In this document: in pieces, positions 1 through 35,780 of the stretch
How the letters are laid out: the number at the start of each line of letters is the position of its first letter
How positions within the stretch are numbered: position 1 is the first letter of the stretch
Origin: a bacterium
GTDB lineage: Bacteria > Latescibacterota > Latescibacteria > Latescibacterales > Latescibacteraceae
Length of the DNA: 35,780 nucleotides
Direction: 5' to 3'
Assembly (NCBI GenBank): GCA_021372535.1
Contig: JAJFUH010000187.1
Location: forward strand, 1 to 35,780
Translations under genes and position numbers: made by a program
The notes under the pieces: generated by a model
What the model was told of the DNA's origin: nothing
Databases searched by the model: none
What the model saw: only the letters and a program-made list of their open reading frames with translations

Positions 1-2476
1 ATGTGGGTTCATCACTGAAACGGCGCAAAAGAAGGCTCCGCGAGCCATCGATTCCCTGAACCAGCAGTGTCATACCGTTCCTGACAAACTGTTCCCTGAG
101 ATCGTGGTACGCCCGGTTGAGATGTCCCCATGATGTGAACAGGACGAGCATCCCTCTCCTCACGCTGCTTGCGATGAGGAGGATTAGGCGGTTGCATTCC
201 TCGATAAACTGTTCCTGTTTGGGTGACGGCAAAAACGAGGGAACGATGAGCGCCGACTGCCGTGTGTAGTCGAAAGGCGAATCGGCAATGAATTCCGTGG
301 TTCTTTCCCTGTCGTCGAGGTTCAGGCCGAGACGGTCCCTGATATATGAAAAATCGCGGGCGACTGCAAGAGTGGCCGAAGTCATCACCACCGTCTCCAT
401 GTGGTCATACAGACCCACTGCCAGCTTTTCCGCCACATCGAGCGGGGCGCTGTGAATACCAAGAGCGTAAGGCGTGCCGTTTTCGGGATATTCGAACCAG
501 AATACATTCCGTCCCCCGGCTTCGAGGAGAAAAGCAAAGTCGCCGCCGAGCCCGACAAGGTTTTTCTGGATTTCCTCGAGATCGATGAGAATATCTTCCT
601 TCTGATTGAGCCGGCCCGATGGGACACCTGAAATGAACAGGATAATACTGCCGATTATCTTCACCAGTTCCGTGATACCGGAACTAAACGCCTCGGCTGG
701 ATCAGCGCACTGTGAAAAAACGGGGGACGCGCCGGAATATCTCAGTTTCCCTGCATGGCCGTTCTTGTCCTGAGCAGCCTCCATCCGCACCGCCGCATCG
801 AGACAGGTAAAGAACTCGCCGGTGACTGACCGGACATGCTCCACAGCGGTGACGGCATCTTCGAATATCTGCACATTCGCTGCATACTCGGGCCATGCCT
901 TGATCATCTCCTCCACCCATTCACGGAGAACCGCAAGGATACCGTACTTTCCATCCTGCGGGGAGTACAGACGGTTCAGGATACGGCGCACACGGTAATA
1001 ATTGAAGGTGACACCAAGAAAACGGAGCGCGACTTTCTCGATATTGTGCGCCTCGTCGAAGATGATGCGGCTGTACGTGCCGAGAACACCGCCATCCGAT
1101 ACCATATCCGAGAAAACGAGCGAATGGTTGACTATGATCACATGGGAGCGCTGTGCCGCCCGCCGTATACGGGTAATGAAGCACTGTTCCCTGAAAACAC
1201 ACCTGCCGCCCCTGCATGATGAGGTCTCGGAGTTGATATGATCGAGAAGACCGCTGTCATGGAGCATGGTAAAAAATCCGGTTTCGGACAGGTCGCCGCT
1301 TTTCGTTTCCTGAAGCCAGGCGGCAACGGGGAGCACGAGGTCGCGTTCCTGTTTCGTCAGAAAATGTTCTGGTGAATCGACAACGCTCTTCCATCGGTTC
1401 ATGCACAGATAATTGCCCCTTCCCTTGAGAATCACCGCTCTGAATGGGAAATCGAGCATGGTGTTCAGGAGGGGAATATCCTTTGAAAAAAGCTGTTCCT
1501 GAAGATTTTTCGTATTGGTCGAAATTATCACCCGTTCCCGTGACCGTTCTGCCCAGATAATCGACGGGATGAGATAGGCAATGGATTTCCCGATTCCGGT
1601 ACCTGCCTCGGCAAGGAGGATTTCCGAATCGTTGAACGCCCTTGCTGCCCGTTTCGCCATCATAATCTGTCCGGTACGCTCTTCATAGGAGTCGTGAACC
1701 ATGGAAAGCTTCCCCCCGGTTTTGAGAATGGCCTCGATCTCCGCCGGGTCGATGGTCGCTTTCAGCGGTTCCTCAATACCCGTGTCTTCTGAGAAATCGC
1801 CGAAGATATTGTTATCGGTGCCGTACTTCCCGCGGGTTTCGTCTACGGCCTTTTTTGCCGGGAACCGTTTACCTTCCAGACGTTCCCTTAACTGGGCGTC
1901 GAAAACCTCACCGAGCGCGCTCCCGGTCTTTGAGCAAATCTTGTGAAGATCGTTGAAAAGATGATCGGGAATCATCCTGAGCATGTCGATGAACTTGAGA
2001 AAAATGATCGCCGTGATTCGCGCGTCATCGAGGGCGCGGTGGCGTTTTTCGGGAGTAAGGCCAAAAAAATCGATGAGACTGTCGAGGCTGTAAGATGGAA
2101 GCCGCGGGAGTACTATCCGGGCGAGCTCGATATTATCGATTGCCGTTTCGATATTTCCGATTCCGGCAGCATGGCGCAGAAAAGCGACATCAAACCGGGC
2201 GTTGTGACCGAGAAGACGGTAGCCCTTCAGAAAATCGAGCAGCCCGGGGATGACATCCCGTACAGGCAGGGAATGCTCCACATCATCATTGGAAATACCG
2301 GTAAGATGGGTGATAAAATCAGGGATCGGATGCTCAGGCTTCACCAGTTCGGAAAACTCGGCGACAACCGCGCCCTCGCTGACCCTCACCGCGCCGATTT
2401 CAATGATCTCGTGGAGATCCGAATCGAGGCCGGTTGTCTCGACATCTATGGAAACGAACGTATCGGGAGAAATCAT
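1..2476 (-). CDS. dinG: DinG-family helicase with N-terminal DEDDh 3'-5' exonuclease (3' end outside window)
   Basis: Reading the minus strand from 2476 to the left edge gives about 825 uninterrupted residues with no stop, so the C-terminus lies outside. Residues ~7-170 are a DnaQ/epsilon-like exonuclease: ExoI SIDVETTGL (D11, E13), ExoII GHNARFDVAFL and ExoIII HRALDDAR. After a linker comes an XPD/DinG superfamily 2 helicase: Walker A AEAGTGIGKS (K near 297), four cysteines (C358, C421, C426, C432) whose last three have the x4/x5 spacing of the E. coli DinG [4Fe-4S] site, and the DEAH box at 474. The visible end (VQGIDGSRSLLLRRFSDEP) is helicase motif VI territory. The family unwinds DNA, including R-loops and damaged forks. 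The ATG at 2476 precedes the exonuclease fold directly; an in-frame ATG at 2512 is possible and neither has a clear Shine-Dalgarno. It lies downstream of the glycosyltransferase gene, across a low-complexity gap. Confidence 0.93.
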   Translation of the reverse strand, partial: MISPDTFVSIDVETTGLDSDLHEIIEIGAVRVSEGAVVAEFSELVKPEHPIPDFITHLTGISNDDVEHSLPVRDVIPGLLDFLKGYRLLGHNARFDVAFLRHAAGIGNIETAIDNIELARIVLPRLPSYSLDSLIDFFGLTPEKRHRALDDARITAIIFLKFIDMLRMIPDHLFNDLHKICSKTGSALGEVFDAQLRERLEGKRFPAKKAVDETRGKYGTDNNIFGDFSEDTGIEEPLKATIDPAEIEAILKTGGKLSMVHDSYEERTGQIMMAKRAARAFNDSEILLAEAGTGIGKSIAYLIPSIIWAERSRERVIISTNTKNLQEQLFSKDIPLLNTMLDFPFRAVILKGRGNYLCMNRWKSVVDSPEHFLTKQERDLVLPVAAWLQETKSGDLSETGFFTMLHDSGLLDHINSETSSCRGGRCVFREQCFITRIRRAAQRSHVIIVNHSLVFSDMVSDGGVLGTYSRIIFDEAHNIEKVALRFLGVTFNYYRVRRILNRLYSPQDGKYGILAVLREWVEEMIKAWPEYAANVQIFEDAVTAVEHVRSVTGEFFTCLDAAVRMEAAQDKNGHAGKLRYSGASPVFSQCADPAEAFSSGITELVKIIGSIILFISGVPSGRLNQKEDILIDLEEIQKNLVGLGGDFAFLLEAGGRNVFWFEYPENGTPYALGIHSAPLDVAEKLAVGLYDHMETVVMTSATLAVARDFSYIRDRLGLNLDDRERTTEFIADSPFDYTRQSALIVPSFLPSPKQEQFIEECNRLILLIASSVRRGMLVLFTSWGHLNRAYHDLREQFVRNGMTLLVQGIDGSRSLLLRRFSDEPT

Positions 2477-2653
2477 GGGTATATGATTTTTAAATGTTCG
2501 TACAGCACTCATTATAACGGATTATTCATAACAAACAATTGACCACGGATATACACGGATTTTTATTTATAGCTGATCCGGGTAAAAACTCTTTTCAGGA
2601 TCCCCTTCTACTCTTTGTCCCTTTGTCCCTCTGTCCCTTTGCCTCTTTGCCAC
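2477..2653. repeat. Low-complexity intergenic tract with CTTTGTCCC/CACGGAT-type repeats
   Basis: Between dinG and the glycosyltransferase. It holds two close copies of an ACACGGAT/CCACGGAT motif (about 2542-2562) and a short-period run of CTTTGTCCC, CTCTGTCCC and CTTTGCC units (about 2610-2650). Similar short-word tracts recur in other gaps of this window (10.85, 22.1, 26.95 and 29.2 kb). No coding signal is seen. Confidence 0.6.
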
Positions 2654-3667
2654 TCAGGAAAATCCATCCGCCATGACATTTATGAGTTCTTCAAATACCA
2701 TTCCGCATGTAATACCGTCCATGCAGAACCGCACCTTCATCCGGCACTTTTTCTCCCCGTGAATACTGCAGGGGCTGCACGGGACACCGGAATGGAGGAT
2801 ACTTCCCGAGGGATATCCCGGAACAAACCCAAGATTCGGATGCGTGGGACCGAAAATCGCCACGAACGGGGTGGCGACCGCGCCGGCAATGTGCATGGGA
2901 CCGCTGTCATTGGTGACCAGTCCTCTGAGAACGGCGATTACTCCGACAGTCATTGTCAGATCGATACTTCCGGCCAGGGAAAACGATTCACGGGTCATCA
3001 TGCCGCGAACCCGCCCGATAAGCTGTTCATCGTACCGGTCACCGATAAATACCGGCAGATAGCCGTTTTCGGCAAGAGTATCGCCAAGACGGGCAAATGA
3101 TTCCTCATTCCATCGCTTTGTCTGATGCCTTGCTCCGGGAGCAAGACCGACCGGTTTTATCCCGTTCCCCGGTTTGTATGCCTTGATGAGAGCGGATGCG
3201 GCGTGGAGAGTTTTATCGTCAGGAACGATCCGCGGCAGAACCGTACCATCGAGTCCAAGCGGTTTCAAAGTCCGGAGATAACTGTCGAGGACATCGAAAT
3301 TCCGTCTGAACCTGTTCCGGGTCCACACCATAAGACGGCGTGCTATCGGATGCTTGTCGAGTCGCATTTTACGCGGCGAGCTGATAAGGGAGACAACAGC
3401 CATGCTTCTCAGCGTGCCGTGGAGATCGATGACAGCATCGAAGCGCTCGCGGCCGGTCATCCGCGCTATCCGGAGCGGCGATTCATCACCCTGAATGGCG
3501 ATCACACGTGCGACGCGCTCATCGGCATGGAATAACCCCGTATAAATGCTCTTTGTAAGGATATATATGCGGGTTCCGGGCAGCCCCCGGTAAACCGCTT
3601 CCACAACAGCGGTTGACAGAACGACATCCCCGAGCGAGCTGAAACGGACGATAAGAATATCATTCAT
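2654..3667 (-). CDS. Glycosyltransferase family 9 (ADP-heptose:LPS heptosyltransferase-like)
   Basis: A 337-aa protein of the WaaC/WaaF/RfaF fold (GT-B), which transfers heptose-like sugars to lipopolysaccharide core on the cytoplasmic side of the inner membrane. The N-terminal ILIVRFSSLGDVVLST is the family's signature first strand and glycine loop. The C-terminal half has LAPGARHQTKRWN and TNDSGPMHIAGA, the conserved nucleotide-sugar site, followed by IFGPTHPNLGF. A cysteine-rich tail (PCSPC, KKC, FCMDGITC, within about residues 290-320) is typical of this family. The start overlaps the end of pheA by 8 bp, so it is probably translated from the same mRNA. The family is clear; whether the acceptor is LPS or another glycan cannot be read from sequence. 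Confidence 0.9.
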   Translation of the reverse strand: MNDILIVRFSSLGDVVLSTAVVEAVYRGLPGTRIYILTKSIYTGLFHADERVARVIAIQGDESPLRIARMTGRERFDAVIDLHGTLRSMAVVSLISSPRKMRLDKHPIARRLMVWTRNRFRRNFDVLDSYLRTLKPLGLDGTVLPRIVPDDKTLHAASALIKAYKPGNGIKPVGLAPGARHQTKRWNEESFARLGDTLAENGYLPVFIGDRYDEQLIGRVRGMMTRESFSLAGSIDLTMTVGVIAVLRGLVTNDSGPMHIAGAVATPFVAIFGPTHPNLGFVPGYPSGSILHSGVPCSPCSIHGEKKCRMKVRFCMDGITCGMVFEELINVMADGFS

Positions 3668-4511
3668 GTCGTTCCCTGATATGGCTCACGACCTCATCAC
3701 CCTTGCGGTACGATCCCAGAACCTTGAGAAAGCTGGCGATCTCGCCGAGATGGTTTATAGCCCGCTTAGTTACTTCATGACGGATATCACCGTTAAAATC
3801 GAGGTAAAAAAGATATTCCCATGGCGATCCGGGAATGGGTCTCGACTCAATCTTATAAAGATCGATATCGCGGAGAGCAAAAACACTGAGACTCTTGAAA
3901 AGCGCTCCCGGAATATTTTTGGTTGCGAATACAATTGATGTTTTTGCATTCCCGGCTTCTTCCGCCAGTTCCTTCGAAAGCACGAGAAAACGAGTGAAAT
4001 TTTTGTGGTTTGATTCGATAGCGGATTTGATGATTTCAAGCCCGTAGTCTATGGCGGCCTGCTCGCTTGCAATGGCGGCTTCGTCTGTTTTTCCGCTGTT
4101 TTTGATTTTGAGCGCCGATGCCGCAGTATCATAAACGCTGACTTGCTCGACATCCGCAAGCGCATGAAGAAAATCCTTGCACTGGGACAGCGCCTGCGGA
4201 TGGGAATAAATCCGCCTGATGTCCGACAGCCGCACACCCTTGTTCACGATAAGATTGTGGATAATCCTCAGCTTGACCTCACCGGTGATCACCAGATTCC
4301 GATCGAGAAGGAGATCGTAATTCTCATGGATGCTTCCGGCAAGCGAATTTTCAATGGGTATAACGCCATGGTCGGCATCACTGCCCGAAACTGCATCGAA
4401 TACTTCCGCAAACGTCGGACGCGGCACGACAGTTACGTCCCTGCCGAAATATTCATAAGTGGCAAGCTCGCTGAATGCTCCCAGCACACCCTGGAATGCA
4501 ACCCGTTTCAT
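3660..4511 (-). CDS. pheA: Prephenate dehydratase (monofunctional)
   Basis: A 283-aa enzyme that decarboxylates and dehydrates prephenate to phenylpyruvate, the phenylalanine branch of aromatic synthesis. The catalytic domain (about 1-185) shows FQGVLGAFSE, PIENSLAGSIHENYDLL, SHPQALSQC and the NFTRF motif whose Thr is catalytic. The C-terminal part (about 190-275) is an ACT domain with the phenylalanine-binding ESRP motif (KIESRPIPGSPWEY), so feedback inhibition by phenylalanine is expected. There is no fused chorismate mutase, unlike E. coli PheA. The ATG overlaps the gerW-like stop by 4 bp (ATGA) and the gene runs into the glycosyltransferase with an 8-bp overlap. Its place between a GerW-like and an LPS-type gene has no obvious functional logic. 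Confidence 0.95.
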   Translation of the reverse strand: MKRVAFQGVLGAFSELATYEYFGRDVTVVPRPTFAEVFDAVSGSDADHGVIPIENSLAGSIHENYDLLLDRNLVITGEVKLRIIHNLIVNKGVRLSDIRRIYSHPQALSQCKDFLHALADVEQVSVYDTAASALKIKNSGKTDEAAIASEQAAIDYGLEIIKSAIESNHKNFTRFLVLSKELAEEAGNAKTSIVFATKNIPGALFKSLSVFALRDIDLYKIESRPIPGSPWEYLFYLDFNGDIRHEVTKRAINHLGEIASFLKVLGSYRKGDEVVSHIRERHE

Positions 4512-4909
4512 GCGTCCTCTTTTTTCGATTTTTCCTGTTCATCCTTATCTTTTTCTTTATCCTTCGATAAAACTTCCTTGAACATTTCGAGCAGCGGCGG
4601 AACAAGATCGATGATGCGTGTCAGCGTCGCTTCACGGCTTTTCAGAGGAAGGAGCTGCGCTTTTCCTTTTGAAACCACCACGAACGCTACCGGTTCGATC
4701 GAAGCGCCTCCGCCGGTCCCCATCCCGCTCCCTTTGCCGGGTTCGTTGTTCTCGCCGCCTCCAGCCCCGAAACCGAACGCTACCCGCGATACGGGTATTA
4801 TAACCGAATCTTCGGCCTGAACCGGCGTTCCGATGACAGTTTCGGACCGGACTGTTTCCTTTATCTGTTCCATGACAACTTTTGCGGCTTCGGCTACATT
4901 CATGATCAT
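4508..4909 (-). CDS. GerW/YtfJ-family protein
   Basis: A 133-aa protein matching the GerW (YtfJ) family, first known from Bacillus spores. The hallmark core is visible: VIGTPVQAEDSVIIPVS, VAFGFGAGGGE, a Gly-rich GKGSGMGTGGGASIEPVAF and a final LLPL. The last ~25 residues are a charged KDKEKDKDEQEKSKKE tail. The family is also found in non-spore-formers, where its role is unknown. It sits directly behind a DUF2953 gene with a 4-bp overlap, the same pairing as ytfI-ytfJ in Bacillus, which supports a conserved joint function. No catalytic residues are evident. The family call is secure; the function here is unknown. Confidence 0.88.
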   Translation of the reverse strand: MIMNVAEAAKVVMEQIKETVRSETVIGTPVQAEDSVIIPVSRVAFGFGAGGGENNEPGKGSGMGTGGGASIEPVAFVVVSKGKAQLLPLKSREATLTRIIDLVPPLLEMFKEVLSKDKEKDKDEQEKSKKEDA

Positions 4910-5622
4910 ACCTCCTGTAAAGAATTTTTCCGTTTCATTTCCCTGAACCAGTACATGATACGCTCCCTTTTACGGTATAGCATACAGGGAGTTCTCGTCA
5001 TCAGTCTTATCCATAAAATATATCCTCTCACGGTGACACGTACGATAATGTCGCCCGCGATAACCCTCCGCGTAAAATTCCATGATGGTTGAATCCTGTA
5101 TTTTTCCGGCAGAATACCGTTGAACGCATATAAAGCGCCGATTATCCATCCCGTAATATGCGGATATCCCAGACCGAGCCTTATATTCGCGGTAACTTCG
5201 TCGAATCCTATCATATCGTGAAATTCGCGGATTACCCACCTCAGCGCTGAGAAAATATCGCGGGCAAGGCAGTAATACCAGGATATACCTCTGCCCTTCC
5301 CCGCTGCCGGTTTTTTCTCTTGTATCTCTTTTTTTTCTTTCCGTTTTTTTATGCGGGTCCTGACAGCCCGTGACAGCACAGAGACTTTTCTCGTTACATC
5401 GAGCTTCAGTATACACCTTGAACAAACATAACTCTCTATCTGATAAGCGTTTTCCAGCTTGTGAAATCCCCCGCCGAATAATCCGTTGAATCCATGAATC
5501 CTGATTTCATACATGAATCCGTCATCCGAATCTCCCGAAGCGCGGAAGTACATTTTTACCGGTAGGAAAACCGCAAGAATCAGCAATCCGAAAAAAAACA
5601 GGATGATATACAGAATTATCAT
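4906..5622 (-). CDS. DUF2953 membrane-anchored protein (YtfI-like)
   Basis: A 238-aa protein with one N-terminal membrane segment (residues ~2-25, IILYIILFFFGLLILAVFLPV). Then comes a beta-rich part (YFRASG..., YEIRIHGFNGLF), a highly basic stretch with KKRKEKKEIQEKK around 113-125, and a conserved C-terminal part containing GFDEVTANIRLGLGYPHITGW and IQPSWNF. That C-terminal pattern (TG and P-F/W segments before a charged end) is the DUF2953 signature. It is first in a four-gene run with short overlaps: DUF2953, gerW-like, pheA, glycosyltransferase. The molecular function is not known for any member, though the repeated pairing with GerW suggests they act together at the membrane. Confidence 0.8.
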   Translation of the reverse strand: MIILYIILFFFGLLILAVFLPVKMYFRASGDSDDGFMYEIRIHGFNGLFGGGFHKLENAYQIESYVCSRCILKLDVTRKVSVLSRAVRTRIKKRKEKKEIQEKKPAAGKGRGISWYYCLARDIFSALRWVIREFHDMIGFDEVTANIRLGLGYPHITGWIIGALYAFNGILPEKYRIQPSWNFTRRVIAGDIIVRVTVRGYILWIRLMTRTPCMLYRKRERIMYWFREMKRKNSLQEV

Positions 5623-5890
5623 ATGGTTTTCTTTCCGAAATTCTTATATTGAATCTGCCTGACACACCGGATGATTGTACTTTATGAAACGACAGATGAA
5701 ATAATCCCGCTATCCATTGATTTTTAACAATCTCATGTTAATAAACTGAAGATGTTTTTCTACCGTGATTCTCATCAGAATTTTTATATTTTTTGCTTGT
5801 ATAGTATCATAGTATCAGTGTATGTATGACTAAATAAAACTTATGCAGGGAAATCCTTTCGAAAAACGGAAGCGGAGAAGAGTCAAAACC
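5623..5890. promoter_or_regulatory. Divergent intergenic region between the DUF2953 operon and an exported protein
   Basis: A 268-bp AT-rich gap from which transcription leaves in both directions, so it must carry both promoters. A small direct repeat (TAGTATCATAGTATCAGTGTAT, two overlapping AGTATCA units near 5804-5820) lies upstream of the + strand gene. No unambiguous -35/-10 pair was identified. Confidence 0.4.
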
Positions 5891-6478
5891 ATGAGAGGGA
5901 CCATCATCGCTCTGATCGTGCTCGTTATACATTTCCCGGGTCTGTGTCACGCTGACGAACACCCGGCAACCGATGCCGAAGTCTGCCTGTCACTGCTGAC
6001 AAAATCAGCGGATACGATACTTTCCCGTTCCGGTAAACTGCCCGGTTCGACGGCACGATTGACCTGTTCCCGCGGAATCCCGCTTTCGGATATGACCCGT
6101 AAAGCCCTTGAAACATATGTGACCCACCGCGGTTTTACCCTCACTGACGATTATCTCAGAGCCGACTTTACGCTCGATATCGCTGTCACCGATACGGGAA
6201 TCGTGCTCATCAGGAACGAAAGCGGCTATGACCGAACAGTACATCTGACCGTCCACATACAATGTACCGATAACTCCGGTTTCGTTCTTTTTGCGTCGGG
6301 TACCATGGAAACAGCCAGGGATACCATATCAAAAGACCATGCGCGATCGACCGACGACGGACACCTGTTCAGCCGTGATACCGGAAGGTCGGTAATCCGG
6401 ACGGCATCCCATATAAAAACCATGATCGGAACGCTGCTTGTCATATCCGGTGTTCTGGCATATTTTGCGACACGGTAA
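5891..6478 (+). CDS. Small exported protein of unknown function with C-terminal hydrophobic segment
   Basis: A 195-aa protein if translated from the ATG at 5891, chosen because GGAGAAG lies about 15 bases upstream and because this start gives a clean signal peptide (MRGTIIALIVLVIHFPGLCHA, cleavage after CHA). An in-frame ATG at 5843 would bury that signal. The middle (about 60-140) is predicted beta-rich. The last ~20 residues (MIGTLLVISGVLAYFAT) form a membrane span followed by a terminal Arg, so the protein may be tail-anchored. I do not recognise the family. It converges on the cytochrome gene with 22 bp between stop codons and no obvious terminator. Confidence 0.75.
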   Translation: MRGTIIALIVLVIHFPGLCHADEHPATDAEVCLSLLTKSADTILSRSGKLPGSTARLTCSRGIPLSDMTRKALETYVTHRGFTLTDDYLRADFTLDIAVTDTGIVLIRNESGYDRTVHLTVHIQCTDNSGFVLFASGTMETARDTISKDHARSTDDGHLFSRDTGRSVIRTASHIKTMIGTLLVISGVLAYFATR

Positions 6479-6500
6479 GAGAGCATCCCCCATGGAGCGG

Positions 6501-7856
6501 TTATTTCACCGGGCGTTCAGTGACAGCCATGGAAATTACCGGAACATCCTTCGATTGTTCACCAAGAAGCAGTTTTACAACAGACGGGTCCATCGAACGG
6601 TACCTGAGCTCCGCACGGATAGTCAGAGGCTTTTTGCATGGTTTTTTCAACCCATATGTCTCATCATGATAGCCTTTCGGCGAAATACGATGATCATAGA
6701 GCATCCGTGAGGCCTTTACAACATCGATGGTGGGATTTCCCTCGGAATCACCGAAAACAGTGTTGAACAGGCATGTATTTTCCGGAATACTGCCATCTTC
6801 CGCCATACCGGAAAAGAATACCGTTCTGCCTTTTTTATCCAGTACCGTGACCTCGAGCCACATCTGGCGGAATTCGGTAACACCCGTCGGGAGCATATGC
6901 CCGGCGCCCTCGTTTTTCACACGCACCGTGAATCCATCAAGAGCGCCTTTGGATTCGGGAACCATGATTTCGAGTTCCGCGGCATGCATGAGACGTTCCC
7001 GCGCAAGCGCGGCTTTTTCGGTATTCCCGAGCAGCTCAGTCATGAATACATTTCCGCCCACAACGCTGTGACGGTATATATGGGGTCGTTCCCTGCCCAT
7101 TTCCGCCGATTTCCCGGGATAATCGGGCCGTTCGGTCATGCCTGTCGAGGGCTTTCCGGGCGCCTGACGCATATGGCAGTCCTGACAGACCACCCGTTTT
7201 TCAGGATCCGGAGAGTTATAGGGACTGTTATACCACTCGTCGTAGGTTCCCTCAAGCTTTGTCATATACCAGAGATGAGTCACATTATGGCATGTTCCGC
7301 AGATTTCAGCCGAGGTATGAAGCCCGGAATAGACAGCCTCGTGGTACACCGGCTCCGAATCGTCACGCGGGCCGCGCTTGACTCCGGGATCATCCTCGTT
7401 TCTTCCGGGATCGGTATTGAACGATGCGTTCATGAGAAGGATAACTTCGTTGATACTGTGGCACATGTCGCAGAAAATGGCGTTCCGGGTCACACTGTCG
7501 GTCTTGTCGTAGCTGTCGGAAGAACCCTGTATCTGTCCCGAACGGTAGGCAACGGGGTTGTGGCATGCCACGCAGTGTTCGGCGTCGTCAAGTTCGCCCT
7601 GGTTTGCGGTATCGGCAACGAAACGTTTCGTGGCGGCGCGGAAAAGGAGATCGTCAAATGCGGTCGAATGCATGGAGCCTTTCCACATCTCGTGTATATC
7701 GGTATGACAGTTTCCACACACATCTGGACTGATAAATCCCTTGAGCCGGAAAGGATTGAGCCCTGTTTTCCACATTTGCATAAGGTCTGAATCCTCACCA
7801 CGGGAAACAAGCGCCATGCAGAAAAAAACTGCAACCATCAGAATACTTTTTTTCAT
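6501..7856 (-). CDS. Pentaheme c-type cytochrome (cytochrome c554-like)
   Basis: A 451-aa exported protein with a signal peptide (MKKSILMVAVFFCMALVSRG) and five CXXCH haem sites: CGNCH at 47, CVACH at 95, CDMCH at 129, CGTCH at 186 and CQDCH at 224. The haem part resembles the cytochrome c554 group (ICGTCHN, CHxxIHxxW, SMHS). Residues ~285-450 are haem-free and beta-rich, with the GHMLPTGVTEFRQMW motif seen in periplasmic multihaem proteins of metal and sulfur reducers. It is expected to carry electrons in the periplasm; its partner reductase is not in the window. It starts 5 bp after the rhomboid gene, with AGAGGAAA upstream, so the two are probably cotranscribed. Confidence 0.9.
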   Translation of the reverse strand: MKKSILMVAVFFCMALVSRGEDSDLMQMWKTGLNPFRLKGFISPDVCGNCHTDIHEMWKGSMHSTAFDDLLFRAATKRFVADTANQGELDDAEHCVACHNPVAYRSGQIQGSSDSYDKTDSVTRNAIFCDMCHSINEVILLMNASFNTDPGRNEDDPGVKRGPRDDSEPVYHEAVYSGLHTSAEICGTCHNVTHLWYMTKLEGTYDEWYNSPYNSPDPEKRVVCQDCHMRQAPGKPSTGMTERPDYPGKSAEMGRERPHIYRHSVVGGNVFMTELLGNTEKAALARERLMHAAELEIMVPESKGALDGFTVRVKNEGAGHMLPTGVTEFRQMWLEVTVLDKKGRTVFFSGMAEDGSIPENTCLFNTVFGDSEGNPTIDVVKASRMLYDHRISPKGYHDETYGLKKPCKKPLTIRAELRYRSMDPSVVKLLLGEQSKDVPVISMAVTERPVK

Positions 7857-7861
7857 ATAAT

Positions 7862-8704
7862 CTATCGTTTCCTCTGAGACGCACGGTCGAGTATACGCCG
7901 TTCATTATCACTGAGACTGTCCATGCCGTGACGGGCGATTTTGTCCAGAATACGATTCACTTCTTCATCGAGATCGGGATGAGACTGATCGTCGCCACCA
8001 TCTTCATCTGATTTTCCGCGCCCCCCGTCGATAACGGTGAACTTTCTTCTCCTCCACCATCGTGAGACAGCGTTGTGTTTCCAGATACTTTCAAGGTTAA
8101 TCATAACCCGCCAGCCGTATTTCAGATAAATAAAACCGGTTACAAAACCACCGACATGAGCGAAATATGCAATTTTCGTATTGGATCTGCTCAGTCCCAT
8201 GACCAGATCGATCGCGCCGAAAAGAATAACGAATTGGAGCGCTTTCATCGGGAGTATTCCAAATACCAGAATCAGCCTGTCAGGCCACATCATGCCATAG
8301 GCGAGAAGCAGCCCGAATATCGCTCCCGACGCGCCGATTGTGGTGGCATACGGGTTCGAAAAACCGATAAGCGACGTAATCAGAACGAGAAGCCCGCCGC
8401 CAATTCCACAGGTAAAATAATATTTCAGAAAATCCCGTGTTCCCCAGTTATATTCGAGCTCACTGCCGAACATCCACAGCGCGAACATATTGAAACCGAT
8501 ATGCCAGAAATCTCCGTGAAGAAACATATACGTGAAAAACTGCCATATCCAAAACTTTTTCAATATATAAAGCGGTGTCAGACCGAATAATGCACTCCAT
8601 AAACCGCTTGGGATAAAGAGATTTGTGATCACAAATATTACTGCATTTGTAATTAAAAGTGATTTTATGGCTTTTGGAAGACCGTAACTGTATACAAAAG
8701 GCAT
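7862..8704 (-). CDS. Rhomboid-family intramembrane serine protease
   Basis: A 280-aa polytopic membrane protein. The active site is complete: GASGAIFG gives the catalytic Ser126, and AHVGGFVTG gives the catalytic His183. The HGDFWHIGFNMFALWMFG segment (about 63-80) supplies the conserved His/Asn oxyanion region. Six hydrophobic segments cover residues ~15-200. The remaining ~80 residues are cytoplasmic and charged (RRWRRRKF, DEDGGDDQSHPDLDEE) and end in LSDNERRILDRASQRK, a short helical tail found on many bacterial rhomboids. A Shine-Dalgarno AAGGA precedes the ATG. Substrates are unknown; the cytochrome 5 bp downstream is a cotranscribed neighbour, not a proven substrate. Confidence 0.93.
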   Translation of the reverse strand: MPFVYSYGLPKAIKSLLITNAVIFVITNLFIPSGLWSALFGLTPLYILKKFWIWQFFTYMFLHGDFWHIGFNMFALWMFGSELEYNWGTRDFLKYYFTCGIGGGLLVLITSLIGFSNPYATTIGASGAIFGLLLAYGMMWPDRLILVFGILPMKALQFVILFGAIDLVMGLSRSNTKIAYFAHVGGFVTGFIYLKYGWRVMINLESIWKHNAVSRWWRRRKFTVIDGGRGKSDEDGGDDQSHPDLDEEVNRILDKIARHGMDSLSDNERRILDRASQRKR

Positions 8705-8926
8705 TTTATATTTTCCTTACGTTTCAATATGCTTTCCTGTTATGTTAAATAGTATACGATAATATAGGACTCAGTATAAACAGCCGCAAACAATTTCTCT
8801 CCACAGGCATAAATCATGAAATACCGATGGCAGGTGTTTATTGATGATCGGAGATATTTATCATACTGATATTCATCCACCGAGACCCGGCTCTTTTATA
8901 TATTGTTAACAGGAGGCTTAAAAAAC
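8705..8926. promoter_or_regulatory. Divergent promoter region, rhomboid (-) and macrodomain gene (+)
   Basis: A 222-bp AT-rich region between divergent starts. The only clear signal is the strong ribosome binding site AGGAGG at 8911-8916, which fixes the macrodomain start at the ATG at 8927 instead of the upstream in-frame TTG at 8903. Confidence 0.55.
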
Positions 8927-9466
8927 ATGCGTGAATTTCTTGATGGCAGGATCATTGTCAAAACAGGCGATATTACCCATGAAACTGTCGATGCCATAGT
9001 CAATGCTGCAAACTCCGGCCTCATGGGCGGCGGAGGCGTTGACGGCGCCATACACAGGGCAGGCGGCCATGAAATACTCGACGCCTGTAAAAAAATCAGG
9101 AAAGAACAGTTTCCCGATGGCCTGCCTACCGGAGAGGCGGTTATCACCACTTCGGGCAGGCTTCCATGCCGGTATGTCATTCATACGGTCGGCCCGGTAT
9201 GGCGCGGCGGTAAACATGACGAAAAGCAGCTTCTCGGCAACTGTTACCGCAACTCGCTTAAAGTTGCAGTCGATACAGGATGTTCAACTGTGGCATTCCC
9301 CGCCATCTCGACGGGTGTATACGGATTTCCGAAAGAACTGGCTGCTGCAATCGCATCCGCGGTGATAAAGGATTTTCTGGCAACCGATGAATCCATTAAA
9401 ATGGTAGTATTCGTTTTTTTCAGCAGCACCGATGAATCCGTATTTGTTGCGAACCAGGTGTTCTGA
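8927..9466 (+). CDS. Macrodomain protein (O-acetyl-ADP-ribose deacetylase, YmdB-like)
   Basis: A 179-aa single-domain macro protein. It has the family's first motif GDITHETVDAIVNAANS, then GGGGVDGAIHRAGG (phosphate-binding loop with the catalytic Asp), PTGEAVITTSGRLPCRYVIHTVGP, and the second loop FPAISTGVYGFP. Known homologues (E. coli YmdB, Af1521-type) remove the acetyl group from O-acetyl-ADP-ribose or hydrolyse ADP-ribosyl linkages. The start follows AGGAGG by ten bases. It is a single-gene unit, divergent from the rhomboid gene and followed by a long intergenic region. The length is typical for the family. Confidence 0.94.
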   Translation: MREFLDGRIIVKTGDITHETVDAIVNAANSGLMGGGGVDGAIHRAGGHEILDACKKIRKEQFPDGLPTGEAVITTSGRLPCRYVIHTVGPVWRGGKHDEKQLLGNCYRNSLKVAVDTGCSTVAFPAISTGVYGFPKELAAAIASAVIKDFLATDESIKMVVFVFFSSTDESVFVANQVF

Positions 9467-9883
9467 ATTTGAAACGACATTATAAAATGAATAGATAATC
9501 AATTTTAAATGTTTTTATTATCCTTATATTTTTAACTTTCTTTTTTCGTACATTTATATATATTATTTTCCTTGCCGGCTCAATTATTTCCGATTTACTT
9601 CGCAAGCCAGATAAGCATTCATATTCATATAAAAACAGGCATAGAACGCGGGTAGTCGTAGATTATATCGATATGTGGAAACAGTACTCTGTCAATGGTT
9701 GAATATCTTTGGATACCTTTTGCGAAACTCACGGTTGTATAGCGGTGCATTTGTGTACGGACACGTTTTATAAGGAATTTTCCATAAAATTATCCGATAC
9801 CCCGGTATTTTCCCTGAATATGTGACATAGCGCACATTGCTTGTTAAAGCCAAATTTTATATTGGGAAAAAGAGAGTACCATT
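9467..9883. other. 417-bp AT-rich intergenic region, no gene seen
   Basis: The gap upstream of the receiver/PilZ gene is AT-rich with no supported ORF. It contains the CRP-like site at 9821-9836 (separate entry) and a -10-like TATATT at 9858-9863. I see no recognisable RNA gene or known riboswitch motif. Confidence 0.5.
9821..9836 (+). promoter_or_regulatory. CRP/FNR-type operator upstream of the PilZ gene
   Basis: TGTGACATAGCGCACA matches nine of ten conserved positions of the CRP half-site pair TGTGA-N6-TCACA. With TATATT (9858-9863) as -10, a start near 9870 puts the site centre at about -41.5, the class II activator position; no good -35 is present, as expected for an activator-dependent promoter. 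The regulator itself is not in the window. Confidence 0.5.
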
Positions 9884-10678
9884 ATGAATAAAGTAAAAAT
9901 ACATAGTCCGCAGGAAATCGACCTTCTCCTCAATTTATCGATATCCGAAGAGACGAACTGGCATCTCCTAATCGCTACGCGGGATAAACAGCTGGTTTCT
10001 GCTGTCCGGAAGTTGTTCGCAGACGATCAAAAAGTGCATATAGAAAATGTCAGCCTCGGTTGTGATGCTCTCATAGCATGTGTCAGAGACAATCCGGATT
10101 TACTCATCGTCGATGACCATCTGGCCGACATTCCGGCGGAACTGATTATAAAATCCCTCAGAAGGCACGAAACGCTCCAGAATATAAAAATTTTCTGCAA
10201 TACAACCCTCGGTAAAACCGCAAAAATACCGGATGTGGGCGCTGATGACTATATCATTAAGTACAACCTGGAAAAAGTATATCTTCTTCGGAAAGAAAGT
10301 ATACTGACCAGTGACAGTGATGATCAAAAGCGGAGAGAGTATTTGAAAAACGAACGGCGCTGGCCGAGGACAAGGCTCAATATCATTGCTAAAGTCGAAA
10401 TGATGTTCCCGAATGAATCCGAGCCGGTTGATTATGGAAAAGCAGTGGTGGAAAATATAAGCTTCGGAGGTTTATGTCTTTCCAGCGTACAGTTAAAAAA
10501 AGGGGTCATTCCCGATGAAAATTTTCTCATCAGATTGACTGTCGATCATCCCCCTCTTAAAAACTGGAAAGCGGAGTCCCTGGTTGTGAGAAATAAGGAT
10601 CACGAGCCTGTAGGTTTGAAATTCACGAAAATCACCAAAAAAGATCAACTGAAGATCTGCAATCTTTTTGAAGAATAA
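9884..10678 (+). CDS. Degenerate receiver domain fused to a PilZ (c-di-GMP-binding) domain
   Basis: A 264-aa cytoplasmic protein. Residues ~25-140 follow the response-regulator fold: LLIATRD replaces the usual first acidic strand, LLIVDD places a potential phospho-acceptor at D77, then CNTT and GADDYIIKYN with the conserved Lys. The acidic pair that binds Mg2+ is reduced to ATRD, so phosphorylation is doubtful. Residues ~155-264 are a PilZ domain with the c-di-GMP signature RRWPRTR (RxxxR-like) and NISFGG (D/N-x-S-x-x-G). The likely role is coupling c-di-GMP to motility, surface attachment or export. It is a monocistron preceded by a CRP-like site. The start was chosen at ATG 9884, about 10 bases after AGAGAG. 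Confidence 0.82.
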   Translation: MNKVKIHSPQEIDLLLNLSISEETNWHLLIATRDKQLVSAVRKLFADDQKVHIENVSLGCDALIACVRDNPDLLIVDDHLADIPAELIIKSLRRHETLQNIKIFCNTTLGKTAKIPDVGADDYIIKYNLEKVYLLRKESILTSDSDDQKRREYLKNERRWPRTRLNIIAKVEMMFPNESEPVDYGKAVVENISFGGLCLSSVQLKKGVIPDENFLIRLTVDHPPLKNWKAESLVVRNKDHEPVGLKFTKITKKDQLKICNLFEE

Positions 10679-10999
10679 CAACGTTCCTGTTGATTCTCAT
10701 CTTCCCCCGACACCAATTCTGTCAGAAAATACAATAATTCAGATAGTATCATTCCCGGATTATTTCTCATATATACCGAGTTGCATTGCTTATAAATCGG
10801 GAAGACAGGCTGGGTGTCCGTTCTGATTCCGATTTTATAGCTGCTTGTGTCTTTGTGTTTTTGTGGTTATATATTTTCATGAATTACCCGGATTACATTA
10901 CACATCATTCCAAAAAAGATAAACACGGATACCGTCATAAGCGGTAATCCGTGTTTATCCGTCGCGTCTGCAAGGAAGGTGCAGAGGTTAGTACTAAAA
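10679..10999. other. 321-bp convergent intergenic region with repeat-derived words
   Basis: Between convergent genes. It contains a TTGTGTCTTTGTGTTTTTGTGG tract (about 10844-10866), one of the dispersed short-word repeats of this window, and the hairpin annotated separately at 10912-10956. No gene is supported. Confidence 0.5.
10912..10956 (-). terminator. Hairpin terminator of the beta-barrel/CsgG-like gene
   Basis: AAACACGGATACCG (10921-10934) pairs with CGGTAATCCGTGTTT (10942-10956) with one bulged base, a 14-bp stem and a 7-nt loop. Read on the minus strand the stem is followed by ATCTTTTTT (10912-10920). It lies about 45 bp past the stop of the minus-strand gene. Its stem is built from the ACACGGAT word seen elsewhere in the window. 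Confidence 0.7.
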
Positions 11000-12580
11000 T
11001 CAGCCTTTTATATCTTCATCGCCCCGTACGATAGTACGTTTCGGATCCCAATCGAACAGGTCGATATGGTCAATTATACACTTGTTAAAATTATTTACCC
11101 ATTCATCGATCAACTGTTTTTCCATACTCCTGCGTTCCGGCTCGGACAGGTATATGATATCTGACGATTTCCCGAGTGGGAACATGCGTAAACCCCTCTT
11201 CTTGAACACCGTAGCGGATATCATGCCCAGATCATGGGTCTCCCCTGTAACAAGGTCTATCACCGAAGCACGGGCCTTGAGCGTAAAATCCGTCTGAGGG
11301 AATCCAACCACGAGCGGTATGGTGAAACCCGTTTTCCGCGTTACGGAATATTCGGAGACATCCGCGTTTATTATGTAATTTGCGCCGAGACGGACGCCGA
11401 GGTCTGTCGGTGATTCTTCGAGCGGCACAAGCGCTTTCTGCTGCAATGCTCTGTCAACCTTTTCCCCCGGAACGACCTCCACAACACTGAGCGATTCGAG
11501 ATTTTTCTGAAACGTTTTTCTGAGCTCGGTTTCATAGAGGTAGGTAATATCGCTTCTGGAGAATTCCTTGACAGCGACAAAAGAGTTCTTAGCCCTCGTT
11601 TTTTCACCGATATTCGATGGTTTTTCGATTCCTTTAATCGCTCTTTTTATTCCCCGCGGAGAGACCGATGGGATATTCACCTTGAACAGGACAGTCCTGA
11701 CGGGAATCTGCCCGGTGACACGAAAATCCATGGCGATGGCCGCATTGATACGGTCCGGTTTCCCTATACGAAACCCCGTTACGATACGGTCGATATCCTC
11801 GCGCTGAGGCCGCGATATGAAACCGGTCGAGTTGTACTCGGCAAGTCCGGAAAGCCATGGATTTATCGGTATGACAGCTCCGAAAGAAGTATGAAACTGG
11901 TTCTGGAAGATAGTTGCGGAATATCCGGCATCGTCCGGCATCCCTATCCCGCGGTATCCGAAACCGGTATCGTAGAATACATCTGTCGGATACGACGTAT
12001 CCTGCATGGTCGCATTCGGATACATCTGCATTGCCATGGAAAAATATCCGTTAACGCGTTTGAAGCCCATTCCGCATGAAGCATCGATGGTATACGCGAA
12101 CTCTCCTGTCGAGAACTGCCTGAATCCAAGGGGTTCATGGCCATAGACCATTTTTTCCGGAATGACAAACCTGCTCCCGAAACTCAAACCTCTCATGATC
12201 GCCAGCGTTGGCTTATAGGCAAAACGTACACCGGCGCTGATATCTCCTCCGCCGGTTTTCTGTCCTTTTCTTGTGTCCTGGGTAAACAAATCGGCGTAAT
12301 AGGGGAATGAACCGCTTACGGCTATGTTGTTTGTAATGCCGAATTCAACGGTGGTGATAATCGATGAAATATGTGATTCGGTGACACCGTAGCGCTGTTT
12401 CAAAACACTGTTCGCCGTTATCGATGAATAATATGTAGCGTTTGAAATCCGTAATATCCCCTTTGCCGGAGATTCCGCAGGCAACGTCCTGAAAAGGTCA
12501 TCAGGCTCTGCCATGGCGGCGAATGCATTGAGCGCCGCCATAAGAACACAGCACATAAAAATATTTCTGCTTTTACCCAT
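11000..12580 (-). CDS. Exported beta-barrel protein with C-terminal CsgG-like domain
   Basis: A 526-aa protein from the ATG at 12580, preferred over the upstream in-frame start because GGGAGA lies 9 bases before it and because it yields a signal peptide (MGKSRNIFMCCVLMAALNAFAAMAEP). Residues ~35-340 show alternating aromatic/polar strands (ISNATYYSSI, VEFGITNNIAVSGSFPYY, GFISRPQ, FRIGKPDRINAAIAMDF), as in an outer-membrane barrel. Residues ~365-500 resemble the CsgG/TolB-N-type periplasmic fold: a helix with LRKTFQKNLESLSVVEVVPGEKVDRAL, LGVRLGANYIINADVSEYS, and a strand pair ending LVTGETHDLGMISATVF. The combination suggests an outer-membrane secretion or lipoprotein-like assembly factor. The barrel call is pattern-based and the CsgG-like call is moderate. 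It stands alone and ends at a hairpin terminator. Confidence 0.65.
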   Translation of the reverse strand: MGKSRNIFMCCVLMAALNAFAAMAEPDDLFRTLPAESPAKGILRISNATYYSSITANSVLKQRYGVTESHISSIITTVEFGITNNIAVSGSFPYYADLFTQDTRKGQKTGGGDISAGVRFAYKPTLAIMRGLSFGSRFVIPEKMVYGHEPLGFRQFSTGEFAYTIDASCGMGFKRVNGYFSMAMQMYPNATMQDTSYPTDVFYDTGFGYRGIGMPDDAGYSATIFQNQFHTSFGAVIPINPWLSGLAEYNSTGFISRPQREDIDRIVTGFRIGKPDRINAAIAMDFRVTGQIPVRTVLFKVNIPSVSPRGIKRAIKGIEKPSNIGEKTRAKNSFVAVKEFSRSDITYLYETELRKTFQKNLESLSVVEVVPGEKVDRALQQKALVPLEESPTDLGVRLGANYIINADVSEYSVTRKTGFTIPLVVGFPQTDFTLKARASVIDLVTGETHDLGMISATVFKKRGLRMFPLGKSSDIIYLSEPERRSMEKQLIDEWVNNFNKCIIDHIDLFDWDPKRTIVRGDEDIKG

Positions 12581-13369
12581 AAATGTCTGTCTCCCGGACA
12601 AGCGCGGAAACATGAAAAAACTGCTCTTCAAGCTCGATGAATCTGTCCGTACACATGGTACGTGCAATTCACCGTGCAAATAAACTCGCAAATTACATGC
12701 CAGCCAGAAAACCCGGTTTCCCCCCCGATTTTCATCAAAAATCCCCGTTTCCGGCCTGAAATAAAGATTTATTATCACCGGCCGGTGGTTATTATTTCCC
12801 TTGCAAGGAATTTTTTTCCGTTGTGCCGAAGAATATAAATGAGTGTGGATAGTAGCTGGAAAGTCACCGGATGCATATTATCAGTTTGAGATGTCGTTTT
12901 TTACATTATCGTTTTGTGGTTGTTTAAAAATCAGGAAATGAAAGTAACAGCACTCAAATTTTTTCTTGACTGTCTCATGATATAATAATATTTTGTTCAC
13001 AGTATATTAGTCATTTACTGTGATTTACAAAGATTTCTTTAGAAGAGAGCCTGTACGATTCAGCATGGAGAGAAAGATTCTCTCGCAGTATCTGAGCAAG
13101 AACGATGATGATTTACACTAACGTTCTGAATCGTTTAAGCTGTGGCGTTAAAAGCATGTAGACAACTATTGAGGAAGAATGCGATACGTGATATGAGAAA
13201 ACCATATAAAAGACACTGGAATACCGCAAGGACGACTCTAACCAATTGATGAAACATTGATTATGCAGAATCGGTTGTGGCGTGTCATCGGGAAGCATCT
13301 TCTGAAAGTGGAGATTATCTGAAAATCATAGAAATAGTAATTAAGTGCCTATATTAAAAGAAAATAAAA
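12581..13369. other. 789-bp intergenic region at the left border of the AT-rich island
   Basis: Composition drops sharply towards AT after about 12,780, marking the start of accessory DNA. A possible sigma70 promoter TTGACT-N17-TATTTT spans 12966-12994, pointing to the 480-aa gene but 375 bp ahead of its start. A small perfect hairpin GAGAG/CTCTC lies at 13067-13083. Short ORFs across 13,060-13,300 are broken by stops and match nothing I recognise; they could be remnants of a decayed element. No gene is called. Confidence 0.4.
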
Positions 13370-14812
13370 ATGTCTGAAAAGAAAGTTGCATCTGTAGGAT
13401 GTGAGATACCAGGAGGACTATCTGAATATATCAGTATTGATTCAGATGCATCCCTCTTGGATTGGGATATTATTCTCTTTAATCCTAGCATTTCTTTTTT
13501 TGTGGTTCATAAAGATACCTATCAGGGCAAACTCTCTTTATCCGGTGACAATTCATTTCAATTGCGTGAATGCAGTGAACACTGGAGACGAGAAATAACA
13601 GATGCTATCCATTCAAACAAGACAGTCATCGTCTTTCTTCCTGAGCTTTACGAAGTCTATATCGATACGGGTGAACGCCAATATTCTGGTACTGGACGAA
13701 ATCAAAAGACCACAATCTTGGTTGACTTATACAATAATTACAAATGCCTGCCCTTTGATCTAAAGCCATTTAACTCTAAGGGTTATGCTATGCGACTCGC
13801 GAAAGGAAGTAATCTTCTCACAAGTTATTGGTCTGAATTTAGCAGTTATTCGTCCTATAGAGTTCGTATAGAAGGCCAAGTTTTAAAACCCTTAGTTATG
13901 ACAAAGACTGGAGATAAAACAGTAGGTGCTCTTATAAAACAAAAAGATTCCGCTGGTGCACTATTATTGCTCCCATATCTCAATATAGAATCCGAAGAGT
14001 TCTATAAAGAGAAAAATAATGGAGAATTTGAATGGACAAAGCAAGGCCAAGAATTCGGGCATCGATTACTTGGTGCGATTATCGAAATTGATAAGACCCT
14101 TAAGCAATCAGAAGCTATTACACCTACTCCTGAATGGGCGAAAGCACCAGATTACAAATTACCCAAAGAGGCGATATTACGGGAAGAATTACTTAAGATT
14201 GATAAAAAAATAGAGAATCTTCAACGGCAAAAGCAGACGTTCCGAGATAAACTTGCAAACGAGGTAATACTTCGGCGATTACTTTTTGAAAAAGGAACGC
14301 CACTGGAGGACGCAATTCTTCTTGCCTTGAAGCTGATGGGATTCTCCGCTAATAAATATAAAGACAGCGAGTCGGATTTTGATGTAGTCTTCGAAAGTAA
14401 CGAAGGTCGTTTTTTGGGTGAGGCAGAGGGCAAAGACAATAATGCGATTGGAATAGATAAACTTCGTCAACTTGAAATGAATATCCATGAAGACTTAGCG
14501 CGTGAAGAAGTGTCTGAGCCAGCTACAGGTGTTCTTTTCGGCAATGCCTATCGATTATTTCCATTAAATGATAGAAGCGCATATTTCACTGTGAAATGCC
14601 TAAAGGCAGCAAAACGAAGCGGTACAGTACTTGTGAAGACACAAGATTTATTTAAAGTTGCACAATACCTTTCTGGAGAAACAGATTCCACTTATGCTCA
14701 AGAATGTCGCAAATCTATATTGGAATCACCGGGAAAAATTGTACTGTTTCCTGAACCACCGCAAGTCACTACAGTCAAAGCAAATATTAAGAAAATATCG
14801 GAAGAAGAATGA
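13370..14812 (+). CDS. Uncharacterised protein with central coiled coil and PD-(D/E)XK-like nuclease signature
   Basis: A 480-aa soluble protein I cannot assign to a named family. The N-terminal ~250 residues are mixed alpha/beta (LDWDIILFNPS, TVIVFLPELYEVYID, GALLLLPYLN). Residues ~268-300 form a charged coiled-coil (REELLKIDKKIENLQRQKQ). The next part fits a PD-(D/E)XK core: helix PLEDAILLALKLMGF (E313), D338 in SDFDVVF, and E351-A-E353-G-K355 in RFLGEAEGKD, followed by a helix DKLRQLEMNI, as in restriction-endonuclease-like folds. C-terminal YRLFPLNDRSAYFTVKCLKAAK continues that fold. Codon use is AT-rich, unlike the metabolic genes, and it lies among toxin-antitoxin-like genes, which suggests horizontal transfer and perhaps a defence role. 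The catalytic assignment is inference. The Shine-Dalgarno is weak. Confidence 0.7.
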   Translation: MSEKKVASVGCEIPGGLSEYISIDSDASLLDWDIILFNPSISFFVVHKDTYQGKLSLSGDNSFQLRECSEHWRREITDAIHSNKTVIVFLPELYEVYIDTGERQYSGTGRNQKTTILVDLYNNYKCLPFDLKPFNSKGYAMRLAKGSNLLTSYWSEFSSYSSYRVRIEGQVLKPLVMTKTGDKTVGALIKQKDSAGALLLLPYLNIESEEFYKEKNNGEFEWTKQGQEFGHRLLGAIIEIDKTLKQSEAITPTPEWAKAPDYKLPKEAILREELLKIDKKIENLQRQKQTFRDKLANEVILRRLLFEKGTPLEDAILLALKLMGFSANKYKDSESDFDVVFESNEGRFLGEAEGKDNNAIGIDKLRQLEMNIHEDLAREEVSEPATGVLFGNAYRLFPLNDRSAYFTVKCLKAAKRSGTVLVKTQDLFKVAQYLSGETDSTYAQECRKSILESPGKIVLFPEPPQVTTVKANIKKISEEE

Positions 14813-14893
14813 TAAAAGCTTAACAAATAACTTGTATGTATGGTTAAAAAACCATAACACAGTTCCGATATTAGATTTTTAAAAAGGAATACT

Positions 14894-15136
14894 ATGAGTC
14901 CAACACTATTCAGAGAAAAAGGATACAGATTTTATTTTCTTTCAAAAGAAGAAGAGCGAATCCATATCCATGTAACATCCGAGGCCGGAGAAGCAAAATT
15001 CTGGCTGGAACCTATTGTGTCATTAGCCGTATATCATGGATTGAATCCAAAAAAGCTGAATGAAATTCAAAAAATTGTTGAGGAGCACAGTAATGAAATC
15101 ATCAAAGCTTGGAAAAAGCATTTCAGTAAGCGTTGA
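14894..15136 (+). CDS. DUF4160 small protein
   Basis: An 80-aa protein with the compact DUF4160 pattern: SPTLFREKGYRFYFLSKEE, then the signature H-x-H segment RIHIHVTSEAGEAKFWLEP, and a C-terminal helix (EIQKIVEEHSNEIIKAWKKHF). DUF4160 genes typically precede DUF2442 genes, as here, and the pair resembles a toxin-antitoxin-like module, though the activity is not established to my knowledge. AAGGA lies seven bases before the ATG. The 3' end overlaps the DUF2442 gene by 44 bp, which implies translational coupling. It is AT-rich like the preceding gene. Confidence 0.85.
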   Translation: MSPTLFREKGYRFYFLSKEEERIHIHVTSEAGEAKFWLEPIVSLAVYHGLNPKKLNEIQKIVEEHSNEIIKAWKKHFSKR

Positions 15137-15377
15137 AAATATAACTCCCTTCGGCATATGGTTATTTGTTAAAGAAAAGGAATTCTTTTTAAGCTATAAA
15201 GAATATCCGTTTTTTGAAGATCAGACATTGCATTCGATTCAAAATGTTCAATTGATTCATGGCTGCCATCTATACTGGCCGGAGTTGGACGTTGATTTAG
15301 AGATTGACAATCTTGAAAATCCTGAGAAGTATTCCCTTCAATTTAAAACAGACGTGCATCTGACGAAGAGAGATTGA
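15093..15377 (+). CDS. DUF2442 small protein
   Basis: A 94-aa protein from the ATG at 15093, which follows GAGGAG by eight bases; the longer frame from 15060 lacks such a site. The DUF2442 pattern is clear: SVSVENITPFGIWLFVKEKEFFLSYKEYPFF followed by IQNVQLIHGCHLYWPELDVDLEIDNL. Many homologues lie next to DUF4160 genes, and the pair may act as an antitoxin or regulator with its partner. The last ~15 residues (LQFKTDVHLTKRD) are variable. It ends 28 bp before the start of the exported protein gene, so continued transcription is possible. Confidence 0.85.
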   Translation: MKSSKLGKSISVSVENITPFGIWLFVKEKEFFLSYKEYPFFEDQTLHSIQNVQLIHGCHLYWPELDVDLEIDNLENPEKYSLQFKTDVHLTKRD

Positions 15378-15393
15378 AAAATTTGCTGAAATG

Positions 15394-15441
15394 AGGTCGA
15401 TACCAATGACAATGAGAAAAATCAAGGTTCACATAAAACTC
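15394..15441 (+). repeat. Direct repeat copy 1 (start of the exported-protein gene)
   Basis: About 48 bp including the translation start of the exported protein. It aligns without gaps to 16465-16512 at roughly 79% identity (about 37 of 47 bases); both copies read SIPMxMRKxxVxxKLR in protein. Confidence 0.7.
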
Positions 15442-16446
15442 CGTTTTATCGAGGCAGTTGGCGTTGTCATCAGCGCTATACTGAGTACCCTGTGTTTCGC
15501 ACACATATCTATCGCCGGCGAACGGCCCGCAATGCCTGCCGTAACCAGACCGGTGATATTCAACACTGACGAGGCAGACCGTATTCTCGCAGCCCTGCAG
15601 GTCTTCCCGCCGGACAATCCCTGGAACGAGGATATCTCTCGATGCCCGGTTTTAAAGAATTCGAAGGAGATCGTTGCATTGATCGGGGCCGACAAGCCGC
15701 TGGCGTACAACCTTGACATGGCCTTCATCCTTGTTCCGGGCAATCAGCCGCGGGTGGACACCCGGATTCTGACCTATCCCGGGGAATCGGACCCCGGGCC
15801 TTACCCGATTCCCGATGACGCCCCTATCGAGAACTGGCCTCTCGATGGACGAACTCTTTCGGCGGCGCAGACAGCGAAGGAGACCGGCGACCGGCATGTC
15901 ATCGTTGTCGACCCGGTCAATCGCATGCTTTACGAGTTCTACCAGGGCCGGAAGACCCGGACAGGCTGGGAGTGTGCGTGCGCTGCGGTCTTCGACCTGA
16001 AATCCAACAAGCTGCGTCCCGATGGCTGGACATCGTCGGATGCCGCCGGGTTTCCGATCTTCCCTGCGATTATACGGTTTGACGAGGTCGAACGGGGCAT
16101 GGTGGAGCATGCGATGCGTTTCACCGTGAGAAACACGCGCAGAGCGTATGTCTATCCCGCCACGCACTTTGCCAGCAGGAAAACCGACCAGGACCTGCCG
16201 CGCATGGGCGAGCGTTTCCGGCTCCGTGCGGATTTCGACATCTCCGGCTATTCACCGCATATGCAGGCGATCCTCAAAGGATTGAAGAAGTATGGCATGT
16301 TCGTGGCCGACAACGGCGGTGACTGGCGCTTGTCCGTCGCGCCCGATTCGCGAATCGAAGGCCTGGACGAGCTCGGGAGGCTGAAGGGTTCGGACTTCGA
16401 GGTCGTCGCAGCACCAGGGCCGGATGAAGGACCTCGATCCAGGTGA
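15406..16446 (+). CDS. Exported protein of a family with NPWN and ESDPGPYPIP motifs, unknown function
   Basis: A 346-aa protein from the ATG at 15406 (AGGT nine bases upstream; an ATG at 15391 lies in the same frame). A basic N-terminus is followed by a hydrophobic signal (about 18-40, VGVVISAILSTLCFAHISIAG). The mature part is highly patterned: FPPDNPWNEDIS, LTYPGESDPGPYPIPDDAPIENWP, DRHVIVVDPVNRMLYEFY, AAVFDLKSN, LRPDGWTSSDAAGFPI, YPATHFAS and a final KYGMFVADNGGDW. I recognise this pattern from uncharacterised exported proteins in Planctomycetes, Acidobacteria and relatives; no catalytic role is known. It is noticeably GC-richer than the three genes before it. Its 5' end is repeated in part just downstream of its stop. 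Confidence 0.8.
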   Translation: MTMRKIKVHIKLRFIEAVGVVISAILSTLCFAHISIAGERPAMPAVTRPVIFNTDEADRILAALQVFPPDNPWNEDISRCPVLKNSKEIVALIGADKPLAYNLDMAFILVPGNQPRVDTRILTYPGESDPGPYPIPDDAPIENWPLDGRTLSAAQTAKETGDRHVIVVDPVNRMLYEFYQGRKTRTGWECACAAVFDLKSNKLRPDGWTSSDAAGFPIFPAIIRFDEVERGMVEHAMRFTVRNTRRAYVYPATHFASRKTDQDLPRMGERFRLRADFDISGYSPHMQAILKGLKKYGMFVADNGGDWRLSVAPDSRIEGLDELGRLKGSDFEVVAAPGPDEGPRSR

Positions 16447-16464
16447 GCGAATGGTATGGAATAA

Positions 16465-16512
16465 GTTCAATACCCATGAATATGAGAAAAAACAGGGTTC
16501 TTGTAAAACTGC
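16465..16512 (+). repeat. Direct repeat copy 2 (orphan gene start after the stop codon)
   Basis: Starts about 18 bp after the exported-protein stop. It preserves the ATG and the first ~12 codons (MNMRKNRVLVKLRRG) and then diverges into SLSGMRWSAKNE, leading to the HicB-like gene. No longer ORF is supported, so this is a gene-start remnant and not a gene. Confidence 0.65.
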
Positions 16513-16554
16513 GCCGTGGATACTCCCTGTCGGGAATGAGATGGTCAGCAAAAA

Positions 16555-16794
16555 ATGAAAGAGAGCACTCGATATGTAAAGATTGTAGAATGGTCGGAAA
16601 AAGACCAGTGCTTTGTGGGAAGTTCACCCGGACTTATATATGGGGGATGTCACGGTGACAACGAAAGGGAAGTGTTCGACAATCTGTGCCGAATCGTAGA
16701 GGAAGCGATCGCTATCTACAAGATGGATGGTAAAACCTTGCCACCTCCTACATCCGGACGTGATTTTGCCACCAAAATGCAGCACATCGCATAA
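16555..16794 (+). CDS. HicB-like antitoxin-family protein, orphan
   Basis: A 79-aa protein with the HicB RNase-H-like half-domain: RYVKIVEWSEKDQCFVGSSPGL (first two strands), the GGCHGDNEREVFDNLCRIVEEAIAIY helix and a terminal GKTLPPPTSGRDF. In HicAB systems HicB neutralises the HicA mRNA interferase and represses the operon. There is no HicA-type ORF on either side, and this protein lacks the extra C-terminal DNA-binding domain of full-length HicB. It could be a solo regulator or an antitoxin left after loss of its toxin. The upstream Shine-Dalgarno is weak (GAGATGG). It is followed by a palindromic repeat and a strong terminator. Confidence 0.8.
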   Translation: MKESTRYVKIVEWSEKDQCFVGSSPGLIYGGCHGDNEREVFDNLCRIVEEAIAIYKMDGKTLPPPTSGRDFATKMQHIA

Positions 16795-16841
16795 CAACCG
16801 GAATTCAGGGTGACGTGTACACACACGTACGATCAGGCTGT

Positions 16842-16863
16842 CATGCTGAACGTGGTTCAGCAT
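16842..16863. repeat. Small palindromic intergenic repeat
   Basis: CATGCTGAAC-GTG-GTTCAGCATC: a perfect 9-bp stem (16843-16851 with 16855-16863) and a 3-nt loop. The wording (GTCATGCTGAAC...GTTCAGCAT) resembles a palindrome found dispersed in many bacterial genomes. Confidence 0.6.
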
Positions 16864-16885
16864 CTTGTGATAAAACTTATATTAT

Positions 16886-16935
16886 AAAAAAGCCCTGTGA
16901 AAATTCCTCTTCGGAAATCACAGGGCTTTTTAAAA
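16886..16935. terminator. Bidirectional intrinsic terminator
   Basis: AGCCCTGTGA (16891-16900) pairs with TCACAGGGCT (16918-16927), and the inner AATTCC/GGAAAT pairs further. It is flanked by A-runs on the left and T-runs on the right, so it can stop both the + strand HicB transcript and the minus-strand MFS transcript, whose stop is about 25 bp away. Confidence 0.9.
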
Positions 16936-16960
16936 AGTCCGGTTCGGTCGTAACCCGTTG

Positions 16961-18217
16961 TCAGCTCTTCGGTCTGGTGATGGTCAATGCCAGAACCGCG
17001 CCTACGAGGCAGACAACTCCCGCCGGTAAAAACGCCATGAGGAACGAGCCGGTCGTTTCACGAACGAAACCGCCGAGCATCGGCCCCGCAATGCCCGCTA
17101 TACCATAAGCGGTGAACACGAACGGATAGTTCGATCCCACATTTTTTGTTCCGAAAAGATCGGCGGTCGCTGTCGGGAACAGTGCAAAGTTGCCGCCGAA
17201 ATTAAATCCGATCGCGGAAGCATAGATTGCCAGCATTATTGCCGTGGTACCCATCTTGTAAAAGGTCAGCATGAGAAATCCCTGGATGAGGCACATGAGG
17301 AAAATCGCGGTCTTGGGACCGATATTATCCGATATCTTTCCCCATGCGATTCTTCCGAGACCGTTGAAAATGGCGTACCATGCCATGGCCGTTCCCGCGG
17401 CTGCTTTTGCGGTTGCCTCATCGAGACCCGAGGATTTCAGTGAATCGATGCCAAAAAGCGCAATGGTTCCGATAACCATGAGTCCGGCCATACCTCCGAA
17501 AACAAAGATAAGCCAGATTGTCCAGAACTGTACCTTTTTGAGAATCTCCTGCCAGATATAGTCACGGCCTGCGGCTTTCTTTGACCCTCCGGCCGCTGCG
17601 GACGGCGGTACATACCCGGCGGGAACATACCCTTCGGGAGGATTGACCATCCAGATCGACCCGATGAGAACCATCACGGCGAAAGCGATACCATACCACA
17701 GAAATACCGATTGAACGCCGTACTTATCGACAAGGCCGAACCACGAGCCTCCGACCTTCACCCAGATTGTGGCGCCAAAACCGAATCCCGCCACGGCGAG
17801 ACCGGATATGAGTCCCTTTTTATCGGGAAACCACTTCATTCCCACTGCGATGGGCACCACATATGCAAGTCCGATGCCTGCACCGCCGATAATACCAATG
17901 CAGATGAGCTGCATGATGAATGAATTTCCGAACAGTCCGCCAAGAATATAACCGGCGCCGAGCACGAGTCCACCCGAGAGGGCGAGCGGTTTCGGACCGA
18001 CTTTCCTCATCTGGATACCGGCAAAAATCATGACGAGCGCAAAGGTGAACAGGCCCGCTGAAAATATCGCCTGTGTCTGAGGAGTCGTGAAATTATAGGG
18101 GGCTTCCTTCAACGCCTTGGTGAAGACCGACCATGCATATATCGCACCAAGCGCAAGTTGAATGAGGATCGCTCCGAAAACCACCATCCATCGATTGAAT
18201 ACTTTTTCGTTTGCCAT
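16961..18217 (-). CDS. OFA-family MFS transporter (oxalate/formate antiporter-like)
   Basis: A 418-aa inner-membrane protein with about 12 membrane segments. The N-terminal NRWMVVFGAILIQLALGAIYAWSVF is characteristic of the oxalate:formate antiporter branch of the major facilitator superfamily. The loop between helices 6 and 7 carries NPPEGYVPAGYVPP and GRDYIWQEILKKVQFWTIW, also typical of OFA members. The GRIAWGKISDNIGPK motif is the MFS A-like motif between helices 8 and 9. Substrates in the family include carboxylates such as oxalate and formate. It follows acetyl-CoA synthetase on the same strand about 106 bp away, so an acetate or other monocarboxylate substrate is a reasonable guess only. 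It ends at a strong bidirectional terminator. Confidence 0.88.
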   Translation of the reverse strand: MANEKVFNRWMVVFGAILIQLALGAIYAWSVFTKALKEAPYNFTTPQTQAIFSAGLFTFALVMIFAGIQMRKVGPKPLALSGGLVLGAGYILGGLFGNSFIMQLICIGIIGGAGIGLAYVVPIAVGMKWFPDKKGLISGLAVAGFGFGATIWVKVGGSWFGLVDKYGVQSVFLWYGIAFAVMVLIGSIWMVNPPEGYVPAGYVPPSAAAGGSKKAAGRDYIWQEILKKVQFWTIWLIFVFGGMAGLMVIGTIALFGIDSLKSSGLDEATAKAAAGTAMAWYAIFNGLGRIAWGKISDNIGPKTAIFLMCLIQGFLMLTFYKMGTTAIMLAIYASAIGFNFGGNFALFPTATADLFGTKNVGSNYPFVFTAYGIAGIAGPMLGGFVRETTGSFLMAFLPAGVVCLVGAVLALTITRPKS

Positions 18218-18252
18218 AGACCCTCCGGTTCATTTCAAATGTACGTAGTATG

Positions 18253-18290
18253 AAACATGCGGCCACGTTTTCCGCAACCGCATGTTTTTT
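18253..18290 (+). terminator. Hairpin with T-tract between acs and the MFS gene
   Basis: AAACATGCGG (18253-18262) pairs with CCGCATGTTT (18278-18287), and the + strand reading ends in TTTTTT. The T-tract faces the + strand, on which no gene is seen; read on the minus strand it has no T-tract and is more likely an intercistronic stem between acs and the transporter. Confidence 0.45.
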
Positions 18291-18323
18291 AAAATACATC
18301 AAAATACGACATGACGGTCGAGT

Positions 18324-20303
18324 CTATATGATCCTCTCATCGATGAGTTTTTTGACCACATCCGGATCAAGGAGTGTCGAAATGTCACCAAGTTCACCTG
18401 TATCATTGGCTGCGATCTTTTTGAGGATACGGCGCATGATTTTACCCGAACGGGTCTTGGGAAGGGCATCGGTGAACTGAATCTTATCCGGAGATGCTAT
18501 GGGGCCGATCTCCTTACGGATATGGGCAACGAGTTCTTTTTTCAGGTTTTCGGACTTCTCGACACCCTCGTTAAGAGTCACAAACACATAGAGAGCCTGA
18601 CCCTTGATTTCATGAGGGAAACCGACAACGGCAGCTTCGGCGACAGCGCTGTGGCTGACCAGGGCGCTTTCGACCTCGGCTGTACCGATACGGTGACCGG
18701 ATATGTTGATGACATCGTCGACTCGTCCCATCAGCCAGAAGTCACCCTCTTCGTCGATACGGGCGCCATCACCGGTGAAGTAATATCCTTTATACTGTAC
18801 CCAGTACATTTCAATAAAACGCTGGTGGTCGCCATATACTGTGCGCATGATTCCCGGCCATGGCCTTTTGATAACAAGGTACCCGCCTTCATTGGTACCG
18901 CACAGGGAGCCGTCCTCGCGGAGAATCGCAGGCTCGACGCCAAAGAACGGGCGGCTCGCCGAACCGGGTTTGGTCGGCATGCATCCGGGCAGCGGTGTGA
19001 TGAGAATTCCACCGGTCTCGGTCTGCCACCATGTATCGACAATCGGGCATTTCGAGCGTCCGACAGTATCGAAATACCACATCCATGCCTCGGGATTGAT
19101 CGGTTCGCCGACTGTACCGAGCAGCCTGAGCTTGGAAAGATTGTGCTTGGTTACCCAATCGGAACCTTTGCTCGCGATAGCGCGGATTGCGGTCGGTGCG
19201 GTATAGAATATCGTTACGCCGTACTTTTCGCAGATATCCCAGAAACGGTCGGGTTCCGGATATGTCGGCACGCCCTCGAACATGACCGAGGTCGCATGGT
19301 TCGCAAGGGGACCATATACGATATACGAATGACCGGTCACCCAGCCGATATCGGCGGTGCACCAGTAGATATCATTCTCATGATAATCGAAGATGTATTT
19401 ATGAGTCACGCTTGTGTAGAGGAGATAACCGCCGGTTGAGTGAAGCACACCCTTGGGTTTTCCCGTGGAACCGGAGGTATAGAGAATGAACAGAGGGTCT
19501 TCGGCATCCATGTGCTCGGGCTCGCATTCATCGGACACTTTCGCCATGAGTTCATGCCACCAGAAATCACGGCCTTTCTCCATATGTGTTTCAACATCTC
19601 TGCGCTGATAACAGATTACCGATTTTATCGAGGGACAGGCATTATCCTTGAGCGCCTCGTCGGCGTTAATCTTGAGAGGAATCGCCTTGCTGCCGCGGAG
19701 CGAGACATTGGAGGTAATGAGAACCGAGCATTTTGAATCCTGAATGCGTCCCTGGAGCGCCTCTGCGGAAAACCCGCCGAATACGATCGAATGGATCGCT
19801 CCAATTCTCGTACAGGCAAGCATTGCAATCGGGAGTTCGGGGATCATGGGCATATAGATGCAAACCCGGTCGCCCTTTTTAACTCCCTGAGATTTCAGAA
19901 CATTCGCAAATTTCTTGACTTCCGTATACAGCTCTTTATAGGAGATATGCCTGTCCTCGTTCGGATCGTCTCCTACCCACAGAATCGCTGTTTTGTCGCC
20001 TTTTCCGGCTTTTACATGACGGTCGAGGCAGTTATGGGAAACGTTGATCTTTCCACCGTCAAACCATTTTATTATGATTTTATCTTTGTCAAACGAATAT
20101 ACTTTATCCCATTTTTTAAACCAGTCAAGCGTTTCGGCCTGTTCTCCCCAGAATCCGTCAGGATCCTCAAGCGACCGCTTGAACATCTTTTCGTATTGTT
20201 CCATGGAACTGATATGAGCTTTTGCCCTGAAGGAATCGGGAACAGGAAACTTACGCTGCTCTGTCATGAGGTTGGTGATGTTCTGTTTCGGTTGTTCAGA
20301 CAT
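18324..20303 (-). CDS. acs: Acetyl-CoA synthetase (AMP-forming)
   Basis: A 659-aa adenylate-forming enzyme converting acetate, ATP and CoA to acetyl-CoA. The length and all core motifs match Acs: P-loop-like [54 protein letters not shown], the [21 protein letters not shown] hinge region, and the C-terminal [14 protein letters not shown] whose Lys is the catalytic residue regulated by acetylation. The start follows AGAAGGAG by six bases. It is the first gene of an acs-MFS pair, and its 5' region holds a hairpin and two direct repeats. It would allow growth on or scavenging of acetate. Confidence 0.96.
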
Positions 20304-20565
20304 GTGGTTCTCCTTCTGCGGATGAGGTTGGACTGAAGCGAAACACTATTTTTTTTATTAAAGTGTTGTCTCAGTTCCCGTTTGGAGAAAAACGGGAAAT
20401 ACGTATACTCGCTGCGCTGATCTGCGTCGCAACGGGTAAAAAGGGTAATTACTCATATATGAGGATACGAAAAAACATGATATACGCTCGCCGCGCTGCG
20501 CATCGTAGCAGTGGGTAAGAAATGTGCGAGAATAAGGAAATTATCATGAGAAAGCCAGAATTATA
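20304..20565. promoter_or_regulatory. Upstream region of acs with hairpin and paired direct repeats
   Basis: TTCCCGTTT (20375-20383) pairs perfectly with AAACGGGAA (20390-20398). Two imperfect copies of a TATACGCTCGC(C/T)GCGCTG...GCA(A/G)(C/T)GGGTAA unit follow at 20402-20442 and 20479-20520, 77 bp apart. They lie upstream of acs on the minus strand and could be operators, or simply dispersed repeats. No promoter is clear. Confidence 0.4.
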
Positions 20566-20651
20566 TGGTGCCCGAGACCGGATTTGAACCGGTACAGCCG
20601 TGGGCCACTACCCCCTCAAGATAGCGTGTCTACCAATTCCACCACTCGGGC
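20566..20651 (-). tRNA. tRNA-Leu (anticodon GAG)
   Basis: An 86-nt tRNA with CCA encoded at 20566-20568. The acceptor stem is GCCCGAG/CTCGGGC, the D-arm region GTGGTGGAATTGGTAGACACG is typical of leucine isoacceptors, the anticodon loop CTTGAGG gives GAG, a long class II variable arm follows, and the T-arm is CCGG-TTCAAAT-CCGG. It lies about 110 bp downstream of secG on the same strand, a common secG-tRNA-Leu arrangement. Confidence 0.97.
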
Positions 20652-20764
20652 ATTCATAAACAGTATTTTTTTTGTCTGCCGGATTACGGTTTATCGTTTC
20701 CGGTTGAAAAAGTTTTTAATGAACCATTCACATAAATCCACAATCATAAACTGCAAAAACCAGT

Positions 20765-21181
20765 TTATTTCTTCTCTTCCTGTGCCGGAGCATTCTGAGA
20801 CGGAGTCGTCTCAGAACCGGTTTGCGCATTATCGCCGGCGGCAGGTGTCGACACAGGCATTTCGGTTGTAACCGCCGAGCTTGAAGGAGAAGAAGCCGCT
20901 CCGCTTTCAATAAGAGCCCGCTGAATCGCACTCTGGGAAACACGGCCCGGTTTAACGAAATTGAGCGATATCGATGTCAGCATGAAGAGTATCGCGAACG
21001 CTGTCGTTGCCTTGGCAAGGAACGGCGCAGCTCCTCTGCCGCCGAAAACTCCGCCTGTCATTCCGGATCCGCCGAAGGTTCCCGCCAGTCCGCCACCCTT
21101 GCTCGACTGCAGAAGCACTGATATGACAAGGGCAATACAGACGATAACATGAACTATCAGTATAAGAACATACAGAAACAT
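20765..21181 (-). CDS. secG: Preprotein translocase subunit SecG
   Basis: A 138-aa protein from the ATG at 21181, chosen because GGAAGGTAAGG precedes it and because the longer frame to 21289 adds 36 unrelated residues. Two membrane spans (about 2-22, FLYVLILIVHVIVCIALVI, and 50-70, TTAFAILFMLTSISLNFV) flank the signature LLQSSKGGGLAGTFGGSGMT loop of SecG. SecG helps SecYE and SecA move proteins across the inner membrane. The tail beyond ~80 is a Ser/Thr/Ala/Pro-rich extension ending QEEKK, longer than in E. coli. It lies downstream of tpiA, an association common in bacteria. Confidence 0.94.
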   Translation of the reverse strand: MFLYVLILIVHVIVCIALVISVLLQSSKGGGLAGTFGGSGMTGGVFGGRGAAPFLAKATTAFAILFMLTSISLNFVKPGRVSQSAIQRALIESGAASSPSSSAVTTEMPVSTPAAGDNAQTGSETTPSQNAPAQEEKK

Positions 21182-21316
21182 TATAAACCTTACCTTCCCA
21201 AAACATGTATAATGATTTCTGGTTTCTCTTTTATGGTAGAAAAAGTGTTGACCGGTATTCTCGACCATAGAGTAGCGCTGATAAAACACAAACGATAAAT
21301 CTAAACCTTATGAAAC

Positions 21317-22072
21317 TTACAACGCCGCGCGGATGATGCCTTCGAACGATTCGGCATCGAGAGCAGCCCCACCAATCAGTCCGCCGTCTATATCAGGTTG
21401 CGCAAGAAGTTCGCGGGCATTTCCGGGTTTCATGCTGCCGCCGTACTGAATCCTTGTTTCCGCTGCCGCTTTCTTCCCGAACAAACCCTCAAGCAGTCCC
21501 CTGATAAAGGCGTGTACTTCCTGAGCTTGTTCAACAGTAGCGGTTAGACCGGTGCCGATAGCCCAAACCGGTTCGTACGCTATCACCGTTCCATGAAACT
21601 CATCCGCTCTCAGATTTGTTAATGCACCCTTCACCTGGCGCTCGACTACTTTCCGGGTTATTCCGTTTTCACGCTCTTCCCGCGTTTCACCGACACACAC
21701 AATCGGGGTGATCCCGGCTTTAATCGCAGATTGAACTTTTTTTGCGACTATTTCATCGCTTTCATGAAAGTACGTTCTTCGTTCAGAGTGTCCCAATATA
21801 ACGTATTCACAGCCCAGAGTCAAGAGCATATTGGCCGATATTTCGCCGGTAAATGCACCTTTCTGCTCCCAGTGCATGTTCTGCGCGCCGAGCGCTATAG
21901 TGGTTCCCTTTATACCTTCACCTGCCGCCGCAAGAGAGGTAAAGGGCGGGCAGACTACAATCTCCACGTCCTCTATTCCGGAAACTTTTTCGGCAATCGC
22001 ATGAACCAGCGTTTGAGCCTCACGGTGATTCATGTGCATTTTCCAGTTGCCGGCGATGATGATTTTTCTCAT
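21317..22072 (-). CDS. tpiA: Triosephosphate isomerase
   Basis: A 251-aa TIM barrel interconverting dihydroxyacetone phosphate and glyceraldehyde 3-phosphate. The catalytic residues are all visible: AGNWKMHMN (N/K), ILGHSERRTYFHE (His) and AYEPVWAIGTG (Glu), with the flexible loop 6 and the phosphate-binding YGGSMKPGN and GGLIGGAAL. The length is standard. AAAGGA lies six bases before the ATG. It is separated from pgk by about 97 bp that hold a long palindrome. Confidence 0.97.
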   Translation of the reverse strand: MRKIIIAGNWKMHMNHREAQTLVHAIAEKVSGIEDVEIVVCPPFTSLAAAGEGIKGTTIALGAQNMHWEQKGAFTGEISANMLLTLGCEYVILGHSERRTYFHESDEIVAKKVQSAIKAGITPIVCVGETREERENGITRKVVERQVKGALTNLRADEFHGTVIAYEPVWAIGTGLTATVEQAQEVHAFIRGLLEGLFGKKAAAETRIQYGGSMKPGNARELLAQPDIDGGLIGGAALDAESFEGIIRAAL

Positions 22073-22095
22073 GATAGTCCTTTAGCAGAAAAGTT

Positions 22096-22156
22096 CCACG
22101 AAGGCACAAAGGCATAAAATTGTTTAAATTATAATTTTACCTTCGTGTCTTCGTGG
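22096..22156. repeat. 61-bp near-palindrome between pgk and tpiA (dispersed repeat family)
   Basis: CCACGAAGGCACAAAGG at the left (22096-22112) matches the reverse complement of the right end CCTTCGTGTCTTCGTGG in 15 of 17 positions, and the inner TAAAATT/AATTTTA pairs as well. The right arm is the CTTCGTGTCTTCGTGGTTA wording recurring in diverged form at 10.85 kb (TTGTGTCTTTGTG). It can fold into a long stem in RNA between the pgk and tpiA cistrons. Confidence 0.75.
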
Positions 22157-22169
22157 TTATTTGTTATAT

Positions 22170-23366
22170 TCACCCTCGATTGAGCGCCTGAACTCCCGGA
22201 AGTATTTTCCCTTCGAGCAGTTCAAGGGAAGCACCGCCGCCGGTCGAAATGTGACTCATCCTGTCCTCCATCCCGAATTTGGCGATCGCCGCCGCGGAAT
22301 CACCGCCGCCGATAACGGTAACCGTTCCTTTCGCGGTTGCATCGGCCATAGCCTGCGCTATCGCTTTCGTTCCGTTCGCGAACGTTTCCATCTCAAACAC
22401 ACCCATCGGGCCATTCCACACAACAGTTCCCGCGCCTTTAATTTTTGATGTATAGAGCTCAACGGTTTTCGGCCCGATATCGAGACCTTCCCAGTCTTTC
22501 GGTATGGCATCGGAATCGACATATCGTGTCCTGGCGTCGTTTTCGAATTTATCGGCTATCATGCAGTCGACCGGAAGGAGAAACTCGCAGGACGAAGCTT
22601 TGACCTTCTCCAGGATATCACGGGCCATATCCACTCGTTCGGCCTCCAGAATCGACTTGCCGATCTCGAGTCCCATGGCCTTGTAGAATGTATACGCCAT
22701 CCCTCCGCCGATGAGAAGAGTATCTGCCTTGTCGAGCAGGGTGGTTATCACATCGATCTTGCCGGAAATCTTGACTCCGCCGATAACGGCCACAAAGGGG
22801 CGTTTCGGTTCCTTGACCGCGCTGTCGAGATAATCGATTTCCTTCTTGAGAAGATAACCCGAGGCAACCTCTTTGAGATAACGTGTGATTCCTTCGGTGG
22901 AAGCATGGGCACGGTGCGCAGTACCGAATGCATCGTTCACATACACATCGGCAAGCGATGCGAGTTTTTGTGCAAATTCAGGATCGTTCGCTTCCTCCTC
23001 CTTATGGAAACGGAGATTTTCAAGAAGAACCACATCGCCCGGTTTCATCTCCGAAACCATGGCTTCGACAGCGGAGCCAACACAGTCCGGCGCAAGCTTC
23101 ACCGGCTTGTTGAGATGCCTGCCGAGACTTTTCGCCACCGGCGCGAGGCTCATCTCGGGTACGGGTTTCCCTTTGGGACGTCCCAGATGGCTCATGAGAA
23201 TGAGTTTCCCACCCTTGTCGAGTATGTAGCGTATGGTCGGAAGCGAGGCGACAATGCGCTTTTCATCGGTAATATTCCGGTTCTCGTCGAGGGGAACGTT
23301 AAAATCACAACGGACGATGACCCGTTTGCCCTTGAGATCAATATCGTTTACAGTCTTGATAGCCAT
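22170..23366 (-). CDS. pgk: Phosphoglycerate kinase
   Basis: A 398-aa glycolytic enzyme transferring phosphate from 1,3-bisphosphoglycerate to ADP. Motifs are textbook: VRCDFNVPLDENR at the N-terminus, LMSHLGRPKG, LLENLRFHKEEE, VNDAFGTAHRAHAST, FVAVIGGVKISGKI, NGPMGVFE and GGGDSAAAIAKFG before the C-terminal STGGGASLELLEGK. AGGTGAG lies just before the ATG. It stands third from last in the minus-strand run pfk-fba-gap-pgk-tpiA-secG. A 9-bp perfect hairpin occupies the gap between gap and pgk. Confidence 0.97.
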   Translation of the reverse strand: MAIKTVNDIDLKGKRVIVRCDFNVPLDENRNITDEKRIVASLPTIRYILDKGGKLILMSHLGRPKGKPVPEMSLAPVAKSLGRHLNKPVKLAPDCVGSAVEAMVSEMKPGDVVLLENLRFHKEEEANDPEFAQKLASLADVYVNDAFGTAHRAHASTEGITRYLKEVASGYLLKKEIDYLDSAVKEPKRPFVAVIGGVKISGKIDVITTLLDKADTLLIGGGMAYTFYKAMGLEIGKSILEAERVDMARDILEKVKASSCEFLLPVDCMIADKFENDARTRYVDSDAIPKDWEGLDIGPKTVELYTSKIKGAGTVVWNGPMGVFEMETFANGTKAIAQAMADATAKGTVTVIGGGDSAAAIAKFGMEDRMSHISTGGGASLELLEGKILPGVQALNRG

Positions 23367-23392
23367 TCATCTCACCTCGGTCTGACAAGTAA

Positions 23393-23426
23393 ATCCCGCG
23401 GCTGCTCTCGTAAGCATCCGCGGGAT
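23393..23426. promoter_or_regulatory. Intercistronic hairpin between gap and pgk
   Basis: ATCCCGCGG (23393-23401) pairs perfectly with CCGCGGGAT (23418-23426) around a 16-nt loop. There is no T-tract on the minus strand, so it may act as an mRNA-stabilising or processing stem and not as a terminator. Confidence 0.5.
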
Positions 23427-23450
23427 ACCATTTTACTGTTTACAACGCCC

Positions 23451-24458
23451 TTACTTTGCCATGAGTTTGAAAAGGTCGATGCACCGGTTCGAATAACCCC
23501 ACTCGTTATCGTACCATGAAAATACTTTGACCATGGTGCCTTCCATTACCGAGGTCATTTGGCCGTCAATGATCGACGATGCGGGATTTCCGATAACATC
23601 GCTCGAAACGATCGGATCATCGGTATACTCGAGGATGCCCTTCAACTCGCCATTTGCGGCTGCCTTGAATGCGTTATTCACCTCTTCGATGGTGACCGCA
23701 CGTTTGAGCTCGCACACGCAGTCGGTCAGTGAGGCATCGGGTGTGGGTACGCGGACACTGACGCCGTCCAGTTTCCCCTTGAGCTCGGGAAGAACCTTAC
23801 CGACAGCGCGGGCGGCGCCGGTTGTGGTGGGGATCATGTTGATCGCGCCAGCACGGGCTCTCCGGAGGTCTTTATGAACCTGGTCGAGAATTTTCTGGTC
23901 GTTCGTGTATGAATGGATCGTGGTCATGAATCCCTTGACAATCCCGAACTTCTCGTGGAGAACCTTCGCCATGGGAGCCAGGCTGTTTGTGGTGCACGAT
24001 GCATTCGAAATCATGGTGTCGGCCGAGGTCAGAATGTTGTCGTTCACGCCCATGACAATCACCTTGATCTTGGATTCGCCCTTGCTCTTGGGGGGAACCG
24101 AGAGAAGCACTTTTTTCGCGCCGGCATCGATGTGTTTCTGCAATCCGGCATCATCAGCGAATATACCGGTCGATTCGAGTACCATTGTGGCACCGAGTTT
24201 TCCCCACGGAATATTTGCGGGATCCTTCTCGGAAAATACGAGGACCTTCTTGCCGTTGACAATGATGCCGTCAGCCGCTGCCTCGACAGTACCTTTGAAC
24301 TTGCCCTGTGTCGAATCATATTTCAGCAGATGAGCCATTGTCTTGGTATCCATAAGATCGTTGATACCGACAACCTCAAAGCCGCCATCCGCAATCGCCG
24401 CACGGAAAACGAGCTTGCCGATACGGCCGAAACCATTGATTCCGATTTTGATAGCCAT
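23451..24458 (-). CDS. gap: Glyceraldehyde-3-phosphate dehydrogenase, type I
   Basis: A 335-aa enzyme oxidising glyceraldehyde 3-phosphate with NAD and phosphate. The NAD fold is [15 protein letters not shown], the catalytic cysteine sits in [13 protein letters not shown], the catalytic His in TIHSYTNDQ, and the phosphate loops are [10 protein letters not shown] and [12 protein letters not shown]. The C-terminus has [14 protein letters not shown] near residue 34 (GINDLMD) argues for NAD preference. AAAGGA precedes the ATG. It follows fba by 29 bp. Confidence 0.97.
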
Positions 24459-24487
24459 GGTAAATCCTTTCTTTCTTCGTGTGAGGA

Positions 24488-25495
24488 TTACAACAAACCG
24501 CTCTTCTTGTAAAAGTCAATCATATCATTGAGCGAAACCGGTTTGAAATCTCCGGCATGCCCCGCAGTGCCGAGATCGCGCATTTTCTGAGCAACGAGTT
24601 TTGTGAGTGCATCACGGGCCGGTTTCATATAATCGCGGGGATCGAACTTATCGGGAGTTTCCACAAAGACTTTACGGATAGCACCCGTAATCGCAATACG
24701 GCCGTCGGTGTCGATATTCACCTTCCGCACACCGAAGGGTATGGCCGACTGAATGGCGCTCATGGGAACGCCCTTTGCCTGGGGCATTTTGCCGCCATAT
24801 TTATTGACAACCGCCACCAGATCTTCCGGCACGCTCGACGAGCCGTGCATAACGAGCGGGGTCTCCGGTATCCGTCTGTGTATTTCCTGTACGATATCGA
24901 TCGCAAGTTTCGGTTCGGCTTTGAATTTGTAAGCGCCATGGGAAGTACCGATTGCAACCGCCAGAGCATCGACCTTCGTTTTCTTGACAAAATCAACTGC
25001 CTGGTCGGGATCGGTCAGGTGGACTTTCCCCGATCCGACGCCGTCCTCGATACCACCGAGTGTGCCGAGCTCCGCTTCCACTGTTACTCCGAGGGGGTGG
25101 GCATATTCGATAACACTCATGGTCACCGCTAAATTTTCCTCGTAGGTTGTCGGAGTTTTACTGTCCTCCTTGAGGGAACCGTCTATCATGACCGATGTGA
25201 ATCCGAGCGCAATCGCCTGCTTGCAGGTATCCAGACTGTTGCCATGATCGAGATGCATGGCGATGGGTATGTCCGGATTTTCTTCCGCCGCTGCCAGCAT
25301 GAGGTGTTTCAGGTAGGTGAAATTCGAGTACTTGAGCGCCCCGCGGGAAGCCTGTATGATAACCGGTGACCGGGTTTCCTGCGCAGCAGCCATGATAGCC
25401 TGTATCTGCTCCATGTTATTGACATTAAATGCGCCGACAGCGTAATTTCCCTTTGCCGCTTCCAGGAGGAGCTGCCGCATCGGAACTAATGGCAT
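24488..25495 (-). CDS. fba: Class II fructose-bisphosphate aldolase
   Basis: A 335-aa zinc-dependent aldolase cleaving fructose 1,6-bisphosphate. Visible are [17 protein letters not shown], the zinc and active-site segment [31 protein letters not shown] (zinc Glu), [19 protein letters not shown] and [11 protein letters not shown]. The length agrees with the Fba/GatY-like class IIB group. AAAGG precedes the start. It is second in the glycolytic run, with a 198-bp gap from pfk that carries an inverted repeat. Confidence 0.96.
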
Positions 25496-25570
25496 GGGAG
25501 TACCTTTCTCAATCGTGAAAGTGCGTTATAATAAAATCCCGGTGAAAACACTTTATGCGTGGATATCAGC

Positions 25571-25632
25571 TGTCAAGGATCGGCACGAATTCCCGATTAA
25601 TAATTCGGGGACGGATTTACATGCCCTTGACA
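25571..25632. repeat. Nested inverted repeat between pfk and fba
   Basis: TGTCAAGG (25571-25578) is complementary to CCTTGACA (25625-25632), and an inner CCCGA/TCGGG pair (25592-25596 with 25605-25609) forms a second stem. The wording AATTCCCGATTAATAATTCGGGG suggests a dispersed palindrome, not a terminator; no T-tract follows. Confidence 0.6.
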
Positions 25633-25693
25633 GCAATAAAAACCACATATTTCATAATCGGGCGCATGGAAAAGATACTTTTTCATCGCCCTC

Positions 25694-26740
25694 TTAACTG
25701 AAAAACAGCTTTGCCGTTTCATATTTAGTCTTATCGACAATCTTCAGCGATCCTACCGCATCCTCGAGCGATACCGCTTTCATCTCTCCGCCTTTGAGCG
25801 CAGCCATCATGCCGAATTTGCCATCGTCTATCATTTTCACAACATGAACACCGAGCCGGGTCCCGAGAACACGGTCAAATGCCGTAGGGCTTCCCCCGCG
25901 CTGGAGATGACCGAGCACGAGCGATCGGGTTTCGAAGCCTGTTTCATATTCTATCGCATTGGCGAGCGCCTCGCCGATACCTTTACCCGTGCCGAGCTGA
26001 ACATGGCCGAATGCATCGAGCTGTGATGAATGGGCCACATCTTTCATGAGATCGGGTATCACCGCGCCTTCCGCAACCGCGATTATTGCCCACCGCTCAC
26101 CCGATTCATACCGGCGTTTTGCCATCGCGACAATCTCGCCAACTTTGACCTCGACCTCGGGAATCAGGATCATATGAGCGCCCCCGGCTATACCGCCATG
26201 CAGCGCAATCCAGCCCGCGTGACGGCCCATGATCTCGACCACCATGACACGATGGTGGCTTTCGGTGGTCGTTCTGAGCATCTCGAGTAAATCACAGACA
26301 CGGTTGATAGCCGTATCGAAACCAAAGGTGTAATCGGTCGCGTTGACATCGTTGTCGATCGTCTTCGGAACTCCGAGAACGCTGGCGCCGGCCTTGTACA
26401 GCTTCAGCGCAACACCGAGCGTATCCTCGCCACCCGATGCCACAAGCGCATAAATACCGAGTTCCTCGAGGTTCTTTTTCGCTATCTCGAAACCGTTCTC
26501 TATCTTCGCGACATTGGTTCTCGACGAACCGAGAATGGTGCCGCCGAGAAGATGAATGTCCTCGACATCCTTCAGCGACAACGTACGATATTTCTTGTCG
26601 AGAAGCCCGCGCCAGCCCTCCTCGAAACCTATGACTTCATATCCCGATTTTATTCCCTTGACAGTTACCGCCCGTATAACAGCATTCAGACCTGGTGCAT
26701 CCCCGCCACCCGTTAAAATACCGATTCGCTTCTCTGCCAT
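25694..26740 (-). CDS. 6-phosphofructokinase, probably pyrophosphate-dependent
   Basis: A 348-aa PfkA-family enzyme phosphorylating fructose 6-phosphate. Start ATG at 26740 follows GGAG by six bases; the frame extends two codons to a TTG. Motifs: GILTGGGDAPGLNAVIR, GGED (103-106) in place of the ATP-type GGDG, PKTIDNDV with Lys126, and MGRHAGWIALHGG. At the positions equivalent to E. coli Gly104 and Gly124, this protein has Asp106 and Lys126, the pair known to mark pyrophosphate users. So PPi is the predicted donor, although mixed-specificity members exist. It opens the glycolytic run, so a reversible, PPi-saving step heads the pathway. Confidence 0.9.
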   Translation of the reverse strand: MAEKRIGILTGGGDAPGLNAVIRAVTVKGIKSGYEVIGFEEGWRGLLDKKYRTLSLKDVEDIHLLGGTILGSSRTNVAKIENGFEIAKKNLEELGIYALVASGGEDTLGVALKLYKAGASVLGVPKTIDNDVNATDYTFGFDTAINRVCDLLEMLRTTTESHHRVMVVEIMGRHAGWIALHGGIAGGAHMILIPEVEVKVGEIVAMAKRRYESGERWAIIAVAEGAVIPDLMKDVAHSSQLDAFGHVQLGTGKGIGEALANAIEYETGFETRSLVLGHLQRGGSPTAFDRVLGTRLGVHVVKMIDDGKFGMMAALKGGEMKAVSLEDAVGSLKIVDKTKYETAKLFFS

Positions 26741-27262
26741 ATTCAACTCCGTAAAAATACAGTTACTGGTTTATAAAAACTGGTTTATAGTTTCTGGTTG
26801 TATTTACATCCATGTAAAGACAGAGACTCATGGAAATATTAACAACAATCCATATACAATTCACTATTCCTTTATAGACTTAGAAAGATAAGAAAATAAT
26901 TATGTAAAGTCAAGGGAGAGATATGAGTTTACTACCCTCAATTTTTTAAAAACAAGGCAGAAGGCACAAGGCAGAAGGCACAAGGGGAAAGACAAGGCAC
27001 TGAGGTACAAAAGGAAAGAGTCTCGACAGGGACTTTTCGGGAATAGACCGGTATTTTAATGCCGGTCGCCATTAAATACTGAACGTATTTATCTTGACAA
27101 GGGAATAAATTTTATTTTATTGATACTCACGGCTAACAGCCCGAAAATTCATAGGAAATAAAAAGGTGGAAACGAGAAGCAACGGTAACTTATACGCGTT
27201 TATATATTTTATTATGTGATGATTAGATAATCATTCTTGGATTGACTCAAAGGAATGAAAAA
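26741..27262. other. 522-bp intergenic region between pfk and the Mrr gene
   Basis: The start of accessory block 2. It contains the AAGGCACAAGG-type repeat (26953-27000), a 6-bp GACCGG/CCGGTC hairpin near 27047-27068, and a possible promoter TTGACA (27094-27099) with a poor -10 17 bp later, pointing to the Mrr gene. No gene is supported. Confidence 0.45.
26961..26999 (+). repeat. Left inverted-repeat arm of accessory block 2
   Basis: A short-period tract of AAGGCA(C/G)AAG units. It aligns with the reverse complement of 29223-29262 over about 40 bp with two mismatches and one single-base indel, sharing GGGGAAAGACAAGGCA exactly. Confidence 0.75.
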
Positions 27263-28192
27263 ATGGCTGTCCCCGATTACCAAAATATCATGTTGCCATT
27301 GCTACAGTTCGCAAAAGAACAAAAAATAGAGCTTTCCACAAATGATGCGGTTGAGGCTCTTGCATTACGCTTCGGTCTTTCGAACGATGACCTGAAAGAT
27401 ATGCTTCCGAGCGGAATCCAAAGCACTTTTATAAATCGAGTTGGATGGGCTGCAACTTACATGAAAAAGGCAGGATTGCTTGAGACTACACGTCGAGGTT
27501 ATTATCGAATTACTGCGCGCGGGCATGAACTTCTCAAGGAAAAACCCTCGACAATTAACGTAAAACTGCTCAAGCAATATCCAGAATTCCTCGAATTTCT
27601 TCAACTCAAAGGAACGCGGAGTGGCGGGCAGAGAATTACTTCCAAAGACTTTCATGATATTGGAGTTGTTACACCATTCGAAGCCCTCGAGAATGCATAT
27701 GATAATCTCCGAAACGAATTAATTGTTGAACTACTTTCTAGACTAAAAAAATTGTCCCCGTCATTTTTTGAACGGATCGTTGTCGAACTGCTCGTGAAAA
27801 TGGGTTATGGTGGTTCACGTGTCGACGCAGGAAAAGCTATTGGAAAAAGTGGTGATGGAGGTATAGATGGAATAATTAAAGAAGATAAGCTCGGGCTTGA
27901 TGTCGTATATATTCAGGCAAAGCGGTGGAACAATAATCCCGTTGGAAGGCCGGATGTAATGCAGTTTGCCGGAGCACTACAGGCTCAAAAAGCAAACAAA
28001 GGTATTTTCATAACGACTTCAAGATTCACTGATGATGCTCGAAACTATGTATCTCAAATCGGAAGTAAAATTGTATTGATTGATGGTGAACAGTTATCCA
28101 ATCTAATGATTGACCATGATATCGGAGTATCGACGGTATCGCAGTACCCAGTGAAAAAAATCGATACTGACTATTTTGATGAAAGCATCTAA
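27263..28192 (+). CDS. Mrr-type restriction endonuclease
   Basis: A 309-aa protein from the ATG at 27263 (AAGGA ten bases upstream; the frame opens seven codons earlier at a TTG). Residues ~1-95 match the Mrr N-terminal winged-helix domain (MLPLLQFAKEQ, INRVGWAATYMKKAGLLET, RGYYRITARGHELL). Residues ~165-300 are the Mrr catalytic domain: SPSFFERIVVELLVKMGYGG, then GDGGIDG (D202) and VVYIQAKRW (Q218-x-K220), the D-QxK active site, and KGIFITTSRFTDDARNYV. Mrr enzymes cut methylated or otherwise modified foreign DNA, so no cognate methylase is needed, and none is nearby. The stop codon lies inside an attC-like site, so it may be a captured gene cassette. Confidence 0.93.
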   Translation: MAVPDYQNIMLPLLQFAKEQKIELSTNDAVEALALRFGLSNDDLKDMLPSGIQSTFINRVGWAATYMKKAGLLETTRRGYYRITARGHELLKEKPSTINVKLLKQYPEFLEFLQLKGTRSGGQRITSKDFHDIGVVTPFEALENAYDNLRNELIVELLSRLKKLSPSFFERIVVELLVKMGYGGSRVDAGKAIGKSGDGGIDGIIKEDKLGLDVVYIQAKRWNNNPVGRPDVMQFAGALQAQKANKGIFITTSRFTDDARNYVSQIGSKIVLIDGEQLSNLMIDHDIGVSTVSQYPVKKIDTDYFDESI

Positions 28193-28258
28193 TAACGCGC
28201 TCCACCGGATAGCAATTCAACTGCACTTCAATGCTCCTGGTGAGCTTTAACGTTAGTT
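28187..28258 (+). mobile_element. attC-like integron recombination site after the Mrr gene
   Basis: A 72-bp imperfect palindrome beginning at the Mrr stop codon. R'' ATCTAAT (28187-28193, six of seven to RYYYAAC), spacer, L'' GCTCCACC, central region, L' GGTGAGC, spacer TTTAAC and R' GTTAGTT (28252-28258, six of seven to GTTRRRY). L'' carries one extra C relative to the complement of L', the extrahelical base that orients attC recombination. No integrase or second attC was found in the window. Confidence 0.65.
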
Positions 28259-28423
28259 ATACTGTAACTTGAATCAACTCATCAAAATCACCGTTAAAAA
28301 GCTACCCCCTCCTTTCTCCTGTTAACCTCCCTATCTGATCTTAACACATGTTAACTCTTGCATTCACCATTACATATGGTATATTGCATGTGCGGAATTA
28401 ACATATCATTGCAGGTAAAAATC
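28193..28423. other. Gap between the Mrr gene and the HTH antitoxin gene
   Basis: After the attC-like site the DNA contains GTTAAC words (for example near 28320 and 28350) and a CATATGGTATATTGCATGTG stretch near 28373 that may be the promoter or operator of the HTH-Doc pair. No gene is seen. Confidence 0.35.
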
Positions 28424-28681
28424 ATGCCAATCAAAGAGTACATCACTGTTCCCGAACTTGCCAGGCTTCTCGGGGTCAGCCGTATCGCAATCTACAACCG
28501 CGTCAAAAAAGGACAGATTCCTGCGACAAAAGCAGGCAGGAACTACATCATTACGGACCGGACTGTCAGAGACATCCTTGGCAGAGAGGTTACACCGAAG
28601 GGAAAGAAACGTATCGATGCCGCGGTTCTTAAGACGGTGCGGGAATACGGTGAAGTTCTTAAGCTTTTAGGCAGGGAATAG
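28424..28681 (+). CDS. Helix-turn-helix excisionase-like protein, predicted antitoxin of a Doc system
   Basis: An 85-aa protein from the ATG at 28424. Residues 5-50 are a MerR/excisionase-type DNA-binding domain (YITVPELARLLGVSRIAIYN, KKGQIPATKAGRNYIITDRT). The C-terminal ~30 residues are a charged helix (KKRIDAAVLKTVREYGEVLK), suited to bind a toxin. The stop TAG overlaps the GTG of the Doc-like gene by one base. HTH proteins of this type are regularly found ahead of death-on-curing (Doc) toxins and serve as antitoxin and repressor. The frame extends 22 codons upstream to 28358 but the extra residues do not look like part of the domain. Confidence 0.82.
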   Translation: MPIKEYITVPELARLLGVSRIAIYNRVKKGQIPATKAGRNYIITDRTVRDILGREVTPKGKKRIDAAVLKTVREYGEVLKLLGRE

Positions 28682-29100
28682 TGAAGACCATTACGATAGC
28701 GGAAGTGGAATACCTTGCTTTCCGGCTTGCGAAGGAGCACCTTTCTTTCGATAAGCCCCTGCCGGATTTCTCCACACGGTACCCCAATGTGCTTGAAAGC
28801 TGCGTTCTGACACCGTTTCAGCGATTCTCGGGTAAGGCGTTATACCCGACACTGGTTTCAAAGGCAGCTATTCTCTTCTATCTGATGATCAAGAATCATC
28901 CTTTTCTCAACGGCAACGAGTAAATTGCCATAACCACAGTGCTCACATTCTTATATGATAACGGCAAATGGCTGAAGGCCGACTCTCAGGAATTGTACAA
29001 TTTTACTGTCTGGGTGGCTCAGAGCCCATCGGAGTTCAAGGAACAGGTCGTGTCAGCCATAGAGAAATTCATACGGGATCACATGGCAGATGCAGATTAG
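28681..29100 (+). pseudogene. Doc/Fic-family toxin interrupted by an in-frame stop inside the Fic motif
   Basis: The GTG at 28681 opens a frame of 140 codons that reads as a death-on-curing protein of normal length (~139 aa). Codon 81 (28921-28923) is TAA. Upstream the protein is intact: ITIAEVEYLAFRLAKEHL and KAAILFYLMIKNHPFLNGNE. Downstream in the same frame it continues with IAITTVLTFLYDNGKWLKAD, a good match to the Doc C-terminus, then SPSEFKEQVVSAIEKFIRDHM. The stop replaces the Arg/Lys that follows GN in the Fic motif (HPFxxGNKRxA). The toxin is therefore probably inactive unless the stop is read through or is a sequencing error. It is translationally coupled to the HTH antitoxin gene. 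Confidence 0.85.
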
Positions 29101-29222
29101 CATTGCCTGACAAGACTCATCCATTCTCCTCACGTAACCCGCACCTGCTGCTCGGCGTTCGAAGTGTTTCATGGTGAGCCTCCGGCATCCCCTGGTTTTT
29201 TCCCCTTCTGCCTTGTGCCTTT

Positions 29223-29262
29223 TGCCTTGTCTTTCCCCCTTATGCCTTCTGCCTTATGCCTT
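29223..29262 (-). repeat. Right inverted-repeat arm of accessory block 2
   Basis: A TGCCTTNTGCCTT short-period tract, inverted relative to 26961-26999, about 2.2 kb apart. The surrounding sequence to 29200 continues the same wording, so the tract is part of a repeat-rich gap. Confidence 0.75.
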
Positions 29263-29266
29263 ATGC

Positions 29267-30514
29267 CTACTCTTTTATCCCGCACCAGCTCCCGATGAAA
29301 TGTAAAACACTCGCCGCTTCGAGCGCAATATCACTGAGCACCACATGCTCATGGTTGGTATGGGCGTCGTTGATACTGCCGCAACCCGTCGCCACCGTGG
29401 GAATGCCGAGGATGTTGTTGTAAAACCATGCGTCGGCGCCGTAATTGGCGGAGCCGATTTCGCTCTTGACACCCATTGCACGATACCCGTCGAGCAGGAG
29501 TTTCACCGCCTGGCCGTCGGGATCGGTTCTGCTCGTGTCGTGACGGTACGAAAAGGTCATCTCAAAGTTGTCGCGGAGCCATTCGGGGCCTCTCGTCTTC
29601 ACACGTTCGACCATCTCACGCATCACTTCCTCTTTCGGTGTGGTGAGCAGGCCGAACACACCCTTGAAGACCGCCTTCTGGGGCGCCATGGCTGGCCAGT
29701 CGCCCGCTTCGAGCTGGCCGAAGGTGACCGGCATGGGATTTTTATACTTGAGGAACAGCGGATCGTCGCCGTGGGTTTTTTCGAGCAGCTCCTGGTTGTA
29801 CTCCTCGATGATTTTTATTGCCTCGATAGCCATCTTGAGCGCGCTGACCGTAGTCTGCGCCGAGCCGGAATGTCCCGCACGGCCGTACACGGTGCCGGTG
29901 AACCATACCGCCCCGCGCACGGAGGTGTAGACATCGTTCGAGGTCGGTTCGAGGTTGACCGCGAAATCGGCTTGTTCGCCGCGGCGGATCAGCGCGAGTG
30001 TGCCGTTGCCGCCGGTCTCCTCCTCGATGACGATGTGGAGGATCACATCTCCCTTCGGTTTCACTCCAAGCCTTTTCATGGCAGTCAGGAGCGTCCACAG
30101 CATGGCGATCTGTCCCTTGTCGTCGCATGTTCCGCGGCCGTACATGGCGCCGTTCTCGACATACGGATCGAACGGGCGCGGCTGATCTTTCGAGGGCGGA
30201 ACGACATCGACATGAGCGTTGAAACACACGCTCTTCCCGGTACCGTCTCCTTTAATGACCACACGCAGGTTGGGACGGCCCTCGTAAGGCTGATCTCCCA
30301 TCCTGAAGGAATAACCGGGATCGTTGATGATGTCCTCCGGCACCGGAACCTTCTCGCACACATCGGCGATATCCCTGAACTGGTCATAGAGCCATTCCAT
30401 TGCCGGGCCCTCGTAACTCGAAAGCGACTGAAACCGCACGAGCCTGTCGAGAAAAGCGGTGGTTCCGGGAAGCAGGTCGAGACATGTCTTATGGATTGTT
30501 TCACTATCGGGCAT
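29267..30514 (-). CDS. M20-family peptidase/deacylase (ArgE/DapE-like)
   Basis: A 415-aa metallohydrolase of the M20 family, a group that cleaves acyl or peptide bonds in amino-acid derivatives. The zinc ligands and catalytic residues appear in order: NAHVDVVP (first His and Asp), GRGTCDDKGQ (bridging Asp), and VIEEETGGNGT (catalytic Glu and ligand). The insertion domain (about 200-310) carries GRAGHSGSAQTTVSALKMA with its conserved HSG. The C-terminal ligand His lies in NDAHTNHEHV. AGGAGAA precedes the start. It stands 527 bp from the aminotransferase operon with its own gap, so cotranscription is unlikely. The substrate cannot be told from sequence. Confidence 0.88.
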   Translation of the reverse strand: MPDSETIHKTCLDLLPGTTAFLDRLVRFQSLSSYEGPAMEWLYDQFRDIADVCEKVPVPEDIINDPGYSFRMGDQPYEGRPNLRVVIKGDGTGKSVCFNAHVDVVPPSKDQPRPFDPYVENGAMYGRGTCDDKGQIAMLWTLLTAMKRLGVKPKGDVILHIVIEEETGGNGTLALIRRGEQADFAVNLEPTSNDVYTSVRGAVWFTGTVYGRAGHSGSAQTTVSALKMAIEAIKIIEEYNQELLEKTHGDDPLFLKYKNPMPVTFGQLEAGDWPAMAPQKAVFKGVFGLLTTPKEEVMREMVERVKTRGPEWLRDNFEMTFSYRHDTSRTDPDGQAVKLLLDGYRAMGVKSEIGSANYGADAWFYNNILGIPTVATGCGSINDAHTNHEHVVLSDIALEAASVLHFIGSWCGIKE

Positions 30515-31041
30515 GAATATTCTCCTGTCTAAGAGCCTGAATAGAACACGGATTGACGCGGATCAGGCGGATTTTCGCGGATAATACTATAGTTCTATTT
30601 TATAAAGAATATCAAAGAATATCTTGTTATTGCTCCGGCGAATAAATAATGATACTAATTTCTGGAATAGATGCCGAAACAAGGAGTTCGGCATGACACA
30701 ATCCTATGTCACTGTTTAACCACCGGAGCAATATTAAATCAGCTCAAAAATACTGATGTATTGTATTAGTATTGTCATTCCCAAGAACGAAGTGAATTGG
30801 GAATCCAGAAAAAACATCGCAATGTCATGAGCATGAGATGTTGGATTCCCGTTTTCACGGGAATGACACATTAACGGGTAACAATCATCTCATTTTAAAA
30901 TTTATGCGTTGACTGAATAACCAGAAAAAATAGTATTATTCGTATGTATCCTGTCTAAAATTATTTGTTTGAACATAAATTGGCATAACACAAAGAAGGG
31001 AGCGGTCGCCCCCTCCTTCTTTATATCGAATCGCATGAATA
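30515..31041. other. 527-bp repeat-rich intergenic region, no gene
   Basis: Near the M20 gene it holds ACACGGATTGACGCGGAT wording (about 30545-30575), again the ACACGGAT family. A nested palindromic element lies at 30773-30870 (separate entry). No promoter or gene is called. Confidence 0.5.
30773..30870. repeat. 98-bp nested palindromic element (MITE/REP-like)
   Basis: Ends TGTCATTCCC and GGGAATGACA are perfect inverted 10-mers. Inside, GGGAATCCA (30799-30807) pairs with TGGATTCCC (30842-30850), AACATC (30813-30818) with GATGTT (30837-30842), and ATTCCCGT/ACGGGAAT (30845-30863) makes another stem. The CATTCCCG-GGGAATCC wording is a known dispersed intergenic repeat in many bacteria. Confidence 0.75.
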
Positions 31042-32346
31042 TTACAGGTTTGTGAGCACTTTTTCCATGATATCGAGGCTCTCGTCCGCCTCATCCCTCG
31101 ATATGACGAGCGGTGGGGCGACACGGATGACATTGCCCGATACGGCACCGATGATGAGACCGTGCCTGCAGCATTCGTCGATGATCCTCCGGGTTGTCTG
31201 GGGATCGCGCTCCTTTGTCTTTTTGTCTTTGACTATATCGAGTCCCATGACAAGGCCGCGCCCTCTCACATCGCCGAGGTAACGGCATTTCTCCTTCATT
31301 TCGAGGAGACGGGCTTTCATGTGGCTGCCGATGGTGAGAGAGTTCTCGACAAGCTTCTCTTCCTCGAAAATGTCGAGAATGGCGTGTGACGCTGCAGTGC
31401 AGATGGGATTACCGCCCCATGTGGAGCTCATCTCGCCCTCGCCGAGGGTTTTCATGATCCTCGATTCGGCGAGCAGGCACGATATAGGCATACCCGAACC
31501 GATACCCTTGCCGATGGAGACGAGATTCGGCTTCAGGCTTTCCCATTCGAGGGCAAGGAACTTGCCGGTACGGCCGAACGATGACTGCACCTCGTCGAGA
31601 ATAAAGATAATGTCATGATCTTTACACCATCCCTCAACGGACTTGAGAAAACCATCCGGAGGGAAAATGAATCCCGCCGCGCCCTGGTACGGTTCCACGA
31701 TGAGCCCTGCAATAGAGCCGGTCGACTGGGCCTTCACTGATACATCCATGAAGTCGAGACACTGAGCGGCGACATCGCGGCTGTCCGAGCCGAAGGGATT
31801 ACGGTACGGGTCGGGAAACGGAACCTGGAAAAATCCCGGCATGACCGGCCCGAAACCTTTTTTTGTACCCATTTTTCCGGCAAGACTCATGGTTCCCATA
31901 GTGCGGCCGTGGAAACCGCCGAAAAACGATATGATCTCGAATTTGCCGGTAAAGTGTTTTGCTACGCGAACCGCAGCATCGACAGCCTCCGAGCCCACTG
32001 TTGCGAAAAAGGCGTTATCGAGATTTTCTGGAGCCAGCCCGACCATACGTTCGGCCAGGGTGATACGTTCGACCGTGGGCGAGTCATAGCAGTTCAGAAG
32101 CCGACGGGCCTGACGGGCTATCGCATCGGCAAGCTTTGGGTGCGAATGTCCGACATTGGTAACGAGCACACCGCTTGTCCAGTCGATGAATGTATTGCCG
32201 TCCACATCCCAGACCTTGACACCCTCGGCATGATCCCAGACAACAGGTGCCTGCTGATTAAGGCAATGGGCTTCGTATTTTTCGGACAGTGCCTTGTATT
32301 GTAAAGTATTCGGCCCCGGGATAGGCGTTTTAATATTCACAACCAT
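31042..32346 (-). CDS. Class III (PLP) aminotransferase, 4-aminobutyrate/ornithine type
   Basis: A 434-aa enzyme of the omega-aminotransferase subgroup. Visible are GNTFIDWTSGVLVTNVGHSHP at the N-terminus, the PLP-phosphate SGSEAV-like VGSEAVDAAVRVAKHFTGK, FFGGFHGRTMGTMSLAGK, ILDEVQSSFGRTGKF (Asp that binds the pyridine N) and the Schiff-base SIGKGIGSGMP (Lys). STWGGNPICTAA follows. Substrates of relatives include GABA, ornithine, beta-alanine and amino-sugar precursors. It is last in the minus-strand operon headed by the XRE-cupin gene; the operon suggests catabolism of an amino or hydroxy acid, but the exact substrate is not shown. Confidence 0.85.
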   Translation of the reverse strand: MVVNIKTPIPGPNTLQYKALSEKYEAHCLNQQAPVVWDHAEGVKVWDVDGNTFIDWTSGVLVTNVGHSHPKLADAIARQARRLLNCYDSPTVERITLAERMVGLAPENLDNAFFATVGSEAVDAAVRVAKHFTGKFEIISFFGGFHGRTMGTMSLAGKMGTKKGFGPVMPGFFQVPFPDPYRNPFGSDSRDVAAQCLDFMDVSVKAQSTGSIAGLIVEPYQGAAGFIFPPDGFLKSVEGWCKDHDIIFILDEVQSSFGRTGKFLALEWESLKPNLVSIGKGIGSGMPISCLLAESRIMKTLGEGEMSSTWGGNPICTAASHAILDIFEEEKLVENSLTIGSHMKARLLEMKEKCRYLGDVRGRGLVMGLDIVKDKKTKERDPQTTRRIIDECCRHGLIIGAVSGNVIRVAPPLVISRDEADESLDIMEKVLTNL

Positions 32347-32368
32347 ATGAGGTGTTTTCCTTTCATCG

Positions 32369-33391
32369 TTATTTATGAATCTTCATCTTGAGTCTGGGAC
32401 TCGAAAGCACTTCGGGATTGACCACGCTTTTCGGGAGTTTCCCGGCAATAAACGCCTTCAGATCATCCATGATCGTATACCTGATGTCCCAGCCGCCTTC
32501 GACACTGTACCAGGCGAGGTGAGGTGTGAGCACGGCATTTCTCAGCCCGATAAGCGGGTAATCGGCTGGAGGCGGTTCCTGGTCATACACATCGATGCCC
32601 GCTCCGGCTATAACATCTTTCTTCAGCGCTGCTGCCAGATCGGGGATGTTAATCATCGGCCCGCGAGCAGTATTGATGAGAATAGCGCTCTTTTTCATCA
32701 TACCAAGGGTTGCGGCATTGAACATTCCGCGCGTCTCATCGGTCACCGGTACATGGATGGTGACAATATCGGACTCACTGAGCACCTTCTCGAAAGGCGT
32801 GTGTTCGATGCCGAGCTCATCGAGCCGCGCCTTCGACAGATAAGGATCGTCCACCAGAATCCTCATGCCGAATGACCGCATCTTACGGAGAACAATGCTC
32901 CCGATGTTTCCGCAGCCGATAATCCCGAGCGTTTTTCCGCCCATACGGTAGACGGGATAGATGGGCTCGAACATCCATTTCCTGTTGGCAACCGAATCCG
33001 CGAGTATCTCACGCTGAATGAAAATCTTTCGCCAAACTGCCATCATGAGCATGATCGCCTGCTCGGCGACATCCTCGCTCGATGCTGTCGGCTGATTTGC
33101 ACAGATGATGCCATTCTCGGTTGCAGCCGGAAGATTGAAATTATCGTAGCCGATACCGTGACGGATCATGACCTGGACATTGGTGAGGCCTGCCATGACC
33201 TCGGGAGTCATTTTCGCCATGTTGACCAGAATAATATCGGCGTCGGCAAAGTTTTTGATGAGCACATCAGAGGGATCGGTCTTGAACTGATAGTATGAAA
33301 AATCCACTCCGAGTTTTTTACACTGCTCCTCTTCCCATTTGAGATCGGGCTCAATATAATCGGTTATCTTGAAAACAATTTTCTTACCCAT
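32369..33391 (-). CDS. D-isomer-specific 2-hydroxyacid dehydrogenase
   Basis: A 340-aa NAD(P)-dependent enzyme of the phosphoglycerate/lactate dehydrogenase family. The Rossmann motif is GIIGCGNIGSIVLRKM (GxGxxG), followed by DDPYLS. The catalytic Arg is in NTARGPMINIP, Glu in DVYDQEPPP and His in LTPHLAWYSVEGG. The N-terminal substrate domain lacks an ACT domain and the length is that of the short form. ATG at 33391 is preferred; a GTG three bases earlier shares the AGGAG site. It follows the Gfo/Idh gene by 13 bp and is likely to reduce or oxidise a keto acid intermediate of the same pathway. Confidence 0.86.
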   Translation of the reverse strand: MGKKIVFKITDYIEPDLKWEEEQCKKLGVDFSYYQFKTDPSDVLIKNFADADIILVNMAKMTPEVMAGLTNVQVMIRHGIGYDNFNLPAATENGIICANQPTASSEDVAEQAIMLMMAVWRKIFIQREILADSVANRKWMFEPIYPVYRMGGKTLGIIGCGNIGSIVLRKMRSFGMRILVDDPYLSKARLDELGIEHTPFEKVLSESDIVTIHVPVTDETRGMFNAATLGMMKKSAILINTARGPMINIPDLAAALKKDVIAGAGIDVYDQEPPPADYPLIGLRNAVLTPHLAWYSVEGGWDIRYTIMDDLKAFIAGKLPKSVVNPEVLSSPRLKMKIHK

Positions 33392-33404
33392 CACCGCAGT
33401 TCTC

Positions 33405-34493
33405 CTACAGGGTATTCAGTTCAATGACTTTACCGCCCGCCTCGGCGCTCATGTGCGTGGCGATACAGATTTTCGCAACTTCTATGCCGTCCACGGCATC
33501 CGCATAAAGTCCCTTCAGATCGGCAAGGGAACCGCCGTTGAGCACATGGTCCACATGATAGGCGAACTCCATGATGGACTCGATACCATATCCGCCATAC
33601 CGGGTCCTGCCATCGGGAGTATGCTTCTCGGCATATACTCCCAGGTTGTACGACTGCTGGGTCTTGCCCTTGAGACATCCGCCTGCACCGCGATCCTGGC
33701 TGTCGACCTCGAAGATACCTTCGGTGCCTATGACACGGATACCCTGGTTGACAATCGCCTCGAATCCATCGGGGAGAATCCACGATGCATCGACCGTGAA
33801 CGTGGCGCCGTTTTCGAACACGATCTGCGAAGACAGGCTGTCCCAGAATTCAAGCCCGAGGCTCCTGAGTTTCTCGCGCCTACCGGTGGCGAACACCTTG
33901 ACAGCATTCGACTTGATTACCCAGCGGATAAGATCGACAAAATGCGTTCCGATGAACCAGAACGGTGATGAATCCTTTGGCCAGTTTTTGAACCAGTCGC
34001 GGGAGACCTCGATTCTATCCTCCATGTAGCCATACCCGTACTGGATTTTCCCCAGTTCCCCTTCGCGGACAGCACGTTCGAGCTCGATGTGGTACATGTC
34101 GAGACGTTTATGGTAATCCACCATGAATATCTGGCCGGGCCGCTCCTGAGAGGTTTTGAGAATCCTGCGGCAGTCCTTCATGGTTGTGGCCATGGGTTTT
34201 TCGCAGAGGACATGACACCCCATCTCGAGGCCGGTAACAGCTATGTCGGCATGGAGTGAATCGGGAGTGACCACGCTGATCGCATCGAGTTTTTCCTTCT
34301 CGATCATTTCACGATAATCGGCATAGGGTTTTATGCCGTATTCCTTCGCGGCTTTGTTCCGCTTTTCCTCGACAAGGTCGGCGATTGCAACCAGTTGTGC
34401 TTTGCCCTCGTTCTGAACCTGGGTAAAAGCCTTGAGGTGCCACTGCCCGAAAATTCCACCGCCTACTATGCCAATTCGCAAAACTTTCGACAT
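33405..34493 (-). CDS. Gfo/Idh/MocA-family oxidoreductase
   Basis: A 362-aa enzyme with the family's N-terminal dinucleotide fold (LRIGIVGGGIFGQWHLKAF, GxGxxG) and the CEKPMA signature (GCHVLCEKPMATTMKDC) with the catalytic Lys. ISVVTPDSLHADIAV precedes it, and WFKNWPKDSSPFWFIGTHFVDLIRWV places the conserved His in the C-terminal sheet domain. ATG at 34493 lies eight bases after GGAG; the frame's GTG at 34502 sits on top of that site and is rejected. Such enzymes act on sugars, inositols or amino-sugars. It is the second gene of the XRE-regulated operon, 79 bp after the regulator. Confidence 0.86.
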   Translation of the reverse strand: MSKVLRIGIVGGGIFGQWHLKAFTQVQNEGKAQLVAIADLVEEKRNKAAKEYGIKPYADYREMIEKEKLDAISVVTPDSLHADIAVTGLEMGCHVLCEKPMATTMKDCRRILKTSQERPGQIFMVDYHKRLDMYHIELERAVREGELGKIQYGYGYMEDRIEVSRDWFKNWPKDSSPFWFIGTHFVDLIRWVIKSNAVKVFATGRREKLRSLGLEFWDSLSSQIVFENGATFTVDASWILPDGFEAIVNQGIRVIGTEGIFEVDSQDRGAGGCLKGKTQQSYNLGVYAEKHTPDGRTRYGGYGIESIMEFAYHVDHVLNGGSLADLKGLYADAVDGIEVAKICIATHMSAEAGGKVIELNTL

Positions 34494-34572
34494 TTCATAC
34501 ACTCCTTTTGTAAATTAATGATAATTAAACAGATAATTCCCCAGTTATACTCATTCAATTAAAATGATCGAT

Positions 34573-35130
34573 TTATGTAAATATACTGATGAAAATAATT
34601 TTTGATTTTTTTTCGGCCTTGAGCCTGTGACGGTATGAGCCGTGAAAATAAACCGACTCCCCCTCATCGAGCCTGATAACCTTGTCTTCAATTTCCACAG
34701 TTATATTCCCTGACAGTACATGGGCAAACTCATTGCCGTCAAACGAGTCATGCGGCGCGGTCGTCATCCCTTCATCCATCTCCGTGATGTAAATTGATAC
34801 GCGCTTATCCATCATAATCGGGGCAAAATCATGCAGAGTTACACCCTCGGCGGAAATGAGCTTCTGTTTGTTTTTTTCAATTTTGAAGATACGGGGTTCG
34901 GCCACATCCTCGATAAGATAGGTCAGTGTGGTATTGAGGGCTTTTGCAATTTCGAGTATCGTGCTTAGTTTAGGGCTGTATATGCCCTTTTCTATATTCG
35001 ATATGGTTACTGAACTAACACTGGTTTTTTTACTGAGATCCTCTATGGACATGTTGCGGGAAAGTCTGAGGGTGTTGATTCTGCGTCCGACTACATTGAT
35101 GCGTTTCGTAAACGTGCTTTCTTTGGACAT
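34573..35130 (-). CDS. XRE-family regulator with C-terminal cupin domain
   Basis: A 185-aa transcription factor. Residues ~15-70 are a lambda-type HTH (GRRINTLRLSRNMSIEDLSKKTSVSSVTISNIEKG, then PKLSTILEIAKALNTTL). Residues ~100-185 form a single cupin with TTAPHDSFDGNEFAHVLSGN, LDEGESVYF and the HRL segment. XRE-cupin regulators (PuuR/HipB-like) usually bind a small metabolite through the cupin and control its own catabolic operon, which fits the downstream oxidoreductases and aminotransferase. GGGAGA precedes the ATG. It leaves in the minus direction, divergent from the structured leader at the window edge. Confidence 0.87.
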   Translation of the reverse strand: MSKESTFTKRINVVGRRINTLRLSRNMSIEDLSKKTSVSSVTISNIEKGIYSPKLSTILEIAKALNTTLTYLIEDVAEPRIFKIEKNKQKLISAEGVTLHDFAPIMMDKRVSIYITEMDEGMTTAPHDSFDGNEFAHVLSGNITVEIEDKVIRLDEGESVYFHGSYRHRLKAEKKSKIIFISIFT

Positions 35131-35587
35131 TTCATCATCTCCCTCTGTATTTATTCATGATATGCACAACAGATTTTCTTGACGAAGAGACAATCATTGT
35201 TTCAGCTTGAACTCCCTCGGATAAACAGTCAAAATCATGAAGAAAATCCCGGATTGCTAAACAGAATCAGGCTGCACGGTAAACCGATTATGTGAGGGCA
35301 GGATAAAAAATGAATATTCCACCGAAATAGTGAGCAATTCCATTATTGAACTCAGCATCTTAAAATAATGAAATTATTCCTCATGAGTCAAGCTTTTTTG
35401 GAGAGTCCAAAGGAATGTTTGCGAATGCTCACTTTTTTAAAAAAAACTTTATAAGAAATCTTTAGTGTTTATTTCATTCCGTACAAACAAAAAAGGTGAT
35501 GAAAACTTTTTTATTGCTCTAAAATGGGGGAGATGGCCTGAAAAAAATATCTTGCACCGATCATTTCAAATCGTTATATTATTCACA
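35131..35587. other. AT-rich divergent intergenic region with promoters
   Basis: No gene is seen in this AT-rich stretch between the XRE-cupin start and the transcription start of the right-edge gene. It must carry the promoter of the minus-strand operon, for which no clear -35/-10 was picked. The + strand promoter is at 35552-35580. Confidence 0.45.
35552..35580 (+). promoter_or_regulatory. Sigma70-like promoter of the right-edge leader and gene
   Basis: TTGCAC (35552-35557), an exact 17-bp spacer, and TATATT (35575-35580). Transcription would begin near 35587, giving a leader of about 155-160 nt before the start codon. Confidence 0.65.
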
Positions 35588-35699
35588 AATTGATGTCCCG
35601 CGGTGAAGGGCAACCTGATACCCAGGGGCTGTAAATACTGCATATCCTGAGGCAGCCGGTTATAAAAACCGGTCCCGAGGGGTTGCCTGTTTTTATTAG
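35588..35699 (+). ncRNA. Structured leader RNA, probable riboswitch or attenuator of unidentified class
   Basis: Outer stem GGCAACC (35609-35615) with GGTTGCC (35681-35687). Inside it, CCGGTT (35656-35661) pairs with AACCGG (35667-35672), and GGCTG (35627-35631) can pair with CAGCC (35653-35657), partly in competition. GGGGTT (35679-35684), and also GGGGCT (35625-35630), can pair with AGCCCC (35698-35703), the left side of the terminator, so a classical antiterminator is available. I compared it with the conserved cores of TPP, c-di-GMP, glycine, lysine, ZTP, fluoride, cobalamin and guanidine riboswitches from memory and found no convincing match. Confidence 0.6.
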
Positions 35700-35728
35700 C
35701 CCCGGCGTGTGTTTGCCGGGTTTTTTTT
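35700..35728 (+). terminator. Intrinsic terminator just upstream of the ribosome binding site
   Basis: CCCGGC (35701-35706) pairs with GCCGGG (35715-35720) around an 8-nt loop, then eight Ts (35721-35728). It lies only about 5 bp before the AAGGGG Shine-Dalgarno, the placement expected of a conditional terminator. Confidence 0.85.
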
Positions 35729-35745
35729 GTTTAAGGGGTAATGAC

Positions 35746-35780
35746 ATGGAAAATTCTGAAAAGAAGGTTGCGGTAATCAG
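35746..35780 (+). CDS. 5' end of a gene cut by the window, function unknown
   Basis: ATG at 35746 with AAGGGG (35733-35738) seven bases upstream. The 11 visible codons read MENSEKKVAVI, like the first strand of a nucleotide-binding fold, but too short to identify. An ATG at 35741 in another frame stops after 11 codons and is rejected. Expression would be governed by the structured leader just ahead. Confidence 0.6.
   Translation, partial: MENSEKKVAVI

Follow-up and report, generated by a model that had tools for sequence, protein, structure and literature searches.

A predicted RNA switch and its hairpin family upstream of TM1266-like genes and hydE, hydF and hydG

The guanidine-II (mini-ykkC) riboswitch carries a short motif in two copies, the second of which is near the ribosome binding site (RBS). 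CsrA/RsmA is a dimeric small protein that acts on two RNA sites, one of them over the Shine-Dalgarno. The leader described here also resembles transcription-terminating riboswitches, in that it places a sensor hairpin in a 5' UTR, followed by an antiterminator and a terminator that are mutually exclusive. It precedes a gene of the TM1266 family, for which, to our knowledge, no activity is known so far and whose members are annotated merely as 'putative regulator'.

The leader of the window and of a same-genus relative

The window analyzed was one entire contig (G000:C187; 35,780 bases) of a MAG, and the parts of its leader are listed in Table 1. Elsewhere in the window, a glycolytic cluster (pfk, fba, gapdh, pgk, tpi, secG) occupies 20765-26746 on the minus strand; the order from pfk to tpi is the same in G001, whose contig ends there.

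Table 1. Features of the leader and its flanks in the window (bits refer to covariance model R2, see text)
Feature	Coordinates	Strand	Evidence or remark
Sigma-70-like promoter TTGCAC-N17-TATATT	35552..35580	+	TTGCAC 35552-35557, TATATT 35575-35580; same hexamers and spacing in G001
Conserved pseudo-dyadic hairpin	35593..35631	+	R2 match, 39.5 bits; covariation over 59 members
P1 stem of the hairpin	35595-35599 / 35625-35629	+	
Lower loop of the hairpin, GC/CA	between P1 and helix A	+	
Helix A, GGUG/UACC	35602-35605 / 35619-35622	+	
Upper tandem-GA loop, AA/GA	35606-35607 / 35617-35618	+	
Helix B, GGG/CCU	35608-35610 / 35614-35616	+	
Antiterminator, GGGGCU 35625-35630 with AGCCCC 35698-35703	35625..35703	+	Three compensatory pairs relative to G001; folds at the right transcript length
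P2 arm, enclosed by the antiterminator	35633..35694	+	One compensatory pair, A-U/G-C, in G001
Intrinsic terminator, CCCGGC-loop-GCCGGG plus U8	35701..35728 (stem-loop 35701-35720 + 8 T)	+	Counterpart in G001
Shine-Dalgarno AAGGGG	35733..35738	+	Sequence
TM1266-like gene, first codons (MENSEKKVAVIS...)	35746..35780	+	ATG at 35746; cut after 35 nt by the contig end at 35780
XRE-cupin regulator gene, divergent	34573..35130	-	Neighbor also kept in G001

G001 is a Latescibacterota genome of the same genus, and its leader is 72% identical to that of the window. At this locus (G001:C233; L025/L026), the divergent XRE-cupin gene has a counterpart with 77% identity, next to which come the shared leader and a complete gene of 83 aa; the promoter (TTGCAT-N17-TATATT), 5' hairpin, antiterminator and terminator are all retained. 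The 83-aa protein is TM1266-like (PF21699, 78 bits; TIGR03959, 84.8 bits with a cut-off of 60.8). The XRE-cupin gene is kept in G003 but the leader is absent there, and nothing in the analysis links this gene to the switch.

The original prediction, made from the sequence of the window, had described a promoter, a folded leader, and an intrinsic terminator followed directly by a Shine-Dalgarno. All three were confirmed: the promoter hexamers and spacing are kept in G001, the leader folds better than shuffled sequences (z = -2.9), and the terminator is followed by the Shine-Dalgarno and the ATG. Transcription would start near 35587, and the conserved element begins near 35593. Reading the leader showed no leader peptide whose regulatory codons overlap the switch.

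The predicted pairing of GGGGCU with the left arm of the terminator is upheld by the relative, where GGGGCU/AGCCCC is replaced by GGGAUC/GAUCCC, with three compensatory pairs. The partner of this strand overlaps the left arm of the terminator, and the strand itself is also the 3' side of P1; because it serves both pairings, P1 and the antiterminator are mutually exclusive. Two of the changes in the antiterminator strand fall in P1, where U.G becomes U-A and G-C becomes G.U, and P1 survives with its other side unchanged. This dual constraint on one strand is what a two-state switch would predict. When the growing transcript was folded, both genomes gave P1, then the antiterminator, and then P1 plus the terminator.

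The mutually exclusive states proposed earlier thus stand for P1 and the antiterminator, both kept in G001, and fall for the outer stem that had been named as the competing partner. That stem would pair 35609-35615 (GGCAACC) with 35681-35687, and we rejected it on the orthologue, where one side alone has changed and A faces C at a mismatch. GGCAACC forms the tip of the hairpin that is conserved, and GGGGUU (35680-35684) closes the P2 arm instead.

The operon that follows TM1266 in G001 encodes a purple-acid-phosphatase-like protein, a TonB receptor of the heme/siderophore type and a HydE-like radical SAM protein, and on a small contig of the window's own genome the TonB gene and the HydE-like gene keep this order. 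Neither G000 nor G001, both incomplete MAGs, yielded a HydF; generic GTPases were the only hits. A part in [FeFe]-hydrogenase assembly is therefore unlikely for the TM1266 and HydE-like genes of these genomes. The arrangement of TM1266, secreted phosphoesterase, TonB receptor and HydE-like genes (L026:2289-8017 in G001; L040, G000:C191) would imply that TM1266 and a HydE paralogue have some other, unexplained role. In G001, a rubrerythrin-like gene (L029; G001:C318) has directly downstream of it a further TM1266-like gene, which scores a weak 22 bits.

A hairpin family before TM1266 and hyd maturation genes

A covariance model of the two Latescibacterota leaders (R1) was run unfiltered over 29 TM1266 loci of other phyla. 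The matches were weak, about ten of them lay directly upstream of TM1266 on the sense strand, and a common hairpin was recognized on reading the matched leaders. The same hairpin or its half-sites occur in other phyla at most of the TM1266 genes inspected. An alignment of ten leaders had 90.8% of its pair cells formed and a covariation of 0.476, against 0.307 in shuffled alignments (0/500). From this alignment of sequences upstream of TM1266 a second model (R2) was built.

R2 matched 65 of the 103 Thermotogota genomes, one of them probably by chance; its training set included two of these 65 genomes only. We take the phylum of G113 to be Thermotogota because its TM1266 is nearly identical to the sequence of the T. 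maritima structure. Among 50 inspected matches, 35 were directly before TM1266, nine before HydF-type GTPases, two before HydG and one before HydE; one preceded a HydE-like/TM1266/HydG operon (L119), one a transporter gene behind an apparent terminator, and one was due to chance. Curated models confirmed one HydF, both HydG and the HydE downstream of the motif, and the remaining HydF calls come from sequence reading. No motif was seen at the TM1266 genes of L043, L044, L052 and L057, perhaps as these genes lie inside operons.

Several matches were set aside. A pattern match in G034 (L032) falls within an ORF and lacks the context of a leader, and an R1 match in G204 (L037) without leader features was taken as chance; G204 does carry a real R2 element, at TM1266. 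R2 matches with E of 0.003-0.02 in other genomes, and the one in G409, were also taken as chance. Two of these weak matches (G205 and G280) fall in TM1266 genomes, that of G280 upstream of TM1266.

Two further observations concern the reach of the motif. Downstream of a 35-bit copy in G402 (L113:331-470) come a short ORF, a strong hairpin and the gene of an ABC transporter substrate-binding protein, a possible extra regulon member linked to transport. A divergent form, CGC-AAGG..CCGA-GCG, stands before the terminator in the TM1266 leaders of L045, L046 and L048; these forms are outside the 59-member alignment.

The consensus of the hairpin is pseudo-dyadic, with C-U-G-A-N4-R-A-G-G on both strands. 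Two tandem G.A/A.R internal loops, each flanked by a U.G wobble, are related by a dyad around a 4-bp helix. A kink-turn reading of the tandem GA was rejected, as the loops are 2x2 and have no 3-nt bulge. In the 59-member alignment, whose sequences are related and whose fitting to the model biases it in the model's favor, 94.6% of the pair cells are formed, 67 cells are changed on both sides (22.6 in shuffled alignments, 0/500), the covariation score is 0.336 against 0.208, and slid controls pair at most 62%. From this alignment RNAalifold gave three pairs for helix B: G.U, G-C and one that is G-C in 31 sequences and A-U in 23. The terminal loop varies freely in both sequence and length, and the internal-loop bases are nearly invariant. 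The window has a second CUGA/GAGG half-site in the P2 arm (35646-35652 with 35674-35680, CCUGAGG/CCCGAGG), a weak R2 match of 16.8 bits.

The switching arrangement recurs in the family. The 3' strand of P1 is complementary to a downstream segment that itself pairs further downstream in 46 of the 59 members, as in GGGAGGGGAAA / AUUCCCCUUCCU, where the terminator is built on AUUCCCCUUCCU; HydF leaders work alike and use a terminator. Where the one-hairpin form is missing, five TM1266 leaders have a half-site upstream and another, CCA-RAGG-loop-CUGA-UGG, that covers the Shine-Dalgarno and AUG. The two half-site types coincide in 8 of 30 TM1266 leaders (0.07 expected), five of which have this cover of the Shine-Dalgarno and AUG. 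In the arrangements read, the formed motif would be the OFF state.

Motif and TM1266 go together in Thermotogota: 64 of the 103 genomes have both, three have TM1266 without a detected motif, one has the probable chance match and 35 have neither (Fisher p = 7.5e-23), so that all 64 credible motif genomes encode TM1266. Across 386 diverse genomes every R2 match of at least 28 bits was in a TM1266 genome, a comparison biased by the training of R2 on TM1266 leaders, most matches being training sequences; the match in G189 is a non-training one, and the TM1266 copy of G000 is the cut one. The element thus lies upstream of TM1266 and co-occurs with it, as an autogenous leader would, though the presence of hyd maturation genes confounds this co-occurrence. 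In the window's genus, motif and TM1266 persist where HydF was not found.

The search of Rfam 15 revealed no family above the gathering threshold, either in the window or, across 35 related loci, at the motif; known riboswitch classes gave chance-level matches alone, below that threshold, and were discarded. Phage and plasmid collections gave no match, and we found no description of the element in a literature search that covered mainly journals open without subscription. Covariation, conservation across phyla and the negative Rfam scans make it well supported, at the level of sequence, that the leader of the window is a real transcription attenuator with a competing antiterminator. It has a conserved structured 5' sensor and a mutually exclusive expression platform, as riboswitch-type leaders do. 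Of the earlier proposal of a riboswitch or attenuator of unassigned class, the attenuator stands and matches no Rfam class, and direct sensing of a small molecule, as in a riboswitch, is a possibility. The hairpin is, by prediction, a widespread and so far undescribed regulatory RNA family before TM1266, hydE, hydF and hydG, which suggests that bacteria control [FeFe]-hydrogenase assembly by an RNA switch.

Candidate ligands of the hairpin

Our main reading, to which we give a probability of roughly 0.55, is that the leader is a cis-acting transcription-terminating switch used regulon-wide for TM1266 and the hyd maturation genes, with a hairpin that would be bound by a trans-acting factor, most likely TM1266. 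The promoter-proximal P1 hairpin would present two tandem-G.A half-sites in dyad symmetry, and the 3' strand of P1 could alternatively pair, as antiterminator, with the left arm of the terminator. Formation of P1 would let the terminator form and turn the operon OFF. A dimeric factor may bind the CUGA/RAGG half-sites, hold P1 closed and repress; if it is TM1266, it would feed back on its own operon and repress hydE/F/G. Where a member lacks a terminator, its half-sites cover the Shine-Dalgarno and start codon, and binding would block translation.

We favor a protein-bound leader because the hairpin has dyad symmetry and co-occurs with TM1266, and a symmetric small protein meeting a dyadic RNA seems the simplest reading. 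The PDB relative of the TM1266-like protein, 2NZC, is a four-chain entry. The AlphaFold model of TM1266 has a beta-alpha-beta-beta-alpha-beta fold (pLDDT 87.7), and its nearest folds are 2NZC and then, among others, the tetrameric metal-sensing (C-terminal) domain of NikR and ACT domains. TM1266 lacks the DNA-binding part of NikR and has conserved Arg/Lys at four sites. Against binding by TM1266 stand the half-sites of the window's genus, where the upper one is canonical and the lower one degenerate (GC/CA), and the loss of one conserved Lys in the TM1266 of G001. More tentatively, and at slightly less than even odds, the elements may form a phylum-spanning post-transcriptional regulon in which NikR-C/ACT-like TM1266, as an RNA-binding dimer, recognizes the pseudo-dyadic tandem-G.A duplex and shuts off [FeFe]-hydrogenase cofactor assembly, together with the Latescibacterota TonB/HydE-like operon, at termination and translation.

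The main rival, a true riboswitch, fits the same anatomy: the tandem-G.A loops would bind a small molecule or metal (e.g., an H-cluster precursor, Fe or a HydE-related metabolite), close P1 and terminate transcription with no protein involved. Nearly invariant internal loops beside a free hairpin loop would suit a ligand pocket of this kind, as would an element that precedes several genes of one pathway and acts via termination and RBS occlusion, and the G001 operon encodes both a TonB receptor and an enzyme resembling HydE. However, the core is very small, its dyad symmetry suits a dimeric protein, TM1266 is present in all the motif genomes scored, and the motif stays with TM1266 where HydF was not found; we hold the riboswitch to be possible rather than probable.

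It is improbable that another host RNA-binding protein binds the element and TM1266 is merely a member of the regulon. TM1266 has no recognized RNA-binding domain and the co-occurrence would fit any regulator that tracks the hyd genes, but no other shared regulator happened to come to light. Minimum-energy structures combine P1 and the terminator without any factor, as expected of a constitutive terminator with secondary structure and no regulated switching; yet the substitutions keep both mutually exclusive partners and the unpaired internal-loop bases are conserved across phyla, which leaves this reading very little credit.

With its defined half-sites, the conserved element allows direct tests in Thermotoga of how hydE/F/G are regulated and what TM1266 does. 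Binding by TM1266 would be a new RNA-binding role for the ACT/NikR-like fold; if TM1266 does not bind, the element would be a new riboswitch class, possibly one that senses a hydrogenase-cofactor intermediate or a metal.

Compared with transcription-terminating riboswitches, the leader matches no known class, and its sensor is a 40-nt dyadic hairpin. It shares with guanidine-II the two copies of a short motif, the second near the RBS, and differs in that there is no Rfam match at the motif and the halves are tandem-GA internal loops, often within one hairpin. The proposed dimer on two sites, one over the Shine-Dalgarno, recalls repression of the CsrA/RsmA type, whereas the sites here are structured CUGA/RAGG internal loops and not GGA hairpin loops, and the proposed protein is ACT/NikR-C-like. 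Ribosomal-protein autogenous leaders, such as the L10 leader (RF00557), are likewise protein-bound and upstream of their own gene, as proposed here; the match of the L10 leader to that of the window is 20.4 bits, against a threshold of 44 bits.
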